Source: Roseateles sp. DAIF2 | GTDB lineage: Bacteria > Pseudomonadota > Gammaproteobacteria > Burkholderiales > Burkholderiaceae_C | DNA length: 64,000 nucleotides | Direction of reading: 5' to 3' | NCBI RefSeq assembly: GCF_015624425.1 | Contig: NZ_CP049919.1 | Location: 434,001 to 498,000, forward strand | Part shown: positions 1 to 64,000 of the stretch, piece by piece | Layout of the letters: each line of letters starts with the position of its first letter | Position numbering within the stretch: position 1 is the stretch's first letter | Notes under the pieces: generated by a model | Databases searched by the model: none | What the model was told of the DNA's origin: nothing | Seen by the model: the letters and a program-made list of their open reading frames with translations, nothing else | Position numbers and translations under genes: made by a program

Positions 1-94
1 TTCTGCAAAGGGCAAACCGCGCGAAAGCGCGGGACGCAAAGTCAACGGTCTAAAGGGCCTGTGGCCCCATGACGGCTGGACTGCCAGACACAAC
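1..94 (+). promoter_or_regulatory. c-di-GMP-I (GEMM-I) riboswitch, copy 1
   Basis: Aptamer that binds cyclic di-GMP and controls the downstream gene, here the subtilase starting at 219. Seen in sequence: the conserved GGGCAAACC at 10-18, a P2 hairpin CCGCGC-GAAA-GCGCGG at 17-32 with the GNRA loop, GACGCAAAG at 33-41, CTAAA at 50-54, a GGGCC/GGCCC hairpin, and closing P1 strands TCTG (2-5) and CAGA (85-88). These match the order and spacing of known GEMM-I RNAs. The window begins inside P1, so the promoter and the 5' arm are missing. About 125 nt separate the aptamer from the start codon; whether control is by termination or translation cannot be read off directly. Confidence 0.93.
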
Positions 95-1993
95 CCCGTG
101 CATCGCGGATGCTTTCCCGCGTCCGATGCCGTCACGGCGTGCAATTCCCTTGCCGCCGCTGCCCCCGTCTGCGCAGACCGGCCCAAGAGGGTCCAGGTTC
201 TACTCAGAAGGTTTGGGTATGAACTTCTCCTCTTTCTCCGCCGGTTCCTCCGCGCACCGGATCCTGCTGCAACGCGGCTCGCATCTCATGATCGCCATCG
301 CCACGGGTCTGGCGAGCTGGGGCGTTTCGGCACAGACGGCCGAGCCAGAATTCGCCAAGGGGCGCCTGCTGGTGCAGGCCCGCGCGGGGCTGTCGGATAT
401 TGAGATGGAGAAGGTTGCCAAGGGCCATGGCGGGAAGGCACGACGAATCGGCAAGAGCGACCTGCACGTGATCGAGCTGCCGGGGAACGCGTCGGAGCGA
501 GCGGTGCAGGCGCTGCTGGCCAAGCACCCGCAGCTGCGCTTCGTGGAGCTGGACCGGCGCGTGGCCCCGGCGATGGCGGTCAACGACCCCTATGCCGGCA
601 GCCAATGGCACCTGAGCAAGATCGGCGCGCAGACCGCCTGGGACAAGAGCCAGGGCGCGGGCGTGACGATCGCGATCCTGGACACCGGCATCAACGCCAG
701 CCACCCCGACCTGGCCGCGCGCATGGTGCCGGGCTGGAACTTCTACGACAACAATGCCAACACCACCGATGTGCATGGCCATGGCACGGCCGTGGCCGGC
801 GGCGCCGCGGCGACCTTGAACAACGGCGTGGGCGTGGCCGCGGTGGCCGGCGCGGCGCGGCTGATGCCGGTGCGCATCGCCGACGCGAACGCGTATGCCT
901 ACTGGAGCACGGTGGCGCAGGGCGTGACCTGGGCGGCCGACAACGGCGCGCGCATCGCCAACATCAGCTATGTCGGCGTGGCCGGCAGCGCGGCGGTGCA
1001 GAGCGCGGCCAATTACATGAAGAGCAAGGGCGGCCTGGTGATCGCGGCAGCGGGCAACAACGGCATCGAGGAAACCATCGCGCCGACCAGCTCGATGATC
1101 GTGGTGTCGGCCACCGACAGCGCCGATGCGCTGGCCAGCTTCTCCAGCTGGGGCAGCTTCGTCACCGTGTCGGCCCCGGGCAAGGACATCTGGACCACGA
1201 CGCGCGACGGCGGCTACCAGGCCTGGTGGGGCACCTCGATGGCCAGCCCGGTCGTCTCCGGCGTGCTCGGCCTGATGATGGCGGCCAAACCCGCGCTGAG
1301 CGGCAGCCAGATCGAGAGCCTGCTCTACAGCACAGCCCAGGACCTGGGCGATGTGGGCCGCGACAAGAAGTTCGGCTATGGCCGCGTCAACGCCGCCGCG
1401 GCGGTGACGGCCGTGCTGACCGCCGCCGCGCCCGACACCCAGGCGCCCAGCGTCGGCATCGCCGCGCCGCTGGGGCTGAGCAACGTCAACGGCCTGGTGG
1501 CGGTGGACGTGACGGCCAGCGACAACGTCGGCGTCAGCCGGGTCGAGCTGCGGGCCAACGGCCAGCTCGTCGCGACCGACACCACGGCGCCCTATGCCTT
1601 CAGCTGGGACTCCAGCAAGGTGGCCAACGGCAACGCCAACCTGGTGGCCTATGCCTATGACGCGGCCGGCAATGCGGGCAGCTCGGCGGCGGTGACGGTC
1701 AATGTGGCCAACATCGTGGTGGCCGACACGACCGCGCCGGTGGTGAGCATCCTGAACCCGGTCAATGGCAGCACGGTGTCGGGCACCTTGAGCATCAGCG
1801 TCTCGGCCAGCGACAACGCCGGGGCGGCGGGCCTGGTGCAGACCCTGGCGATCGACGGCAAGACCGTGGCGACGGGCAGCGGAGCGAGCCTGGCCTACAA
1901 CTGGAACACGCGCAAGGCGGCGTTGGGGACGCACACCGTTACCGCCACCGCCAGGGATGCTGCCGGTAACAGCCGCAGCGTGTCGGTGCAGGT
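1..1993 (+). repeat. Tandem duplication, left copy
   Basis: Left member of a direct tandem repeat of about 2 kb whose right member is 2357-4351. Reading the two side by side, I see only two differences: one missing C in the right copy (2943-2945 versus CCCC at 587-590) and an extra ATG triplet in the right copy near 3450-3455. Identity stops at the last codons of the protease gene (VTIR versus VTRR). The left border lies outside the window, so the unit may be longer. Confidence 0.95.
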
Positions 1994-2006
1994 CACCATC
2001 CGCTGA
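219..2006 (+). CDS. Secreted subtilisin-like serine protease (S8), intact copy
   Basis: Secreted endopeptidase, 595 residues. The start at 219 is preceded by AGAAGG; the in-frame ATG at 69 lies inside the riboswitch and is rejected. Residues 1-40 form a signal peptide ending near SAQTA, followed by an I9-like propeptide (about 45-115). The catalytic triad is visible: Asp155 (LDTGI), His188 (HGTAVAG) and Ser340 (GTSMASP). After the catalytic domain come two Ig-like domains, about 410-500 and 505-593, each opening with a D-T-x-A-P type segment and containing V-x-A-x-D-N. Expression is placed under c-di-GMP control by the riboswitch at 1-94. The high local c-di-GMP link suggests a role in the sessile/motile switch, which is inference. 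Substrate unknown. Confidence 0.93.
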   Translation: MNFSSFSAGSSAHRILLQRGSHLMIAIATGLASWGVSAQTAEPEFAKGRLLVQARAGLSDIEMEKVAKGHGGKARRIGKSDLHVIELPGNASERAVQALLAKHPQLRFVELDRRVAPAMAVNDPYAGSQWHLSKIGAQTAWDKSQGAGVTIAILDTGINASHPDLAARMVPGWNFYDNNANTTDVHGHGTAVAGGAAATLNNGVGVAAVAGAARLMPVRIADANAYAYWSTVAQGVTWAADNGARIANISYVGVAGSAAVQSAANYMKSKGGLVIAAAGNNGIEETIAPTSSMIVVSATDSADALASFSSWGSFVTVSAPGKDIWTTTRDGGYQAWWGTSMASPVVSGVLGLMMAAKPALSGSQIESLLYSTAQDLGDVGRDKKFGYGRVNAAAAVTAVLTAAAPDTQAPSVGIAAPLGLSNVNGLVAVDVTASDNVGVSRVELRANGQLVATDTTAPYAFSWDSSKVANGNANLVAYAYDAAGNAGSSAAVTVNVANIVVADTTAPVVSILNPVNGSTVSGTLSISVSASDNAGAAGLVQTLAIDGKTVATGSGASLAYNWNTRKAALGTHTVTATARDAAGNSRSVSVQVTIR

Positions 2007-2356
2007 GACCGCCGCCCGCGTGCATGCTGCACCCGAGGTGTGATCAGATGTAAGCGGCCGAGGCACCACGCCCGGCCGACTTTTCCCGAGGAAACGGGAT
2101 GCTTGTCCGCGGAGGCTGAACCGCTGCGGCGCGCCCAACCGGCCGTTACAAGTCCGCCCTGGCCTTGTCAAGGGGCTGCCGATAATGCGGGCGTGGATGC
2201 CTGATGGATTGGCCTCTCAGCGATATTGGCGGCTCGCCCCGGAGCTTTTCGGGGTGGCAGCGGACCCGATGGCTACCGCCCGGTAGCCCATCCCGCTCGA
2301 CAAGAAAGAGCCCCAGCGCCTGTGCAGTACGACAGGCCCCCGCAGCAGCAGAGTTG
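2007..2356 (+). other. Intergenic spacer and probable promoter region of protease copy 2
   Basis: No convincing gene. It holds several hairpin-forming stretches, the strongest being GGCTACC-GCCC-GGTAGCC at about 2271-2288, without a T-run, so not a typical terminator. GCCGATAA at 2178-2185 equals the -10 consensus of flagellar sigma-28 promoters, but no matching -35 element is present 11 nt upstream. If the duplication continues left of the window, the same sequence should precede copy 1. Confidence 0.5.
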
Positions 2357-2450
2357 TTCTGCAAAGGGCAAACCGCGCGAAAGCGCGGGACGCAAAGTCA
2401 ACGGTCTAAAGGGCCTGTGGCCCCATGACGGCTGGACTGCCAGACACAAC
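2353..2450 (+). promoter_or_regulatory. c-di-GMP-I (GEMM-I) riboswitch, copy 2
   Basis: Identical in sequence to the copy at the window start, with the complete P1 helix: GTTGT at 2353-2357 plus TCTG pairs with CAGA plus ACAAC at 2441-2450. It precedes the frameshifted second protease gene with the same spacing as copy 1. Confidence 0.93.
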
Positions 2451-4351
2451 CCCGTGCATCGCGGATGCTTTCCCGCGTCCGATGCCGTCACGGCGTGCAA
2501 TTCCCTTGCCGCCGCTGCCCCCGTCTGCGCAGACCGGCCCAAGAGGGTCCAGGTTCTACTCAGAAGGTTTGGGTATGAACTTCTCCTCTTTCTCCGCCGG
2601 TTCCTCCGCGCACCGGATCCTGCTGCAACGCGGCTCGCATCTCATGATCGCCATCGCCACGGGTCTGGCGAGCTGGGGCGTTTCGGCACAGACGGCCGAG
2701 CCAGAATTCGCCAAGGGGCGCCTGCTGGTGCAGGCCCGCGCGGGGCTGTCGGATATTGAGATGGAGAAGGTTGCCAAGGGCCATGGCGGGAAGGCACGAC
2801 GAATCGGCAAGAGCGACCTGCACGTGATCGAGCTGCCGGGGAACGCGTCGGAGCGAGCGGTGCAGGCGCTGCTGGCCAAGCACCCGCAGCTGCGCTTCGT
2901 GGAGCTGGACCGGCGCGTGGCCCCGGCGATGGCGGTCAACGACCCTATGCCGGCAGCCAATGGCACCTGAGCAAGATCGGCGCGCAGACCGCCTGGGACA
3001 AGAGCCAGGGCGCGGGCGTGACGATCGCGATCCTGGACACCGGCATCAACGCCAGCCACCCCGACCTGGCCGCGCGCATGGTGCCGGGCTGGAACTTCTA
3101 CGACAACAATGCCAACACCACCGATGTGCATGGCCATGGCACGGCCGTGGCCGGCGGCGCCGCGGCGACCTTGAACAACGGCGTGGGCGTGGCCGCGGTG
3201 GCCGGCGCGGCGCGGCTGATGCCGGTGCGCATCGCCGACGCGAACGCGTATGCCTACTGGAGCACGGTGGCGCAGGGCGTGACCTGGGCGGCCGACAACG
3301 GCGCGCGCATCGCCAACATCAGCTATGTCGGCGTGGCCGGCAGCGCGGCGGTGCAGAGCGCGGCCAATTACATGAAGAGCAAGGGCGGCCTGGTGATCGC
3401 GGCAGCGGGCAACAACGGCATCGAGGAAACCATCGCGCCGACCAGCTCGATGATGATCGTGGTGTCGGCCACCGACAGCGCCGATGCGCTGGCCAGCTTC
3501 TCCAGCTGGGGCAGCTTCGTCACCGTGTCGGCCCCGGGCAAGGACATCTGGACCACGACGCGCGACGGCGGCTACCAGGCCTGGTGGGGCACCTCGATGG
3601 CCAGCCCGGTCGTCTCCGGCGTGCTCGGCCTGATGATGGCGGCCAAACCCGCGCTGAGCGGCAGCCAGATCGAGAGCCTGCTCTACAGCACAGCCCAGGA
3701 CCTGGGCGATGTGGGCCGCGACAAGAAGTTCGGCTATGGCCGCGTCAACGCCGCCGCGGCGGTGACGGCCGTGCTGACCGCCGCCGCGCCCGACACCCAG
3801 GCGCCCAGCGTCGGCATCGCCGCGCCGCTGGGGCTGAGCAACGTCAACGGCCTGGTGGCGGTGGACGTGACGGCCAGCGACAACGTCGGCGTCAGCCGGG
3901 TCGAGCTGCGGGCCAACGGCCAGCTCGTCGCGACCGACACCACGGCGCCCTATGCCTTCAGCTGGGACTCCAGCAAGGTGGCCAACGGCAACGCCAACCT
4001 GGTGGCCTATGCCTATGACGCGGCCGGCAATGCGGGCAGCTCGGCGGCGGTGACGGTCAATGTGGCCAACATCGTGGTGGCCGACACGACCGCGCCGGTG
4101 GTGAGCATCCTGAACCCGGTCAATGGCAGCACGGTGTCGGGCACCTTGAGCATCAGCGTCTCGGCCAGCGACAACGCCGGGGCGGCGGGCCTGGTGCAGA
4201 CCCTGGCGATCGACGGCAAGACCGTGGCGACGGGCAGCGGAGCGAGCCTGGCCTACAACTGGAACACGCGCAAGGCGGCGTTGGGGACGCACACCGTTAC
4301 CGCCACCGCCAGGGATGCTGCCGGTAACAGCCGCAGCGTGTCGGTGCAGGT
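2357..4351 (+). repeat. Tandem duplication, right copy
   Basis: Right member of the approximately 2 kb tandem repeat (left member 1-1993). It starts at least at the riboswitch and ends in the third-last codon of the protease gene; sequence downstream of the two copies is unrelated, and only this copy is followed by an intrinsic terminator (4391-4415). Confidence 0.95.
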
Positions 4352-4364
4352 GACACGCCGCTGA
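2575..4364 (+). pseudogene. Subtilisin-like protease, second copy, frameshifted
   Basis: Near-identical duplicate of the protease at 219-2006, with the same AGAAGG ribosome site and signal peptide. A missing C in the run at 2943-2945 (three C here, four in copy 1) shifts the frame after residue VND, and translation stops at 2970, before the catalytic Asp. The rest of the protein, including Asp, His and Ser motifs and both Ig-like domains, is intact in the other frame from about 3018 to 4364. An extra Met codon is inserted (SSMM instead of SSM), and the C-terminus reads VTRR. Because only one homopolymer base is involved, the break may be real decay, or an assembly error in which case a second functional protease is made. 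The internal GTG at 3018 would give a protein without secretion signal. Confidence 0.85.
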
Positions 4365-4390
4365 GCGGATCGTCTTCCAAGACCAAAACA

Positions 4391-4415
4391 AAGCCCGCCA
4401 TCGGCGGGCTTTTTT
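4391..4415 (+). terminator. Intrinsic terminator after protease copy 2
   Basis: AAGCCCGCC-ATC-GGCGGGCTT followed by a run of T. Perfect GC-rich stem with short loop and T tail, 27 nt after the stop codon. Confidence 0.93.
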
Positions 4416-4440
4416 CATTGAAGCCGAAGGACCGGTCGGC

Positions 4441-5270
4441 TCAACGGCGAGCGCGCTTCAGGTGGCGCGTCCAGCCGGCGCTCAGCAGCGCCAGGGCAAC
4501 CAGGGCCAAGCTGGCGGGTTCGGGCACGCCGCCCCCCCACCTCCGCCGCCGCCCCCACCGCCACCGCCACCCGTCTTCCAGGTGACGTCGTGTGAGCCGG
4601 GGTTGTTGTCGAGCGTCGTGCGCAAAGTGGTCTGACCCTGTGTGTCGGTCACCAGGGCCATGACGTCGAAATGCACCCAGCTATAGCCGGATATGGCCAG
4701 CAGCAATTCCTTGATCTGGCCATCGGCTCCGCCGGTCTCGCTGGCGAAGTCGGGCACTGCGCCGGGGTTGTTGGCGAAGTTGCCGATGTCGAAGTACAGG
4801 AAGTCGGCCGTGGCGTCTTTCACCGGATCATGGTTGTTGGGGAAAAAGGCCGTGTCCGAAGTCGTGAAGGCATTGAGGCCATTGATGGTGAGCGTGCCCG
4901 CCGCACCCTCAGCCACCGTAGCCATCAGCACCGCGCCGCGCGTGTTGAAGATCGAGGGGAACAGGCTGCCGTTGGTGTACTCCATCTGCGACCAGTCCTT
5001 GCCGCCCGGATACATGCCGCCAAGCAGCAGGTCGCCAGGCTTGTAAGCTCCGCCGACAAACAGCTTGGTGCCGGAGGTGGTGGCGGTATCGGTCTCGGTC
5101 GGATTGGTCAGGTTGGCGACGTAGTCGGCATAGGTGCCTTCGCCCGGGCCGCCCGGGGCGCCGACCTGCAATGTCGGGACCGCTCCCACGCTGCCTGCGG
5201 CCAACAGGCTGGCGAGGGCGACGACCCCGAGGGACTGTCGTAATGAGACTCTCTTGTGGTGATGACGCAT
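4441..5270 (-). CDS. PEP-CTERM sorting-domain protein with out-of-frame sorting tail
   Basis: Secreted protein of about 276 residues in the intended frame; function of the body not recognised. Start ATG at 5270 is chosen because AAGGAG lies 7 nt upstream and residues 1-31 form a signal peptide (SLGVVALASLLAAGSVGA); an upstream ATG at 5315 lies within the promoter. The open frame runs through a poly-glycine linker and ends at 4482 with a Cys/Pro/Trp-rich tail. One base over, the DNA encodes a classical tail: VPEPASLALVALALL, then a basic end, stop at 4441. Adding one G to the G7 run (4532-4538) restores it. PEP-CTERM tails are known to be processed by exosortase; none is encoded here. Controlled by a sigma-54 promoter at 5311-5326. 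Confidence 0.85.
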
Positions 5271-5310
5271 GGCTGGACTCCTTGGAGTTTGGCTAACGGC
5301 AATATCGTTA

Positions 5311-5326
5311 AGCAATTCTCGAGCCA
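5311..5326 (-). promoter_or_regulatory. Sigma-54 (RpoN) promoter of the PEP-CTERM gene
   Basis: Minus-strand TGGCTCGAGAATTGCT matches the -24/-12 consensus TGGCACG-N4-TTGCW at all positions but one, with exact spacing. It lies about 40 nt upstream of the start codon at 5270. PEP-CTERM genes in other betaproteobacteria are known to be RpoN/PrsR-controlled, which supports the call. Confidence 0.85.
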
Positions 5327-5406
5327 GTTCGCAAGTTGTTGATTTTTATGACTTGATCCACATGACTTTGAGATACCAGTTGATCTTGTAAATTTCTCCG
5401 ACAGTG

Positions 5407-6201
5407 CTAGCCACCGCTGCGCCGCAACTGGTATTCACGCAGGCTCTGCTGCAGGGCCTGGCGGCGGGCGCCCTCGGGCATTTCCGCGGCCAGGGCCTGG
5501 TAGCGGGCCCAGTTCGCCTCGTTGACGAAGGGGGTCAGCTGCTCCGCCACGGTCTGTGCGGCGAACAGGCCACCGGTGCGCAGGGTGGCGCCGAGCATGC
5601 TGTCCAGACCGGCATCCAACCCCAGCTTCTGCCACTGCTCGAGGATGGGCAGGGCGATCCTGAACAGCGGCGCGTCATGGTTGTCGGCCAGCGCCGCGAT
5701 GGTGGCGGCGACGGTTGCGGCGTCGGGCGGCAGACCGGCGGCCAGGCGCAGCGCGGCCTCCTGCACATGGCCGTCGGGAAAGGCCAGGAACTCGCGCGCC
5801 AGCGCGCCCAGCTCGGCCGTGTTGCCGCCGCCCTCGCGTGGCAGGGCGCGCAGCTGCGCGGCGATCGCGTGGGCGGCGGCGAAATGGGCGCTGCGGCTGT
5901 CGGTCTCGGGAAAGCCGCAGCTGTCGGCGTAGTAGCAGCGTTTCAACGCGCGCAGCGCGGCCTGGGGCTGCTGTTGCAGCGCCGCGGCGGCCTGGCTGCC
6001 GGCGGGCGGTGCGGCAACCGATAACGGTGCCGCACCGGTGTGCTGGCTCGGCGGCCCGGATGACATTGGCCCGCCGGCATGGCCGGCCGTGCCGCTCGTC
6101 AGAGCCTGCCGCCCGCGCTCGGGCTCGGCCAGCCAGGCGCCGATGGCCACCGCGGCGGCGACCAGGCCCAGCGCGATCGGCAGTCGCGGCTGTTTCTTCA
6201 T
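5407..6201 (-). CDS. Membrane-anchored or exported protein of unknown function
   Basis: 264 residues, not recognised as a named family. An N-terminal basic stretch and hydrophobic segment (about 8-24) suggest a signal anchor or signal peptide; a Pro/Gly/Ser/Ala-rich linker follows to about residue 70. The rest is alanine-rich and predicted helical, with repeat-like pairs of helices resembling HEAT/TPR solenoids, and contains a small Cys pair (RCYYADSCGFPETD). The gene begins 12 nt after the stop of the lytic-transglycosylase-like gene at 6214-8283, so the two are probably one operon, and a role alongside that cell-wall enzyme is inferred only from this. Confidence 0.75.
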   Translation of the reverse strand: MKKQPRLPIALGLVAAAVAIGAWLAEPERGRQALTSGTAGHAGGPMSSGPPSQHTGAAPLSVAAPPAGSQAAAALQQQPQAALRALKRCYYADSCGFPETDSRSAHFAAAHAIAAQLRALPREGGGNTAELGALAREFLAFPDGHVQEAALRLAAGLPPDAATVAATIAALADNHDAPLFRIALPILEQWQKLGLDAGLDSMLGATLRTGGLFAAQTVAEQLTPFVNEANWARYQALAAEMPEGARRQALQQSLREYQLRRSGG

Positions 6202-6213
6202 CGCGGCTTGCCC

Positions 6214-8283
6214 TTACTGCCCGGCCTGCAGCGGCTGCAGGCCGACGAAGAGCGGGGCCGGCCAGCGGTTGGTGTAGCAGACGGCGTTGCCTCCGCCGCC
6301 GGTCTGCGCCAGGCAGGCATTCGCCAAGATGCTGCCGAAGGGACCGAACACGTCCTGCTCGGTCTGCCCGTTGCGCTGTACCGTCTCGACGCAGTGGAAG
6401 CGATGCTTCATCGAGCGCTCGGCGCCACGCGGGCAGTCGCCGTTGCCGCGGTAGGCGGCCGCTGCGGGGCGCTGCCAGAGCTGGGTCTGCAGCGCTCGGC
6501 CCTCGATCACCACGCCGCGCTGGGCCGTGCAGCCCGCTCCGCCGCCGGCCGCCAGGCATTGCTGGGTGGCGGTCTCGCCGAAGGGGCCGTAGGCGGTGGA
6601 GGCGCTGACGCAATGGCGCAGATGCGCGTCGAACTGCGTGCCCGCCGGGCAGAGCGCGGCCTTGGCGCTCACGCCGTCGGGCGGCGTGCTGGGCCGGGTC
6701 CAGCTGGCCAGGGTGTTGGCCGGGTAGACGTTGCCGGCGTTGATCCAGCCGTCCTGGCCGTTGAAGTTCACCCGGTAGTAGAGGTTGTTCAGCGAGGTGG
6801 TGGCGAAGATCTCCTTGACCTGCAGCCGGGTGCCGCGCGGCAGCGAGCCGCGCAGCAGGCCCGCGGGCGTGTCGCGCAGGTTCAGGTTGCTGGTGGTGGC
6901 CACCTCGACCCAGTCGCCGGGGTAGGGCAGCAGGGCGGTGGCGCCGGCCGCGGGCGGCGCCCAGGCGGCGATGCCGGCATGGGTGTCGCGGTTGCCGGCG
7001 TGGATCCAGCCGTCCAGCTCGCCATGCCTGACGCGGTAGTAGCGCTCCTGGGCGACCGGGTCGCGCAGCTCGAAGTCCAGCAGCTGGTAGGCGCCGGCGG
7101 GCAGGGTGGCGATCACGGCGCCGTCCACCGTACCGCGCAGCGGCAGCGCGGCCTTGGTCGCGAAGCTCGCGCCGACCGACAGCAGGCCCGGCACCTGGGC
7201 GCGGCAGAGCTGGTTGCGGTTGTAGTCGATGCGCTTCCTGCCGTTGATCTCATAGCCATAGACGGTCAGGGCCTGGCCGGCGTCGAAGGGCGCGATCGCG
7301 GCCAGGCAGGCGGCGTCGCGCATCGCGTCCACGCAATGCACGGTGCCCGCCGCGAGCACGCAGGCGCCGGCGCCCACCTTCAGCAGCTTGCCGTTCCAGT
7401 CACCGCCGGAGCTGGGCAGCGGGCATTGGCTGCCCATGTCCATCAGGCAGGCGATGTCGATCGCCACCGGCTTGAGCTTGTCGGCGACATCGGCCTCCCA
7501 GTACTTCTTGGTGTAGACGTCGAGGTAGCTGTTGTCCTTGGCGGCATTGGCATCCGCCGGGTTCTGCCAGCGGCAGATGCGCGTCGGGCCGCCGTTGTAG
7601 GCCGACCAGGCGGAGCGTGCGCGGTCGCGCCAGTAGCTGGCATCGACGGTCCGGCCGGCCAGGCAGCTGGCGGGCGCCTTCTTCCACGCGTCGTAGTAGA
7701 TCTCGATCGAGTAGGCGAAGTTCTGCATCATGTTCCAGCCCTTGCCCTCGGAGACCGGCACGAAGTGGTAGCGGTCGTCGAGCTGCATCATGCCGTGACC
7801 ATGGCCGGAGTCGCCGCGCATCATCTTCAGCTGGTAGGGCAGGCCGGCGGCGAGCTGGGCGTCGCGGTAATGCGACCAGAAGCTCTCCTGGCGCAACAGC
7901 GCGAACAGGCCCCATTGGAAGGCGGCCTTCTCCTCGGCATCCGCGGCCGGGTTGCGCAGCGTGAGGTAGCGCGCGGCGGACTCGCGCGCCATCGCGTACA
8001 TCTCCTGCATGTAGCGCTTCTGCTCGGTGGCGCGGGTCTGGGCGTCGTCGAAGATCAGCGGGCCATAGTTGCCGCGCACGAAGGCGTCCGGGCCGAAGGT
8101 GGCTGCATCGCAGCCGCTGGGTGCGCGGCCATGGCTCCAGCTGCCGCCGACCTTGTTATCGCACAGCCAGTCATTCGGCGTGGGGTTCTGGGCCCGGGCG
8201 CCGCCCAGGGCCAGCAGCAGGCCGGCGCCGAGCGCCAGCAGGGCGCGCAGACCGCGGGCCGCGCTGTTGTTGTGTGATGTCAT
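6214..8283 (-). CDS. Lysozyme-fold (lytic transglycosylase-like) protein with SH3-type domains
   Basis: 689-residue exported protein, probably a periplasmic peptidoglycan-cleaving enzyme. A signal peptide ends near GGARAQ (residue 32). The catalytic-like region (about 115-245) has Glu133 in LLRQESFW, a GHGMMQLDD segment (161-170) like the G-x-M-Q of SLT enzymes, and SAWSAYNGGP, the usual end of this fold. Two SH3-like segments follow, about 385-450 and 460-525, each with the D/N-G-W-I-x-A-G-N pattern, likely for wall binding. The C-terminal part is Cys-rich with two repeated units of the form H-C-V-x(n)-G-P-F-G. First gene of a two-gene unit with 5407-6201. Activity is inferred from motifs only. 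Confidence 0.8.
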   Translation of the reverse strand: MTSHNNSAARGLRALLALGAGLLLALGGARAQNPTPNDWLCDNKVGGSWSHGRAPSGCDAATFGPDAFVRGNYGPLIFDDAQTRATEQKRYMQEMYAMARESAARYLTLRNPAADAEEKAAFQWGLFALLRQESFWSHYRDAQLAAGLPYQLKMMRGDSGHGHGMMQLDDRYHFVPVSEGKGWNMMQNFAYSIEIYYDAWKKAPASCLAGRTVDASYWRDRARSAWSAYNGGPTRICRWQNPADANAAKDNSYLDVYTKKYWEADVADKLKPVAIDIACLMDMGSQCPLPSSGGDWNGKLLKVGAGACVLAAGTVHCVDAMRDAACLAAIAPFDAGQALTVYGYEINGRKRIDYNRNQLCRAQVPGLLSVGASFATKAALPLRGTVDGAVIATLPAGAYQLLDFELRDPVAQERYYRVRHGELDGWIHAGNRDTHAGIAAWAPPAAGATALLPYPGDWVEVATTSNLNLRDTPAGLLRGSLPRGTRLQVKEIFATTSLNNLYYRVNFNGQDGWINAGNVYPANTLASWTRPSTPPDGVSAKAALCPAGTQFDAHLRHCVSASTAYGPFGETATQQCLAAGGGAGCTAQRGVVIEGRALQTQLWQRPAAAAYRGNGDCPRGAERSMKHRFHCVETVQRNGQTEQDVFGPFGSILANACLAQTGGGGNAVCYTNRWPAPLFVGLQPLQAGQ

Positions 8284-8384
8284 CGAACATCCTCCGCATC
8301 GGGGCGTGGGTGGCCGCGGCTTTCGGCCTCGGGGCCGACTCCGACGGTGTGACGAGAAAGAAACGGAAAAAAGACGAAAGGGCG

Positions 8385-9047
8385 TCAGGCGCGCCGGCGC
8401 CGGATCGCCAGCCCCAGCGCCGCCAGGCCCGCGCTCAGCAGGGCCAGGCTGGCCGGTTCCGGCACCGCGGCCACATTGCCGCTGTGTACGGCCCAGGCAT
8501 AAAACTCGCCGGCCTTGGGCGAGAAACCCTGGTCGCCGAAGGCGGTGAAGAAATGAAAGGCCTCGTCCTGATATTCGGGGATGGTGGTGCCGGTCCAGTA
8601 GGCGAAATTGTGCAGATTCGCAAAGGGGCCGCTGTTCTGCAGGCCGCCGACCGCGGTATTGCGCAGATTCACATGGAACATATGGCCGAGTTCCGAATGC
8701 AGGCCCTTGATATTGAGCCCGCTGTCGCTGCTGCCGTCCTCGGCATAGTCCAGATTGAACCGGATGCCATTGGCCGGCGTCACCGTCGGCAGGCGCCAGC
8801 CGCCGACGCCGCCGAAGCTCAGGCCGGCCACCCAGTCCTGCGCCTGCTGCCAGCTCATCAGGCCGTCGGCGTCATGGCCGCTGGTCCGGGCGTAGTTGGC
8901 GTCCAGCAGCCAGGTCAGGTCGGCCACATCGTCATAGACCATGCCATTGCCGTAGTTGACCAGCGCCGCCTGGCTGGCGCCGGCGCCCGCCAGCCCGAGG
9001 GCCAGTGCCGCAAGCGTTCGCCTGTTTCTTTTTCCAATCGTCGTCAT
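8385..9047 (-). CDS. DUF1566-type PEP-CTERM sorting-domain protein
   Basis: Secreted surface protein, 220 residues. Start at 9047 is chosen: GAGGGA lies upstream and residues 1-27 form a signal peptide ending at ASQA; upstream in-frame codons would add 45 residues without secretion features. The body carries a DUF1566 (Lcl C-terminal) pattern with W-x-x-A-x-D-W-V and GGWRLPTVTPANG (about 80-92) and SELGHMF. The last 26 residues are an intact PEP-CTERM signal, VPEPASLALLSAGLAALGLA followed by an Arg-rich end. A weak sigma-54-like site lies at 9110-9125. Function of the DUF1566 body is unknown. Confidence 0.9.
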   Translation of the reverse strand: MTTIGKRNRRTLAALALGLAGAGASQAALVNYGNGMVYDDVADLTWLLDANYARTSGHDADGLMSWQQAQDWVAGLSFGGVGGWRLPTVTPANGIRFNLDYAEDGSSDSGLNIKGLHSELGHMFHVNLRNTAVGGLQNSGPFANLHNFAYWTGTTIPEYQDEAFHFFTAFGDQGFSPKAGEFYAWAVHSGNVAAVPEPASLALLSAGLAALGLAIRRRRA

Positions 9048-9109
9048 CGAATCCCTCGTCAAAGGATGTGCTGGTTTCGTATTCCGGCGATATGAAAATG
9101 CCGGACCCG

Positions 9110-9125
9110 GGCAATACCCGGCCCG
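9110..9125 (-). promoter_or_regulatory. Possible sigma-54 promoter of the second PEP-CTERM gene
   Basis: Minus-strand CGGGCCGGGTATTGCC keeps the essential GG and GC dinucleotides at exact -24/-12 spacing and the TTGC block, but differs from consensus at four other positions. Position about 63 nt upstream of the start codon is reasonable. Confidence 0.4.
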
Positions 9126-9274
9126 CCCGCTCAATTTCGATAATTGGTCGGTGACTGGTATTGGTTGTGTAAATCTTGGCAAAGCCGTGAAAAACCAAGC
9201 CTAGGGCTAACCAGCGTCCGGAATTACTTTTTGGCGTCGGCCCATGAGGTTTTGATATGAAACCACGCTAACTG

Positions 9275-9290
9275 TCCCTATAACTAGGGA
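9275..9290. promoter_or_regulatory. Perfect inverted repeat, possible operator
   Basis: TCCCTA-TAAC-TAGGGA, six-base arms with a four-base spacer, AT-rich compared with its surroundings and located between divergent transcription units. Which protein binds it is not known. Confidence 0.4.
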
Positions 9291-9421
9291 TGCCATCGGC
9301 GCGACTGTCCGTGGCCTTACCTGTCCCGTGAACCCGCGACGCCGCGGGCATCGGCCGCCCGATGCGGTACAAGCAGGGTTCTGGTTTTGCCTGAGCCCAG
9401 GCCTGACGGTGCTCTGTACTC

Positions 9422-9436
9422 TGTATCCAGAATCCA
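9422..9436. promoter_or_regulatory. Possible operator for the GntR/FCD regulator
   Basis: TGTATCCAGAATCCA is a near-palindrome of the TGTAT-N5-ATACA type seen for FCD-class GntR proteins, with one mismatch. It lies about 120 nt before the regulator gene, consistent with autoregulation of the transport operon. Inference only. Confidence 0.35.
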
Positions 9437-9556
9437 GGGCGCTTGGCGGCGGGCCGTCAACCGACCCCGAAAACCGTCCCGGATGCGGTCAGAATGGCGC
9501 CCCGGCAAATGGGGCCGCAATGACGGGCCGTGCGGACATGGTGGTGATGGTGAACG

Positions 9557-10297
9557 GTGATGAGCAGCAGTAACAGCAGCAGTGGCGGTGATGGCGGCGA
9601 GGCCTTCGAATGGCAAAGCCGGGTGCGTCTGGTGGACGAGGTCGCCCGCGTGCTGCGGCAGCGCATCTATACCGGCTTCTACCCGCCGGGCGAACTGCTG
9701 CGCCAGGTGCAGCTGTCCGAGGACCTGAAGGTCAGCCGCACGCCGCTGCGCGAGGCGCTGCGCATGCTGCAGAGCGAGGGCCTGGTGGAGGCCGACGGGG
9801 TGCGCGGCGTCAGCGTCGCGCGCGCCGACCGCACCCGGCTGCTGAATGCCTATGCGCTGCGCGAGATGCTGGACGGCCTGGCCGCGCGCCAGGCGGCCGA
9901 GCGCGCGTCAGACCGCGCGCGGGCGCTGCTGGTGCCGATCATCGAGGCGCAGCGCCATACCCTGGACCCCTGGCGGCCGGCCGAGTACACGCGGCTGAAC
10001 GTCGAGCTGCATGTGGCCATCGTCGAGCTGGCCGACAACGAATTCCTCTCGGCCCAGCTGGCCCTGGTGCGCAAGACCTCGCAGGTGTTCGCGCCCGCGG
10101 TGCTGATCAGCCAGGACCGCGCGGGGCCGGCGATCCAGGAGCACCAGCGCATCGTCGAGGCGATCGCCGCCGGTGACGGCGAGCTGGCCGAGCGGCTGGG
10201 CCGCCTGCATATCCAGGCCACGATCCGCTGCCTGCGGGCGGAGATCGCCGAGGAGGCCGCCGCTAGCGCGGCCGCGCGCCACGCGACGGCCGCATGA
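9557..10297 (+). CDS. GntR-family transcriptional regulator (FCD type)
   Basis: DNA-binding ligand-responsive regulator, about 246 residues. Winged helix-turn-helix at about 20-85, with the family signature G-x-x-x-P-G-E-x-L-x-x-x-x-L-S-x-x-L-x-V-S-R-T-P-x-R-E-A-L. The C-terminal FCD effector domain (about 95-225) keeps metal-ligand-type positions around N-x-x-L-H and the H-x-x-I-x-x-A-I segment. The start is GTG at 9557 or ATG three bases later; both give a Ser/Asn/Gly-rich N-terminus and neither has a strong ribosome site. Its stop overlaps the start of the permease gene (ATGA), so it is the first gene of the transport operon and probably regulates it in response to the transported compound or a product. 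Confidence 0.92.
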   Translation: MMSSSNSSSGGDGGEAFEWQSRVRLVDEVARVLRQRIYTGFYPPGELLRQVQLSEDLKVSRTPLREALRMLQSEGLVEADGVRGVSVARADRTRLLNAYALREMLDGLAARQAAERASDRARALLVPIIEAQRHTLDPWRPAEYTRLNVELHVAIVELADNEFLSAQLALVRKTSQVFAPAVLISQDRAGPAIQEHQRIVEAIAAGDGELAERLGRLHIQATIRCLRAEIAEEAAASAAARHATAA

Positions 10298-11256
10298 CGA
10301 TCTTCCTGGCGCGCCGCCTGGGCACGCTGATCCTGACCCTGCTGGCCGCCTCCGCGCTGGTGTTCGCGGTGCTGGAGATCCTGCCCGGCAATGCCGCGCA
10401 GCTGCTGATGGGACCGGACGCCGCGCCCGACGCGGTGGCGGCGCTGGCCGAGAAGCTGGGGCTGAACCAGCCGGCCTGGCAGCGCTATCTGCAATGGCTG
10501 GCCGGCCTGGCGCGGCTGGACATGGGCCTGTCCTATGCCTACAGCACGCCGGTGGCCGAGCTGGTGCTGGAGCGCCTGGCGCTGACCGTGCCGCTGGCCT
10601 TGCTGGCGATGGCGCTGACCACCGCGATCGCGCTCTCCACCGGCATCTACGCCGCGGCGCGCCACGGCAGGCCGGGTGACATGGGCGTGATGCTGATCAG
10701 CCAGCTGGGCATCGCGGTGCCCAGCTTCTGGTTCGCGATCCTGCTGATCCTCTTGTTCGCGGTGAAGCTGCAATGGCTGTCGGCCGGCGGCTTCCCGGGC
10801 TGGAGCGAGGACGCCGGCGGCGGCTTCTGGCCGGCGCTGCAGGCGCTGATCCTGCCGGCGCTGGCGCTGGCCGTGGTGCAGGCTGCGATCCTGGCGCGCA
10901 TCACCCGCTCGGCGATGCTGGAGGTGCTGCGCGAGGACTTCATGCGCACCGCGCGCGCCAAGGGCCTGTCGAAGCGCCGCGCGCTCTGGGGTCATGCCTT
11001 GCGCAACGCGATGATCCCGGTGCTGACCGTGATGGGCCTGCAGTTCGCCAACCTGCTGGCCGGCACCATCGTGGTCGAGAACGTGTTCTACCTGCCGGGC
11101 CTGGGCCGGCTGATCTTCCAGTCGATCGCCAACCGCGACCTGATCGTGGTGCGCAACTGCGTGCTGCTGCTCGCGGTGATGGTGATCGTCGTCAACTTCG
11201 TGGTCGATGTGCTGTACGCCTGGATCGATCCGCGCATCAAGACCTCAGAGTTATGA
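10294..11256 (+). CDS. Peptide/opine-type ABC transporter permease (DppB-like)
   Basis: Inner-membrane permease, 320 residues, of the peptide/nickel ABC importer class. It has the N-terminal helix followed by the G-L-N-Q-P-x-x-x-R-Y segment typical of DppB proteins, about six transmembrane helices, and the cytoplasmic coupling loop EDFMRTARAKGLSKRRALWG (about 211-230) that contacts the ATPase. Overlaps the regulator upstream by 4 nt and the second permease downstream by 4 nt (ATGA), indicating one transcript with coupled translation. Confidence 0.93.
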   Translation: MTIFLARRLGTLILTLLAASALVFAVLEILPGNAAQLLMGPDAAPDAVAALAEKLGLNQPAWQRYLQWLAGLARLDMGLSYAYSTPVAELVLERLALTVPLALLAMALTTAIALSTGIYAAARHGRPGDMGVMLISQLGIAVPSFWFAILLILLFAVKLQWLSAGGFPGWSEDAGGGFWPALQALILPALALAVVQAAILARITRSAMLEVLREDFMRTARAKGLSKRRALWGHALRNAMIPVLTVMGLQFANLLAGTIVVENVFYLPGLGRLIFQSIANRDLIVVRNCVLLLAVMVIVVNFVVDVLYAWIDPRIKTSEL

Positions 11257-12068
11257 CCCGGCATCGCAGTTTCCTTGTCGGCGCGCTGCTGTGCGGCCTG
11301 GTGCTGGCCGCGGCGGCGCTGTCCCTGGTCTGGACGCCCTGGCCGCCCTACGAGATCGACATGGCCGCCAAGCTGCAGCCGCCCAGCGCGCGGCATTGGC
11401 TGGGCACGGACACGCTGGGCCGCGACGTGCTGAGCCTGATCCTGGTCGGCGCGCGCAACTCCATCCTGGTCGGCGTGATCGCGGTCGGCATCGGCCTGGC
11501 CGCGGGCCTGCTGCTCGGCTTGTGGGCGGCGGCGCGGCGCGGCTGGGTGGAGGAGGCGCTGATGCGCCTGACCGACTTCAGCTTCGCCTTTCCGGCCATC
11601 CTGCTGGCCATCATGCTGAGCGCGGTGGCCGGGCCGGGCATCGTCAATGCGATCGTCGCGATCGGCCTGCACAACATCCCGACCTTCGCCCGCATCACCC
11701 GCGCCGCGGCGCGCCAGCAATGGGCGCGCGACTATGTGCTGGCCGCGCGCGCCTGCGGCAAGGGGCCCTGGCGCATCAGCTGGGAGCATGTGCTGCCGAA
11801 CATCGCGCCGGTGCTGATCGTGCAGGCGACGATCCAGTTCGCGCTGGCCATCCTGGCCGAGGCCGCGCTGTCCTATCTGGGCCTGGGCACGCAGCCGCCC
11901 GCGCCCAGCTGGGGCCGCATGCTGGCCGAGGCCCAGACTCTTCTGTTCCAGGCGCCGCTGCTGGCGGTGTTCCCGGGCCTGGCCATCATGCTGGCGGTGC
12001 TGGGGCTGAACCTGCTGGGCGACGGGCTGCGCGACATCCTGGACCCGAAGCTGGCGAGGGCGCGCTGA
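11253..12068 (+). CDS. Peptide-type ABC transporter permease (DppC-like)
   Basis: Second inner-membrane permease, 271 residues, partner of the DppB-like protein. Seen: N-terminal helix, the periplasmic HWLGTDTLGRDVLS motif (about 49-62) that defines DppC/OppC proteins, about six helices and the coupling loop ARDYVLAARACGKGPWRI. Start ATG overlaps the previous stop (TTATGA). A long open frame extends upstream in this frame but lies inside the previous gene and is ignored. Substrate is not determined by the permease sequence. Confidence 0.93.
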   Translation: MTRHRSFLVGALLCGLVLAAAALSLVWTPWPPYEIDMAAKLQPPSARHWLGTDTLGRDVLSLILVGARNSILVGVIAVGIGLAAGLLLGLWAAARRGWVEEALMRLTDFSFAFPAILLAIMLSAVAGPGIVNAIVAIGLHNIPTFARITRAAARQQWARDYVLAARACGKGPWRISWEHVLPNIAPVLIVQATIQFALAILAEAALSYLGLGTQPPAPSWGRMLAEAQTLLFQAPLLAVFPGLAIMLAVLGLNLLGDGLRDILDPKLARAR

Positions 12069-13039
12069 TGTTGGAAGTCGAAGACCTGCGCATCACGCTC
12101 GCCACGCCGCAGGGCCCGGCCGAGGCCGTGCGCGGCATCGACTTTGCGCTGGCGCGCGGCGACACCCTGGGCCTGATCGGCGAATCGGGCAGCGGCAAAT
12201 CCCTGAGCGCGCTGGCGCTGATGGGCCTGCTGCCGGAGGGCGCCAGGGCCAGCGGCCGCGTGCTTTTCGAGGGTCAGGACTTGCTGACCCTGTCGGAGCG
12301 TGCGTTGGCCGGCCTGCGCGGCCGGCGCCTGGCGATGGTGTTCCAGGAGCCGATGACGGCGCTGAACCCGCTGCACCCGATCGGCCGCCAGGTGGCCGAG
12401 CCGCTGCGCCTGCACCTGGGCTTGAGCCGGCACGAGGCCGAGGGCCGCGCGCTGACCCTGCTGGAGCGGGTCGGACTGCCGGACGCGCGGCGGCGCCTGG
12501 CGGCCTATCCGCATGAGCTGTCCGGCGGCCAGCGCCAGCGGGTCGGCATCGCGATGGCGCTGGCCTGCGAGCCGGCGCTGCTGATCGCCGACGAGCCGAC
12601 CACCGCGCTGGACGTCACCGTGCAGGCGCAGATCCTGGACCTGCTGGCCGAGCTGGTCGAGGAGCGCGGCATGGCCCTGCTCTTGATCTCGCACGACCTG
12701 GGCGTGATCGCCGAGAACGTCGCCTCGATGCTGGTGATGTACGGCGGCACGGTGGTCGAGCGCGGCCCCAGCGCGGCCGTGTTCGAGCGCATGGGGCATC
12801 CCTACACCCAGGGCCTGATGGCCGCGCGGCCGCGCCTGGGCTCGGCACGGGGTCAGGCCTTGCGCGCGATCCCCGGCAGCGTGCCGGGCCTGCACGAGAT
12901 GCCGCCCGGCTGCCCCTTCGCGCCACGCTGCGCACTGGCGACCGCGGACTGCGCGGCCGCGCGGCCCGCGGCGCGGCCGCTCGGTCCGGGCCACGACGCG
13001 CGCTGCGTCCATCTGGCGGAGGCCCTGGCCGATGGCTGA
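12068..13039 (+). CDS. ABC transporter ATP-binding protein (DppD-like)
   Basis: Cytoplasmic ATPase, 323 residues. Walker A GESGSGKS (about 38-45), Q-loop [10 protein letters not shown], signature LSGGQRQR, Walker [14 protein letters not shown] and switch HDLGVIAE are all present. The C-terminal oligopeptide-transporter domain has the Cys-rich motif G-C-P-F-A-P-R-C (about 281-288), which in related proteins holds an Fe-S cluster. Start overlaps the previous stop by one base (TGATG); the end overlaps the next ATPase by 8 nt. Confidence 0.94.
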
Positions 13040-14060
13040 ACCGACCCCCTTGCTAGAGCTGCGCGGGCTGAGCCGGCATTACCGCCTGCCGCGCGAGCGC
13101 TTGTTCGGGCCTGTGCCGCGCATGCAGGCGCTGCGCGATATCAGCCTGCGCCTGCCGGCCGGGCGCTCGCTGGGCATCGTCGGCGAATCGGGCTCGGGCA
13201 AGAGCACCCTGGCGCGGGCGGTGATGGCGCTGGACGAGCCGCATCAGCGGGATGGGGGCCAGGTCTTGCTGGATGGCCGCGACCTGCTGGCGCTGGCGCC
13301 CGAGGAGCTGCGCCTCGCCCGCGCCCGCCTGCAGATGGTGTTCCAGGACCCCTACGGCTCGCTGGACCCGCGCCGCCAGGTCGGCCGCATCGTCGCCGAG
13401 CCGCTGGCCAGCCTGACCGGGCTGGGCGCGGCCGCGCAGCGCGAGCGCGTGCTGGAAACGGTGCTGGCGGTGGGCCTGCGCGAGGCGGACCTGGACAAGT
13501 ATCCGCACGAGTTCTCCGGCGGCCAGCGCCAGCGCATCGCGATCGCGCGTGCCATCGTCACGCGGCCGGCCCTGGTGGTGGCCGACGAGCCGGTCAGCGC
13601 GCTGGACGTCTCGGTGCAGGCCCAGGTGCTGAACCTGCTGGCCGAGCTGCGCCAGCGTTTCCGGCTGAGCTATCTGCTGATCAGCCATGACCTGGCGGTT
13701 GTCGACCATGTCTGCGACGAGATCCTGGTGCTGTATCGCGGCCGCGTGGTGGAGCAGGGCAGCCCGGAGGCGCTGTTCCGCCTGGCGGCCCATCCCTATA
13801 CCCAGGCGCTGCTGGATGCGGTGCCGCAGGCGCGGCCGGGCGCGCGGCGGCGCAGGCCGGCGGCAGCTGCGCCGCTGGCGGCCCAGGCAAGACCCGGCAC
13901 CGGCTGCGACTATGCCGCGCGCTGCCCGCATGCCACGCCGCGCTGCCTGGCCGAGGCGCCGGGCCTGCGTGCGCTGGGCGGCGGGCAACAGGCCGCCTGC
14001 CACCATGCCGAGGCGATACTGCGCCATCGCGTGGTTCATCTGGAGGAGGCTTCGCCATGA
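13032..14060 (+). CDS. ABC transporter ATP-binding protein (DppF-like)
   Basis: Second ATPase of the importer, 342 residues. Walker [11 protein letters not shown]-loop FQDPYGSLDPR, signature FSGGQRQR, Walker B ALVVADEPVSALD and H-loop SHDLAVVD are visible. The C-terminal tail carries a shorter Cys motif (C-D-Y-A-A-R-C). Together with the DppD-like protein it would form the heterodimeric motor. The end overlaps the binding-protein gene by 4 nt (ATGA). Confidence 0.94.
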   Translation: MAEPTPLLELRGLSRHYRLPRERLFGPVPRMQALRDISLRLPAGRSLGIVGESGSGKSTLARAVMALDEPHQRDGGQVLLDGRDLLALAPEELRLARARLQMVFQDPYGSLDPRRQVGRIVAEPLASLTGLGAAAQRERVLETVLAVGLREADLDKYPHEFSGGQRQRIAIARAIVTRPALVVADEPVSALDVSVQAQVLNLLAELRQRFRLSYLLISHDLAVVDHVCDEILVLYRGRVVEQGSPEALFRLAAHPYTQALLDAVPQARPGARRRRPAAAAPLAAQARPGTGCDYAARCPHATPRCLAEAPGLRALGGGQQAACHHAEAILRHRVVHLEEASP

Positions 14061-15580
14061 AGAAGACGAGAAGACAAGCACTGCTGCTGTGGTCGGCGAT
14101 GGGCGCCGCCAGCGTCGCCTCGGCCCTGCTGGCCGCCGCACCGGCCGCCCAGGCGCAGGCGCGCAAGGACGGCAGCCTGGTGCTGGCGATGACCCTGGAG
14201 CCGCCCGGCCTGGACCCGACCGCCGGCGCGGCCTCGGCGATCGCCGAGATCGTGCACTACAACATCTTCGAGACCCTGACAAAGATCGGCGCGGACGGCA
14301 AGGTCAGCCCGCTGCTGGCCGAGAGCTGGGAGGTCTCGCCGGACCTGAAGACCTGGACCTTCAAGCTCAGGCGTGGCGTGAAGTTCCAGAACGGCGAGCC
14401 CTTCGACGCGGCCGCGGTGAAGTTCAGCTTCGAGCGCGCCGCCTCCGACAAGAGCAGCAACAAGGACAAGCGCCTGTTCGCCAGCATGGCCTTCGTCGGC
14501 ACGCCCGATCCGCATACCGTGGTGATCGGGCTGAAGACCATCGAGCCGGATTTCCTGTTCCTGATCGGTCAGGCCACCGCCGCGATCGTCGAGCCCAGGA
14601 GCGCCGAGAAGAACGCCACCCAGCCGGTCGGCACCGGCCCCTACAAGCTGGACGCTTGGGCCAAGGGCGCCAGCGTCACCCTGGGCAAATGGGAGGGCTA
14701 CCGAGCCGCTGGCGCGGTGAAGCTCAAGCGCGTGACATTCCGCTTCATCGGCGACCCGGCGGCCCAGGTCGCGGCCCTGCTGTCCGGCGATGTGGACGCC
14801 TTCCCGCGCGTGGCGGCGGCGCGCAGCCTGGCGCAGTTCCAGCAAAGCCCCAAGCGCTTCCAGGTGATCCAGGCCGGCTCGCGCGCCAAGACCATTGTCG
14901 CGATCAACAACAGGAAGAAGCCGCTCGACGATGTGCGGGTGCGCCGCGCGATCGCGCTGGCGATCGACCGCAAGGCGGTGATCGAGGCCGCGGCCGACGG
15001 CTTCGGCGTGCCGATCGGCAGCCATTACGTGCCGGGCGCACCCGGCTATGTGGACCTGACCGCGGCCAGCCCCTTCGACCCGGCCAAGGCGCGCGCGCTG
15101 CTGAAGGAGGCCGGCGTGAGCGCGCCGCTGGAGCTGAGCCTGAAGCTGCCGCCGACGCCCTATGCGCGCCAGGGCGGCGAGGTGGTGGCCGCGCAGCTGG
15201 CCAAGGTGGGCATCACCGCCAAGATCGAGAACGTCGAATGGGCGCAATGGCTGTCCGGCGTCTACACGAACCGCAACTACGACCTGTCGATCATTTCCCA
15301 TGTCGAGCCCTTCGACCTGGCCAACTACGCCAAGCCCGGCTACTACTGGGGCTATGAGAGCGCGGAGTTCAACCAGCTGTTCGACAGGATCAACAACAGC
15401 CCGCGCGAGCCCGAGCGCCTGAAGCTGCTGGGCGATGCGCAGCGCCTGCTGGCGCGCGACGCGGTCAACACCTGGCTCTATCAGCCGGTCTGGATCACGG
15501 TGGCGAAACGCCAGGTCAAGGGCCTATGGACCAGCATGCCGATCTTCGTCAACGACCTGTCGACCCTGAGCTGGGAGTGA
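14057..15580 (+). CDS. Periplasmic substrate-binding protein, family 5 (DppA/OppA type)
   Basis: Periplasmic binding component, 507 residues, delivering substrate to the importer. Residues 1-34 are a signal peptide with a long hydrophobic region ending QAQA. The mature protein follows the SBP family 5 pattern: E-P-P-G-L-D-P near the start, IFETLTKIG, LAESWEVSPDLKTWTFKLR, FQNGEPFDAAAVKFSFER and PVGTGPYKL. No lipobox, so it is soluble in the periplasm. The ligand cannot be read from sequence; the amidase that follows suggests an amide or short peptide-like compound, which is inference. Confidence 0.93.
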   Translation: MKKTRRQALLLWSAMGAASVASALLAAAPAAQAQARKDGSLVLAMTLEPPGLDPTAGAASAIAEIVHYNIFETLTKIGADGKVSPLLAESWEVSPDLKTWTFKLRRGVKFQNGEPFDAAAVKFSFERAASDKSSNKDKRLFASMAFVGTPDPHTVVIGLKTIEPDFLFLIGQATAAIVEPRSAEKNATQPVGTGPYKLDAWAKGASVTLGKWEGYRAAGAVKLKRVTFRFIGDPAAQVAALLSGDVDAFPRVAAARSLAQFQQSPKRFQVIQAGSRAKTIVAINNRKKPLDDVRVRRAIALAIDRKAVIEAAADGFGVPIGSHYVPGAPGYVDLTAASPFDPAKARALLKEAGVSAPLELSLKLPPTPYARQGGEVVAAQLAKVGITAKIENVEWAQWLSGVYTNRNYDLSIISHVEPFDLANYAKPGYYWGYESAEFNQLFDRINNSPREPERLKLLGDAQRLLARDAVNTWLYQPVWITVAKRQVKGLWTSMPIFVNDLSTLSWE

Positions 15581-15587
15581 GCCTCCG

Positions 15588-17093
15588 ATGAGCGAAAAGC
15601 CGCTGCACGAGCTGGGCGCGCTGGCGCTGGTCGAGGGCTATCGCGGCCGGGACTTCTCGCCGCTGGAGGTGGCGCGCTCGCTCCTGGAGCATGTGACGCG
15701 CTGGGAACCGCATCTGCATGCGCTCTATGCCTTCGAGCCGGAGGCCGTGCTGGAGCAGGCGCGCGCCTCGGAGGCGCGCTGGCTGCGCGGCGAGCCGATC
15801 ACCAATGCGCAAGGCCTGACCCTCGACGGCGTGCCGGTCACCCTGAAGGAGAACATCGCGACCCGCGGCACGCCGGTGCCGCTGGGCAGCGCGGCCACCG
15901 AGCTGGTGCCGGCGGCCGAGGACGCGCCGCCGGCCGCGCGGCTGCGTGAGGTCGGCGCGCTGCTGCTGGCCAAGACCACGATGCCGGACTACGGCATGCT
16001 CAGCTCCGGCCTCTCCAGCTTCCATGCGCTGACCCGCAATCCCTGGGCCCTGGACCGGAACCCCGGCGGTTCCAGCGCCGGCGCCGCCGCGGCCGCCGCG
16101 GCCGGCTACGGCCCGCTGCACCTGGGCACCGACATCGGCGGCTCGGTGCGTCTGCCGGCCGCCTGGTGCGGGCTGTTCACCCTGAAGCCCAGCCTGGGCC
16201 GCATCCCGATCAAGCCGCCCTATGCCGGCCGCGTCGCCGGGCCGATGACGCGCAGCGTCGAGGATGCCGCGGTGATGATGGCCGCACTGGCCCGCCCCGA
16301 CTGGCGCGACACCACCAGCCTGCCGGCGCAGGACATCGACTGGCTGGCGCTGGAGGACGGCCTGGACCTGCGGGGGCTGCGCATCGGGCTGATGCTGGAC
16401 GCCGGCTGGGGCCTGCCCGTCGATGCCGAGACGCGCGCCGCGGTGCAGGCGGCGGCGCGCCTGTTCGAGCAGGCCGGCGCGCGGGTCGAGCCGATGCCCG
16501 GCTTCAGCACCCGCGCGATGATCGACGGGCTGGACCGCTTCTGGCGCATGCGCTCCTGGCTGGACATCTCGGCCCTGCCGGCCGAGCGCCGCGCGAAGGT
16601 GCTGCCCTATATCCGCGACTGGGTCTCGACCGGCGCGAACCTGGGCGCCGCCGAGCTGTTCCACGGCTACAGCCAGATGGCCGCGCTGCGCGAGGCCGCG
16701 GTGGCGGCCTGCCAGCCCTTTGACTATGTGCTGTCGCCCACCGCGCCGATCACCGCCTTCCCGGCCGGATGGGCCAGCCCGATCAACGACCCGCAGCGCC
16801 CCTTCGAGCACATCGCCTTCACCCTGCCCTACAACATGAGCGAGCAGCCGGCCGCCAGCATCAACTGCGGCTACACCGCGAAGGACGGCCTACCGATCGG
16901 CCTGCAGCTCATTGGCCAGCGTTTCGACGACCTGGGCGTGCTGCGCCTGGCCCGGGCCTTCGAGCAACTGCGCGGCCCGCAGCGCGACTGGCCGCTGCCG
17001 CCCGAGGAGGACACGGATGAAGGTGCGGGCGAGTCGCTGGTGATCCGGCGCGGCAACCCGATGGCGAACCGCGGGCGCAGCGGCTATCGCTGA
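15588..17093 (+). CDS. Amidase-signature-family amidohydrolase
   Basis: Cytoplasmic amidase, 501 residues, hydrolysing a carboxamide to acid and ammonia. The Ser-Ser-Lys catalytic set is visible: Lys87 in TLKENIA, cis-Ser162 in GGSSAG, nucleophile Ser186 in GTDIGGSVR. No signal peptide. The gene starts 7 nt after the binding-protein stop, so it belongs to the transport operon and most likely acts on what the importer brings in. It could equally be a GatA-like paralogue, but no gatB/gatC neighbours are present and the context argues for catabolism. Confidence 0.92.
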   Translation: MSEKPLHELGALALVEGYRGRDFSPLEVARSLLEHVTRWEPHLHALYAFEPEAVLEQARASEARWLRGEPITNAQGLTLDGVPVTLKENIATRGTPVPLGSAATELVPAAEDAPPAARLREVGALLLAKTTMPDYGMLSSGLSSFHALTRNPWALDRNPGGSSAGAAAAAAAGYGPLHLGTDIGGSVRLPAAWCGLFTLKPSLGRIPIKPPYAGRVAGPMTRSVEDAAVMMAALARPDWRDTTSLPAQDIDWLALEDGLDLRGLRIGLMLDAGWGLPVDAETRAAVQAAARLFEQAGARVEPMPGFSTRAMIDGLDRFWRMRSWLDISALPAERRAKVLPYIRDWVSTGANLGAAELFHGYSQMAALREAAVAACQPFDYVLSPTAPITAFPAGWASPINDPQRPFEHIAFTLPYNMSEQPAASINCGYTAKDGLPIGLQLIGQRFDDLGVLRLARAFEQLRGPQRDWPLPPEEDTDEGAGESLVIRRGNPMANRGRSGYR

Positions 17094-17202
17094 GCGGCGC
17101 GCCGGGCGCGGTTAGGATGGCGCTTCACCGCCGGACCCGACGCATGTCAGAAAAGAAAACAAGCGCGGGCCGGCGACCGTCATCTTTCAGGGAGGAAAGA
17201 AC

Positions 17203-17955
17203 ATGCCATTCGCCGGGCTCGGCCTTCATATCCTGTTTGCGCTGTTCTGCGCCGTCCATGTCGTGCGCAGCGGTCAACAGCTCTACTGGCTGTTCATCCT
17301 GTTCGCCTTCCCGCTGCTGGGCAGCCTGGTGTATTTCTTCGTGATCTACCTGCCCAACTCGCGGCTGGAGCGCGGCGCGCGCAAAACCCTGTCGGCCGCC
17401 GCGCGCAGTCTGGATCCGGGCCGCGCGGTGCGCGAGGCCCGCGAGCGCTTCGACGCCACCCCGACCGCCCAGCACCAGATGGATCTGGCCGCCGCGCTGC
17501 TGGACAACGGCCAGGCCGCGGAGGCGGCCACGCAGTACGAGGCCTGCCTGAAGGGGCCGTTCGCCTCCGATCCCGACATCCGCCTGGGCGCCGCGCGCGC
17601 CTTCGCCGATAGCGGCCGCCCGGTCGAGGCCCTGGCCCATCTGGAGGCGCTGCGCCGCGAGCGCGCCGACTTCCGCGCCGATCAGATCGCGGTGCTGCGG
17701 GCCCGCTGCCTGGCTGCACTGGACGGTCACCACCGCGACGAGGCCCGCGCCGCCTTCGAGGAGGCCCTGTCCCGCCACGGCACCTTCGAGGCCCATGCCG
17801 AATACGCGATCTGGGCTCTGGGCATCGGCGACCAGGCCACCGCGCAGCGCCTGCAGGCTGAGATCGAACGCATCACCCGGCATTGGAACAAGATGAGCCG
17901 CGAGCTGAACGAGCCGGTGTTGCGGAGGTTGCGGGCGGCGCGTCAGGCCTCCTGA
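17203..17955 (+). CDS. Membrane-anchored TPR-repeat protein
   Basis: 250 residues, function unknown. The first 50 residues contain two hydrophobic helices resembling the PLD-nuclease N-terminal module (LYWLFILFAFPLLGSLVYFF). The remainder is cytoplasmic, helical and carries TPR-like pairs, for example MDLAAALLDNGQAAEAATQY and ARAFADSGRPVEALAHLEAL. A strong ribosome site, GGGAGGAAAG, supports the start. It stands alone between the amidase operon and a small DUF gene. Such proteins are often scaffolds for membrane complexes. Confidence 0.85.
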   Translation: MPFAGLGLHILFALFCAVHVVRSGQQLYWLFILFAFPLLGSLVYFFVIYLPNSRLERGARKTLSAAARSLDPGRAVREARERFDATPTAQHQMDLAAALLDNGQAAEAATQYEACLKGPFASDPDIRLGAARAFADSGRPVEALAHLEALRRERADFRADQIAVLRARCLAALDGHHRDEARAAFEEALSRHGTFEAHAEYAIWALGIGDQATAQRLQAEIERITRHWNKMSRELNEPVLRRLRAARQAS

Positions 17956-18026
17956 GGCTGGTGCAAAAGGCATCGCCGATCGATGCCCGCTAAGCTTGTG
18001 CTTCCGAGCAGAACGGGAGCACACCC

Positions 18027-18356
18027 ATGACGATCAGCTGGGCCTTCATCTTCGAAGCACCCGAGACCGACCCGCACATCGATCGGCTCGTGATCGAGCG
18101 TGGCGGCGTGCGCAGCGTGGTGGTCGCGGTGCCGGAACCCGCGGCGGCGGTGCCGGCGGCGGTGCCGGTGGCGGTGGAGCTGGTCGAGGCAGGGGCGCAG
18201 TTCATCGAGCTGTGCGGCGGCTTCGAACCCGAATGGGCCGGCCAGGTGATCGCCGCCATCGGCGGCCGGGTGCCGGTCGGCACCGTCGGTTACGCGGGCG
18301 GCGCGTCGATCGCCAAGCTGGCCGGCGTGTTTGCTTCTTCTTCCCCCGAAGTCTGA
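18027..18356 (+). CDS. Small conserved protein (DUF6506-like)
   Basis: 109 residues, probably cytoplasmic. It resembles the DUF6506 family by the pattern A-F-I-F-x-A-P, a central V-E-A-G-A-Q-F-I-E-L-C-G-G-F (about 53-66) and a GRVPVGTVGY segment near the end. No catalytic residues can be assigned. Short alanine/valine/proline repeats at 33-48 look like low-complexity drift from the high GC. Family function unknown. Confidence 0.75.
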   Translation: MTISWAFIFEAPETDPHIDRLVIERGGVRSVVVAVPEPAAAVPAAVPVAVELVEAGAQFIELCGGFEPEWAGQVIAAIGGRVPVGTVGYAGGASIAKLAGVFASSSPEV

Positions 18357-18432
18357 CGATGCCGTCCCGGATGACCCACAATCGCCCTCATTGAGAAATC
18401 TGCAATATCAATATCTTCAGGAGCCCATCATC

Positions 18433-19020
18433 ATGAGCCAGCAAACCCCCGAGACTCCTAGCAGCAGCGAACGTCCCGACAACCTGGAGGCCCAGCTCGC
18501 CTTCAAGTCGCGCTTCGTGCTGCTGTTCGGCGAGATCACCGACACCATAGCCCATGCCACCTGCCGCCGCCTGCTGGCGCTGGCGGCCGAGTCGGACAAG
18601 CCGATCACCCTGCTGATCTCCTCGCCGGGCGGCCATGTGGAATCGGGCGACGCGATCCACGACATGATCCGCTTCGTGAACGCGCCGGTGACGACGGTCG
18701 GCACCGGCTGGGTGGCCAGCGCCGGCGCGCATATCTTCCTGGCGCCGCCGAAGGAGCGCCGCGTCTGCCTGCCCAACACCCGCTTCATGATCCACCAGCC
18801 CGCGGGCGGCGCTGGCGGCCAGGCTTCCGACATCGCGATCCAGGCGCGCGAGATCCTGCGCACCCGCGAGCGCATCGCCAAGGTGATCGCGACCCAGACC
18901 GGCCAGAAGCTTGAGCGCGTGCAGGCCGACATGGAACGTGACCATTGGCTGAGCGCCGAAGAAGCGATTGAATACGGCATCGCCTCGCGCGTGATCGAGC
19001 GGCAGCAGGATCTGGGCTGA
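18433..19020 (+). CDS. ClpP-like serine protease paralogue
   Basis: 195-residue homologue of the ClpP proteolytic subunit, which forms barrel-shaped complexes with AAA+ unfoldases. Start 18433 follows CAGGAG; an upstream in-frame extension has no ribosome site. The triad positions are kept: Ser96 (GWVASAG), His121 (RFMIHQPAGG) and Asp170 (ERDHWLS). The sequence deviates from housekeeping ClpP: a Ser/Thr/Pro/Glu-rich N-terminus, GWVASAG instead of GxAASMG, and no adjacent clpX or tig. It is therefore likely an accessory paralogue rather than the main ClpP; whether it assembles with ClpA/ClpX is unknown. Confidence 0.88.
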   Translation: MSQQTPETPSSSERPDNLEAQLAFKSRFVLLFGEITDTIAHATCRRLLALAAESDKPITLLISSPGGHVESGDAIHDMIRFVNAPVTTVGTGWVASAGAHIFLAPPKERRVCLPNTRFMIHQPAGGAGGQASDIAIQAREILRTRERIAKVIATQTGQKLERVQADMERDHWLSAEEAIEYGIASRVIERQQDLG

Positions 19021-19084
19021 ATCTTTCCTTGTGTTCCTGCCGAGGTTCGATCAGATCTGACCTTGGCCATAGAAAAGGAACGCA

Positions 19085-19723
19085 ATGGAAACCGTGATGT
19101 CACTGATGGGGATCCTGGCCGTGCTGCTGGTCGGTGTGGTCAGCCCGGGACCCAGCTTTCTGCTGGTGGCGCGCACGGCGGTCGGCGTCTCGCGCACCGC
19201 CGGCGTGGCGTCGGCGCTGGGCATGGCGATCGGCGCGATGGTGCTGGCCTTGCTGGCTCTGTTGGGCCTGCATGCGCTGCTGATCAAGCTGCCGCTGGTC
19301 TATCTGGGCCTGAAGGTGGTTGGCGGCCTCTATCTGCTCTATCTGGGCTGGCAGATCTGGCGCGGCGCGCGTGCACCGCTGGCCGTCGACGCGACAAGCG
19401 CTGCCGGGACGGCGGATCGCACCGGGCAATGGCTGCGTCATTTCCTGCTGGGCGCCGGCACCATGCTCGGCAACCCGAAGGCCATCGTGCAGTACGGCGT
19501 GATCTTCGCGGCCCTGCTGCCCGCCAGCCCGTCGCTGGCGCTGAGCCTGACCCTGCCGCCCGCGGTGCTGCTGCTGGAGGGCGGCTGGTACCTGCTGGTG
19601 GCGCTGGCCCTGTCGGCCGCCGGGCCGCGGCAGCGCTATCTGCGCGCCAAGACCACGCTGGACCGCCTGAGCGGCGCGGTGCTGGCGCTGCTGGGCGTGC
19701 GGCTGCTGTTGTCCGACAAGTAA
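19085..19723 (+). CDS. LysE/RhtB-family amino-acid exporter
   Basis: Inner-membrane exporter of the LysE superfamily, 212 residues with about six hydrophobic helices. The N-terminal signature G-V-V-S-P-G-P-S-F-L-L-V (about 16-27) and the central GAGTMLGNPKAIVQYG segment are typical of RhtB-type proteins. AAAAGGAA precedes the start. Substrate class (amino acids such as threonine or homoserine) is known for the family; the specific substrate is not predictable. Confidence 0.92.
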   Translation: METVMSLMGILAVLLVGVVSPGPSFLLVARTAVGVSRTAGVASALGMAIGAMVLALLALLGLHALLIKLPLVYLGLKVVGGLYLLYLGWQIWRGARAPLAVDATSAAGTADRTGQWLRHFLLGAGTMLGNPKAIVQYGVIFAALLPASPSLALSLTLPPAVLLLEGGWYLLVALALSAAGPRQRYLRAKTTLDRLSGAVLALLGVRLLLSDK

Positions 19724-19865
19724 GCAGCAGGCCGCCGTCCGCAGCAAGACCTGGCCCCTGCGCAGGGGACAAACCGCAGCTTGTCTTGTCACACCGCTCG
19801 CTCCATGATGCCGCGCATCGGGGCGCAGTCGCGCGGCCCGGCAACCTAGCGGAGGTAGAGACGAT

Positions 19866-20570
19866 ATGAGTAGTAGCAAGCAATATGGCGCCGAGTTCCT
19901 GGGGACCTTCTGGCTGGTCCTGGGCGGTTGTGGCAGCGCGGTGCTGGCGGCGGCCTTCCCGAATGTGGGTATCGGCCTGCATGGCGTGTCGCTGGCCTTC
20001 GGCCTGACCGTGCTGACGATGGCCTATGCGGTGGGCCATATCTCGGGCGGGCATTTCAACCCGGCGGTCTCGGTCGGCCTGTGGGCCGGCGGGCGCTTCC
20101 CGGCCTCGCAGCTGCTGCCCTACATCATCGCCCAGGTGTTGGGCGGTCTGGCGGCCGGTGGCGTGCTCTACCTGATCGCCAGCGGCAAGGCCGGCTTCGA
20201 TGTCGGCGCCGGCTTCGCCTCGAACGGCTTCGGCGAGCATTCGCCGGGCGGCTATGGCCTGGTGGCGGCCCTGGTCTGCGAGGTGGTGATGACCGCCTTC
20301 TTCCTGATCATCATCCTGGGCGCGACCGACAAGCGCGCGCCGGCCGGCTTCGCGCCGATCGCGATCGGCCTGGCCCTGACCCTGATCCACCTGATCTCGA
20401 TCCCGGTCACCAACACCTCGGTGAACCCGGCGCGCAGCACCGGCGTGGCGCTCTACGTGGGCGGCTGGGCGGTGCAGCAGCTGTGGCTGTTCTGGGTGGC
20501 GCCGATCATCGGCGCGGTGCTGGGCGCGGTGGCCTACCGGGCGGTCGGCGGCGACGGCCGCCAGGGCTGA
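19866..20570 (+). CDS. aqpZ: Aquaporin Z
   Basis: Water channel of the inner membrane, 234 residues, six helices plus two half-helices. Both NPA boxes are present, NPAV at 65-68 and NPAR at 187-190. The selectivity-filter residues expected for a water-specific channel, His175 and Arg190, are in place, and the N-terminus [14 protein letters not shown] is characteristic of AqpZ. GGAGGTAGAG precedes the start. Upstream, a 14-base perfect palindrome CCCCTGCGCAGGGG (19755-19768) may be regulatory. Confidence 0.95.
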
Positions 20571-20713
20571 AGCGCGGGGCCGGCCGGCCGGCCAAACGCG
20601 GGCTTTTCCGCGCTGTGCCGGTCATGGGCTGATGGTAGATTGGCGGTCCGCCCCAGGCGGCCGGCCATCTCCATGGTGGTCTTGCCGCGCCGTGCCGAGC
20701 AAAGAGAGCCCAC

Positions 20714-21316
20714 ATGCCTTTTGAAGTCCCGGAGTTGCTGAGCCACTATCTGCTGCCGCTGCTGATCGCGGTGCCGCTGGCCATCGTGGTGATCGTGATC
20801 AGCCGCCGCCGGGGCGATGACGACGAGGTGGCCACGCGGGCGCCGCGCCCGCCCGCCGCGCCGCCGGCTGCGGCTGCCGCACCGGTGCCGGCCACGCCGC
20901 CGCCGCCGACCTTCCAGCCGACCCAGCCGGTCAAGTCCAACGACCCGGCCCATCTGCTGCTGGTCGACGATTCGGCGGTGGTGCGCGCCAAGCTGGGCAA
21001 GCTGTTCGAGGGCGCCGGCTACCGTATCACCCTGGCCAAGGACGGGGTCGAGGCGCTGGAGGCCCTGGCCGCCGGCCAGCATTTCGCGGTACTGGTGACC
21101 GACCTGGAGATGCCCAACAAGGACGGCTTCGAGCTGATCGCCGCGGTGCAGGGCGACATGGCCACCGAGAACCTGCCGATCATCGCGATCACCGGCCACG
21201 ACGAGCTGCACACCCGTGTGCACGAGATCCAGGGCCTGTACGGCCTGTTCAAGAAGCCCTGGAACGACCGCGAGCTGCTCAAGCGCGTCGAAACTTTGGC
21301 CGCGATGCGGCACTGA
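20714..21316 (+). CDS. Membrane-tethered response-regulator receiver protein
   Basis: 200 residues. Residues 11-31 form one transmembrane helix, followed by an Ala/Pro-rich linker (about 43-75) and a single receiver domain (about 79-198). The phospho-acceptor Asp lies in VTDLEMPN, the acidic pair in LLVDDSAVVR and the conserved Lys in FKKPWND. There is no DNA-binding or enzymatic output domain. A receiver anchored to the membrane and without effector probably acts as a phosphate sink or docking protein; the partner kinase is not encoded here. Confidence 0.88.
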   Translation: MPFEVPELLSHYLLPLLIAVPLAIVVIVISRRRGDDDEVATRAPRPPAAPPAAAAAPVPATPPPPTFQPTQPVKSNDPAHLLLVDDSAVVRAKLGKLFEGAGYRITLAKDGVEALEALAAGQHFAVLVTDLEMPNKDGFELIAAVQGDMATENLPIIAITGHDELHTRVHEIQGLYGLFKKPWNDRELLKRVETLAAMRH

Positions 21317-21373
21317 TCCGCCGGGCTTTCTTCACGGAACACCTCCCCCAGGGGCGGGTTTTCATGCTACCTA

Positions 21374-21407
21374 CAACAGTTCTTTGCTGCTTGGTAAAGA
21401 ACTGTTG
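21374..21407. promoter_or_regulatory. Long perfect inverted repeat upstream of the outer-membrane protein gene
   Basis: CAACAGTTCTTT and AAAGAACTGTTG, 12-base arms with a 10-base spacer, about 67 nt before the start codon at 21474. It overlaps a possible promoter (TTGCTG at 21384, TAGCAT at 21409, 19-base spacing). No T-run follows, so an operator or a leader hairpin is more likely than a terminator. Confidence 0.6.
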
Positions 21408-21473
21408 CTAGCATCCGCGCCGGCTCTCGCAGGGGGGGCCGTAACGATCTAGATAGAACAAGGTAGTTGAACA

Positions 21474-22004
21474 ATGAAGAAAGCATTTGTGCTGGCCGCT
21501 CTCGCCATCGCCGCTGGTCAAACTCTGGCCGCCGGCTCCGCCTGGTACGTCGGTGGTGACATCGGCTCCAGCAAGTTCAAGGTGGAAGGCGAGAAGTCCA
21601 GCCGCACCGGTTTCGGCGGTACCGTGGGCTACAGCCTGAACGAGAACGTGGCCTTCGAAGTGCAAGCGCGCCGTCTGGGCCGCTGGACCCTGGATGGCGA
21701 AAAGCTGAGCGCCAATTCGCTGAGCGCCTCGGTGCTGGGCATTCTCCCGCTGAGCAAGGAGTTCTCGCTCTATGGCCGCCTGGGCTACGCCCGCAACTCG
21801 CTGGACTGGTCCGAAGGTAATGTCAGCGTGTCCGTGCACAAGAACAAGGCCCTGATCGGCTTCGGTGGTGCTTATGCCATCGACAAGAACTGGTCGCTGC
21901 GTGCCGAGTACGTGAACCTGGGCAAGAACACGATCGGTTCGGGCGCCGACCGCTTTGACGTCAAGATCAACCAGTTCAACCTGGGCGCCGTCTACGCCTT
22001 CTGA
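21474..22004 (+). CDS. Small outer-membrane beta-barrel protein
   Basis: 176 residues with a clear signal peptide (cleavage after LAA, about residue 20). The mature part is a series of alternating amphipathic strands (for example WYVGGDIGSSKFKV, VAFEVQARRLGRWTL, LRAEYVNLGKN) and ends in Y-A-F, the terminal aromatic needed for barrel insertion. It resembles the OmpA N-terminal/opacity-type eight-stranded barrels. Codon use is less GC-extreme than the neighbours, as for a highly expressed gene. Followed by a strong terminator. Confidence 0.9.
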   Translation: MKKAFVLAALAIAAGQTLAAGSAWYVGGDIGSSKFKVEGEKSSRTGFGGTVGYSLNENVAFEVQARRLGRWTLDGEKLSANSLSASVLGILPLSKEFSLYGRLGYARNSLDWSEGNVSVSVHKNKALIGFGGAYAIDKNWSLRAEYVNLGKNTIGSGADRFDVKINQFNLGAVYAF

Positions 22005-22032
22005 TCTGGCTTTCGCTAGAAGCACGATCCTG

Positions 22033-22060
22033 AGCCCCGCCTTGAGCGGGGCTTTTTCTT
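22033..22060 (+). terminator. Intrinsic terminator after the barrel protein gene
   Basis: AGCCCCGC-CTTGA-GCGGGGCT followed by TTTTCTTT; perfect eight-base stem with T tail, 28 nt after the stop codon. Confidence 0.93.
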
Positions 22061-22079
22061 TCTTGGGGGCTTGCCTTCT

Positions 22080-22463
22080 TCATCTGCCGAGCTGCCACAC
22101 CAGCAGCGCGATCAGCCCGCCGCCCAGCGCGGCACAGCCTCCCAGCAGCAGCTTCGCGCGCAGCCGCAGGCCCTCGATCGCCACGACCAGCCGCGCGTTC
22201 TGCTCGGCCAGGCTCTGCAGCAGGGCCGCGCTGTCGGCCTGCTGGCGGCTCAGCTGGGCCAGCTCGGCCTCCAGCCGCTGCAGCCGGTCCAGCGCCTCAC
22301 CCAGGGTCTGGGGCCGCTCGGTGCTGCTGGCCGTTTCCTGCTCAGCGGCCTCGTCCTGGCTGCGCTTGAACAGCTTGCGCGCGCCCTTGACCAGCACCGG
22401 CGTCGCCTCGATCACATCGCTCCAGGGCACGGCCTTGAGCGCCGTCAGCCAGCTGATCGCCAT
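22080..22463 (-). CDS. Small membrane-anchored coiled-coil protein of unknown function
   Basis: 127 residues. Start at 22463 has AAAGGA upstream. Residues 50-95 are a heptad-rich helix (LGEALDRLQRLEAELAQLSR) likely to form a coiled coil, and residues about 104-124 are a hydrophobic helix, so the protein is tail-anchored in the membrane. It lies 29 nt downstream of the amidohydrolase gene and is probably co-transcribed. No family recognised. Confidence 0.8.
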   Translation of the reverse strand: MAISWLTALKAVPWSDVIEATPVLVKGARKLFKRSQDEAAEQETASSTERPQTLGEALDRLQRLEAELAQLSRQQADSAALLQSLAEQNARLVVAIEGLRLRAKLLLGGCAALGGGLIALLVWQLGR

Positions 22464-22492
22464 GGGGAATCCTTTCTCGTCCTGTTGTCGGC

Positions 22493-23713
22493 TCAGACCA
22501 GCGCGCGCCCGTTGCGCGCGACCACCCGGCCGCCCTTGATCACCAGCCGGCGCAGTGGATGCATCACCACCGCCTCGGCCGCCGTCTCGGCCTCGACCAG
22601 CAGCAGATCGGCGCGGTCGCCGACCGCCAGGCCATAGCCCGGCGCGCCCATCGCCTGCGCGCCGCCGAAGCTGCACATCGACAGCGCCAGCTCGATGCCC
22701 GCGTCGTCGCGAAAGCCGCTGCGATAGGCGATCAGGTAGGCACGCTCCAGCATGTCGCCGTTGTTCAGCGGGCTCCAGGTGTCGCGCACGCCGTCCGAGC
22801 CGCTGAACAGGCGCACGCCGCGTTCGGCCAGCAGACGCACCGGCGGGAAGGCGGTCGGCCCCGAGGGCGCATGGGTCATCACCGCGATGTCCTCGCGCAG
22901 CAGCAGCTCGATCAGGCCCTCCAGCCGCGCCGGCTCGACCTGACCCAGGCAGAAGGCGTGGCTCAGCGCCACCTTGCCGCGCAGGCCCAGCGCGCGGCTG
23001 CGCTCGGCCACCATCTCGACGGTCACCGCGCCGAGGTCGGCGCGGTCGTGCAGATGGATATCCAGTCCGCAGCCATGGCGTGCAGCGATCGCGAACAGGC
23101 CGTCCAGCTGGCCCTTGGGGTCGCGGTCCATGCCCATCGGGTCCAGCCCGCCGATCAGCTGCGCACCTTCGCGCGCGGCCTGCTCCAGCAGGTCCAGGGT
23201 GCCGGGCGCGCACATCACGCCGGTCTGCGGGAAGGCGACGATCTCGATGTCCATCAGCGCCCGGTGCCGCTCGGCCATCGCCCGCACGCCGTGGAAATGC
23301 GCCAGGCCGATCTCGGGCCCGACGTCGACATGGGTGCGCGTGTGCGTGGTGCCGCGCGCCAGCATGTGGCGCAGCAGGCGTTCGCTCTGCAGCTCGGGCG
23401 ACAGGCCCAGCTCGCGCAGCACCGCGCGTTCGTTGTCGATCTTCTCGCGCAGGCTGGGGCCGGCGCGGTGCGGATGCCAGGGCTGACCCCACAGGGTCTT
23501 GTCGATATGGGCATGGGCATCGACCAGACCGGGCAGCAGCAGGCAGCCGCTGCCGTCCTCGATCGCCGCGCCGGGCGGCGCGTCCAGCCGCGTGCCGATC
23601 GCGGCCACCCGGCCCTCGCGCAGCAGCAGGTCCTGCGGCGCCGCGGCGCCCCGGCCGATGCCGGCCCACAGGCGCGCGCCGCGTATCAGCAACATCGTCA
23701 TGTCTTTCGTCAT
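22493..23713 (-). CDS. Amidohydrolase, cytosine-deaminase-like
   Basis: Metal-dependent amidohydrolase, about 406 residues, TIM-barrel class. Metal ligands are visible in order: HAHID after the first strand (DAHAHID), THVDVG, HLHDRADLG, SHAFCLG and the Asp in SGSDGVRDTW. This arrangement matches the CodA/N-isopropylammelide hydrolase branch, which deaminates or hydrolyses cyclic amidines and triazines. The start could be 23731, 23713 or 23701; none has a strong ribosome site, and 23713 is taken as a compromise. Real substrate unknown; cytosine is only one possibility. Confidence 0.87.
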   Translation of the reverse strand: MTKDMTMLLIRGARLWAGIGRGAAAPQDLLLREGRVAAIGTRLDAPPGAAIEDGSGCLLLPGLVDAHAHIDKTLWGQPWHPHRAGPSLREKIDNERAVLRELGLSPELQSERLLRHMLARGTTHTRTHVDVGPEIGLAHFHGVRAMAERHRALMDIEIVAFPQTGVMCAPGTLDLLEQAAREGAQLIGGLDPMGMDRDPKGQLDGLFAIAARHGCGLDIHLHDRADLGAVTVEMVAERSRALGLRGKVALSHAFCLGQVEPARLEGLIELLLREDIAVMTHAPSGPTAFPPVRLLAERGVRLFSGSDGVRDTWSPLNNGDMLERAYLIAYRSGFRDDAGIELALSMCSFGGAQAMGAPGYGLAVGDRADLLLVEAETAAEAVVMHPLRRLVIKGGRVVARNGRALV

Positions 23714-23796
23714 GCCCCAACTGTGCACCATCTCGCGAGGCTGGCGCCCGTCATCGGGCTTGCGTTAACCTGCGGCGCCAGGGAGGAGACGAGACC

Positions 23797-24627
23797 ATGG
23801 CCGCAAGACCGATGCTGAGAAGAGTTCTGCCGCTGCTGTGCGGGCTGCTGCTGGGCGGGCCCGCGCTGGCCCAGCCGGCGAATCCGCTGCCCGCGCCCGC
23901 CGCGCTGCGCGAGCGCGTCGCGGCCGAGGTCCGGGACGTCACGGTGGTCGAGCCGCACCTGAGCGTCGGCGGCAAGGAGGTGCGCCTGGTCTACCGCGGC
24001 TGGCCGGCCACGGCCCTGCTGGCCGCCTGGCTGGGGCCGCGCTGGAACGCGACGCCGGGCCAGGAGGTCGAGGTCCGCGCGCTGGACGGCTTTGTCTCGC
24101 GCATCCCGGTCGAGCGCTTCGCCAAGTACCGCGCCTGGCTGGTGTTCGCGCGCCAGGACGGCAGCGCCTTCAAGGTGGACAACGTCGCGCAGCATGAGAA
24201 GCAGGTCGAGCTGGGGCCCTATTACCTGGTGTGGGACAACATCGGCGCGCCCGAGCTGCTGGCCGAGGGCGGGGCGCTGTGGCCCTACCAGGTGGCGCAG
24301 ATCGCGCTGAAGCCCAGCAGCCGCCTGGCCCTGCTGCCGGCCGGGCTGCCGGCGGGCCATGAGGACGCGGCGGCGCAGGCGCAGAAGTTCTGCCTGAGCT
24401 GCCACCAGGTCAACGGCTTCGGCGGCGACAAGATGCCGCTGAACCTGGCGCTGCGTGCCAAGCAGCTGGACGAGTCGGCCTGGCGGCGCTGGCTGATCGA
24501 GCCGGCCGCGGTGAAGCCCGGCACCGCGATGCCGCCGCTGCCCGACACCTTGGCGCCGGCCGAGCGCGAGGCGCTGGCGATAAAGCTCTACACCTATCTG
24601 CGCGCGCTGCCGGTGGCGCAGCCCTGA
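23797..24627 (+). CDS. Periplasmic c-type cytochrome with molybdopterin-oxidoreductase-like N-terminal domain
   Basis: 276-residue exported haem protein. GGGAGGAG precedes the start and residues 1-26 form a signal peptide ending ALAQ. Residues 40-165 have the strand pattern of the sulfite-oxidase/YedY-like fold (VRALDGFVSRIP, LVFARQDG) without obvious cofactor Cys. The C-terminal cytochrome domain has CLSCH (199-203) as haem site and Met245 (TAMPPL) as probable axial ligand. It probably passes electrons in the periplasm; partner unknown. Followed 14 nt later by a Nudix gene. Confidence 0.88.
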   Translation: MAARPMLRRVLPLLCGLLLGGPALAQPANPLPAPAALRERVAAEVRDVTVVEPHLSVGGKEVRLVYRGWPATALLAAWLGPRWNATPGQEVEVRALDGFVSRIPVERFAKYRAWLVFARQDGSAFKVDNVAQHEKQVELGPYYLVWDNIGAPELLAEGGALWPYQVAQIALKPSSRLALLPAGLPAGHEDAAAQAQKFCLSCHQVNGFGGDKMPLNLALRAKQLDESAWRRWLIEPAAVKPGTAMPPLPDTLAPAEREALAIKLYTYLRALPVAQP

Positions 24628-24641
24628 GGAGGAAGCACAGG

Positions 24642-25043
24642 ATGAGCAGCGATCGCTATCCGGTCTCGATCAAGGGCGTGCTGTGCTCGCCGGCCGGCGC
24701 GCTGGTGCTGATGCTCAATGAGCGCGACGAGTGGGAGCTGCCGGGCGGCCGGCTGGAGCCGGGCGAGACGGTGCCGCAATGCCTGGCGCGCGAGATCGAG
24801 GAGGAGCTGGACCTGCGGGTCGAGGTCGGCGCGCCGCTGGACAGCTATCTGTTCGAGGTCATCCCCACGCGCCATGTCTTCATCGTCACGCATCGCTGCC
24901 GCCTGCGGGAGGGCGCGCGTTTCGAGCCGCGGCTGAGCCACGAGCACAAGCAGATCGGCCTGTTCGCCGCCGATGCGCTGCCGGCCAATCTGCCGGCGGG
25001 CTATCGCGCCTCGATCCGGCGTGCGCTGCAGGGTACGGGCTGA
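24642..25043 (+). CDS. Nudix hydrolase
   Basis: 133-residue pyrophosphohydrolase acting on nucleoside-diphosphate-linked compounds. The Nudix box occupies about residues 35-57: GGRLEPGET, then R-E-I-E-E-E-L-D-L, with all metal-binding Glu positions kept. AGGAGGAAG precedes the start. Located directly after the cytochrome gene, possibly on the same transcript. Family members have varied substrates (8-oxo-dGTP, ADP-ribose, dinucleoside polyphosphates) and the sequence does not decide between them. Confidence 0.92.
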   Translation: MSSDRYPVSIKGVLCSPAGALVLMLNERDEWELPGGRLEPGETVPQCLAREIEEELDLRVEVGAPLDSYLFEVIPTRHVFIVTHRCRLREGARFEPRLSHEHKQIGLFAADALPANLPAGYRASIRRALQGTG

Positions 25044-25056
25044 GGCGCTTTCTTAA

Positions 25057-25689
25057 TTAAGCCAGGTCTCGCACATGCGCGTCCTCGCCCCAGGCGAGGA
25101 TCTCGAAGCGGCCGTCCGGCGCCAGGCGCAGCCGGTTCAGGCCGGCGTTCGGAATCGGGCATTCGCGCGGGCCCGTCAGCGGCAGGTTCCTGGCGCTGCG
25201 CCACACCATGTCCAGCACGCCGCCATGGGTGACGACGGCCAGGCGCGCGCCCGGATGCTGGTGGCCCAGCGCCTGCAGCGCGCCGATCACGCGCTCATGG
25301 AAGCGGCGCCGGCTTTCCGCGCCGCCGGGCAGCGCGTAGTCGGGATCATGGCGCGCCCAGAGCGCGAACTCGTCCGGGTGCCGGACCTTGATGTCGTCGA
25401 AGCTCAGACCCTCCAGGATGCCGAAGGCCTGCTCGCGCAGCTCGGCGCTGAAGGCGGGTGCCAGCCGCTGCGCCTCGGCCAGCGGGGCGGCGGTCTGGCG
25501 GGTGCGGATCAGGTCGCTGGCGACCAGCGCGTCGAAGCGTTCGCCGGCCAGCCGCTCGCCAACCCGCAGCGCCTGGGCCAGGCCGCGCTCGTTCAGCGGC
25601 ACATCGATCTGGCCCTGGAAGCTCTGGCGGCGGTTCCAGTCGGTCTCGCCATGGCGGATCAGCAGCAGTTCGGTGGGACTTGTGCTCAT
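25057..25689 (-). CDS. Histidine phosphatase family protein
   Basis: 210-residue phosphatase of the phosphoglycerate-mutase-like branch. The catalytic motif LLIRHGETDWN (9-19) with His13 is followed by R-x-R-Q-T-A (about 62-67), a Glu-containing FGILEG segment and the second catalytic His in VVTHGGVLD. The start ATG overlaps the stop of the RelA/SpoT-like gene upstream by 4 nt, so translation is probably coupled and the two proteins may act in one process. Members include PhoE/CobC/GpmB-type enzymes; the actual substrate is unknown. Confidence 0.92.
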   Translation of the reverse strand: MSTSPTELLLIRHGETDWNRRQSFQGQIDVPLNERGLAQALRVGERLAGERFDALVASDLIRTRQTAAPLAEAQRLAPAFSAELREQAFGILEGLSFDDIKVRHPDEFALWARHDPDYALPGGAESRRRFHERVIGALQALGHQHPGARLAVVTHGGVLDMVWRSARNLPLTGPRECPIPNAGLNRLRLAPDGRFEILAWGEDAHVRDLA

Positions 25690-26909
25690 GCGCCGATTGT
25701 GCCGGTTCGGCCCTCGTCGGCATCTCCGGCTTGCGCCTGCAGCCAGGCCAGCAGCTGCGGCCCCAGCACGCGCCGGCGCGCGGTCTGGATCTGGCGCCGC
25801 TTGTAGGCCTCGTGGCTGGCTGCGCCCTGCTGGCTCTGCTCGAAGCTGGCCGCGTCCTGCAGCTGGATCTCGTAGGCGAAGAAGAAGCTGACATCGCCAT
25901 CGCTGTTGATCAGGCGTTCGTTCGGATCCTCGGCGCTTTCCGGTTGCCGGCCGAGCGCCGCGGCGGGCAGGTGGATCATCTTGCGCGCGGTCAGCTGCAG
26001 GCTTTGGAAGTCGGCCGCGCTGTGCGGGTTGTCGCGCTGGGTCTGGCGTTGTGCGGCGGCCGCCAGCTCCTGGTCCATCTGGCGCAGCAGGGTCTCGGGA
26101 TAGCCGATGCTGCGGTCGATCTCGGCGCGGTGGCGGGTGAACACCTCCTTGGCGGCCAGCAGGTCCACCAGGGTGTTGCGGGTGCGGCTGATCTCCAGAT
26201 TGGTCAGGGTCACCAGATGCGCGCGGCGCAGCAGGTCCAGCGCCAGCAGGCATTCCATGCGGGTGTTCAGGGTCAGGCGCACGCCCAGATGGTCATGGAT
26301 GTCGGCCGCCACATATTCGGGCTTTTGCAGCAGCTTCAGGAGGATGCTGTGGCGGCCCTTGTTGCGCTTGCGGTCCACATGCACCAGGGGCAGGCAGATG
26401 CGGCCGTCGGTCAGATACTGCCGCTCGCCCTCGCCGCGGATCACCTCGTCCAGGCCGGCGAAGACCTGCTGGCGGATGGTCGAGAAATGGCGCAGCTTGA
26501 GGTTGTTGTCGATGTAGAACAGACCGTGCATCACCTTCAGCAGGGTGCAGGCCCACAGCCGGGTCGGCTCGAAGCGGTGGGCATGCTGCGAGGCCTGCAC
26601 CAGCAGCTGCAGCGGGTCGCTGGCATCGTCGCTCAGTTCGGGCGGCAGCAGCGCCCATTGCTCCGGCCGCAGGAACTGCGCGCGCACGAAGTCCAGGGCC
26701 TCGCGCCGGGTGCGGCGCAGATAGTCCGGCACGCCGGGCTGCTCGACGTCATAGCCATATTCGCGGGCGAACTGGCGCGCGTCGCGCAGATTGCGCAGCG
26801 CCAGCGCCCCCAGGTCGATCACGGAGACGCCGCGCGCGATGGCGTCCAGATAGGTCCAGTTCAGCGAGAAGCGCTGCTCGGTTTTCAGCGAGGCCTGCAG
26901 GTCTTGCAT
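25686..26909 (-). CDS. Divergent RelA/SpoT-like (alarmone-synthetase fold) protein, candidate
   Basis: 407 residues, no recognised named function. Several segments follow, in the correct order, the landmarks of the RelA/SpoT nucleotidyltransferase domain: basic RKRNKGRHSILLKL (180-193) like the ATP-binding R-K-x-x-S-x-x-x-K; DHLGVR (206-211) like D-x-x-G-I-R with the metal Asp; FQSLQLT (301-307) like the G-Y-x-S-L-H-T pyrophosphate-acceptor loop; YEIQLQ (346-351) like V-E-I-Q-I-R with the catalytic Glu; and ASHEAYK (364-370) like A-x-H-x-x-Y-K. The N-terminal 175 residues are unique and helical. Start 26909 is chosen although its ribosome site is weak; GTG 26978 is the alternative. Overlaps a phosphatase gene by 4 nt. 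The catalytic assignment is inference from motifs. Confidence 0.65.
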   Translation of the reverse strand: MQDLQASLKTEQRFSLNWTYLDAIARGVSVIDLGALALRNLRDARQFAREYGYDVEQPGVPDYLRRTRREALDFVRAQFLRPEQWALLPPELSDDASDPLQLLVQASQHAHRFEPTRLWACTLLKVMHGLFYIDNNLKLRHFSTIRQQVFAGLDEVIRGEGERQYLTDGRICLPLVHVDRKRNKGRHSILLKLLQKPEYVAADIHDHLGVRLTLNTRMECLLALDLLRRAHLVTLTNLEISRTRNTLVDLLAAKEVFTRHRAEIDRSIGYPETLLRQMDQELAAAAQRQTQRDNPHSAADFQSLQLTARKMIHLPAAALGRQPESAEDPNERLINSDGDVSFFFAYEIQLQDAASFEQSQQGAASHEAYKRRQIQTARRRVLGPQLLAWLQAQAGDADEGRTGTIGA

Positions 26910-26991
26910 CGGGCTGGGTGGGCGGGGTGGCTGGCCCCAGCATAGCCCCGCTTGGGCAGCGAGGCCATGGCCGGGCACCCCTCGATCTCGT

Positions 26992-27639
26992 TCAGATCCA
27001 GGGCTGAGGCAGGCGCTCGGCCTGCAGGGCCTGGAGCACCGCGGGGCGCTTCAGCATGCGCTGCAGATAGGCCTGCAGCCGCGGCAGCGAGCGCGCGGGC
27101 CGCGCGAAGCCGCGGGTCCAGCGGCACAGCATGAAGGCCATCGGATCGGCGGCGCTGTAGTCCGCGCCCAGCAGCCAGGGCCCGCCCTGCGCGGCCAGCT
27201 GCGCCTCCAGCTGGTCCAGCAGGGGCGCGATGCGCGCCTCGGCCCGGGCCTTGACCTCGGCCGCGCCCGCCGCGTTGCCCTCGGTCACCCAGCGATCGGG
27301 GTAGAAATAGGCGATCAGCAGTGGCTGCAGGGTGTTGGTCAGCCAGATCAGCCATTTGTAGAAATGCGCGCGCTCCGGTGTGGCCAGCGCCGGTGCCAGG
27401 CCCGCCCGCGGATGGCTGTCGGCCAAGTGCAGCAGGATCGCGGCGGTCTCGTAGAGCACGAGATCGCCGTCGCGCAGCACCGGGATCAGGCCGTTGGGAT
27501 TGAGCTTCAGATAGGCGGCGCTCTTGTGCCCGCCATGCTCGCGGTCCACCGGCACCGGCTCGAAGGGCAGGGCCAGTTCATGCAGCAGGATATGCGGCGC
27601 CAGGTTGGCGCTGCCGGGGTTGTAGTGCAGCTGGATCAT
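26992..27639 (-). CDS. Glutathione S-transferase family protein
   Basis: 215 residues, cytoplasmic. N-terminal thioredoxin-like domain (1-78) with the P-x-x-L motif N-P-N-G-L-I-P-V-L and the E-T-A-A-I glutathione-contact segment, followed by the all-helical C-terminal domain with the D-Y-S-A-A-D capping motif (about 165-170). Substrate unknown, as usual for bacterial GSTs. Upstream neighbour of the RelA/SpoT-like gene on the same strand, 82 nt away. Confidence 0.93.
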   Translation of the reverse strand: MIQLHYNPGSANLAPHILLHELALPFEPVPVDREHGGHKSAAYLKLNPNGLIPVLRDGDLVLYETAAILLHLADSHPRAGLAPALATPERAHFYKWLIWLTNTLQPLLIAYFYPDRWVTEGNAAGAAEVKARAEARIAPLLDQLEAQLAAQGGPWLLGADYSAADPMAFMLCRWTRGFARPARSLPRLQAYLQRMLKRPAVLQALQAERLPQPWI

Positions 27640-27798
27640 CGCGGGCGTCCGAGGGGGTAGGGGTGCCGCATCCTAGCCCGCGCGGCTTTGTTCTTTACCC
27701 GGCAGCAACGCGAGCGCGGTCGTCGCGGCGCAGGATGGGGCCGTTGTCTGAGCAGCCCTGTCCCCCGGGCTGCGTCCCTTTCCTGGAGTGGTCCGACC

Positions 27799-28460
27799 AT
27801 GAACGACAAGCACCGTATCCGGCGCCTTTGCACTGCCGCTGCCGCATCCTTTTGGGCGCCGCCGCAGCCACGCCGGCCCTGGCCCAGCACCATGGCGGCC
27901 CCGGCGGCCCGCGCGACACGATCCACCATGGCCGCATGGTCTACGACAGCCGCTTCCACCATGACCGCTACTACCCGGCGCCCGGCTTCATCGCGCCGGC
28001 GCTGCCGCGCAGCAGCCTGAGCATCGTGTTCGGGCCGGACCGCTTCTTCTTCGACAGCGGCGTCTGGTACCGGCCCCATGGCCCGCGCTGGCGCGTCGTC
28101 GTGCCGCCGGTCGGCATCGTGGTGCCGGTGCTGCCCTCGGCCTATGTGAGCCTGCGCGTCGGCGGCCTGCCCTACTACTACGCCAACGGCATCTACTACA
28201 CCGCGGTGGTCGGCGGTCCCGGCTATGTGGTGGCCGCGCCGCCGCCCGAGGCGCAGGTGATGCCGGCCCCGCCGCCACCGCCCCTGCGGCCGGAGCCGAT
28301 CATCTATCCGCGCAACGGCCAGGGCGCCCAGCAGCAGGAGGCGGACCGCCAGGAATGCAACCGCTGGGCCACCACCCAGCCCGCGGCGATGAACGACGCC
28401 TCGGTGTTCAACCGGGCGGTGGAGGCCTGCATGGACGGGCGCGGCTACACGATGCGGTGA
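27799..28460 (+). pseudogene. Exported DUF6515-like protein with an apparent frameshift in the signal peptide
   Basis: Start ATG at 27799 has GGAG upstream and begins a good signal peptide (MNDKHRIRRLCTAAAAS). At the TTTT run 27850-27853 the frame is lost; one added T gives FLGAAAATPALAQ and joins the open frame that runs to 28460. The body (about 220 residues) has the DUF6515 look: a His/Tyr-rich region, FGPDRFFFDSGVWYRP, GLPYYYANGIYY and a C-terminal Cys pair. Without the missing base only an out-of-frame start at 27663 would be available, with no ribosome site or signal peptide. Either an assembly error or a recent inactivation. Family function unknown. Confidence 0.75.
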
Positions 28461-28473
28461 GAGCTTGTGCCTA

Positions 28474-28851
28474 CTAGGCTTCGGCCGCGTGGCACACCGC
28501 TTCGATGTTGTGCCCGTCCGGCCCGATGACGAAGGCGGCGTAGTAGTTCGCGTGATAGTTCGGCCGCAGGCCCGGCGCGCCATGGTCGCGCCCGCCGGCC
28601 GCCAGCGCCGCGCGATGGAAGGCATCCACCTGCGCGCGGCTTTGGGCCTGGAAGGCCAGGTGCAGATGGGCCGGCTTCTCCGCGGTCTCGAACAGGCACA
28701 GGGACACCGTGCCGCCCTCGACGCAGAGCTCGCAGCCATAGCTGGGCGCGCCTTCCCCGACCAGCTTGACGCCCAGCGGCTCCAGCGCGCGCAGATAAAA
28801 GCTCTTGCTGGCCGCGTAGTCGCTGACGCCGAATTTGACATGATCGAACAT
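28474..28851 (-). CDS. VOC-family (glyoxalase-like) protein
   Basis: 125 residues, one vicinal-oxygen-chelate module of two beta-alpha-beta-beta-beta units. It opens MFDHVKFGVSDYAASKSFY, the usual VOC start, and ends with F-V-I-G-P-D-G-H-N-I-E-A-V-C, where the final Glu and the first His are typical metal ligands. Members include glyoxalases, dioxygenases and resistance proteins; no specific function can be given. Sits 39 nt upstream of the stop of the next minus-strand gene's end, so possibly co-transcribed with the serine hydrolase. Confidence 0.9.
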   Translation of the reverse strand: MFDHVKFGVSDYAASKSFYLRALEPLGVKLVGEGAPSYGCELCVEGGTVSLCLFETAEKPAHLHLAFQAQSRAQVDAFHRAALAAGGRDHGAPGLRPNYHANYYAAFVIGPDGHNIEAVCHAAEA

Positions 28852-28889
28852 GGAGGGTCTTTCTGCAGTGGGGCGGGGATGGATAGGGT

Positions 28890-29969
28890 CTATGCCACCC
28901 GGGGGAAGCGGAAGACGCGGTGCTCCCCGGGCAGGACCGCATGCGCCAGCGAGGCGGCCAGTGGCATGCCGCGGTCGTTGTTGCTCAGCAGCACGAAGCC
29001 ATCGCCCGACGTGGCGGAGGCCATCGCGAAAGCGCGGAAGCCGGGGTTGTTGCCCCATTGCCAGAGGTAGGGGCCGCCCGGGGCCTGCTCGATCCCCCAG
29101 CCAAGGCCCCATTGCAGGCCGAGCGCCGCATCGACCTCGACCGGCCTGGCGAGCAGCAGCGACAGCAGCTCGGCGTCGGCCAGCAGCGCCGACATGAAGC
29201 GCGCGTAGTCGGCCGCCGTGGTGTACAGCGAGGCGGCGGCCATCGCTCGGCGGAAGCGGCCGCGCTGCCGGATGCCGTAGGTCGTCATGCCGCTCACGGC
29301 GCGCGCCTCGAAGGCGTCGCGCCAGATCAGGCTGGTGTCGGCCATGCCCAGCGGCGCGAACAGCTGCCGGTCGAGGTAGTCCGCCAGCTCGGCCCCGGTG
29401 ACGGACTCGATCACGCTCTGCAGCAGCATATAGCCCTCGCCGGAGTAGCCCCAGCGCCGGCCCGGCTCCGACCCGAGGGTGAGCGTGCCGCCGGACCAGT
29501 TCGGGAAACCCGCGCTGTGATTGAGCAGTTGCGCCACCGACACCCGCCGCAAGGTGCTTGCGGGCACCAGGTCATGCGCATCGTCGGCGCTGCGCATCAG
29601 GGCCTTGTGGAAATGCCGATACCCATCGGGCAGATAGCGGGACACCGGGGCGTCGAGGTCGAGCCGGCCCTCGAGCACCAGGCGCAACGCGGCATAAGCG
29701 ACCACCGGCTTGGTCAGTGAGGCGGCCTGGAAGATGGCGTCGGGCCGCGCCTTCTCCTCCTCGGTGCCGTTGCAGCCCGAAACGGCGACCGGAGCGCCGG
29801 GCTTGCCGGCGCGCAGCACCGCATAGGCCGCCGAGCAGACCTTGAGCCGCTGGGCAAGTTCCTCCGGCGGACGCTCGCGCAACCGACTGATGTCGTTCGC
29901 GCAGGACGAGAGCAGCGGCGCAAGACCCGCCCCGGCCAGCAGCAGGTTTCGGCGATGGATAGGCGGCAT
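28890..29969 (-). CDS. Serine beta-lactamase-family hydrolase, lipoprotein
   Basis: 359 residues from the chosen start. Residues 1-23 form a lipoprotein signal with lipobox L-L-S-S-C (Cys23). The catalytic S-x-x-K is SLTK at 84-87 and the second motif Y-S-G at 175-177, as in class C beta-lactamase-like esterases and DD-peptidases. The third motif near the C-terminus (W-G-N-N-P-G) is not the classical K-T-G. An alternative start at 30017 overlaps the stop of the acetyltransferase gene (ATGA) and would add 16 residues before the signal. Could be an esterase, peptidase or lactamase-like enzyme at the membrane. Confidence 0.87.
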   Translation of the reverse strand: MPPIHRRNLLLAGAGLAPLLSSCANDISRLRERPPEELAQRLKVCSAAYAVLRAGKPGAPVAVSGCNGTEEEKARPDAIFQAASLTKPVVAYAALRLVLEGRLDLDAPVSRYLPDGYRHFHKALMRSADDAHDLVPASTLRRVSVAQLLNHSAGFPNWSGGTLTLGSEPGRRWGYSGEGYMLLQSVIESVTGAELADYLDRQLFAPLGMADTSLIWRDAFEARAVSGMTTYGIRQRGRFRRAMAAASLYTTAADYARFMSALLADAELLSLLLARPVEVDAALGLQWGLGWGIEQAPGGPYLWQWGNNPGFRAFAMASATSGDGFVLLSNNDRGMPLAASLAHAVLPGEHRVFRFPRVA

Positions 29970-30013
29970 GAGGATGGGTGCCTTACTTGTCTGATGTTCG
30001 GTGCCGGCTCGGA

Positions 30014-30421
30014 TCATCCCGCGCCCGCGAGGCTGATGACCCCCGCCTCGGACGTGCGGAACCCGCAGCGGCCGTAGAACTCCCTCAGCTGCGGCTCGTA
30101 GTCGACATGCACCCAGCTCGCGCCGCGCAGCCGGGCCTGCTCCAGCACCCGCAGCACCAGCTCACGCCCGATGCCCTGACGACGGACGTCGGGGTGAACC
30201 GTGGTGTCCAGCACGAAGACATGGGTCTTGCCGTCCCAGGCCGCGTTGACATAGCCGACCAGCTGCTGCCCCTGGTAGGCGCAGACATAGGCCATGCTGC
30301 AGCGATGGGTGGATCGGAACTCGGTGTCCCGGTGGTTCGGCCAGGATGCGGAGAACAGCCGGTTCAGCTCCGGGTCGCCGATGTCCGGGGAGATCTTGTA
30401 ATCGATCACCGCACGACGCAT
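30014..30421 (-). CDS. GNAT-family N-acetyltransferase
   Basis: 135 residues, single GNAT domain. The acetyl-CoA-binding motif A is VRRQGIGRELVLRVLE (about 79-94), preceded by the strand V-F-V-L-D-T-T-V-H-P, and motif B ends with L-R-E-F-Y-G-R-C-G-F. Its 5' end overlaps the 3' end of the XdhC gene by 16 nt and its 3' end meets the serine hydrolase, making a tight minus-strand group. Acceptor substrate unknown. Confidence 0.93.
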   Translation of the reverse strand: MRRAVIDYKISPDIGDPELNRLFSASWPNHRDTEFRSTHRCSMAYVCAYQGQQLVGYVNAAWDGKTHVFVLDTTVHPDVRRQGIGRELVLRVLEQARLRGASWVHVDYEPQLREFYGRCGFRTSEAGVISLAGAG

Positions 30422-31404
30422 CCCGCCTCCACCCCGCTCCCCGTCGGCGCGTTACTGACGATCCTCACCCCATGCCGCTCCGCGGTCATGTGCGCCAGGA
30501 TCGCCAGCGCAATCTCGGGCGGGGTGCGGGCGCCGATGTGCAGGCCGACCGGGCCGTGCAGGCGCGCCAGCTGCTCGGGCGCCAGGCCGAAATGCTCGGC
30601 CAGCCGGGCCTTGCGCTTGGCCTGGTTGACGCGCGAGCCGATCGCGCCGACATAGAAGGCGGGGGATTTCAGCGCCTCCATCAGCGCCAGGTCGTCCAGC
30701 TTGGGGTCATGGGTCAGCGCGACGATCGCGCTGTGCCCATCCGGCGCGAAACTCATCACCACGTCGTCGGGCATCTCGCGGGTCAGGGTGGCGCCGGGGA
30801 TCTCGGGCTGGTATTCCTCGCGCGGGTCGCAGACCAGCACCTGGTAGTCCAGCGCCAGGGCCATGTTCGCCAGGTACTGGGTCAGCTGGCCGGCGCCGAT
30901 GATCAGCAGCCGCCATTGCGGGCCATGGTGGGTGATCAGGGCGCTGGCCGAGAGCTGCACCACATCGGCCCCGGCCTGCGGGCCGGACAGTTCGACCGCG
31001 CCGCTGGCCAGATCCAGCCGGCGCTGCACCCGTTCGCCGCGCGCCAGCCGCGCCAACAGCTCGGGCAGCAGCGAGGCCGGCGTCAGCGGCTCCAGCATCA
31101 GCTCCAGGGTGCCGCCGCAGGGCAGACCGAAGCGGTTCGCCTGCTCGGCATCGACGCCGTAGCGGATCAGCTCGGGCTTGGCGATGTTCAGCCCGCCCTC
31201 GCGCAGCTTGGCAACCAGATCGTCCTCGATGCAGCCGCCGGAGACGGAGCCGGCGATCAGCCCGTCGTCGCGCAGCGCCACCACCGCGCCGACCGGCCGC
31301 GGCGCCGAGCCCCAGGTGCGGGTGATCGTGCCCAGCACCGCGCGGCGCCCCTCGCGCAGCCAGGCATCCACCTGGCGCAGCACATTCAGATCGACGTTGT
31401 CCAT
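30406..31404 (-). CDS. XdhC/CoxF-family molybdenum-cofactor maturation protein
   Basis: 332 residues. Such proteins bind molybdopterin cofactor, help its sulfuration and insert it into xanthine-dehydrogenase-type enzymes. Visible: N-terminal XdhC domain with R-T-W-G-S-A-P-R-P-V-G and S-V-S-G-G-C-I-E-D (Cys conserved), and a C-terminal Rossmann domain with LIIGAGQLTQYLA, CDPR and the family signature YVGAIGSR. Start 31404 is preferred as in the family; 31473 is possible. Divergently transcribed from the molybdenum-hydroxylase operon that starts at 31633, which is surely its client. Confidence 0.92.
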   Translation of the reverse strand: MDNVDLNVLRQVDAWLREGRRAVLGTITRTWGSAPRPVGAVVALRDDGLIAGSVSGGCIEDDLVAKLREGGLNIAKPELIRYGVDAEQANRFGLPCGGTLELMLEPLTPASLLPELLARLARGERVQRRLDLASGAVELSGPQAGADVVQLSASALITHHGPQWRLLIIGAGQLTQYLANMALALDYQVLVCDPREEYQPEIPGATLTREMPDDVVMSFAPDGHSAIVALTHDPKLDDLALMEALKSPAFYVGAIGSRVNQAKRKARLAEHFGLAPEQLARLHGPVGLHIGARTPPEIALAILAHMTAERHGVRIVSNAPTGSGVEAGCVVR

Positions 31405-31514
31405 GGTGATGTTGGCTTGCGCGTTCTCCTGGCGCGAAACATACCCGAAGAGCGGCCGGGGCGCAGAAGACATGGCATGGTGCCGCGGCTGGCAACCCGG
31501 GGTCCGTCCGCCCT

Positions 31515-31530
31515 ATGTATGGGCATACAT
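31515..31530. promoter_or_regulatory. Palindromic operator-like site between xdhC-like gene and cox operon
   Basis: ATGTATG-GG-CATACAT, perfect seven-base arms, in the middle of the divergent 228-nt intergenic region. AT-rich core in a GC-rich genome. Position suggests control of both directions by one regulator, perhaps of GntR or LysR type. Confidence 0.6.
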
Positions 31531-31632
31531 GCGGGTAAACGGTAGATGGCGCCGCGCGAGGCCAGCCGCGACGATTGGCTGGCACGTCAGACAGAAAGCC
31601 AGTCCTCAAAACCAGCCACAGGAGACAAGGCC

Positions 31633-32112
31633 ATGAGCAGCCATCCGACCATCAGCTTGAAGGTCAATGGCAGGACGGTCACGCGCGAAGTCGCGCCGGA
31701 CCGCCTGCTGGTGCAGTTCCTGCGCGAGGAGCTCGCGCTCACCGGCACCCACATCGGCTGCGACACCAGCCAATGCGGCGCCTGCACCGTGCATCTGAAC
31801 GGCCATGCGGTGAAGAGCTGCAACATCCTGGCCGTGCAGGTTGCCGGCGCCGAGGTGACGACGATCGAGGGCCTGGCGCCGGCCGGCGGCGAACTGCACC
31901 CGATGCAGGCGGCGTTCAAGGAGTGCCATGGCCTGCAATGCGGCTTCTGCACCCCGGGCATGGTGATGAGCGCGGTCGACCTGGTGCAGCACCACCGCTG
32001 TAGCAGTGAGACCGAGATCCGCGAGGGGCTGGAGGGCAATCTCTGCCGCTGCACCGGCTATCACAACATCGTGCGCGCGGTGCAGGCCGGCGCGCAGGCG
32101 ATGGCCAAGTGA
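31633..32112 (+). CDS. Molybdenum hydroxylase small subunit, 2Fe-2S (CoxS-like)
   Basis: 159 residues carrying two [2Fe-2S] clusters that pass electrons from the molybdenum site to FAD. Plant-ferredoxin-type ligands C-D-T-S-Q-C-G-A-C at about 43-51 with a further Cys, and the C-terminal four-helix cluster motif C-G-F-C (x)n C-R-C-T-G-Y. CAGGAG lies upstream of ATG 31633. First gene of the coxSLM-DEG group. Confidence 0.95.
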
Positions 32113-32131
32113 AAAGGGGAGGGCTCCCACC

Positions 32132-34504
32132 ATGAACGCACCAGAACCCAAGGGACCGGCCGGCCTGATCGGCCAGAGCATCCGCCGCCGCGAAGACGCG
32201 CGCTTCCTGACCGGCCGCGGCCAGTACACCGACGACATCGTGCTGCCGCGCCAAACTTATGCCTATTTCCTGCGCTCGCCCTATGCGCATGCGCGCATCC
32301 GGCGCATCGACACGCAGGCCGCCGCCGCGGCCGAGGGCGTGCTGGGCGTCTACACCGGCGAGCATTTCCGCGCGGTCGGCGGCCTGCCCTGCGGCTGGCT
32401 GATCACCAGCCTGGACGGCACGCCGATGAAGGAGCCCAAGCACCCGATCCTGGCCGACGGCAAGGCGCGCTATGTCGGCGACCAGGTCGCGCTGGTCGTC
32501 GCCGAGAGCTATGCGCAGGCGAAGGCCGCGGCCCAGCTGATCGAGGTCGACTATGAAGACCTGACCCCGATCGTCGATGCCGCCACCGCCAAGGGCTCCG
32601 CCGCCGGCGCGGTGCATGAGGAGGCGCCGGACAACGTCTGCTACACCTGGGGCTGCGGCGACAAGGCCGGCGTGGACGCGGCTTTTGAACGCGCCGCCCA
32701 TGTGACCCGCCTGGAGTTCCGCAACAACCGGCTGATCCCGAACGCGATCGAGCCGCGCGCGGCCAACGCCAGCTACAACCCGGCCGACGAGAGCTACACG
32801 CTCTATGTCGCGAACCAGAACCCGCATGTCGAGCGCCTCCTGATGTGCGCCTTCGTGCTGGGCATCCCGGAGCACAAGGTGCGCGTGGTGGCGCCCGACG
32901 TCGGCGGCGGCTTCGGCTCGAAGATCTTTCTCTATGCCGAGGAGACCGCGCTGACCTGGGCCAGCAAGCAGCTGGGCCGGCCGATCAAGTGGACCGCCGA
33001 GCGCGGCGAGGCCTTCCTCAGCGACGCCCATGGCCGCGACCATGCGACGGTGGCCGAGCTGGGCCTGGACGCGCAGGGCAACTTCCTCGCGATGCGGGTG
33101 ACGACCACGGCCAATCTGGGCGCGTACCTGTCCACTTTCGCCTCCAGCGTGCCGACCATCCTCTACGCGACCCTGCTGGCCGGCCAGTACACCACGCCCA
33201 AGATCTATGCCGAGGTCACCGGCGTGTTCACCAACACCGCGCCGGTCGACGCCTACCGCGGCGCCGGCCGGCCCGAGGCCACCTATGTGGTCGAGCGCCT
33301 GGTCGAAACCGCGGCGCGCGAGCTGAAGATCGCGCCGGACCAGATCCGCCGCCGCAACTTCATCAAGACCTTTCCCTATGCGACCCCGGTGGGCCTGACC
33401 TACGACACTGGCGATTACGAGGCCACCCTGAACCAGGTGATGGAGCTGGCCGATGTGGCCGGCTACGGCGCGCGCAAGGCCGCCACCGAGGCCAAGGGCC
33501 TGAAGCGCGGCATCGGCTACTCGACCTATATCGAGGCCTGCGGCCTGGCGCCGTCCAACATCGCCGGGGCCTTGGGCGCGCGCGCGGGCCTGTTCGAGGC
33601 CGGCGAGGTGCGGGTGCATCCGACCGGCAAGGTCACGATCTTCACCGGCAGCCATTCGCATGGCCAGGGCCATGAGACCACCTTCGCCCAGGTGGTGGCC
33701 GACAAGCTGGGCATCCCGCTCGACGATGTCGACATCCAGCATGGCGACACCGGCAAGGTGCTGTTCGGCATGGGTACCTATGGCAGCCGCTCGCTGGCGG
33801 TGGGCGGCACGGCCATCGTCAAGGCGGTCGACAAGGTGATCGCCAAGGGCAAAAAGATCGCCGCCCATCTGCTGGAGGCCAGCGAGGGCGACATCGCCTT
33901 CGAGGGCGGCGAGTTCAAGGTGGCGGGCACCGACAGGAAGGTCCCGTTCGCCTCGGTCGCGCTGACCGCCTATGTGCCGCACAACTACCCGCTGGACAAG
34001 CTGGAGCCGGGCCTGAACGAGAACGCCTTCTACGACCCGACCAACTTCACCTACCCCGCGGGCAGCTATATCTGCGAGGTCGAGGTGGACCCGGCCACCG
34101 GCGTCGTGCGGGTGGACCGCTTCAGCGCGGTGGACGATTTCGGCAATGTCGTGAACCCGATGATCGTCGAGGGCCAGGTGCATGGCGGCCTGGCGCAAGG
34201 CATCGGCCAGGCGCTGTTGGAGCATGGCATCTACGACACCGACTCCGGCCAGCTGCTGACCGGCAGCTATATGGACTACGCGATGCCGCGCGCCGACGAC
34301 CTGCCCAGCTTCAATGTCAAGACCGCCAAGGGCACGCCCTGCACCCACAACCCGCTGGGCGTCAAGGGCTGCGGCGAGGCCGGCGCGATCGGCTCGCCGC
34401 CGGCGGTGATCAACGCGATCTGCGACGCGCTGGGCCTGAAGGACCTGCCGATGCCGGCCACGCCGCACACCGTGTGGCAGGCGATCAACGCCGCCCCGCG
34501 CTGA
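32132..34504 (+). CDS. Molybdenum hydroxylase large subunit, form II CoxL-like
   Basis: 790-residue catalytic subunit of the xanthine-oxidase family, binding molybdopterin cytosine dinucleotide. It opens with G-Q-S-I-R-R-R-E-D, has the G-G-G-F-G-S-K cofactor motif, and ends with [10 protein letters not shown], which supplies the catalytic Glu. At 374-380 the active-site loop reads AYRGAGR, the form II signature, rather than AYXCSFR of genuine CO dehydrogenases; it is therefore likely an aldehyde or N-heterocycle hydroxylase and not CO-oxidising. AGGGGAGGG precedes the start. In the order S-L-M, as in Oligotropha cox genes. Confidence 0.93.
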
Positions 34505-34520
34505 GCGCAAGGAGACGACC

Positions 34521-35321
34521 ATGACCTCATCATCATTCGCCTACTCCCAAGCCGGCAGCCTGGCCGAGGCCGCCAAGGCCGCCGCCAGCCAAACCGACGC
34601 GAAGCTGATCGCCGGCGGGCAAAGCCTGCTCGGCGCGATCAAGCTGGGCCTGGCCGCGCCCGAGGCGCTGATCGACATCTCGGGCCTGGCCGAGCTGCGC
34701 GGCATCCGCGTCGACGCCGGCCAGCTGCGCATCGGCGCGATGACGACGCATGCGACGGTCGCCGCTTCGAAAGAGGTGCAGGCCGCGATCCCGGCGCTGG
34801 CCGACCTGGCCGGCCGCATCGGCGACCGCCAGGTGCGCAACCGCGGCACCTTGGGCGGCAGCCTGGCCAACAACGATCCCGCCGCCTGCTATTCGGCCGC
34901 GGTGCTGGGTCTGGGCGCGACCATCCACACCGACCAGCGCTCGATCGCCGCGGACGATTTCTTCAAGGGCCTGTACGAGACCGCGCTGCAGGCCGGCGAG
35001 ATCATCACCTCGGTGAGCTTCCCGATCCCGAGCAAGGCAGCCTGGCAGAAGTTCAAGCAGCCGGCCTCGCGCTTCTCGATCGTCGGCGTGTTCGTCGCGC
35101 AGACGGTGGGCGGCGTGCGCGTGGCTGTCACCGGGGCCGGCCCCTGCGTGTTCCGCGCCCAGGCGCTGGAGCAGGCACTGGCGGCGAGCTGGAGCGCCGC
35201 CGCGGCGCAGGGCGTGACGATCGCCGCCGATGGCCTGAACAGCGATCTGCATGGCTCGGCCGAATACCGCGCCGCGCTGATCCCGGTGCTGGCCGGGCGC
35301 GCGGTCGCGGCGGCGGCCTGA
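34521..35321 (+). CDS. Molybdenum hydroxylase FAD-binding subunit (CoxM-like)
   Basis: 266 residues, FAD subunit that accepts electrons from the Fe-S clusters. FAD motifs visible: A-G-G-Q-S-L (about 32-37), a [12 protein letters not shown] segment (about 112-123) and the C-terminal A-V-T-G-A-G domain. AAGGAG precedes the start. Its stop codon overlaps the start of the AAA+ gene (TGATG). Confidence 0.94.
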
Positions 35322-36211
35322 TGGCGGAGCTGCCCGCCAGCATCGACGCCACGCAGCAGGGCCTGCGCGCCCAGGGCTATGTGGCGCCGCGCGAGCTGGC
35401 CACCACGGCCTTCCTCGCGCTGCGCCTGGCGCGGCCGCTGTTCCTGGAGGGAGAGCCCGGCACCGGCAAGACCGAGATCGCCAAGGCCCTGGCCGGTCTG
35501 CTGGAGCGGCCGCTGATCCGGCTGCAATGCTACGAGGGCCTGGACCTGGCGAGCGCCGCCTACGAGTGGAACTACGCGCGTCAGATGCTGGAGATCAAGA
35601 GCGGCGCGCTGGCCGGCGGCGACGCGCTGTTCGCGCGCCGTTTCCTGATCGCGCGGCCGCTGCTGCAGGCGATCGACCCGCAGGCGAATCCGGTCGGCCC
35701 GGTGCTGCTGATCGACGAGCTGGACCGCGCCGACGAGGCCTTCGAGGCCTTCCTGCTGGAGCTGCTGTCGGAGTTTCAGCTCAGCATTCCCGAGCTGGGC
35801 CTGATCAAGGCCGTGGCCCCGCCGATCGTCGTGCTGACCAGCAACCGCACGCGCGAGGTGCATGACGCGGTCAAGCGCCGCTGCCTCTATCACTGGGTCG
35901 ATTTCCCCAGTGCCGAGCGCGAGCTGGAGATCCTGCGCCTGAAGCTGCCGGGCATCGACGCGATGCTGGCGCGCCGCATCGTCGCGCTGGTGCAGGGCCT
36001 GCGGGCCATGGACCTCTACAAGCTGCCGGGCATCGCCGAGACCATCGAATGGTCGCGCGCGCTGCTGGAGCTCAACGCCCTGGTGCTGGATCCGGCCACG
36101 CTGAACGACACCCTGGGCGTGCTCTTGAAGTACCAGGACGATATCGCCAAGGTGCAGGGCTCGGAGGCGGCACGCTTGCTGGCCCAGGTCGAGGCGGAAG
36201 TCCATGGCTGA
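35321..36211 (+). CDS. MoxR-type AAA+ ATPase (CoxD-like)
   Basis: 296-residue chaperone ATPase. In cox systems CoxD drives assembly of the active-site cluster together with CoxE. Walker A GEPGTGKTE (about 43-51), Walker B VLLIDELDRADEAF, sensor 1 LTSNRTREV and the arginine finger R-R-C-L-Y-H-W are present. Coupled to the genes on both sides by overlaps of 1 and 8 nt. Confidence 0.94.
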   Translation: MAELPASIDATQQGLRAQGYVAPRELATTAFLALRLARPLFLEGEPGTGKTEIAKALAGLLERPLIRLQCYEGLDLASAAYEWNYARQMLEIKSGALAGGDALFARRFLIARPLLQAIDPQANPVGPVLLIDELDRADEAFEAFLLELLSEFQLSIPELGLIKAVAPPIVVLTSNRTREVHDAVKRRCLYHWVDFPSAERELEILRLKLPGIDAMLARRIVALVQGLRAMDLYKLPGIAETIEWSRALLELNALVLDPATLNDTLGVLLKYQDDIAKVQGSEAARLLAQVEAEVHG

Positions 36212-37382
36212 CTTTCTGGCTCAGAACGTGATGCACTTCGGCCGCGTGCTGCGTAAGGCCGGCATGTCGGTCGGCACCGATCGCGTGCAGCTCGCGCTGG
36301 AAGCGCTGCGCATCGAGGGCGGCATCGCGCGGCGCGCCGACTTCAAGGCCACCCTGGCCGCCTGCCTGATTGACCGGGCCGAGCATCGCGCGCTGTTCGA
36401 GCAGGCCTTTTACATCTTCTGGCGGGACCCTGATCTTTTGGGCCGTGTGCTGGCGATGCTGCTGCCCCGGGTCCAGGCAAGACCCGGCACCCTGACGCCG
36501 CCGCCCGAGAACCGTCGCCTGGCCGAGGCGCTGTTCCCGCGCCGGGACGCTATCGAACCGGCGCGCGAGCCCGAGCAGCGCCTCGAGCTGGACGCCCATC
36601 TCAGCGGCAGCGAGCGCGAGTTGCTGCGCCAGCGCGACTTCGAGACCATGACGCCCGAGGAATGGGCGCAGGCCAAGCGCGCGCTGACGCGCCTGCGGCC
36701 CTGGCTGCAGACCCGCCCGACGCGCCGCTTCCGCCCCGGCGGTGCCGGCCGGCTGGACTGGCGCGCCACTCTGCGCGCGCAGGCGCGCCAGGAGCTGGCG
36801 CCGCCACGCTGGCGCCGGCCGCGCGAACGCATCGCGCCGCTGGTGATCCTGGCCGACATCTCCGGCTCGATGAGCCGCTACTCGCGCATGCTGCTGCATC
36901 TGGCCCATGGCCTGGCGAACCCGGCCGAGCGGCGCCAGGTGCCGCGGGTGCACAGCTTCGTGTTCGGCACGCGGCTGACGCCGATCAGCCGCCTGCTGCG
37001 CCAGCGCGACCCCGACCTGGCGGTGGCGGCCGTCGCGCAGCGGGTGGCCGACTGGTCCGGCGGCACCCGCATCGGCGCCTGCCTGCATGCCTTCAACCGC
37101 GATTGGGCGCGCCGGGTGCTGACGAGCGACGCCACCCTGCTGCTGGTCAGCGACGGCCTGGAGGCCGGCGACGCCGCGGCGCTCGAACAGCTGGCCTTCG
37201 AGGCGCGGCGCCTGCGCCTGTCCTGCCGACGCCTGCTGTGGCTGAATCCGCTGCTGCGCTTCGAGGGCTTCGAACCCAAGGCCGCGGGCATCCGCGCGCT
37301 GCTGCCCGAGGTTGACAGCCATCTTCCCGCGCACAATCTGGCGAGCCTGGAACAGCTCGTGGAACTCTTGCTATGCAACTGA
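36204..37382 (+). CDS. VWA-domain cluster-assembly protein (CoxE-like)
   Basis: 392 residues. N-terminal helical region, an Arg/Pro-rich middle and a C-terminal von Willebrand factor A domain with the metal site DISGSMS at 218-224 and TRIGACL as the second MIDAS loop. Partner of the MoxR-type ATPase just upstream (8-nt overlap) and overlapping coxG downstream by 10 nt. Probably helps maturation of the molybdenum enzyme. Confidence 0.93.
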   Translation: MADFLAQNVMHFGRVLRKAGMSVGTDRVQLALEALRIEGGIARRADFKATLAACLIDRAEHRALFEQAFYIFWRDPDLLGRVLAMLLPRVQARPGTLTPPPENRRLAEALFPRRDAIEPAREPEQRLELDAHLSGSERELLRQRDFETMTPEEWAQAKRALTRLRPWLQTRPTRRFRPGGAGRLDWRATLRAQARQELAPPRWRRPRERIAPLVILADISGSMSRYSRMLLHLAHGLANPAERRQVPRVHSFVFGTRLTPISRLLRQRDPDLAVAAVAQRVADWSGGTRIGACLHAFNRDWARRVLTSDATLLLVSDGLEAGDAAALEQLAFEARRLRLSCRRLLWLNPLLRFEGFEPKAAGIRALLPEVDSHLPAHNLASLEQLVELLLCN

Positions 37383-37924
37383 CCGGACAGGAAACCTTGC
37401 CCGTCGCCCAGGCCCAGGCCTGGGCCGCGCTGAACGACACCGAGATGCTGAGGGCTGCGATCGCCGGCTGCGAGGCGCTGACGCCGCTGGCCGAGGGCGA
37501 GTACGAGGTGCTGATGGCGGTGGCCATCGGCCCGGTGAAGGCGAAATTCAAGGGCAAGCTGAAACTCTCGGACCTGAAACCGCCGACCAGCTACCAGCTG
37601 GCCTTCGAGGGCCAGGGCGGCGCGGCCGGCCATGGCAAGGGCCAGGCCCAGGTGCGGCTGGAGACCCTGGGCCCGCGCGAGACCCTGCTGCACTACACGG
37701 TGGTCGCGACGGTGGGCGGCAAGATCGCGCAGATCGGCTCGCGCCTGGTCGACCTGGCGGCGCAGAAGATGGCGGCCGATTTCTTTGCCGCCTTCAACCA
37801 GGCCCTGCAGGCGCGCTATGCGGTGGCCGCCGCCGCGGCGCCGGAGCCGGCCAAGCCCTTGCCGAAACGCCTGCTGGACTGGTATCTGGGCTGGCTGGGC
37901 CGCATCTTTACCGGCAAGATCTGA
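37373..37924 (+). CDS. CoxG-family SRPBCC protein
   Basis: 183 residues. SRPBCC (START-like) fold at 1-145, opening M-Q-L-T-G-Q-E-T-L-P-V-A-Q-A-Q-A-W-A-A-L-N-D, the usual CoxG start, with a C-terminal basic helix (LLDWYLGWLGRIFTGKI) that could dock on the membrane. In cox systems CoxG recruits the enzyme to the membrane and to the quinone pool. Last gene of the operon; no clear terminator follows. Confidence 0.93.
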   Translation: MQLTGQETLPVAQAQAWAALNDTEMLRAAIAGCEALTPLAEGEYEVLMAVAIGPVKAKFKGKLKLSDLKPPTSYQLAFEGQGGAAGHGKGQAQVRLETLGPRETLLHYTVVATVGGKIAQIGSRLVDLAAQKMAADFFAAFNQALQARYAVAAAAAPEPAKPLPKRLLDWYLGWLGRIFTGKI

Positions 37925-38059
37925 CCCCCGGCGGGCCGAATCCGCGGCCCAGGCGCTCCGGCCGGTCACTCGTCGCATGCCCCTGGAGCCTGGCCCGGGG
38001 GCGGCTATCGTGGGGGTTCACCATCATCCTCACCGATCATCGACAAGGGAGTGTCTGCC

Positions 38060-39916
38060 GTGACTTCGAGCCAAAACAGTCGTAACAAGATCAAGTTGCT
38101 GAGCCTGGCGATCGCCAGCGCGCTGATGACCCTGCCGGCGCAGGCTCAGACCCAGGCGCCGCAGCAGCGCCAGACCATCACCCGCGCGGACGAGCTGCCG
38201 CGGCGGGTCTACACCCTGCCCAAGCTGCCCAGCGACTACCTGGCGCTGCCGCTGGCCGAGCTGAAGCCCCTGGGCGCTCAGCTGGAGGCCGATCTGCGCG
38301 CCGACCTGGCCGCCTACGACATCAAGGACGCCGCCACCCTGCGCGAGATCTACGCCAGCCTGGCCACCCTGGCCCAGCTGCGCGGCGACTGGGCCGCGGT
38401 GCCGGGCCTGACCGCCCAGGCCCGCGCGCTGCAGGACAAGGCCGGCCCGCGCCAGACCGCCGGCGTGCTGACCGACCTGATCGCGCAGCAGCAGCTGGAG
38501 AAGCGCGACGCCGCCTGGCTGCAGGGCGCGGTGCGCCAGCGCTACGGCGCGATGAACTGGGCCGAGGTGCAGGATCAGGTCAAGTCGACCAAGGGCCAGA
38601 TCGAGGTCTACAACCCGGAGCTGGTGCTCGGCGTGTTCAAGGCCCAGCTCGATGTGCTGGCCCGCAACGGCCAGGGCGTGGTGCCGGCCCAGGTGCTGCA
38701 GGGCGTGATCGGCGCACGCCTGCAGAAGGAGACCCTGCCGCCCAACCAGGCCGCGGTGGTGGCCGGGCTGCAGGCGGTGCTGGACGCGCAGGCCAAGTCG
38801 CAGGAGAAGCCCGACATCTGGACCCCGCGCACCGTCGCGCTGCAGCTCAGCGCGGCCGCCAAGCCAGTGGTCGTCGGCATCTGGGATTCGGGCGTGGACC
38901 TGAAGCTGTTCCCGGGCGTGCCGGAGCGCGGCCTGGCCTTCGACGAGAACGGCAAGGCCTCGCCCGATCTGCTGCGTCCGCTGGGGGCGGCCGAGCCGCG
39001 CTGGCCGCAGCTGAAGACCCTGGTCAAGGGCGCGATGGACCAGCGCGCGGCGCTGGACACCGAGGCCTCGCGCCAGTTCCGCAGCACCCTGGCCGGGCTG
39101 AAGGCCGATCAGGCCAAGGGCTTCACCGAGGACATGGCCCTGGTCGGCCTCTACACCCATGGCACCCATGTGGCCGGCATCGCGCTGGACGGCAATCCCT
39201 TCGCCAAGGCCTATGCCGCCACCATGCTGTGGAGCCACAAGACCGAGCCCATCCTGCCCACCGAGGAGCGCTCCAAGGCCGCCGCCGCGGTCTACGGCAG
39301 CATCGTCGAGGGCTTCAAGAAGGCCGGCGTGCGCGTCGTCAACATGAGCTGGCGCTATGGCCCGAGCTTCCACGAGGGCGCGCTGGCGTATCACAACGTC
39401 GGCAAGAACCCGGAGGAGCGCAAGCAGCTGGCGCTGAAGCTGTTCAAGACCGAGCGCGACGCGCTGAACGCCGCGATCGCCGGCGCGCCGGAGATCCTGT
39501 TCGTGGCCGGCGCCGGCAACGAGGACAACAGCGCCGACTTCCAGGAGTACATCCCGGCCGGCCTGTCGCTGCCGAACCTGATCACGGTCGGCGCGGTCGA
39601 CAAGAGCGGCAGCGAGACCAGCTTCTCGACCTTCGGCAAGACCGTGGTCGTGCATGCCAACGGCTTCGAGGTCGACAGCTTCATCCCCGGCGGCGAGCGC
39701 ATGAAGCTCAGCGGTACCAGCATGGCCAGCCCGCAGGTGGCCAATCTGGCCGCCAAGCTGATCGCGCTGAAGCCGGAGCTGACGCCGCAGCAGACCAAGG
39801 CCCTGATCCTGGAGGGCGCCGAGCGCCAGCCGGGCGCCGACGGCAAGCCCGGCCGCGTCAACCTGGTCAACCCGCGCAAGAGCCTGGCGCTGGCGGGGCT
39901 GAAGGACGGCGCCTGA
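38060..39916 (+). CDS. Subtilase-family serine protease with large N-terminal region
   Basis: 618-residue exported protease. GTG 38060 is preferred since AAGGGAG lies 9 nt upstream; another GTG at 38051 is too close to it. Signal peptide 1-28 ends AQAQ. Residues 30-260 are helical and Gln/Ala/Leu-rich with no recognised domain, perhaps a propeptide. Catalytic triad: Asp276 (WDSGVD), His367 (HGTHVAG), Ser554 (GTSMASP). The Asp-to-His spacing of 91 residues is unusually long and the intervening segment is charged. Not related in domain layout to the c-di-GMP-controlled protease at 219-2006. Stands alone. Confidence 0.92.
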   Translation: MTSSQNSRNKIKLLSLAIASALMTLPAQAQTQAPQQRQTITRADELPRRVYTLPKLPSDYLALPLAELKPLGAQLEADLRADLAAYDIKDAATLREIYASLATLAQLRGDWAAVPGLTAQARALQDKAGPRQTAGVLTDLIAQQQLEKRDAAWLQGAVRQRYGAMNWAEVQDQVKSTKGQIEVYNPELVLGVFKAQLDVLARNGQGVVPAQVLQGVIGARLQKETLPPNQAAVVAGLQAVLDAQAKSQEKPDIWTPRTVALQLSAAAKPVVVGIWDSGVDLKLFPGVPERGLAFDENGKASPDLLRPLGAAEPRWPQLKTLVKGAMDQRAALDTEASRQFRSTLAGLKADQAKGFTEDMALVGLYTHGTHVAGIALDGNPFAKAYAATMLWSHKTEPILPTEERSKAAAAVYGSIVEGFKKAGVRVVNMSWRYGPSFHEGALAYHNVGKNPEERKQLALKLFKTERDALNAAIAGAPEILFVAGAGNEDNSADFQEYIPAGLSLPNLITVGAVDKSGSETSFSTFGKTVVVHANGFEVDSFIPGGERMKLSGTSMASPQVANLAAKLIALKPELTPQQTKALILEGAERQPGADGKPGRVNLVNPRKSLALAGLKDGA

Positions 39917-40037
39917 GGCCCGTCACGGGCGCGTCATAAAATAGCGCCTTCTTGTTGCGCTGCCCCTGCCGGCCCATGCGCCGGCCCCGGGGCCGGTGCC
40001 GCGCTGCTCCTGCCGGAGCGCGCTGCCGGCCCCGTCC

Positions 40038-41123
40038 ATGAACTCCCCGACGACGAACTCCCGCCACCGTTTGCTGCATGTCGACGCGCTGAAGGCGCTC
40101 GCGGCCCAGGCCATCGTGCTGCACCACCTGGCCGCCTATGGCCCGGTCGCCGAGACGGTCCAGAGCCTCTGGCCGGCGCTGATCGATGTGCTCTACGACT
40201 ATGGCCGCATGGCGGTGCAGGTCTTCCTGGTGCTGGGCGGCTTTCTGAGCGCCCGGGCGCTGGCGCCGGACGGCGGCTTCGCGGCGAGCGGAGCGCCGCT
40301 GGCCCTGCTGCTGCGGCGCTGGCTGCGCCTGACCATGCCCTTCATGGCCGCGGTGGGCCTGACCCTGCTGTGCTCGGCCCTGGTGGCGCGCTGGCTGCCC
40401 GAGCTGGTGCCGGAATCGGTGAGCCTGGGCCAGCTGCTCGCCCATGCGCTGCTGCTGCAGGGTGTGCTGGGCCATGAGGCGTTGACCGTCGGCGCCTGGT
40501 ATGTGGCGGCGGACCTGCAGCTGTTCGCGCTGCTGCTGGCCCTGCTGTGGGCCTCGCGGCGCGGCCCGCGCGCGCTGGCGCCGCTGCTGGTGCTGGCGCT
40601 GGCCGCGGCCTCGCTGTGGTGCTTCAACCTGGACAGCGGGCTGGACAACTACGCGATCTATTTCTTCGGCGCCTACGGCCTGGGTGCGCTGGTGCATTGG
40701 CTGAACCTGGGCACGCGGCGGCGCTGGGGCTGGGCCCTGCTGATCATGGTCCTGGTGCTGGGCGCGCTGCTGTACGAGTTCCGCGGCCGCATCCTGCTGG
40801 CCGCGCTGACCGCGCTGGCGCTGACCTGGCTGCAGCGTCGCCATCAGGCCGGCCGCGCATTGCTGGCGCCGGGCCGTCTGGCGGACCTGGTGGCCCAGGC
40901 CGGCACGCATTCCTACGCGCTGTTCCTGGTGCATTTCCCGATCTGCCTGCTGGTCAACGCGCTGTTCGAGCGCAAGGACGTCGACAGCGCGCCGCTGGCG
41001 GTGGCCGCGATGGCCGCGGCCTGGGCCCTGAGCAACCTGGCCTCGCTGCCCTTCTACCGCTGGATCGAGGCGCCGGCGGGGCGGCTGCGCCTGAGCGTCA
41101 CCTCGCCCAGGACCGTCGGGTAG
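40038..41123 (+). CDS. Acyltransferase 3 family membrane protein
   Basis: 361 residues, about ten transmembrane helices. Features of the family: H-V-D-A-L-K-A-L-A near the N-terminus with a following H-H-L (the catalytic-type His), Q-V-F-L-V-L-G-G-F-L-S, R-R-W-L-R-L in the first loop, and FLVHFPICLLVN near the C-terminus. Members O-acetylate sugars or lipids on the periplasmic side. The ATG at 40038 is chosen over 39996 on the basis of topology; both lack a strong ribosome site. Converges with the alpha/beta hydrolase gene two bases away. Confidence 0.88.
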   Translation: MNSPTTNSRHRLLHVDALKALAAQAIVLHHLAAYGPVAETVQSLWPALIDVLYDYGRMAVQVFLVLGGFLSARALAPDGGFAASGAPLALLLRRWLRLTMPFMAAVGLTLLCSALVARWLPELVPESVSLGQLLAHALLLQGVLGHEALTVGAWYVAADLQLFALLLALLWASRRGPRALAPLLVLALAAASLWCFNLDSGLDNYAIYFFGAYGLGALVHWLNLGTRRRWGWALLIMVLVLGALLYEFRGRILLAALTALALTWLQRRHQAGRALLAPGRLADLVAQAGTHSYALFLVHFPICLLVNALFERKDVDSAPLAVAAMAAAWALSNLASLPFYRWIEAPAGRLRLSVTSPRTVG

Positions 41124-41125
41124 CT

Positions 41126-42073
41126 TCAGGGGCCCTGAACGCTGGAGAGGGTACGGGCCGCCCATTGGTACAAGGGGTCGCGGATCACGGTGGCGATCGC
41201 CGAGCGCGCCGTGATGCCCGCGATGCCCCTGGCCTCCATCGCGTGGATCATCCCGTCCATGTCCGCGTTCCGGATGCGGTTCTCCGCGATCCATTGAATC
41301 CAGTCGTCGGTCAATCTCGGGTGCCCACGCGAATGCACCAGTTCGGCCGGGACGTCGAACAGGTCTTCCAGCAACACGGTATCGAGTTCGCCGCGGGCCC
41401 GCAGATGCTCGCTCACCGCATGCGACGCCGCGGGATGCAGCCGGATCGAAGTGCCCGCGAGGGCCTGGAACCGGCGCGCATGCAGTAGATCGAGATTCTC
41501 ATGACCATGCTCGGGCGCATCGGGCGCGCAGCCATAGTGCAGCCGCAGTTCCGGGGTTTCCGTAGCCCGATCCGCCAGCAGGTCGACCAGGTCGGTCGAG
41601 GCGCCGGGGATGCCTGCGTCCTGCAGCGACTGCATGACGGGCAGCCAGCGGCGGTCCCCATGGCGCAGCGCCGCGGCCAGTTCCATCGTCGACAAGGCGC
41701 CGAAGGCGACAACCCGCGCAGCCGCTAGCGCCCGGCCATACAGGATGGCGCCATAGCCGCCCATCGACTGACCGAGCGTGATGATTCTTGCGGGGCGAAG
41801 CTCATCGATCAGCGCCCGCAGGCTGCTGATCGTGCTCGGCAGATCCGGGCCGAGCCCATGGACCCCTTGCAGGTACCAGGCGAGCCGCGTGTCGCGCAGG
41901 TGGATCTTCTGGAAGCTCTCGCCCAGGATCCATTCGATCTTCTTGAGCCGGCCCTGGAAGTCGCAGGCGGGCGGGCGTTCCCATTGCGCGAAGCCGAAGC
42001 TGATGACCAGCGGGCGGCCCGGGGCGCGATCCTCGATCAGGACATCCGGCTCAGGGCATGGCCGGATCGACAT
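41126..42073 (-). CDS. Alpha/beta hydrolase with a C-terminal W-x2-W helical domain
   Basis: 315 residues. The catalytic part (about 10-245) has the nucleophile elbow GQSMGG with Ser103 and a His in SHAVSEH (218) as probable base; no signal peptide. Residues 255-305 carry a small helical domain, D-W-I-Q-W-I-A-E-N then D-M-D-G-M-I-H-A-M-E-A-R-G, homologous to the N-terminal domains of the two oxygenases at 42051-43070 and 43900-44742. The gene begins inside the 3' end of the JmjC-type gene (23-nt overlap), so they are surely co-expressed. Substrate unknown. Confidence 0.82.
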   Translation of the reverse strand: MSIRPCPEPDVLIEDRAPGRPLVISFGFAQWERPPACDFQGRLKKIEWILGESFQKIHLRDTRLAWYLQGVHGLGPDLPSTISSLRALIDELRPARIITLGQSMGGYGAILYGRALAAARVVAFGALSTMELAAALRHGDRRWLPVMQSLQDAGIPGASTDLVDLLADRATETPELRLHYGCAPDAPEHGHENLDLLHARRFQALAGTSIRLHPAASHAVSEHLRARGELDTVLLEDLFDVPAELVHSRGHPRLTDDWIQWIAENRIRNADMDGMIHAMEARGIAGITARSAIATVIRDPLYQWAARTLSSVQGP

Positions 42074-43070
42074 ATTCGAAGCGGTTCGGAATCGTCAGCC
42101 CCGTGTAGCTGATCGAGACGCTGGGCTCCAGCGCGCAGACCTGGTGCCACCAACCCAGCGGCAGGAACAGGGTCTCGCCGGGGTGGATCACCGCCTCCAG
42201 CACGCGGGTCGCGGCGATGTCGGGATAGCGCTGATGGTCTGGGGCATCCAGGTCGACTGGGCTGAACACATGGTTGTGGTTGTACATGCGCTCCCATTCC
42301 AGCGGCGAGACCAGGCGCCAGCGCTTGCTACCGACGATCTGGGTGTGGAACAGCATGCAGGTGTCGTGATGCAGCGGCGTCTTGGTGCCGGCGGGGCCGA
42401 TCCACAGATGGGCTGCCGAGGCCAGGGCGGCTCGGTCCGCCAGCGGCGGCAGCTCGCCGACATCGTCCAGCAGGCCGGCGAAACGGGCCTGGCGCAGCAG
42501 GCCGTTGTTGGCGGTGAGGTAGGCGTTGTTGTCCCAGGCCGTCCGCTCGGCATAGGCCAGGAACTCGCCGAAGCGCATCGGACGTTTGTGCGCGACGCTG
42601 TTTTCCTCGAAGCGTGGATCGTCGTTGCGCCCGTCCTGCACCTCGATCAGCTCCTCGCCGAAACGAGCGGCGAGCCGGTCCAGGCGCCAGTTCCGCAGCG
42701 CCGGCCAGGCGCGGGCATGGCCGGTCAGCACCGCGGGGCGGAAGGCATGCACATAGCGAGCGAGAAAGTCGGCGGCATCGATCGCCTGGTGCCGGGGGAT
42801 CTCCGCGTACCGCGGGTCCGCGGCCCACACCGACTGCATATTGCCGACGACCGACAGCAGCTTCTGATGCCTGCGCCGGGCTCGCAAGGCCGCCGTGAAA
42901 ATCGGATCATCGGCGACCCGCTGGATGGCGGCCAGGGCCGGATCGGCGCCCAAGCCGGCACGCACCATGCCCTGCAGCATGGAGTCGGTGCTGCAGCCTC
43001 GCAGCAGATTGGTAGCGATCCATTCGGTCCAGCCCCGGTCATCGATACCGGGGCCTGTGGCGGCTTGCAT
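42051..43070 (-). CDS. JmjC/cupin-8-type Fe(II)/2-oxoglutarate oxygenase with N-terminal W-x2-W domain
   Basis: 339 residues, cytoplasmic, probably a protein or peptide hydroxylase. Residues 14-60 are the small helical domain shared with its neighbours (W-T-E-W-I-A-T-N-L-L-R-G-C-S-T-D-S-M). The cupin barrel (about 100-325) has the iron ligands H234-x-D236 (LHHDT) and distal His309 (GWWHQ), with the nearby Lys249 as candidate 2-oxoglutarate contact. Downstream of a WYL regulator on the same strand (79-nt gap) and overlapping the alpha/beta hydrolase gene. No precursor-peptide gene is visible nearby. Confidence 0.88.
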   Translation of the reverse strand: MQAATGPGIDDRGWTEWIATNLLRGCSTDSMLQGMVRAGLGADPALAAIQRVADDPIFTAALRARRRHQKLLSVVGNMQSVWAADPRYAEIPRHQAIDAADFLARYVHAFRPAVLTGHARAWPALRNWRLDRLAARFGEELIEVQDGRNDDPRFEENSVAHKRPMRFGEFLAYAERTAWDNNAYLTANNGLLRQARFAGLLDDVGELPPLADRAALASAAHLWIGPAGTKTPLHHDTCMLFHTQIVGSKRWRLVSPLEWERMYNHNHVFSPVDLDAPDHQRYPDIAATRVLEAVIHPGETLFLPLGWWHQVCALEPSVSISYTGLTIPNRFEYVDPAMP

Positions 43071-43149
43071 GCAGAAGATACTCGGACGTTTTTATCCGCC
43101 AACTATCCACGCGCTCCGTGACAGCATGACGAAGCCGGTAGGCCGTCGC

Positions 43150-43830
43150 TCAGCTCGCCATATGGGTGCGCTCCAGATCGGCCAGGGTCTTGCCCGGCTC
43201 GTCGCGGAAGCGTTCGTCCAGCGGGGTCAGGTCTTGAATCCGGTCGACGCGGAAGCTGCGGAAGTCCTCGCGCATCTCGCACCAGGCCGCCACGGTCCAG
43301 ACCGGCCCCCAGAAGAAGCAGGCCAGCGGCCGCACCACCCGCTCGGTGCTGATGCCGCTCAGGTCCAGGTAGTTCAGGCGCAGCTTGCGGCGCAGCTCGG
43401 TGGCCTCGCGCAGCTGCACCAGGCGCTGGCTCAGGGTCTCGTCCATGCCGGCGCGCGGCGCGTAGACGGCCAGGCTCTCGGCCGCCGCGCGTGCCGCCGG
43501 CGACAGCACCGCCAGGATCTTGGACAGCGCGGCCTCCGCCGGCGCCGCCAGGCCGGCGTCCAGCGCGGGCCGTGCCAGCCGCACCACCGCGACCAGGGCC
43601 TGGGCCTCTTCCTTGGTGAACATCAGCGGCGGCAGGTCGAAGCCGGCCTTCATGCGGTAGCCGACACCGGCCTCGCCCTCGATCGGCACGCCCTGCTGCT
43701 GCAGGGCGGCCACGTCGCGGTAGACGGTGCGGACCGAGACCTCCAGGCGTTCGGCCAGGAACTCGGCGGTGGAAAGACGGCGCCCACGAATGAGCTGGAC
43801 GATCTGGAACAGGCGGTCGGCACGGCGCAT
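43150..43830 (-). CDS. YafY-type HTH/WYL transcriptional regulator
   Basis: 226 residues. N-terminal HTH_11 (MRRADRLFQIVQLIRGRRLS ... V-S-V-R-T-V-Y-R-D), a helical linker and a C-terminal WYL-type sensor region with V-W-T-V-A-A-W-C-E-M-R-E-D-F-R-S-F-R-V-D-R. It is encoded between the two oxygenase genes and divergently from 43900-44742 with only 69 nt between starts, so it probably controls both directions. Ligand unknown; WYL domains bind nucleic acids or small metabolites. Confidence 0.92.
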   Translation of the reverse strand: MRRADRLFQIVQLIRGRRLSTAEFLAERLEVSVRTVYRDVAALQQQGVPIEGEAGVGYRMKAGFDLPPLMFTKEEAQALVAVVRLARPALDAGLAAPAEAALSKILAVLSPAARAAAESLAVYAPRAGMDETLSQRLVQLREATELRRKLRLNYLDLSGISTERVVRPLACFFWGPVWTVAAWCEMREDFRSFRVDRIQDLTPLDERFRDEPGKTLADLERTHMAS

Positions 43831-43899
43831 CCCTCCATTGTGGCTGCTTCCGATGCTCGCTTCACACTGCTGACGCCGTGCTGTCAGTACGATCGTCCG

Positions 43900-44742
43900 A
43901 TGTCGCTGCAACAACTCTCTCCCGATTGGCAGGCCTGGGTCCGTGAAAACGTCGGGCGTGGCTGCAGTCGCGACTCGATGCTGCCCCTGCTGGTGCAGGG
44001 CGGGCATGCCCAGGTCCTGGCCGAACGGGCGCTGGACGAGGCGCTGAATGGCGGCGCGCTCGACGCCGCTCAGGGTCAGGCCTTGCGCGGTCGGCCGGCG
44101 CCCGATCTGCGTGCGAACCGGCTGGTCTGCGAGGGGCAGGGCGTGCGGGTGGCGGCGGTGCTGGACGCGCCGCAGGTCGTCCTGTTCGAGAACCTGCTCT
44201 CGGCCGACGAATGCCGCCAGATGATCGCGCTGGCCGAGACCCGGCTGGCCCGCTCCACCGTGGTCGACGATCAGCTGGGCGAGGCCCGTCCGCATGAGCA
44301 CCGCACCAGCGCAGGGGCCTGGTTCCATCGCGGCGAGACGCCGCTGTTGGCGCGCATCGAGGCGCGGCTGGCGGCGCTGCTGCGTTGGCCGGTCGACCAT
44401 GGCGAGGGCCTGCAGGTGCTGCGCTATGGCCCCGGCGGCGAGTACCGCGCCCATCATGACTTTTTTCACCCCACCCTGAGCGGCAGCCAGCGCCATCTGC
44501 AGCAAGGCGGCCAGCGGGTCGGCACCTGCATCCTCTACCTCAGCGAGGTCGAGGCCGGAGGCGGCACCCGCTTCCCGCAGCTGGGCTACGAGCTGCGGCC
44601 GATACCCGGCTCCGCGCTCTACTTCGCCGATGTCGACGCCCAGGGTGTGGAGGATCACGCCACCCTGCACGCGGGCCTGCCGGTGATCGAGGGCGTCAAG
44701 TACATCGCCACCAAGTGGCTGCGCGAGCGGCCCTACGTCTGA
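43900..44742 (+). CDS. Prolyl-4-hydroxylase-like Fe(II)/2OG oxygenase with N-terminal W-x2-W domain
   Basis: 280 residues, cytoplasmic. Residues 10-50 are the shared helical domain (D-W-Q-A-W-V-R-E-N then R-G-C-S-R-D-S-M). The catalytic P4H-type domain (about 90-278) has Fe ligands H185-x-D187 (AHHDFF), distal His257 (LHAGLPV) and the 2OG-binding Lys267 (GVKYIATKW). It hydroxylates proline or a similar residue in proteins or peptides by family analogy. Divergent from the WYL regulator. Its target is not known; the domain in common with the JmjC-type protein and the hydrolase suggests a common partner. Confidence 0.9.
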   Translation: MSLQQLSPDWQAWVRENVGRGCSRDSMLPLLVQGGHAQVLAERALDEALNGGALDAAQGQALRGRPAPDLRANRLVCEGQGVRVAAVLDAPQVVLFENLLSADECRQMIALAETRLARSTVVDDQLGEARPHEHRTSAGAWFHRGETPLLARIEARLAALLRWPVDHGEGLQVLRYGPGGEYRAHHDFFHPTLSGSQRHLQQGGQRVGTCILYLSEVEAGGGTRFPQLGYELRPIPGSALYFADVDAQGVEDHATLHAGLPVIEGVKYIATKWLRERPYV

Positions 44743-44793
44743 GCCCGCTACCATCGCGGCTCTTCTGTGAAGCGATGGCGGGAAGGCGAGGCG

Positions 44794-45816
44794 ATGGACG
44801 AGCAAACGGTGCGGCTGCGGCCGGTGCGGGTGGAGGATCTGGACTGCCTGTCCCTGCTGGCCGGCCAGGTGTTCCTGGACACCTATGCGACCGAGGGCAT
44901 CCGGCCGTCCTTCGTGCGCGAGCTGCAGGGCCAGCTGTCGGTGCCCGCGCTGCGGGCCCGGCTGGCGCGTCCCGGTGCCGCCTGCCTGGTCGCGGAGCGC
45001 GACGGCCATCTGCTCGGCTTTGCCCAGCTGAACCTGCATGCGGGCCATGCGCTGCTGGGCGATGCCGGGCCGGCCGCCGAGCTGGAGCGGCTCTACGTGC
45101 AGCGGCCCTGGCTCGGCCGGGGGCTGGGCCGGCAGCTGCTGCTGGCCGCCGAGGCCGCGGCGCGCGAGGCCGGCGCCGGGCGGCTGTGGCTGACGGCCTG
45201 GGTCCACAATCTGCGCGCCCGCGCCTTCTATGCGCGCCAAGGTTATGCGGAGCTGGGCCGGACCTGGTACGAGTTCGAGGACGAGCGCCACGAGAACCGG
45301 CTGTTCGCCAAGGGGCTGGGGCACGCGCCGGCAAGACCCGACCCCGTGGTGGCCGCGCCGCCACCGCATATCGAGCCCTGCGCCGATCCGGCCGACCTGC
45401 GCTGGTTGGCGCTGCGCCGCGACCTGTGGCCCGGGCCGGAGGAGGAACACCGGGCCGACATGGCCGAGATGGTGGCCGAGCCGGCGCGCTACGCGCAGTT
45501 CCTGGCGCTGGACGGGCCGGGCGGCGCTGCGCTGGGGTTGGCCGAGGTGGCGCTGCGCCGGGACTATGTCAACGGCACCGAGGGCTCGCCGGTCGGTTTC
45601 CTGGAGGGCCTCTATGTGCGGCCCGAGGCGCGCCGCCGCGGCATCGCCGGCGCGCTGGTGCGGGCCGCATCGAGCTGGGTCGGCGCCCAGGGCTGCAGCG
45701 AGATCGCCTCCGACACGGCGTTGGAGAATGTGGCCAGCCAGGCCCTGCACCGGGCCCTGGGTTTCGAGGAGACCGAACGGGTCGTCTATTTCCGCCGCCG
45801 GCTGGCGGCCTCTTGA
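44794..45816 (+). CDS. Fusion of a GNAT domain and an AAC(6')-like aminoglycoside acetyltransferase domain
   Basis: 340 residues. Domain 1 (about 5-175) is a GNAT with LYVQRPWLGRGLGRQLLLAA (100-119) as acetyl-CoA loop. After a Pro/Ala linker (178-192), domain 2 (about 193-340) closely follows AAC(6') enzymes of the Stenotrophomonas type: L-R-R-D-L-W-P, R-R-D-Y-V-N-G-T-E-G-S-P-V-G-F-L-E-G, then A-S-D-T-A-L-E-N and G-F-E-E-T-E-R-V-V-Y-F-R at the end. Start 44794 has AAGGCGAGG upstream; a GTG at 44767 is possible. Might confer low-level aminoglycoside resistance; natural substrate unknown. Confidence 0.88.
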   Translation: MDEQTVRLRPVRVEDLDCLSLLAGQVFLDTYATEGIRPSFVRELQGQLSVPALRARLARPGAACLVAERDGHLLGFAQLNLHAGHALLGDAGPAAELERLYVQRPWLGRGLGRQLLLAAEAAAREAGAGRLWLTAWVHNLRARAFYARQGYAELGRTWYEFEDERHENRLFAKGLGHAPARPDPVVAAPPPHIEPCADPADLRWLALRRDLWPGPEEEHRADMAEMVAEPARYAQFLALDGPGGAALGLAEVALRRDYVNGTEGSPVGFLEGLYVRPEARRRGIAGALVRAASSWVGAQGCSEIASDTALENVASQALHRALGFEETERVVYFRRRLAAS

Positions 45817-45835
45817 TCGCGAAGAGAGTCATCAC

Positions 45836-46384
45836 ATGCCTGCGCTGGAAGCCCTGCTGATCATCGACATGCAGCGAGCGCTGCTCGATCCGGAGCCACG
45901 CCCCTACGAGGTCGAGGCGGTGATCGAGCGCATCAACGCGCTGAGCGCGCGTGCCCGCGCCGCCGGCGCGCCGGTGATCTTCGTGCTGCATGAGCGCGAG
46001 GGCACGCCGCTGACCCGCGGCAGCGAGGGCTGGCAGCTACAGCCCGGGCTGCGGGTCGAGAGCGGCGACCTGCGCCTGCACAAGACCACGCCGGACTCCT
46101 TCAACCACACCGAGCTGCAGGCCCTGCTGCAGCAGCGCGGCGTGCAGCGCCTGGCGATCTGCGGCTATGCCAGCGAGTTCTGCGTCGATACGACGACGCG
46201 CCGCGCCGCCGCGCTGGGTTACCCGGTGCGCCTGGTGGCCGATGCCCACACCACGCATGACAAGCCCCATGCCGATGGCGCGCAAATCCGCGCCCACCAC
46301 AACGCGACCCTGAGCAACATCACCAGCTTCGGGCCGCGCATCGAGGCCGTGCCGAGCGCGGAGCTGCGCTTCGAGCCGGCCTGA
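45836..46384 (+). CDS. Isochorismatase-family cysteine hydrolase
   Basis: 182 residues. The Asp-Lys-Cys triad is visible: LLIIDMQ (Asp11), LHKTTPDSF (Lys) and EFCVDTTTR (Cys about 120), with the cis-peptide segment G-Y-A-S-E-F-C. Members include nicotinamidase, isochorismatase and various amide hydrolases; no specific substrate can be inferred. GAAGAGAG precedes the start, 19 nt after the acetyltransferase fusion, so the two genes are probably one transcript. Confidence 0.92.
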   Translation: MPALEALLIIDMQRALLDPEPRPYEVEAVIERINALSARARAAGAPVIFVLHEREGTPLTRGSEGWQLQPGLRVESGDLRLHKTTPDSFNHTELQALLQQRGVQRLAICGYASEFCVDTTTRRAAALGYPVRLVADAHTTHDKPHADGAQIRAHHNATLSNITSFGPRIEAVPSAELRFEPA

Positions 46385-46396
46385 GGTGAGGGGTTG

Positions 46397-46867
46397 TCAG
46401 GCGCGCGTGATGCGCGCCGCGTAGCAGCCATGGCCGGCGAAATGCGCATGGATGAAGGCGGTGCTGGGCAGGTCCAGCAGATGGCCGATCAGGCCCTCGG
46501 CCAGCCGGCCCTCGACGACGCCGGCCTCGACGATCAGGCCCTGGGCATTGAAGGCGCGCAAGGACAGCAGACGCTTGCGCAGCATCTCCGGCAGCTGGTT
46601 CTCGGCCTCGAAGGCCCGTTCGGCGCCCTCGCGCACGAAGATCGCGTGGCTGGCGCGATAGGGGCTGGGCAGGTCCAGGTGGCAGTAGTTCAGGAGCAGG
46701 CAGCTCTCGCCCGGCTGGGCGTCGCGCAGCTCGATGCGGTCGGGCAGGCCGCCGCCCGGTGGCACGTGGCGGCGCAGGATATGGCGCTCGGCCAGTTCGG
46801 CGTCGGACAGGCCGAACAGCGGGCGGAAGGGTTCGGGCGACAGGCCGGCGATGCGGTAGCGGGTCAT
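46397..46867 (-). CDS. DUF1203 family protein
   Basis: 156 residues, cytoplasmic. It matches the DUF1203 pattern: Y-R-I-A-G-L near the N-terminus, G-E-S-C-L-L-L-N-Y with H-L-D-L-P-S-P-Y-R-A-S-H-A-I-F-V in the middle, and A-H-F-A-G-H-G-C-Y-A-A-R at the end. Start 46867 has GGAAA upstream; 46879 is also possible. Family function is unknown. Convergent with the isochorismatase gene, 12 nt apart. Confidence 0.9.
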   Translation of the reverse strand: MTRYRIAGLSPEPFRPLFGLSDAELAERHILRRHVPPGGGLPDRIELRDAQPGESCLLLNYCHLDLPSPYRASHAIFVREGAERAFEAENQLPEMLRKRLLSLRAFNAQGLIVEAGVVEGRLAEGLIGHLLDLPSTAFIHAHFAGHGCYAARITRA

Positions 46868-47016
46868 GGCGGTTTCCATGGCGATTGACGATGGCCGCAG
46901 TCTGGCGCCCGCGCGCCGCGCCGGCTGGCCGGAAGCGGACCTGCAAATGCCCGAGCGCGCCGGCTGGCTTCGCACCCTGGGTGAGAATGGGCTTCATCGC
47001 AGGAGCGGGAGCATGG

Positions 47017-48372
47017 ATGAGCGACGCTGGCAGTGACCGAGGTAAGAGGCCTCATGTGGTGATCGTCGGTTGCGGTTTCGGCGGCCTGGAGGCCGCCCGC
47101 ACCCTGGGCGACGACGGGTTGGTCGACATCACGATCATCGACCGCAGCAACCACCATCTGTTCCAGCCCCTGCTCTACCAGGTCGCCACCGCCGGCCTGT
47201 CGGCGCCCTCGATCGCCGCGCCGATCCGCCACATGCTGCGCCGGCAGCGCAATGTCACGGTGCTGATGGCCGAGGTGGCCGGCATCGACAAGCAGCGGGG
47301 CCAGGTCTTGCTGGCCGATGGGCAGCAGATCGCCTATGACCATCTGATCGTCGCCAGCGGCGCCACCCACAGCTATTTCGGCCGCGAGGCCGACTGGGCC
47401 GAGCATGCACCGGGGCTGAAGACCCTGGCCGATGCCTTCAAGCTGCGCGCCAAGGTGCTGATGGCCTTCGAGCAGGCCGAGGTGCTGGACGAGGAGGGCG
47501 CGCGCCGGCCCTGGCTCAATTTCGTCGTGATCGGCGCCGGTCCCACCGGGGTCGAGATGGCCGGCACCCTGGCCGAGATCGCGCGCCATACCCTGAAGAA
47601 CGAGTTCCGTCGCATCGACCCGAGCCGCGCCCAGGTGCTGCTGCTGGAGGGCTCGCCGCGGGTGCTGCAGGCTTTCCAGCCCGAGCTCTCGGCCAAGGCC
47701 CAGACGCAGCTGGAGGGGCTGGGCGTCGCGGTGCGCACCGGTGCCCGGGTGGTTGGCATCGATGCCGAGGGCGTGGACGTCGAGCAGGACGGGCGGCGCG
47801 AGCGCATCCCGGCCCGCACCGTGGTCTGGGCCGCCGGCGTGGCCGCCTCGCCGCTGGGGCGCAACCTGGAGGTGCCGCTGGACCGCGCCGGGCGGGTGAT
47901 CGTCGACGGCCGGCTCAACATCCCGGGCCATCCGGAGATCTTCGTCGTCGGCGACCTGGCCGCGGCGCAGAGCCTGGAGCGCGACGGCTCCAGCAAGCCG
48001 GTGCCCGGCGTCAGCCCCGGCGCCAAGCAGATGGGGCGGCATGCGGCGCAGACGATCCGTGCGCGCATCGCCGGCCGGCCGGAGCCGGCGCCGTTCCGCT
48101 ACATCGACTACGGCGCGCTGGCGACGATCGGCCGCAAGGCCGCGGTGGCCGATGTCGGGCGCTTCCAGTTCAGCGGCTATTTCGCCTGGCTGTTCTGGCT
48201 CTTCGTGCATGTCTATTTCCTGATCGGCTTCCGCAACCGCCTGGTCGTGCTGATGGATTGGGCCTGGGCCTACTGGAGCTTTGCGCGCTATGCGCGCGTG
48301 GTCGCGGAGACGGCGCAGCCGCCCGAATCCGCCGCGGCGCCCCAGAACATGGGGCCTGAGCGCAAGAGCTGA
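47017..48372 (+). CDS. ndh: Type II NADH:quinone oxidoreductase (NDH-2)
   Basis: 451 residues, peripheral inner-membrane flavoprotein oxidising NADH and reducing quinone without proton pumping. FAD-binding V-I-V-G-C-G-F-G-G-L-E-A-A-R (about 15-28), the NDH-2 segment H-H-L-F-Q-P-L-L-Y-Q-V-A-T, NADH-binding V-I-G-A-G-P-T-G-V-E-M-A-G, and VVGDLAA for the second FAD contact. C-terminal aromatic helices (FAWLFWLFVHVYFLIGF, about 390-406) for membrane attachment. Start 47017 follows GGGAG; a long upstream in-frame extension is not supported. Single-gene unit. Confidence 0.92.
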   Translation: MSDAGSDRGKRPHVVIVGCGFGGLEAARTLGDDGLVDITIIDRSNHHLFQPLLYQVATAGLSAPSIAAPIRHMLRRQRNVTVLMAEVAGIDKQRGQVLLADGQQIAYDHLIVASGATHSYFGREADWAEHAPGLKTLADAFKLRAKVLMAFEQAEVLDEEGARRPWLNFVVIGAGPTGVEMAGTLAEIARHTLKNEFRRIDPSRAQVLLLEGSPRVLQAFQPELSAKAQTQLEGLGVAVRTGARVVGIDAEGVDVEQDGRRERIPARTVVWAAGVAASPLGRNLEVPLDRAGRVIVDGRLNIPGHPEIFVVGDLAAAQSLERDGSSKPVPGVSPGAKQMGRHAAQTIRARIAGRPEPAPFRYIDYGALATIGRKAAVADVGRFQFSGYFAWLFWLFVHVYFLIGFRNRLVVLMDWAWAYWSFARYARVVAETAQPPESAAAPQNMGPERKS

Positions 48373-48402
48373 CCCTTTTGGGAGGGGGATGGGTCGCCGG
48401 CG

Positions 48403-48479
48403 TAGTCCGTTCGGCCTAGTCCGACGTCGTTGGGGCTTCAAACAGGCCTCCTAGATTGGCGCCCGTTTCGCCAACCTAG
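48403..48479. promoter_or_regulatory. Repeats upstream of the phospholipase C gene
   Basis: Two TAGTCCG motifs at 48403-48409 and 48417-48423 (14-base period) followed by a two-part inverted repeat at 48451-48479: CTAG-a-TTGGCG-N7-CGCCAA-c-CTAG. Likely a promoter/operator region for the gene at 48516; binding protein unknown. No recognisable Pho box. Confidence 0.45.
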
Positions 48480-48515
48480 ACGGGACCCGACCAGGTCCCC
48501 AGGAGTCCTCCCCCC

Positions 48516-50702
48516 ATGAGTTCCCAGCAAGACCGCCGCAGTTTCCTGCGCAACCTCGCCGCCGGCGCCGGCGCCTCGGCCGCCCTGGCCAGCTTCCCGC
48601 CCGCGATCCAGCGCGCGCTGGCCATCCCCGCCAGCTACCGCACCGGCACGCTCAACGACGTCGAGCACATCGTGATCCTGACCCAGGAGAACCGCAGCTT
48701 CGACCATTACTTCGGCACCCTGGCCGGCGTGCGCGGCTTCAGCGACCCCTTCCCGATCCCGGTGCTGGACCGTCCCGGCACCTACACCCGCAAGAGCGTG
48801 TTCGTGCAGCCGATCGGCAACGGCGCGCCGGTGCCGGGCCGCCCGGAATGGGGCGGCGGCCGCAAGGCGATTGCGCCCTTCCACCTGAACACCCAGCAGG
48901 ACTTCGGCGTGATGCGCGTGTCCGGCACGCCGCACAGCTGGACCGACGCCCAGGCCGCCTGGGACCACGGCCGCATGAACAACTGGCCCAAGGCCAAGCA
49001 GAACCATTCGCTGGGCCACTATGCCCGCGCGGATCTGCCCTTCCAGTTCGCGCTGGCCGAGGCCTTCACCCTGTGCGACCACTACCACTGCGCGACGCAG
49101 ACCGGCACCAACACCAACCGCCTGTTCCTGTGGACCGGCCACAACGACCCGCTGGCCGTCGCCGGCGGCCCGTCGACCGACAACAGCCACGACAGCTTCA
49201 ACGCCAACCCCGCCACCGACTACACCTGGATCACCTACACCGAGCGCCTGCAGTCCGCGGGCATCAGCTGGCAGGTCTACCAGAACATGGCGGACAACTT
49301 CACCGACAACCCGCTGGCCGGCTTCCGCCCCTTCCGCGACGCCTGGTACCAGCGCCCCGGCTACTCGCAGGTGCTGCGCGAGCGCGGCGTCAGCACGCGC
49401 GACCTGGACAAGCTCAAGGAAGACGTGCTGGCCAACAAGCTGCCCCAGGTCAGCTGGGTGGTCGCCACCGCCGAGGGCTCCGAGCATCCCGGCCCCTCCA
49501 GCCCGGCCCAGGGCGCCGACTACACCGCCAAGGTGCTGGACGCGCTGACCGCCAATCCGGAGGTCTGGAGCAAGACGGTGCTGCTGATCAACTTCGACGA
49601 GAACGACGGCTTCTTCGACCATATGCCGCCGCCGGCCGTGCCGGCCTACGAGACCTACAACGCCGACCCGGCGCGCGCCCGCCTGGCCGGCGCCTCGACG
49701 GTGGACACGGTGGGCGAGTACCACCACAACCTGAACGGCTCGGACCCGCAGTACCACCGCCGCCCCTACGGCTTCGGCCCGCGCGTGCCGATGTACGTGG
49801 TCTCGCCCTGGAGCAAGGGCGGCTGGGTCAACTCGCAGGTGTCGGACCACAGCTCGGTGATCCGCTTCCTGGAGGCCCGCTTCGGCGTGCAGGAGCCGCT
49901 GATCAGCCCCTGGCGCCGTGCCGTCAGCGGCGATCTGCTGAGCTGCTTCGACTTCCGCAACCCGGAGGACCAGCCCTTCGTCAAGGACCTGCCGGCCACC
50001 GCCGCGCTGCGCGCCCGCGCCAAGGCCCTGACCCAGACCAAGACGCCGGCCACGCCGCAGAACCTGGTCGCCCCGGTGCAGGAAGAGGGCGTGCGCCCCG
50101 CGCGCGCGCTGCCCTATGAGCTGCAGGTGCAGGCGCGCCAGGACGGCAATGCCGTGCTGCTGCGCTTCGAGAACGAGGGTGATGTGGGCGCGGTGTTCCA
50201 TGTCTACGACCGCCTGGCGCTGGGCGACCTGCCGCGCCGCTACACGGTCGAGGCCGGCAAGCAGCTGGAAGGCCGCTGGACCCCGGTCGGCGCCAGCTAC
50301 GACCTCTGGGTGCTGGGCCCCAACGGCTTCCACCGCCATTTCACCGGCCCGGTGGCCCTGGCCGCCAACAAGCCGCGCCCCGAGATCGAGGTGCACAGCG
50401 ACCGCGTCTACGGCGAACTGCTGCTGCGCCTGATCAACCGCGGCACGGTGGCCGCCACCTTCGAGCTGCAGGCGCTGAAGTACAGCGAGGAGCCGGTCCA
50501 GGCGCATCGCGTCGCCGCCGGCGCCACGGTCGAGCTGCGCCTGCCGCAGGCCGCCAGCCGCCATTGGTACGACCTCTCGGTCAAGGTGCGCGAGCTGGCC
50601 GGCTTCAGCCGCCGTCTGGCCGGCCATATCGAGACCGGCGAGCCCTCGATCAGCGACCCGGCCCTCGGCGGCCCGGCCCTGCTCGACCAGTACCGCCCCT
50701 GA
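48516..50702 (+). CDS. Phosphocholine-specific phospholipase C
   Basis: 728 residues, exported folded through the Tat system: twin-arginine motif D-R-R-S-F-L at 6-11 and a hydrophobic stretch to about 37. The phosphoesterase domain (about 45-480) has the family opening E-H-I-V-I-L-T-Q-E-N-R-S-F-D-H-Y-F-G, H-N-D-P and the metal motif N-F-D-E-N-D-G-F-F-D-H. Two C-terminal domains of about 85 residues (about 530-610 and 620-700) match the DUF756 repeats of PlcH/PlcN. It cleaves phosphatidylcholine or sphingomyelin to release phosphocholine. AGGAG precedes the start. The PEP-CTERM gene follows 37 nt later. Confidence 0.93.
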   Translation: MSSQQDRRSFLRNLAAGAGASAALASFPPAIQRALAIPASYRTGTLNDVEHIVILTQENRSFDHYFGTLAGVRGFSDPFPIPVLDRPGTYTRKSVFVQPIGNGAPVPGRPEWGGGRKAIAPFHLNTQQDFGVMRVSGTPHSWTDAQAAWDHGRMNNWPKAKQNHSLGHYARADLPFQFALAEAFTLCDHYHCATQTGTNTNRLFLWTGHNDPLAVAGGPSTDNSHDSFNANPATDYTWITYTERLQSAGISWQVYQNMADNFTDNPLAGFRPFRDAWYQRPGYSQVLRERGVSTRDLDKLKEDVLANKLPQVSWVVATAEGSEHPGPSSPAQGADYTAKVLDALTANPEVWSKTVLLINFDENDGFFDHMPPPAVPAYETYNADPARARLAGASTVDTVGEYHHNLNGSDPQYHRRPYGFGPRVPMYVVSPWSKGGWVNSQVSDHSSVIRFLEARFGVQEPLISPWRRAVSGDLLSCFDFRNPEDQPFVKDLPATAALRARAKALTQTKTPATPQNLVAPVQEEGVRPARALPYELQVQARQDGNAVLLRFENEGDVGAVFHVYDRLALGDLPRRYTVEAGKQLEGRWTPVGASYDLWVLGPNGFHRHFTGPVALAANKPRPEIEVHSDRVYGELLLRLINRGTVAATFELQALKYSEEPVQAHRVAAGATVELRLPQAASRHWYDLSVKVRELAGFSRRLAGHIETGEPSISDPALGGPALLDQYRP

Positions 50703-50739
50703 ACCCCCATCACCTCTTTTTCATTCCGGAATTCCCATC

Positions 50740-51408
50740 ATGTTGAAACTCAACACCCTCGTCGCGGCCGCCCTGCTGGGCCTGGCCGCCAGCGCCAGCC
50801 AGGCCGCCGTCTACGGCCAGAACCTGATCGTCAACGGCAATGCCGAGCAGGGCATCGCCGGCTGGAACGGCTTTGACGACTACAGCTTCATCCAGTCGGT
50901 CAACTACGGCAACAACTGGGTCAAGCCCAGCGAGCCGGGCCCGCTGGACCGCGGCAGCAAGATGTTCGCGGGTACGAGCACGAGCTCGCGCACCGTGGCC
51001 TGGCAGTCGCTGGACCTGGGCGTGCCGGCCAACGCCGGCGACCGCTTCAGCCTGAGCGGCTGGCTGGGCGGCTGGCAGGCCCAGGGCGACAACGCCAAGC
51101 TCTACGTGTCCTTCCTGAACCTGTCCGGCGACGAGATCGGCTCCACCGAGATCGGCCCGGTCTCGGCGGCCGACCGCGGCAACAAGACCGGCCTGTTCTA
51201 CCGCGAGGCCAGCGGCGCGTTGCCGGGCCAGACCGCGACCCTGCAGTTCTGGCTCAGCATGGAGCGCGTTGGCGGCGGCGACAACGACGGCTATGCCGAC
51301 AACCTGAACTTCACGCTGACCCCGGTGCCCGAGCCCGCCACCTACGGCCTGATGGCCCTGGGCCTGCTGGCCGTCGGCGTGGCGGCGCGGCGTCGCCGCG
51401 CGGCCTGA
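50740..51408 (+). CDS. PEP-CTERM sorting-domain protein, carbohydrate-binding-like body
   Basis: 222 residues. Signal peptide 1-22 (ending ASQA). The body is a beta-sandwich-like domain beginning N-L-I-V-N-G-N-A-E-Q-G-I-A-G-W-N-G, the usual start of CBM-type PEP-CTERM proteins. Intact sorting signal VPEPATYGLMALGLLAVGVA then Arg-rich end. No own promoter of the sigma-54 type is visible in the 37 nt after the phospholipase gene, so it is probably co-transcribed with it. Surface or matrix role inferred. Confidence 0.92.
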   Translation: MLKLNTLVAAALLGLAASASQAAVYGQNLIVNGNAEQGIAGWNGFDDYSFIQSVNYGNNWVKPSEPGPLDRGSKMFAGTSTSSRTVAWQSLDLGVPANAGDRFSLSGWLGGWQAQGDNAKLYVSFLNLSGDEIGSTEIGPVSAADRGNKTGLFYREASGALPGQTATLQFWLSMERVGGGDNDGYADNLNFTLTPVPEPATYGLMALGLLAVGVAARRRRAA

Positions 51409-51963
51409 TCAGGCCGCGAGCAGACGTTCGTAGTACAGCTGCACGAAGCCGAAGGGCCAGGTCTTGACCGGCCCGGCGTGCAGCCAGCGGTCCGCGGGCA
51501 GCTCGCCGAACAGGCGCTTGCCCGCGCCCAGCAGCACTGGGATCAGCGTCAGGGTCAACGCGTCGACCCGGTCCGCGGCGAGGAAGCGCTGCACCGTCAG
51601 CCCGCCGTCGACATAGGCATGGCGCAGGCCCTCGGCCTGCAGCCGCGCCAGCAGCTCGGCCGGTTCCTCGCGGCTGGCCTCGACCCGCGGCCCGCCCTCC
51701 GGCAGCGGCCGGCGCGTCAGCACGATGACGCGTCGCTCGCCATAGGGCCAGGCCTCGGGCCCGAAGCTCAGCACCTTGTCGTAGCTGGCGCGGCCCATGA
51801 TCAGCACGTCCACCGTGGCCAGGAAGGCGCCAAAGCCGCAGTCCTCGCCCGCGGGCACCGCTGCATTGGCCCGATCCAGCCAGTCCAGGCCATCGTCGGC
51901 GCGAGCGATGCAGCCGTCCAGGCTGGTGGCGATGAAGACCGAGGTCTTGATGCGGTCCAGCAT
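51409..51963 (-). CDS. RibD/dihydrofolate-reductase-like protein
   Basis: 184 residues with the RibD C-terminal/DHFR fold: V-F-I-A-T-S-L-D-G-C-I-A-R at the N-terminus, D-V-L-I-M-G-R-A-S-Y-D-K-V and Y-V-D-G-G-L-T-V-Q-R-F-L for NADPH binding. Such stand-alone proteins are common and rarely characterised. Start 51963 is 4 nt after the stop of the VOC gene upstream, indicating an operon. Directly abuts the PEP-CTERM gene stop from the other strand. Confidence 0.9.
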   Translation of the reverse strand: MLDRIKTSVFIATSLDGCIARADDGLDWLDRANAAVPAGEDCGFGAFLATVDVLIMGRASYDKVLSFGPEAWPYGERRVIVLTRRPLPEGGPRVEASREEPAELLARLQAEGLRHAYVDGGLTVQRFLAADRVDALTLTLIPVLLGAGKRLFGELPADRWLHAGPVKTWPFGFVQLYYERLLAA

Positions 51964-51967
51964 CGCC

Positions 51968-52357
51968 TCAGCCCATCGGGGTGCAGAGCTCGACCAGGCT
52001 GCCATCGGGGCAGCGCACATAGGCGACGGTCTGGCCCCAGGGCTTGACGGTCGGTGCCTTCAGCGGCACCGCGCCGGCCGCCACCGCGCGCTCGAAGGCG
52101 GCGGCCACGTCGGGCGTCGTGAAGCCGACCTCCATGCCCAGCGGGCGCTCGCTGCCCTCGGCAGCCAGGTAGTCGTGGCCGACGCTGTCGCGCGCGGTCG
52201 CGTGGTCGACGAAGGCCAGCGCGGTGGCACCGGTCTCCAGCTCGCCATAGGCGCCGGACTCGTGCAGGAAGCGGCGCCGCAGGCCGAAGGCGCGCTCGTA
52301 GAAGTCCAGCGAGGCGCCCACGTCGGCGACATAGACGAGGGTGTAGGCGAAGTTCAT
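51968..52357 (-). CDS. VOC-family (glyoxalase-like) protein
   Basis: 129 residues, one VOC module: opens M-N-F-A-Y-T-L-V-Y-V-A-D-V-G-A-S-L-D-F-Y, contains H-D-Y-L and ends C-P-D-G-S-L-V-E-L-C-T-P-M, with Glu as typical metal ligand. First gene of a two-gene unit with the RibD-like protein. Closer to the bleomycin-resistance-like group than the VOC at 28474-28851. Specific function unknown. Confidence 0.9.
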   Translation of the reverse strand: MNFAYTLVYVADVGASLDFYERAFGLRRRFLHESGAYGELETGATALAFVDHATARDSVGHDYLAAEGSERPLGMEVGFTTPDVAAAFERAVAAGAVPLKAPTVKPWGQTVAYVRCPDGSLVELCTPMG

Positions 52358-52453
52358 GCGAGGGGTCTCCGAAGGAAATGAGGCGGAGCACGATGATGCG
52401 CCGGCCCTGCTGACAGTCGCTGGCAGCAGGGCCTTGCCCTATGCTACGGCGCC

Positions 52454-53821
52454 ATGCGCAGCAGCACCTCCGGACCGAACCGCCGCGCCCTGCTGGCCTG
52501 GGCCGCGGGGGCAGGTCTTGCGCTGCCGGCGCGCGGCCTGGTCTGGCCGCGCCTGCCGCCGCTGGCGCCGCGCCAGCGCCGCCTGGCCAACGGCCTGAGC
52601 CTGCTGGCGCTGCCGATGGAGGACAGCGCCTCGGTGGCGGTGCAGCTCTGGTACCGGGTCGGCGGCAAGGACGATCCACCCGGCCGCTCCGGCTTCGCGC
52701 ACCTGTTCGAGCACATGATGTTCAAGGGCACGCGGCACATGGCGGCCGAGCAGTTCGACCGACTGACCGAGGATGTCGGCGGCAGCAACAATGCCTTCAC
52801 CGCCGAGGACATGACGGTCTACCACAGCGTCGTGCCGGCCCATCACCTGGAGCCGCTGCTGTGGGCCGAGGCCGAGCGCATGGCGAACCTGAACGTCGAC
52901 CAGGCCGCCTTCGACAGCGAGCGCGCGGTGGTCAAGGAGGAGTACCGCCAGCGCGTGCTGGCCGATCCCTATGGTCGGCTGTTCAACGCGATCCCGGTCT
53001 ACGGCTACCAGCAGCATGCCTACCAGCGGCCGGTGATCGGCCATATCGAGGAGCTGGACGCCGCGACCCTGACCGATCTGCGCGCCTTCCATGCCGGCTT
53101 CTACCGCCCCGACAACGCCGTGCTGATCGTCGCCGGCGCCTTCGACCCGGGGCAGCTGGAGGCCTGGGTCGAGCATTACTTCGGCAGCATCCCGCTGCCG
53201 CGCGCGCCGGTGCCGCGCCGCGAGAGCCGCGAGCCGCGCCGCACGCGCGACGAGCTGCACCGGCTGACGGCGCCCGGCGTGCCGCAGCCGGCCGCGCTGG
53301 CGATCTGGCAGGGCCCGCGCGCCGATGCCGAGGAGGTGCCGGCGCTGCAGCTGGCCCAGGCCTTGCTGGCACAGGGCGATGCCGCGCGCCTGAACGAGGC
53401 CCTGGTCAACGAGCGGCCGCTGGCGCAGAGCGTGGGCTTCGAGCTGATGCTGAATGCCGAGGCGGGGCTGCTGGCCGCCCACGCGATCGCGGCCGGCACG
53501 ACGCGCCCCGAGGCGCTGCTGGCGGCGCTGACGCGCGAGATCCACCGCGTCGCCGAGGAGCCGCTAGCGACGGCCGAGCTGGACAAGGCCAAGGCCCAGC
53601 TGCTGACCCAGGCCCTGGTGGAGCGCGAGACGCCCGAGGGCCGCGCGCTGGCGCTGGGCAACGCGCTGCTGCTGCGCGGCGACGCGCTGGCGGCCGAGCG
53701 CGATCTGGTGCGGTTGCAGGCGGTCGGCGCGGAGGAGCTGCAGCGCGCGCTGCGCCGCCATGTGCTGCAGGGCGCGCGCGTCGCGCTGCTCTATGGCCCG
53801 GGCGAGGGGGCCGCGCGATGA
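52454..53821 (+). CDS. M16-family zinc metallopeptidase, catalytic subunit
   Basis: 455 residues, exported: N-terminal R-R plus hydrophobic stretch (about 10-28). The inverted zinc motif H-x-x-E-H is H83-L-F-E86-H87, followed by the downstream Glu in NLNVDQAAFDSERAVVKEE (about residue 160). Two M16 domains (about 40-245 and 250-450). Forms a pair with the next gene, overlapping by 4 nt (ATGA). By analogy with PqqF/YmxG-type pairs it degrades peptides in the periplasm. Confidence 0.93.
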   Translation: MRSSTSGPNRRALLAWAAGAGLALPARGLVWPRLPPLAPRQRRLANGLSLLALPMEDSASVAVQLWYRVGGKDDPPGRSGFAHLFEHMMFKGTRHMAAEQFDRLTEDVGGSNNAFTAEDMTVYHSVVPAHHLEPLLWAEAERMANLNVDQAAFDSERAVVKEEYRQRVLADPYGRLFNAIPVYGYQQHAYQRPVIGHIEELDAATLTDLRAFHAGFYRPDNAVLIVAGAFDPGQLEAWVEHYFGSIPLPRAPVPRRESREPRRTRDELHRLTAPGVPQPAALAIWQGPRADAEEVPALQLAQALLAQGDAARLNEALVNERPLAQSVGFELMLNAEAGLLAAHAIAAGTTRPEALLAALTREIHRVAEEPLATAELDKAKAQLLTQALVERETPEGRALALGNALLLRGDALAAERDLVRLQAVGAEELQRALRRHVLQGARVALLYGPGEGAAR

Positions 53822-55302
53822 GGCGGCGCCAGCTGCTGTGGGGCGCGGCCCTGGCCTGGCCGGCCTGGGCTCAGCAGCGCTTCGACCAGGCACCGGCGCC
53901 GAGCCGGCCACGCGCACCGCGCCCGCCGCCGCTGAGCGAGCTGCGCCTGGACAACGGCCTGCGCGTGCTGCTGGCCGAGCGGCGCGGCTGGCCGCTGGTG
54001 ACGGCGCAGCTGCAGTTGAACCTGGGCAGCCTGCTGGACCCGGCCGGCAAGGCCGGCCTGGCCCAGCTCTTTCTCGACGTGATGACGCGCGGCGCGCAGC
54101 GCGGCGGTGGCGGCAACAAGGGTCTGGCGGCGGACGGCGGCGACATCGCCTTCGCGGCCGAGAGCCTGGGCGCCAGCCTGGAGAGCCAGACCCTGGCCCA
54201 GGCCGCGACCCTGGGCCTGACCCTGGCGACGCCGAGCCTGGACGAGGGCCTGGCGCTGCTGGCCGACCTGGCGCGCCGGCCCACCCTGCCGGCCTCGGAG
54301 CTGGAGCGCAGCCGCGCGCAAGCGATCGACGGCTACCGCCAGACCCTGGCCGATCCGGCCGCGCTGGCCCAGCTGCTGGGGCGGCGGCTGTTCTGGGGCG
54401 ACAGCGCCGCGGGCCAGCAGCCGACGCCGGCCTCGCTGGCGCGCATCCGGCGCGACGATCTGCTGAACGTGCTGCGCCTGCAGCTGCGGCCGGAGCTGAG
54501 CACCCTGATCCTCGGCGGCGATCTCGACGCGGCACAGGCGCGCGCGCTGGCCGAGCGCCATTTCGGCGGCTGGCGTGCGCCGCCGCGCGTGCCGGCCCTG
54601 CTGCCGGCGCCGGTGCGCGCCCGGCCGCTGGCCGCGCGCACCCTGCTGGTCGACGTGCCCGGTGCGGGCCAGAGCGCGGTGCTGGTGCTGGGGCCGCATG
54701 CGGGGCTGGAGGCGGGCGCGCGTGAACTCGGCGCGGGCCTGCTGGCCAATGCGGTGCTGGGCCAGGGCTATTCGGCGCGGCTGGGGCGCGAGGTGCGCAT
54801 CAAGCGCGGCCTCAGCTACGGCGCGGCCAGCCAGGTCGAGAGCCTGGCCGGCGGCGGCTGGATGGCGGCCTATACCCAGACCAAGCATGACAGCGCGTCC
54901 GAGGTGGCGAAGCTGATCGCCGCCGAGATCCAGCGCCTGGGCGTCGAGCCGCTCGGCGCGGCCGAGCTGGAGGCGCGCCGCGCCAGCTGGCTGGGCGAGC
55001 AGGGGCGCCGGCTCGAGACCAGCGCCGGGCTGGCCGGCCTGCTGTCCGAGCAGCTGCTGCAGAGCCGCGAGCCGGCCGCGCTGACGCGCCTGCCGCAGGA
55101 GCTGCAGGCGGTGGACGCGGCGGCCTTGCGCGCCTTCGCCGCGCGCTACTGGCGCGCCGATGCGCTGCGCACCGTGGTGGTCGGCGATCTCGGCGCGGCC
55201 GGGCCGGGGCTGCGCGCGCTGGACCCGGGTGCCTGGGTGATCCGCGCGGCCGAGCTGGACCTGGCCAGCCCGACCCTGCAGCGCCGCGCGCGGGGCCGCT
55301 GA
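53818..55302 (+). CDS. M16-family peptidase-like protein lacking the zinc motif
   Basis: 494 residues with signal peptide (about 1-18, ending AWAQ). Two M16 domains (about 40-265 and 270-480). At the place of H-x-x-E-H the sequence reads A-Q-L-F-L-D, so zinc ligands are absent; the R/Y pair typical of non-catalytic partners is represented by I-K-R-G-L-S-Y-G-A (about 330-338). It is thus the non-catalytic subunit that complements the catalytic M16 protein upstream. Confidence 0.93.
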   Translation: MRRRQLLWGAALAWPAWAQQRFDQAPAPSRPRAPRPPPLSELRLDNGLRVLLAERRGWPLVTAQLQLNLGSLLDPAGKAGLAQLFLDVMTRGAQRGGGGNKGLAADGGDIAFAAESLGASLESQTLAQAATLGLTLATPSLDEGLALLADLARRPTLPASELERSRAQAIDGYRQTLADPAALAQLLGRRLFWGDSAAGQQPTPASLARIRRDDLLNVLRLQLRPELSTLILGGDLDAAQARALAERHFGGWRAPPRVPALLPAPVRARPLAARTLLVDVPGAGQSAVLVLGPHAGLEAGARELGAGLLANAVLGQGYSARLGREVRIKRGLSYGAASQVESLAGGGWMAAYTQTKHDSASEVAKLIAAEIQRLGVEPLGAAELEARRASWLGEQGRRLETSAGLAGLLSEQLLQSREPAALTRLPQELQAVDAAALRAFAARYWRADALRTVVVGDLGAAGPGLRALDPGAWVIRAAELDLASPTLQRRARGR

Positions 55303-55322
55303 GCTGGCAACAGACCCTAGGC

Positions 55323-55328
55323 TACAAT
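55323..55328 (+). promoter_or_regulatory. Probable -10 element of the manganese-exporter transcript
   Basis: TACAAT, one mismatch to consensus, places the transcript start near 55335, immediately before the riboswitch. The -35 region (about 55300-55305) is weak. Confidence 0.5.
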
Positions 55329-55337
55329 CCGCCCCGT

Positions 55338-55519
55338 CATTGGGGAGTAGCCGCGGCAGCCCTCATCCCGCTGCTGGCCCGCGTCAACACACTTGGTTCG
55401 TGAGAACCATGGCGCGGGCAGTGCCCGCACCTGGCAAGACCTTTGACCATGCTGCCCGGCACTTCGTTCTCACACGGCCGGGGCGGCATGGTCAATTGCG
55501 CGCTTGCTGGCCGTGTGAG
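55338..55519 (+). promoter_or_regulatory. Manganese (yybP-ykoY) riboswitch with expression platform
   Basis: Seen: GGGGAGTAGC at 55342-55352, CGTCAACACAC at 55382-55392, a GGTTCGTGAGAACC hairpin, and CTGGCAAGACC at 55431-55441, the landmarks of yybP-ykoY RNAs, which sense Mn2+. Two competing long stems follow: A, 55443-55457 with 55481-55495 (15 bp, one mismatch); B, CTCACACGGCC 55469-55479 with GGCCGTGTGAG 55509-55519 (11 bp, perfect). They cannot form together, and stem B covers the ribosome-binding region of the gene at 55527. Metal binding probably selects between them. Confidence 0.9.
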
Positions 55520-55526
55520 TCCCGTT

Positions 55527-56108
55527 ATGGAAGCCTTCCTCGTTTCTACCGGCCTGGTGGCCCTGGCCGAAATCGGCGACAAGACCCAGCTGCTGGCCTT
55601 TCTGCTGGCCGCGCGGTTCCGTCGCCCGCTGCCGATCTGCCTGGGCATCCTGATCGCCACCGTTGTCAACCATGCCTGCGCCGGCGCCCTGGGCGCCTGG
55701 ATCACGACCCAGCTGAGCCCGCAGGTGCTGCGCTGGGGCCTGGGCCTGGGTTTCCTGGCGATGGCCGCCTGGACCCTGGTGCCCGACAAGCTGGATGAGG
55801 AGGAAGAGGGCGGCGGCAAGCTCAAGCTGGGCGTGCTGGGCACCACGATCGTGGCCTTCTTCCTGGCCGAGATGGGCGACAAGACCCAGATCGCGACGGT
55901 GGCGATGGCCGCCCAGTTCAAGGCCTTCTGGGCCGTGGTGGCCGGCACCACCCTGGGCATGATGATTGCCAACGTCCCGGCCGTGCTGCTGGGTGACCGC
56001 CTGGCCGGGCGCATCCCGGTGCGGCTGGTGCATGGCATCGCGGCGGTGATCTTTGCGCTGCTGGGGGTCGCGGTGCTGGCCGGGGTGGGCGAAGGGCGCA
56101 TCTTTTAG
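55527..56108 (+). CDS. UPF0016/Gdt1-family manganese exporter
   Basis: 193 residues, inner membrane, about six to seven helices. The two duplicated halves each carry the ion-binding motif E-x-G-D-K-T: EIGDKT at 15-20 and EMGDKT at 115-120, separated by an acidic Glu-rich loop (89-94). In proteobacteria this family (MneA-like, TMEM165 relatives) exports Mn2+. The manganese riboswitch directly upstream agrees with that role. ATG 55527 is chosen because it gives the family's usual N-terminus; an in-frame upstream ATG at 55449 lies inside the riboswitch. Confidence 0.94.
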   Translation: MEAFLVSTGLVALAEIGDKTQLLAFLLAARFRRPLPICLGILIATVVNHACAGALGAWITTQLSPQVLRWGLGLGFLAMAAWTLVPDKLDEEEEGGGKLKLGVLGTTIVAFFLAEMGDKTQIATVAMAAQFKAFWAVVAGTTLGMMIANVPAVLLGDRLAGRIPVRLVHGIAAVIFALLGVAVLAGVGEGRIF

Positions 56109-56286
56109 CACGCCAATCGCCCATTGGCGAAAGTTTGCGGCGGCCATACGACTTAGGTTTCCCCTGATGGGGAGGCGTGTTCGAGCTTCCAAGAATCGAT
56201 GCCCTGGTTCCGGTGCGCTTATCGCGCAACAGGCCGACGTCAGAGCGGCTCCGGGAAGGACTCACATCGACTTAGGAAACCTCTCT
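56109..56286 (+). promoter_or_regulatory. Structured leader of the TonB-dependent receptor gene
   Basis: No gene. Contains the perfect inverted repeat CGCCAAT-CGCCC-ATTGGCG (56111-56129), which could end the upstream transcript although no T-run follows, then ACTTAGG-TTTCCCC-TGAT-GGGG (about 56150-56172) with a short CCCC/GGGG palindrome, and a second ACTTAGG just before the start codon region (about 56269-56275). Meaning of the repeated ACTTAGG is unknown. Confidence 0.4.
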
Positions 56287-59052
56287 ATGCGCAAGACCAC
56301 GAGACTGTGCGGCGCGTTAGCGCTCGCCTATGGCGCGACGGCCCTCCCGGCCGCCTGGGCCCAGGAATCGCTGGACCGGGTGACGATCACCGGTTCGTCG
56401 ATCAAGCGACTGGAATCCGAGACGGCCCTGCCCGTCTCGGTCATCACCCGCGAGCAGATCGAGAAGAGCGGGGCCAACAATGTCGAGGACCTGCTGCGCC
56501 GCGTGTCGGCCAGCGCCGCGGCCTTCTCCGACAGCACCCAGGGTGCCGGCTATGCCACCTCCTACGCGAACATGCGCGGCCTGGGTGCCAACTCGACCCT
56601 GGTGCTGCTGAACGGCCGCCGTCTGGCCAACCATCCCTTCGGCTCGATCGGCGGCAATGTCGCGGTCGACCTGAACAGCATCCCCTTCGCGGCGATCGAG
56701 CGCATCGAGGTGCTGCGCGACGGCGCCTCGGCCGTCTATGGCACCGACGCGGTCGGCGGCGTGATCAACTTCATCACCCGCCGGGACTACAAGCGTGGCG
56801 AGGTCTCGGTGCGCTATGGCACGACCTCGGCCGGCATCGGCGGCGACGAGAAGGGGGCCTCGCTGTCGGTGGGCCTGGGCGACTACAACGCCGATGGCTT
56901 CAATCTGCTGCTGACCGGCAATGTGCAGCGCAACACCCGGCTCAAGGCACTGGACCAGAAGCTCTACAACCGCTTCGACGAGATCGTCGACGGCGGCGCA
57001 CCGACCTCTGGCCGGGCCTTCCCGGGTCGCCTGGTGGCCCTGGGCATCTCACCGGGCGCCTATCAGGACCTGAGTCCCGGCGCGGCCTTCGAGGCCTGCG
57101 ACCCGACCTACACGGTGCTGCAGGTCGTGGATGCCAAGACGCCCAACAACACCGACAAGAAGCGCTGCCGCTTCATCTACCCCTCGGTGCTGGACAACCT
57201 GCCGGACCAGGAGAAGGGCGACCTGTTCGGGCGCCTGAGCTTCAAGCTCAGCCCGGAGCATGAACTGTTCGCCGAGGCCTCGTTCGCGCGCAATCACAGC
57301 ATCGGCCGCATCGCGCCGGTGCCGATTGATGCCACCGCCGGGCATTTCGACCGCACGACCGGCGAATACCCCTCGTTCAGGCTGCCGACCAGCAGCCCCT
57401 ATTTCCCGCGGGACCTGCTGACCAAGCTGGGCTACACCGCCGCGCAATGGGACCCGGGCAATACCGGCATGGTCGAGGTTGCCTTGCGTGCGGTGCCGCT
57501 GGGCAACCGCATCAACGACAACACCAACACGCAGAGCCGCCTGGTGCTGGGTGCGCGTGGCCTGCTGGCGGGCTGGGACTACGACGCCGGCCTGACCCAC
57601 TCGCAGTCCAAGGGCTCGCTGAAGTACGAGAACTATGTGCACGAGGCCAAGTTCATCCAGGCGCTGGCGACCGGCAATATCAACCCCTTCGGTCCCAGCA
57701 CGGACATGGCGGCCTGGAACAGCGCCCGCATGGACGGGCCGATGCGCCGCTCCACCAGTACCGTGACCGAACTCGACGCCAAGGCCAGCCGCGAGCTGAT
57801 GCCGATGGCGGGCGGCAATATGGCCGTGGCGGTGGGCGTGGACTTCCGGCGCGAGCAGGCCAAGGACCGGCCGGTCAATGCCGACTATGCGGCCGGCCTG
57901 CATGTGGGCGGCGAGGGCAATGTGCCGCCCACCAATGCCTCGCGCACGATCCGTGCGGTGTTTTCCGAGCTGAGCCTGCCCTTCGCCAAGGGCTGGGAGG
58001 GCACGCTGGCGGCGCGCTACGACCATTACAGCGATTTCGGCTCGACCTTCAATCCGCGCGTCGCGCTGCGCTTCCAGCCCAGCAAGGAACTGCTGCTGCG
58101 CGGCTCCTATGGCACGGGCTTCCGCGCGCCGACCCTGTGGGATGTGCACAGCCCGCAGTCCTTCACCAATACCGCCAATCCGGCCACCGACCGGGACTGC
58201 CCGCCCGACCTGCTGGCCGAAGGCGACCCACGCTGCGCGGAGAACCAGTTCAATGTGCTGAACACCGCCTCGCCGAACCTGAAGCCGGAGAAGTCAAAGC
58301 AGTTCACGCTGGGCATCGTGACCGAGCCGGTCAAATGGCTGTCGGTGGCGCTGGACTACTGGAGCATCCGCAAGCGTGACCAGATCAGCCAGATCGGCGG
58401 CGACGCGGTGCTGAGCGACGACAAGCTCTACGCCCTGTACCAGTCGCGCATCCACCGCATCCAGACCGGCGCCAACAAGGGCATCATCGCCTACATCGAC
58501 ACGCCGATCGAGAACCTCGGCGGCATGAAGACCTCGGGCCTGGACATCGATGTGCGCGGCACCTGGAACCTGGGCGAGGGCAGCCGCTTCAGTGCCGGCA
58601 TCACCGGTACCTATGTGGCGGAGTGGAAGCGCGAGGTCGGCAAGGGCACCGACTACATCAGCTATGTGGGTACCGCCGGCGACGGCGCGATCGTGCAGCC
58701 GGTGCCGCGCTGGCAGCACACCGCGACCTTCGAATGGGCCCAGCCCACCTGGGGCGTCGCGCTGGAGAACCAGTTCGTCAAGGGCTGGACCGAGTCGGCC
58801 CTGCTGGTCTACAACAATGTCGGCGGTGCCGCCGAGCACAAGGTCAAGGACTCGAGCCGCTGGAACCTGTCGGGCAGCTACACCGGCTTCAAGAACCTGA
58901 CCCTGCGCCTGGGCGTGAAGAACCTGTTCGACAAGGAGCCGCCCTATACCGCGGCGCCGTCCTACGGCTCGCATGCGGCCGGCTATGCCGGCTCCTTCGT
59001 CGATCCCCGCGGGCGCTTCTACTACGGCTCGGTGGCCTACCAGTTCAAGTAA
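56287..59052 (+). CDS. TonB-dependent outer-membrane receptor
   Basis: 921 residues. Signal peptide 1-26 (AWAQ). TonB-box-like D-R-V-T-I-T-G near 30-36, plug domain to about 165 with L-P-V-S-V-I-T-R-E-Q-I, a L-L-R-R-V-S-A-S segment, RGLGANSTLVLLNGRRL and G-A-S-A-V-Y-G-T-D-A-V-G-G-V-I-N-F-I-T. The rest is a 22-strand barrel ending in Y-Q-F-K. This layout matches receptors for complex organic ligands more than siderophore receptors (no FhuE/FecA features), but the ligand is unknown. TAGGAAA precedes the start. No TonB/ExbB genes nearby. Confidence 0.94.
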   Translation: MRKTTRLCGALALAYGATALPAAWAQESLDRVTITGSSIKRLESETALPVSVITREQIEKSGANNVEDLLRRVSASAAAFSDSTQGAGYATSYANMRGLGANSTLVLLNGRRLANHPFGSIGGNVAVDLNSIPFAAIERIEVLRDGASAVYGTDAVGGVINFITRRDYKRGEVSVRYGTTSAGIGGDEKGASLSVGLGDYNADGFNLLLTGNVQRNTRLKALDQKLYNRFDEIVDGGAPTSGRAFPGRLVALGISPGAYQDLSPGAAFEACDPTYTVLQVVDAKTPNNTDKKRCRFIYPSVLDNLPDQEKGDLFGRLSFKLSPEHELFAEASFARNHSIGRIAPVPIDATAGHFDRTTGEYPSFRLPTSSPYFPRDLLTKLGYTAAQWDPGNTGMVEVALRAVPLGNRINDNTNTQSRLVLGARGLLAGWDYDAGLTHSQSKGSLKYENYVHEAKFIQALATGNINPFGPSTDMAAWNSARMDGPMRRSTSTVTELDAKASRELMPMAGGNMAVAVGVDFRREQAKDRPVNADYAAGLHVGGEGNVPPTNASRTIRAVFSELSLPFAKGWEGTLAARYDHYSDFGSTFNPRVALRFQPSKELLLRGSYGTGFRAPTLWDVHSPQSFTNTANPATDRDCPPDLLAEGDPRCAENQFNVLNTASPNLKPEKSKQFTLGIVTEPVKWLSVALDYWSIRKRDQISQIGGDAVLSDDKLYALYQSRIHRIQTGANKGIIAYIDTPIENLGGMKTSGLDIDVRGTWNLGEGSRFSAGITGTYVAEWKREVGKGTDYISYVGTAGDGAIVQPVPRWQHTATFEWAQPTWGVALENQFVKGWTESALLVYNNVGGAAEHKVKDSSRWNLSGSYTGFKNLTLRLGVKNLFDKEPPYTAAPSYGSHAAGYAGSFVDPRGRFYYGSVAYQFK

Positions 59053-59080
59053 GCCACAGCGCTTCTCAGGCAAGTAAACA

Positions 59081-59113
59081 AACCCGCCCGGGCTCTCTGC
59101 CCCGGCGGGTTTT
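59081..59113 (+). terminator. Intrinsic terminator after the TonB-dependent receptor gene
   Basis: AACCCGCC-GGGG-type stem: AACCCGCCCGGG and CCCCGGCGGGTT around a short CTCTCTG loop, followed by TTTC. 28 nt after the stop codon. Confidence 0.88.
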
Positions 59114-59201
59114 CTCATGCCGGTCCGCCTTCCGCAGGATTGCGGCCGCCAGGGGGCTTGGCTATAAGCGCCGGATCGACACGCGACCCGAGGAGTGCGC
59201 C

Positions 59202-60779
59202 ATGCTGCAGGCACCGTTCCATCCGATCATCTATGTGCGCGGCTACGCGATGAGCGAGGGCGAGCGCAACGACACCGCGGCCGATCCCTTCTGCGGCTTC
59301 AACCTCGGTTCGACGATCTACCGCGCCAGCACCGACAAGCGCGAGCCGCCGAAGAAGTTCGTGTTCGAGTCGCCGCTGCTGCGCCTGGCGGCCGAGTTCG
59401 GCTATGGCGATGTCTACGAGAACGGCCTGGACATCATGGACGCGGACTGGCAGCCGCGCGCCGGCAATGCCGGTATCCCGGCGCGCTCGGTCGTGATCTA
59501 CCGCTACTACGACGACGGCTCGACCCTGCTGGGCGAGGGCAAGGCGCGCAACATCGAGGACTATTCGCGCGGCCTGTCGGCGCTGGTGCGGCGTGTCTGC
59601 GCGCTGGTGGCGGCGCAGGAGGGCGTGCCGGAGGCCGAGGTGCGCTGCTACCTGGTCGCGCATTCGATGGGAGGCCTGGTGGTGCGCGGCTTTCTGCAGA
59701 ACCCGGCGCTCGGCGAGGCGGCGGCGCGGCGCGCGGTCAACAAGGTCTTTACCTACGCGACGCCGCATAACGGCATCCAGCTGGCCGGCTTCCAGGTGCC
59801 GTCCTGGCTGACCCTGAACGACATCGACAACTTCAACCACCGGCGCATGGCCGGCTACCTGAACCTGCAGGCGGTCTACGACAAGTTCCGGCGCGTCGAC
59901 TTCCTACCCGAGGCGGTGTTCCCGATCGACCGGGTGTTCTGCATGGTCGGCACGAATCGCGCCGACTACGAGGCGGGCATGGGCCTGTCGCGCGCCTTCG
60001 CCGGCAATGGCAGCGACGGCCTGGTGCGGGTCGACAACGCCTCGGTCTGGGGCCTGGACGCGCGCCTGAACATCACCAAGACCGCGGCCACCGCTTATTG
60101 CTATCGCGCGCATTCCGGCTTCTTCGGCATCGTCAACAGCGAGGAGGCCTACCAGAACCTGTCGCGCTTCCTGTTCGGCGATGTGCGGGTGGACATCTGG
60201 CTGCAGGTCGACGAGGTGCGCCTGCCCGAGGCGCTGGAGGCCCAGGCGGCCGAGGTGGAGGCGCTCTACCAGTTCGAGCTGCTGGCGCGGCCGCGCGGCA
60301 AGCGCTGGTTCCTGAGCCGGCGCACCGCCGAGGAGGACTCGCCCGCCTGCCGCACCCACCAGCAGCTGACGCGCCAGCAGGACACCGGCGGCAACCTGAT
60401 CTACCTGTCGACTGTCTTCCTCGCCAACCGCGCCAAGGTCAGCACCCAGGACCGCACCCTGGCCTATGCGATGGACCTGGGCGTGCGCGTGCCCGACTAC
60501 CAGATCAACAAGCGCTTCTGGCCGGATCAGCATTTCGAGGGCAGCCATCTGTTCCGCGACAGCCTGCTGATCTCGCTGGAGCCGCCGATCAACGAAGGCG
60601 GAGACTGGCAGATCAAGCACAACTGGGAAAGCGAACGGGTCGGCGTCGCGACCCGCGCGCTCAGCTACGAAACGGTCAAGGGCGGTGCGCTGCAGATCGA
60701 GGTGGCCCTGCCGGCCGGCCACTCCAAGCCGGGCGTGTCGGGCAAGGTGCTGTTGATCGTGTCGGCGTGGAACACCTGA
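59202..60779 (+). CDS. Lipase-like alpha/beta hydrolase
   Basis: 525 residues, no signal peptide. The nucleophile elbow A-H-S-M-G-G (153-158, Ser155) and the preceding R-R-V-C-A-L-V helix fit a PGAP1/lipase-like fold; T-Y-A-T-P-H-N-G-I (about 184-192) is the usual strand after the elbow. A His in YCYRAHSGFFGI is a candidate catalytic base. The C-terminal 200 residues are strand-rich and not recognised, possibly a separate beta domain. AGGAG precedes the start. Single gene after the receptor's terminator. Substrate unknown. Confidence 0.83.
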   Translation: MLQAPFHPIIYVRGYAMSEGERNDTAADPFCGFNLGSTIYRASTDKREPPKKFVFESPLLRLAAEFGYGDVYENGLDIMDADWQPRAGNAGIPARSVVIYRYYDDGSTLLGEGKARNIEDYSRGLSALVRRVCALVAAQEGVPEAEVRCYLVAHSMGGLVVRGFLQNPALGEAAARRAVNKVFTYATPHNGIQLAGFQVPSWLTLNDIDNFNHRRMAGYLNLQAVYDKFRRVDFLPEAVFPIDRVFCMVGTNRADYEAGMGLSRAFAGNGSDGLVRVDNASVWGLDARLNITKTAATAYCYRAHSGFFGIVNSEEAYQNLSRFLFGDVRVDIWLQVDEVRLPEALEAQAAEVEALYQFELLARPRGKRWFLSRRTAEEDSPACRTHQQLTRQQDTGGNLIYLSTVFLANRAKVSTQDRTLAYAMDLGVRVPDYQINKRFWPDQHFEGSHLFRDSLLISLEPPINEGGDWQIKHNWESERVGVATRALSYETVKGGALQIEVALPAGHSKPGVSGKVLLIVSAWNT

Positions 60780-60797
60780 CGGACATCGACGATTGCA

Positions 60798-61280
60798 TCA
60801 GGGTTGGGGAAACTGCGCGATCAGCTCCACCTCCAGCACATAAGCCGGCTGGAACAGCCGCGCCACCTGCACCCAGCTGGCGGCCGGCAGATGGCCGGCG
60901 TAATAGTCCTTGCGCAGCTGCTTGTGGCGGATGAAGGCATCGAGATCGGTGGCGAACACCGTCTCCTTGACCACATGGCGGAAGTCCAGGCCGTTGGCAG
61001 CCAGGCTGCGCTGCAGCCCGCCATAGACCTGGGCGATCGCCTCCGGCATGGGGCCCTGTCCGACGATGCCGGAGATGTAGAGCGTGTTGCCGACGCGGCG
61101 CGCCTGGCAGTAGCCGATCTCCGCCTCGCCGGCGGGATGGGCGTGGATGCAGCTTGAAGAGATGCCCGCCGCCGCCGTGTCGCGCGTCGGTGGTGTGGCG
61201 CAGGCCGCCAGCAGGACGACGGGCATCGCAGCGAGCAGGAGCATCGGGCGAAATATGAGGGGCATCGTCTTCTTCTTCAT
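60798..61280 (-). CDS. Rid-family (YjgF-like) lipoprotein
   Basis: 160 residues. The N-terminus is a lipoprotein signal with L-L-A-A-C (Cys about 27), so the protein is anchored in the periplasm, unlike the cytosolic RidA enamine deaminases. The Rid domain (about 50-158) shows L-Y-I-S-G-I-V-G and a C-terminal V-A-R-L-F-Q-P-A-Y-V-L-E-V-E-L-I-A. The active-site Arg of RidA (P-A-R-S) is replaced here (P-A-A-S), so imine deaminase activity is unlikely. Function unknown. Converges with the lipase-like gene. Confidence 0.87.
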   Translation of the reverse strand: MKKKTMPLIFRPMLLLAAMPVVLLAACATPPTRDTAAAGISSSCIHAHPAGEAEIGYCQARRVGNTLYISGIVGQGPMPEAIAQVYGGLQRSLAANGLDFRHVVKETVFATDLDAFIRHKQLRKDYYAGHLPAASWVQVARLFQPAYVLEVELIAQFPQP

Positions 61281-61510
61281 CGGATCGGGCGGCGGACGAG
61301 ATAGGCGAGAAAAGGATGCGCGGCAGCATAGGGCGTGCAGGCCCCGAGCGGGTTTCGGGTGAGGTACGGCGACCCCTTCCTGCTACATTGTCCGATGGGC
61401 AATTCCGCCTGCAGCCCTGGCTAGAATTCCCGCCAGTCCTGGGGTACCGCTCCCACTCTCATGGCCGCGTTCGGTACAAGCGCGCAGCCTGAGAAGAAGG
61501 TTGGTACATC

Positions 61511-61846
61511 ATGAGCTCACAACAAGCTCTGGCGTGGTCGCTCATCGCGGCCAGCGTGGCGGCGGAAGTCGCGGGCACCATGGCCCTGCGCTATGCGGAC
61601 GGTTTCACCAGGCTCATGCCCTCCGTCGCCGTCTGCGCGCTGTACGGGGTGGCGATCTGGCTGATGTCGATCGCCGTCAGGCAGCTTGAGGTCGGTCCGA
61701 CCTATGCCGTCTGGGCGGGCAGTGGAACGGCGCTGACGGCGCTGCTGGGTATCGTCTGGTTCGACGAATCGGCCCACGCGGCGCGGCTGCTGGGCTTGGC
61801 CCTGATCGTGCTGGGCGTCGTGATCATCAACCTCGGCGCGCGCTAG
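61511..61846 (+). CDS. Small multidrug resistance (SMR) efflux protein, EmrE-like
   Basis: 111 residues, four transmembrane helices, working as an antiparallel dimer that exports cationic compounds by proton antiport. The essential membrane Glu is in V-A-A-E-V-A-G-T (Glu19), followed by the family segment Y-A-D-G-F-T-R-L-M-P-S and the helix-3 motif Y-A-V-W-A-G-S-G. Closest to EmrE/QacE among SMR groups by these motifs. The 230-nt upstream region carries a GTACCG/CGGTAC inverted repeat (about 61444-61478) but no recognisable guanidine riboswitch. Confidence 0.93.
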   Translation: MSSQQALAWSLIAASVAAEVAGTMALRYADGFTRLMPSVAVCALYGVAIWLMSIAVRQLEVGPTYAVWAGSGTALTALLGIVWFDESAHAARLLGLALIVLGVVIINLGAR

Positions 61847-61861
61847 CCAGCACGCCCCGCC

Positions 61862-63355
61862 TCAGCTCGCGCACGCCTGCCTGACCGCCCGCTCCCAGTT
61901 CGCCATCAGCTCGGCCGCGCGTTCGCGCGGCATGGTCGGCAGGAAGCGGCGTTCGGCGCGCCAGTTGTCGCCCAACTCGTCCAGGCTGCGGTAGACGCCG
62001 GCGCTCAGACCGGCCAGGTAGGCGGCGCCCAGCGCGGTGGTCTCGATCACCTTGGGGCGCACGACCGGGATGCCCAGCAGATCGGCCTGGAACTGCATCA
62101 GCAGGTTGTTGACGCAGGCGCCGCCGTCGACGCGCAGCTCGCTGACCGGCGCGCCGCCGGCGGCGACCGCGTCGCGGCTCATCGCCTGCAGCAGGGCCGC
62201 GCTCTGGAAGGCGATGCTCTCCAGCGCGGCGCGCGCGATATGGGCGACGGTGGAGCCGCGCGTCAGGCCGACTATTGATCCCCGCGCCTCGGCGTTCCAG
62301 TAGGGCGCGCCCAGGCCGGTGAAGGCCGGCACGAACATCACGCCGCCGGCGTCCGGCACGCTCTCCGCGAGGGCCTGCACCTCGCCCGAGCCCTTGATCG
62401 CCTGCAGCCCGTCGCGCAGCCATTGCACCACCGCGCCGCCGATGAAGACGCTGCCTTCCAGCGCGAACTCGGGCGTGCTGGTCGACTGCGCGGCGCTGGT
62501 CGTGATCAGGCCGTTGGCCGAGGTCTGGAAGCGCGCTCCGGTGTGCATCAGCATGAAGCAGCCGGTGCCATAGGTGTTCTTGGCCATGCCGGCCTTGAAG
62601 CAGGCCTGGCCGAACAGCGCGCTCTGCTGGTCGCCGGCGATGCCGCCGATCGTGATCGCGCCGCCCAGGTGCTCGGGCGCGACCCGGCCGAATTCATGCG
62701 CCGAGGGATGGACCGCCGGCAGGATGGCGGCGGGGATTTCCAGGAGCTCCAGGAGCTCCTGGTCCCAGCGGTTCTCGTGCACATTGAACAGCATCGTGCG
62801 CGCGGCATTGCTGACGTCGGTGACATGCATCTCGCCATTGGTCAGGCGCCAGATCAGCCAGGAGTCGATCGTGCCGAAGGCCAGCTCGCCGCGCTCGGCC
62901 TGCTCGCGCGCCTGCGGCACCTGGTCGAGGATCCACTTCAACTTGGTGCCGGAGAAATAGGCGTCGATCACCAGGCCGGTTTTGCCCTGCACCAGCGGGG
63001 TCAGGCCTTGCTCGCGCAGGGCGGCGCAGATGGGCTCGGCGCGGCGGTCCTGCCAGACGATGGCGTGATAGATCGGCAGGCCGGTCTTGCGGTTCCACAC
63101 CACGGTGGTCTCGCGCTGGTTGGTGATGCCCAGGCCCTTGATGTCGGCCGCCTTCAGGTTCGCCTTGGCCAGCACCTCGCGCGCGACGGCCAGCTGGCTG
63201 TCCCAGATCTCCAGCGCGTCATGCTCGACCCAGCCGGGCTGCGGGTAGATCTGGCGGAACTCGCGCTGCGCCATCGCGACGATGCCGCCCTGCGCGTCGA
63301 ACACGATGGCGCGGGAGCTGGAGGTGCCCTGGTCGAGGGCGAGCAGGTAGGTCAT
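61862..63355 (-). CDS. glpK: Glycerol kinase
   Basis: 497 residues; phosphorylates glycerol to glycerol 3-phosphate with ATP, the entry step of glycerol use. FGGY-kinase features are clear: N-terminal [12 protein letters not shown] phosphate loop, [17 protein letters not shown] at the glycerol site, and the second FGGY signature near [11 protein letters not shown]. Length is typical. Lies downstream of the glpR-like repressor on the same strand, with a hairpin-rich spacer between them; no glpF or glpD in the window. Confidence 0.96.
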
Positions 63356-63428
63356 TGCTGTCTTGTCTCCGATAGGGTGACTCTGCGCTGGCGCCGATGC
63401 TCTCGCGCTCGCGCGGTTTGATCAAGCG

Positions 63429-63562
63429 AAGCCCGAGGATCCGGCTTTGCCGGTCCTTCGGGCTTGCCCCCGTGAGGGGGCGGAGCTCGGACACAAACAG
63501 TCCCTGCGGACTGTTTGTGCCTGGCGACGGCCAAGGCCTCCGGCCTTGGCGCGCGAAGCGCG
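63429..63562. repeat. Cluster of five hairpins between glpR-like gene and glpK
   Basis: Back-to-back inverted repeats: AAGCCCGAGGA/TCCTTCGGGCTT around CCGGC-TTTG-CCGG (63429-63465); GCCCCC-GTGA-GGGGGC (63466-63481); CACAAACAGTCC-CTGC-GGACTGTTTGTG (63492-63519); GCCAAGGCC-TCC-GGCCTTGGC (63530-63550); GCGC-GAA-GCGC (about 63551-63562). All perfect or nearly so, with no reading frame. Resembles a composite REP-type extragenic element; may also attenuate readthrough from glpR into glpK. Confidence 0.75.
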
Positions 63563-63576
63563 TAGGGGGCGGTCCA

Positions 63577-64000
63577 TCAGTCGGCCACGACCAACTCTAC
63601 GCCGGCGTCGTTCAGCAGGGTGGGGAAGGGCTCGGGCGGGGCTTCGTCGGTGCAGATCAGGTCGATCTGCGGCAGCCGGGCGACCTCGGCCATCGCCGGG
63701 CGGTTGAACTTGCTGTGGTCGGCGGCCAGCCAGACCTCGCGCGAGTGCTCGATGATGGTGCGGGCGACCATCACCTCGCGGTAGTCGAAGTCGCGCAGCG
63801 AGCCGTCGCTCTCGATGCCGGAGATGCCGATCAGGCCGATGTCCACCTTGAACTGGCGGATGAAGTCCACCGCCGCCTCGCCGACCACGCCGCGGTCACG
63901 GTGCCGCACCGTGCCGCCCACCATGACCAACTCGCAGTCGGTGTTGTCGCTCAGGATGCTGGCGACGTTCAGGTTGTTGGTGATCACGCGCAGGCCCTTG
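63577..64000 (-). CDS. glpR: DeoR-family regulator, GlpR-like (C-terminal part, cut by window edge)
   Basis: The visible 140 residues are the sugar-phosphate-sensing domain of a DeoR-type repressor: I-T-N-N-L-N-V-A-S, M-V-G-G-T-V-R-H-R-D-R-G-V-V-G, D-I-G-L-I-G-I-S-G-I and A-D-H-S-K-F. These are close to GlpR, which represses glycerol genes until glycerol 3-phosphate accumulates. The N-terminal helix-turn-helix lies beyond position 64000. The adjacent glpK supports the name. Confidence 0.9.
   Translation of the reverse strand, partial: KGLRVITNNLNVASILSDNTDCELVMVGGTVRHRDRGVVGEAAVDFIRQFKVDIGLIGISGIESDGSLRDFDYREVMVARTIIEHSREVWLAADHSKFNRPAMAEVARLPQIDLICTDEAPPEPFPTLLNDAGVELVVAD

Follow-up and report, generated by a model that had tools for sequence, protein, structure and literature searches.

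A small helical domain shared by bacterial oxygenases of different folds: a possible recruiting module for proline-rich exported proteins

Results

What do a hydrolase and two oxygenases share when they carry the same small helical domain? The question is raised by a stretch of 64,000 nucleotides from Roseateles sp. DAIF2 (the window), where three neighbouring genes encode such enzymes (Table 1). To our knowledge, bacterial oxygenases of the prolyl-4-hydroxylase (P4H) and JmjC types are numerous and mostly lack known protein substrates. The initial annotation had placed the three genes correctly, without strands, and also the WYL regulator between the JmjC and P4H genes, which we treat as a neighbour with a putative role. 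The hydrolase and JmjC genes, both on the minus strand, overlap by 23 bases. The domain limits in Table 1 refine those of the initial annotation; in the P4H the domain ends at about residue 53 or 58, depending on the profile comparison.

Table 1. Genes of the window and the segments encoding the shared domain
Feature	Position	Strand	Evidence
alpha/beta-hydrolase-like protein, 315 aa	41126..42073	minus	nucleophile motif G-Q-S-M-G-G; alignment with P0244 and P0094
shared W-x2-W helical domain, hydrolase residues 254-311	41141..41314	minus	profile matches
JmjC / Cupin_8 2-oxoglutarate oxygenase, 339 aa	42051..43070	minus	PF13621, 136.5 bits; JMJD5 relatives in PDB
shared domain, JmjC residues 11-75	42846..43040	minus	profile matches; model of related fusion P0094
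HTH-WYL regulator	43150..43830	minus	PF08279, PF13280 (62 bits)
prolyl-4-hydroxylase-type 2OG-Fe(II) oxygenase, 280 aa	43900..44742	plus	PF13640, 54.9 bits; P4H relatives in PDB
shared domain, P4H residues about 5-53	43912..44058	plus	profile matches, structure prediction

One domain on enzymes of different folds

The hydrolase C-terminus and the N-termini of both oxygenases carry one common domain, as had been proposed, for its profiles match one another. The JmjC-family and P4H-family domain profiles align in hhalign with a probability of 99.0 (P 5.6e-18 over 49 columns). The JmjC-family profile scores 38.5 bits with the window P4H and 55.1 bits with the window hydrolase; the P4H-family profile scores 39.8 bits with the window JmjC and 23.1 bits with the hydrolase. 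Shuffled window segments (2000 per segment) reach at most 12.1 bits in either family profile, and at most 10.2 bits where the real segments score 23-55 bits in the profile of another family, which argues against the chance-level similarity that the initial annotation had named as a danger. A search of the own genome with a three-row profile gave E-values no higher than 2.2e-26 for the three window genes and 0.107 for the next-ranking place; a 38-row profile added one P4H (L081, at C1:3715156, E 1.1e-7).

The catalytic parts differ in fold, the JmjC protein matching Cupin_8 (cut-off 27.4 bits) and the P4H matching PF13640 (cut-off 27 bits), each well above its cut-off; the same domain on both thus points to domain sharing rather than whole-gene duplication. 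The W-x2-W segment falls in no Pfam or NCBIfam family, and in a Pfam search with 38 domain members no family was matched by more than two of the 38. Neither the domain nor hydroxylated (Pro-Thr)n tracts, (PT)n below, in bacteria are described in the literature searched, which included PMC4295552 and in which subscription papers lay mostly outside reach.

The domain is predicted to form three helices, with W-x2-W inside helix 1; for the window P4H the predicted helices span residues 8-19, 24-33 and 38-59. The domain in the model of P0094, a metagenomic protein that joins hydrolase, domain and JmjC in one chain, has three helices followed by one long helix. In these two, the copies modelled, the three-helix layout is the same, and the divergent folds that might have separated the segments did not appear. 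With UBA-like, RecX and PWI-like (Nab2 N-terminal) small helical domains there is weak profile or fold resemblance only. UBA_HOIP matched two and UBA_6 one of the 38 domain members (best UBA E 0.0043, weak), and Foldseek returned no match below E 1 for the isolated domain. A PDB sequence search with the domain hit RecX (3dfg) at E 2.4e-4; we set kinship with RecX aside, as the similarity is probably a shared small-helix pattern.

Catalytic parts and fusions

Among 53 aligned P4H sequences, H185, D187, H257 and K267 (P0123 numbering) are invariant; we take the first three to be the iron ligands HxD...H and K267 to be the lysine that binds 2OG. A PDB sequence search matched residues 69-279 of the window P4H to 5hv0. 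In the alignment of 63 JmjC proteins, the HxD...H iron ligands H464, D466 and H539 (P0094 numbering) are each present in 90% or more. The window JmjC matched JMJD5 at 6.4e-26 in the PDB sequence search, and JMJD5 and other JmjC structures took up the matches listed for a fold search with the P0094 model.

The window hydrolase reached no Pfam or NCBIfam family above cut-off (PF12146, 12.3 bits against 27; NCBIfam, 12.7 against 400). At the G-x-S-x-G nucleophile site it reads GQSMGG, as does P0244, and the fusion P0094 reads GQAMGG. The hydrolase version of the domain is rare (2 of 299 genomes): the hydrolase is a marginal member, and it is the oxygenases that carry the domain widely. Most fetched stretches hold a single domain-bearing gene. 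A scan of genome contigs with P0094 found one distant JmjC only. In some domain-bearing oxygenases the chain also includes a methyltransferase and an APH-type kinase. An apparent 973-aa fused P4H (L214) was dropped, because the extra part of its stop-to-stop frame overlaps a chitinase ORF.

Exported (PT)n proteins beside the oxygenases

Exported proteins with (PT)n tracts were first noticed next to domain-bearing oxygenases in 8 of 72 loci. We then picked 40 new loci from the domain matches and found a (PT)n neighbour in 13, whereas one of the 40 control regions had one (Fisher p 6.7e-4). The association rests on families f174 (7/16) and f175 (5/10, hand-picked loci), with only 1/14 in f139; each family includes a genome that prompted the idea, and related genomes are not independent. 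Because gene calling errs in GC-rich loci, we counted (PT)n tracts and oxygenases throughout on stop-to-stop frames; one test-set tract (L207), whose 238-aa frame has no signal, is possibly spurious. By enzyme, (PT)n neighbours occur at 8 of 9 JmjC and 6 of 31 P4H test loci. The nearest tract at the test JmjC loci is 274-1640 bases away. No (PT)n neighbour was found at eight loci of domain-less Cupin_8 genes.

A (PT)n tract is absent from the surrounding 6 kb for most genes that we looked at (61 of 71 P4H genes and 33 of 43 JmjC genes; of the 33, L070 and L071 have one 8.6-8.9 kb away). For the JmjC subtype of the window, as assigned by a crude motif rule, 30 of 32 genes lack the tract, and the two exceptions (L119 and L224) look misassigned by that subtype A/B rule. 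No (PT)n tract was found in the window; the clearest candidate found in its genome is the S8 peptidase encoded at C1:1989750, about 1.5 Mb away, which has a (PT)13 tract. Since the window JmjC subtype and most P4Hs examined are without (PT)n neighbours, the window's own target remains putative.

P4H and JmjC replace one another around the same kind of partner. Chitinases with (PT)n lie beside a P4H in L213, L214 and L216 and beside a JmjC in L218-L220, L222 and L224; related type I secretion operons hold a P4H in L121 (with a PSPPP tract) and a JmjC in L133 (with (PT)n); and FHA/TonB/ExbD loci hold a P4H in Methylomagnum (L164, annotated) and a JmjC in L070 and L071 (names assigned by eye). 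The tract-bearing neighbours make up about nine groups, with no similarity detected between groups outside the tract. The chitinase cluster accounts for 15 of the 33 tract-bearing ORFs (four of the 15 were checked by Pfam), and its members resemble one another beyond the tract as well. Outside this cluster the neighbours comprise an autotransporter, FHA-like proteins, a type I secretion locus protein, a Collagen_mid lipoprotein and lipoproteins without a Pfam match.

Discussion

The exported proteins with long (PT)n repeats that lie beside domain-bearing genes in several other bacterial groups suggest that a bacterial system for modifying repeats of this kind may have been overlooked. We tentatively read the three-helix module as the substrate-recruiting domain of bacterial protein hydroxylases acting on proline-rich tracts, a reading in which we place nearly as much belief as doubt, and which builds on the domain homology, the three-helix prediction, the fusions and the co-localisation with its controls. 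Placed N-terminal to a P4H-type or JmjC/Cupin_8 enzyme, the domain would bring it to a flexible proline-rich tract, typically (PT)n, of a protein about to be exported, presumably by binding the tract. The oxygenases would hydroxylate tract residues in the cytoplasm, proline in the case of P4H and some residue of the tract in that of JmjC, and export would then follow. In the window's lineage the hydrolase may have gained a C-terminal copy of the domain, and it presumably shares its target with the JmjC partner; we infer that the recruiting role extends to the window's own enzyme subtypes. It is also possible, if a little more doubtful, that this amounts to a Proteobacterial hydroxyproline-rich-protein system, in which the W-x2-W domain recognises extended (PT)n or proline-rich tracts, recruits interchangeable oxygenases and so has hydroxyl groups, and perhaps further decorations, added before export to the linkers of chitinases, adhesins, autotransporters and type I secretion substrates. 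If true, this would be a new post-translational modification of exported bacterial proteins, with a portable targeting module; a shared recruiting domain and a recurrent low-complexity neighbour make the substrate idea concrete and cheaply testable.

The initial annotation had the domain docking the enzymes on one partner, or on each other, as a modification system. Its functional linkage of the enzymes gains from the single chain of P0094 and from JmjC and P4H genes that lie close together in the window, G077 (L064), G104 (L063) and G1253 (L202); docking on one another is unneeded, the recurrent partner in other groups being an exported (PT)n protein. Helical bundles are common dimerisation modules, and the domain could serve oligomerisation, with P4H, JmjC and hydrolase assembling mutually or as homodimers and the substrate left unaddressed. 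The JmjC-P4H pairs fit this, as do the three neighbouring domain-bearing genes of the window and G077. However, only 3 of 43 JmjC genes outside the window have a P4H in the same stretch, and the (PT)n neighbours would go unexplained; we consider oligomerisation unlikely.

Slightly less probable still is a universal housekeeping partner, such as a translation factor or ribosomal protein, with (PT)n as a side branch. The domain is matched in 158 of 200 genomes of the window's family (in the listed matches, frames of 279 aa or more), and 11 family loci among L081-L092 (L084 belongs to another family) have one P4H each and no (PT)n tract, six of them beside a yaaA-like gene, so named by analogy with an annotated pair. 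Bacterial 2OG oxygenases with a ribosomal protein as substrate are known (PMC4295552). Against a universal partner stand the exported (PT)n neighbours of the test loci and a class-wide draw with a match in at least 7 of 274 genomes, a lower bound since only some of the first-look candidates were scored. It counts against the recruiting reading that the P4H common in the window's family may have a housekeeping target. For the window-type JmjC, no conserved neighbour was found among the clustered loci. Standalone copies of the domain are putative at best. Among the short frames that carry it, the 99-aa frame of G872 corresponds to the beginning of a JmjC gene split by a frameshift, and the 89-aa frame of G1062 is closely followed by a separate P4H-like frame (L200); others have 80 aa (G951) and 135-136 aa (G1322 and G1297).

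Equally improbable, in our estimate, is the view that the co-localisation is real but that modification falls on other parts of the exported proteins, such as chitin-binding modules or catalytic domains, (PT)n linkers being just typical of proteins of this kind: the size of the chitinase cluster favours it, but the remaining neighbours fall into groups with no detected similarity to each other outside the tract.

Under our preferred reading, recruitment to a proline-rich tract, the enzymes compare with known systems as follows. The catalytic domains of JMJD5, JMJD7 and FIH are homologous to the JmjC part by sequence, and by fold for P0094, with HxD...H retained; the domain-bearing proteins differ from them in the N-terminal W-x2-W domain and in their suggested targets, exported low-complexity tracts. 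DUF6065-Cupin_8 proteins (P0113 and others) have a homologous JmjC/Cupin_8 part, but carry DUF6065 in front, and the W-x2-W domain was not detected in them. The window P4H is homologous in its catalytic domain to the collagen-type prolyl 4-hydroxylases 5hv0, 2jig and 7zsc, which we take to be BaP4H, a plant-type P4H and human C-P4H; its PDB matches begin at residue 69 or later and leave the three-helix domain of ~50 residues uncovered. For the domain-bearing bacterial P4Hs the substrate suggested here is (PT)n and not collagen. In human C-P4H a peptide-substrate-binding domain lies N-terminal to the catalytic domain (PMC9676403); the W-x2-W domain is like it in position and proposed role only. 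More broadly, the proposed bacterial system would be loosely analogous to plant extensins and animal collagen.

A shared domain in three neighbouring enzymes

The initial annotation had described a hydrolase and two 2OG oxygenases of different fold, one JmjC-type and one P4H-type, that lie close together with a WYL regulator between the oxygenases and share a small W-x2-W domain. A gene check agrees with this description and adds the strands.

Features of the window
Feature	Coordinates	Strand	Remarks
Subtilase (S8) gene with Ig-like domains, first tandem copy	219-2006		
Subtilase (S8) gene with Ig-like domains, second tandem copy	2575-4364		broken into two frames near 2970-3018
Hydrolase gene	41126-42073	minus	
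JmjC gene	42051-43070	minus	Cupin_8-type (PF13621)
WYL regulator			PF13280; between JmjC and P4H
P4H gene	43900-44742	plus	PF13640

For each oxygenase a profile was made from the N-terminal regions of its relatives, using 112 of the best 120 among 177 JmjC matches and 117 of the best 120 among 1537 P4H matches; the two profiles align with a probability of 99.0 (P 5.6e-18). In the JmjC-family profile the window P4H scores 38.5 bits and the hydrolase 55.1 bits, and in the P4H-family profile the window JmjC scores 39.8 bits and the hydrolase 23.1 bits, against at most 12.1 bits among shuffled controls (2000 per segment), which bears out a domain common to all three. The proposal that the family is unnamed also stands: no covering model for the domain in the window proteins was found in Pfam or NCBIfam, and when 38 domain segments were compared with Pfam no family matched more than two, UBA-like models being among those matching. 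The domain was not matched in 16 of the 244 proteins collected, which include fragments, one wrong-strand translation and DUF6065-Cupin_8 proteins.

Distribution and gene combinations

Genome counts are lower bounds, since first-look candidates were scored only in part. In the window's family at least 158 of 200 genomes carry a match to the domain (E 1e-3); at E 1e-9, at least 48 of 399 genomes match. Class-wide and phylum-wide draws gave at least 7/274 and 22/398 genomes, and three other bacterial families gave at least 17/118 (f139, threshold 1e-4), 19/140 (f174, 1e-6) and 40/136 (f175, 1e-6). In the window's family the matches listed lie mostly in frames of ~280-400 aa; those of lower score that were examined (loci L081-L092) are P4H genes. 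Paucibacter and Roseateles are the closest named relatives among the protein-search matches listed.

Among 299 genomes the domain-bearing hydrolase was detected only in the window's own genome and G077, two further genomes having distant hydrolases; when its domain region was used as a protein query, the matches were the hydrolase itself and a Paucibacter protein, 80% identical. Distant relatives are plasmid-borne, in capsule and glycosyltransferase regions. The metagenomic protein P0094 (571 aa) joins a hydrolase-like part, a single domain and JmjC, in that order, in one chain; the first part aligns along the window hydrolase, whose nucleophile Ser is replaced by Ala in P0094. Two more frames combine a methyltransferase, an APH-type kinase, the domain and JmjC (L133, parts named by Pfam; L195, parts named by eye from sequence and the domain by match). 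These two frames are alike and come from two different families (G552:C14 and G1074:C62), that of L133 lying within a type I secretion operon.

JmjC and P4H lie close together, within a short stretch, in the window and in L064 (G077), L063 (G104) and L202 (G1253); outside the window, 3 of 43 examined JmjC genes have this arrangement. Several relatives share an acyltransferase and other neighbours around the P4H gene, and among the relatives compared only the window and L064 have JmjC and the hydrolase beside it; the JmjC-hydrolase pair was therefore probably inserted next to a pre-existing P4H.

Association with Pro-Thr tracts

Exported proteins with (Pro-Thr)n tracts adjoin the oxygenases in 8 of 72 first-set loci, which were chosen by domain matches and P4H similarity and in which the tract idea arose. 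The test set comprised 40 new loci of at most 12 kb, taken from domain matches in f139 (14 of 17 matched places, the remainder being already in the earlier set), f174 (16, all listed places minus three and those already sampled) and f175 (10 of 48 listed places, chosen by hand among the higher entries without knowledge of what lay around them); each family includes a genome that gave rise to the idea. Tracts of five or more PT units were present in 13/40 (f139 1/14, f174 7/16, f175 5/10), as against 1/40 control regions at arbitrary round-number positions in the same or sister genomes (20 kb each, 800 kb in total; also 1/40 for the first 12 kb alone). The Fisher p of 6.7e-4 is a guide only, because related genomes are not independent. 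By enzyme, tracts accompany 8/9 JmjC and 6/31 P4H loci, with L202 counted under both and L197 lacking an oxygenase above the score limit; the ninth JmjC locus, L195, is a contig of 8.1 kb. As a further control, stretches of 7.5 kb around Cupin_8 genes lacking the domain were examined (8 of 19 further matches, from genomes that also carry a JmjC or P4H with the domain); 0/8 held a tract.

The tract-bearing ORFs number 33 in 23 loci. A crude rule gives 18 of them a lipobox-like start; among the others, a few are probably off-frame readings. Pfam, applied to a sample, identified CBM5/12 chitinases of GH18 type beside JmjC (L219, L220) and of GH19 type beside P4H (L213, L216), and a Collagen_mid lipoprotein (L201); no Pfam family was found for the tract proteins of L125 and L076. 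The Moraxella osloensis neighbour is an autotransporter with 62 PT units, and the adjoining P4H matches the domain weakly, at just 18.3 bits. At L119 (G872:C17) a (PT)21 lipoprotein adjoins a JmjC gene frameshifted directly after the domain. Between JmjC and P4H in L202, beside a (PT)19 protein, lies a 246-aa protein (5793-6533) with no match in Pfam or NCBIfam; to the eye it resembles a glycosyltransferase, and it is a possible candidate for a decoration step.

No tract lies within 6 kb of 61/71 P4H genes or 33/43 JmjC genes, the latter including 30 of the 32 assigned to the window's JmjC subtype. The substrate of the window trio is an extrapolation from other loci, because a search of the window found no (PT)n tract and the clearest (PT)n protein found in its own genome, an S8 peptidase whose C-terminus is Gly-rich and hydrophobic, lies ~1.5 Mb away; a Pro-rich exported target for this trio is rather less likely than not. 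This peptidase, at C1:1989750 (L186), and a second S8 peptidase of the genome, at C1:5502181 (L185), end in a PT- or PA-rich linker, a Gly-rich stretch and a hydrophobic tail; we take these C-termini to be GlyGly-CTERM-like, although NCBIfam gave no GlyGly-CTERM match.

Interchange of the two oxygenases

The type I secretion operons of L121 and L133, HlyB-type by NCBIfam, are of one family (868 bits between their ABC proteins, 313 between their HlyD proteins); the first holds P4H and a likely exported protein with a PSPPP-rich tract, the second JmjC and a (PT)n protein. Similarly, the FHA/TonB/ExbD loci L070 and L071 (named by eye; the FHA-like frame has no NCBIfam match) hold JmjC, and that of Methylomagnum plasmid pRS11DPr1 holds P4H, with a (PT)11 protein ~13 kb off. 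As annotated, this last locus (L164, M. ishizawai) comprises the domain-bearing P4H, CefA, two radical SAM RiPP maturases, PhoX, TonB and ExbD. Two oxygenase folds with a common domain thus replace each other beside similar partners, and this is our main ground for regarding the domain as a recruiter to a shared type of target.
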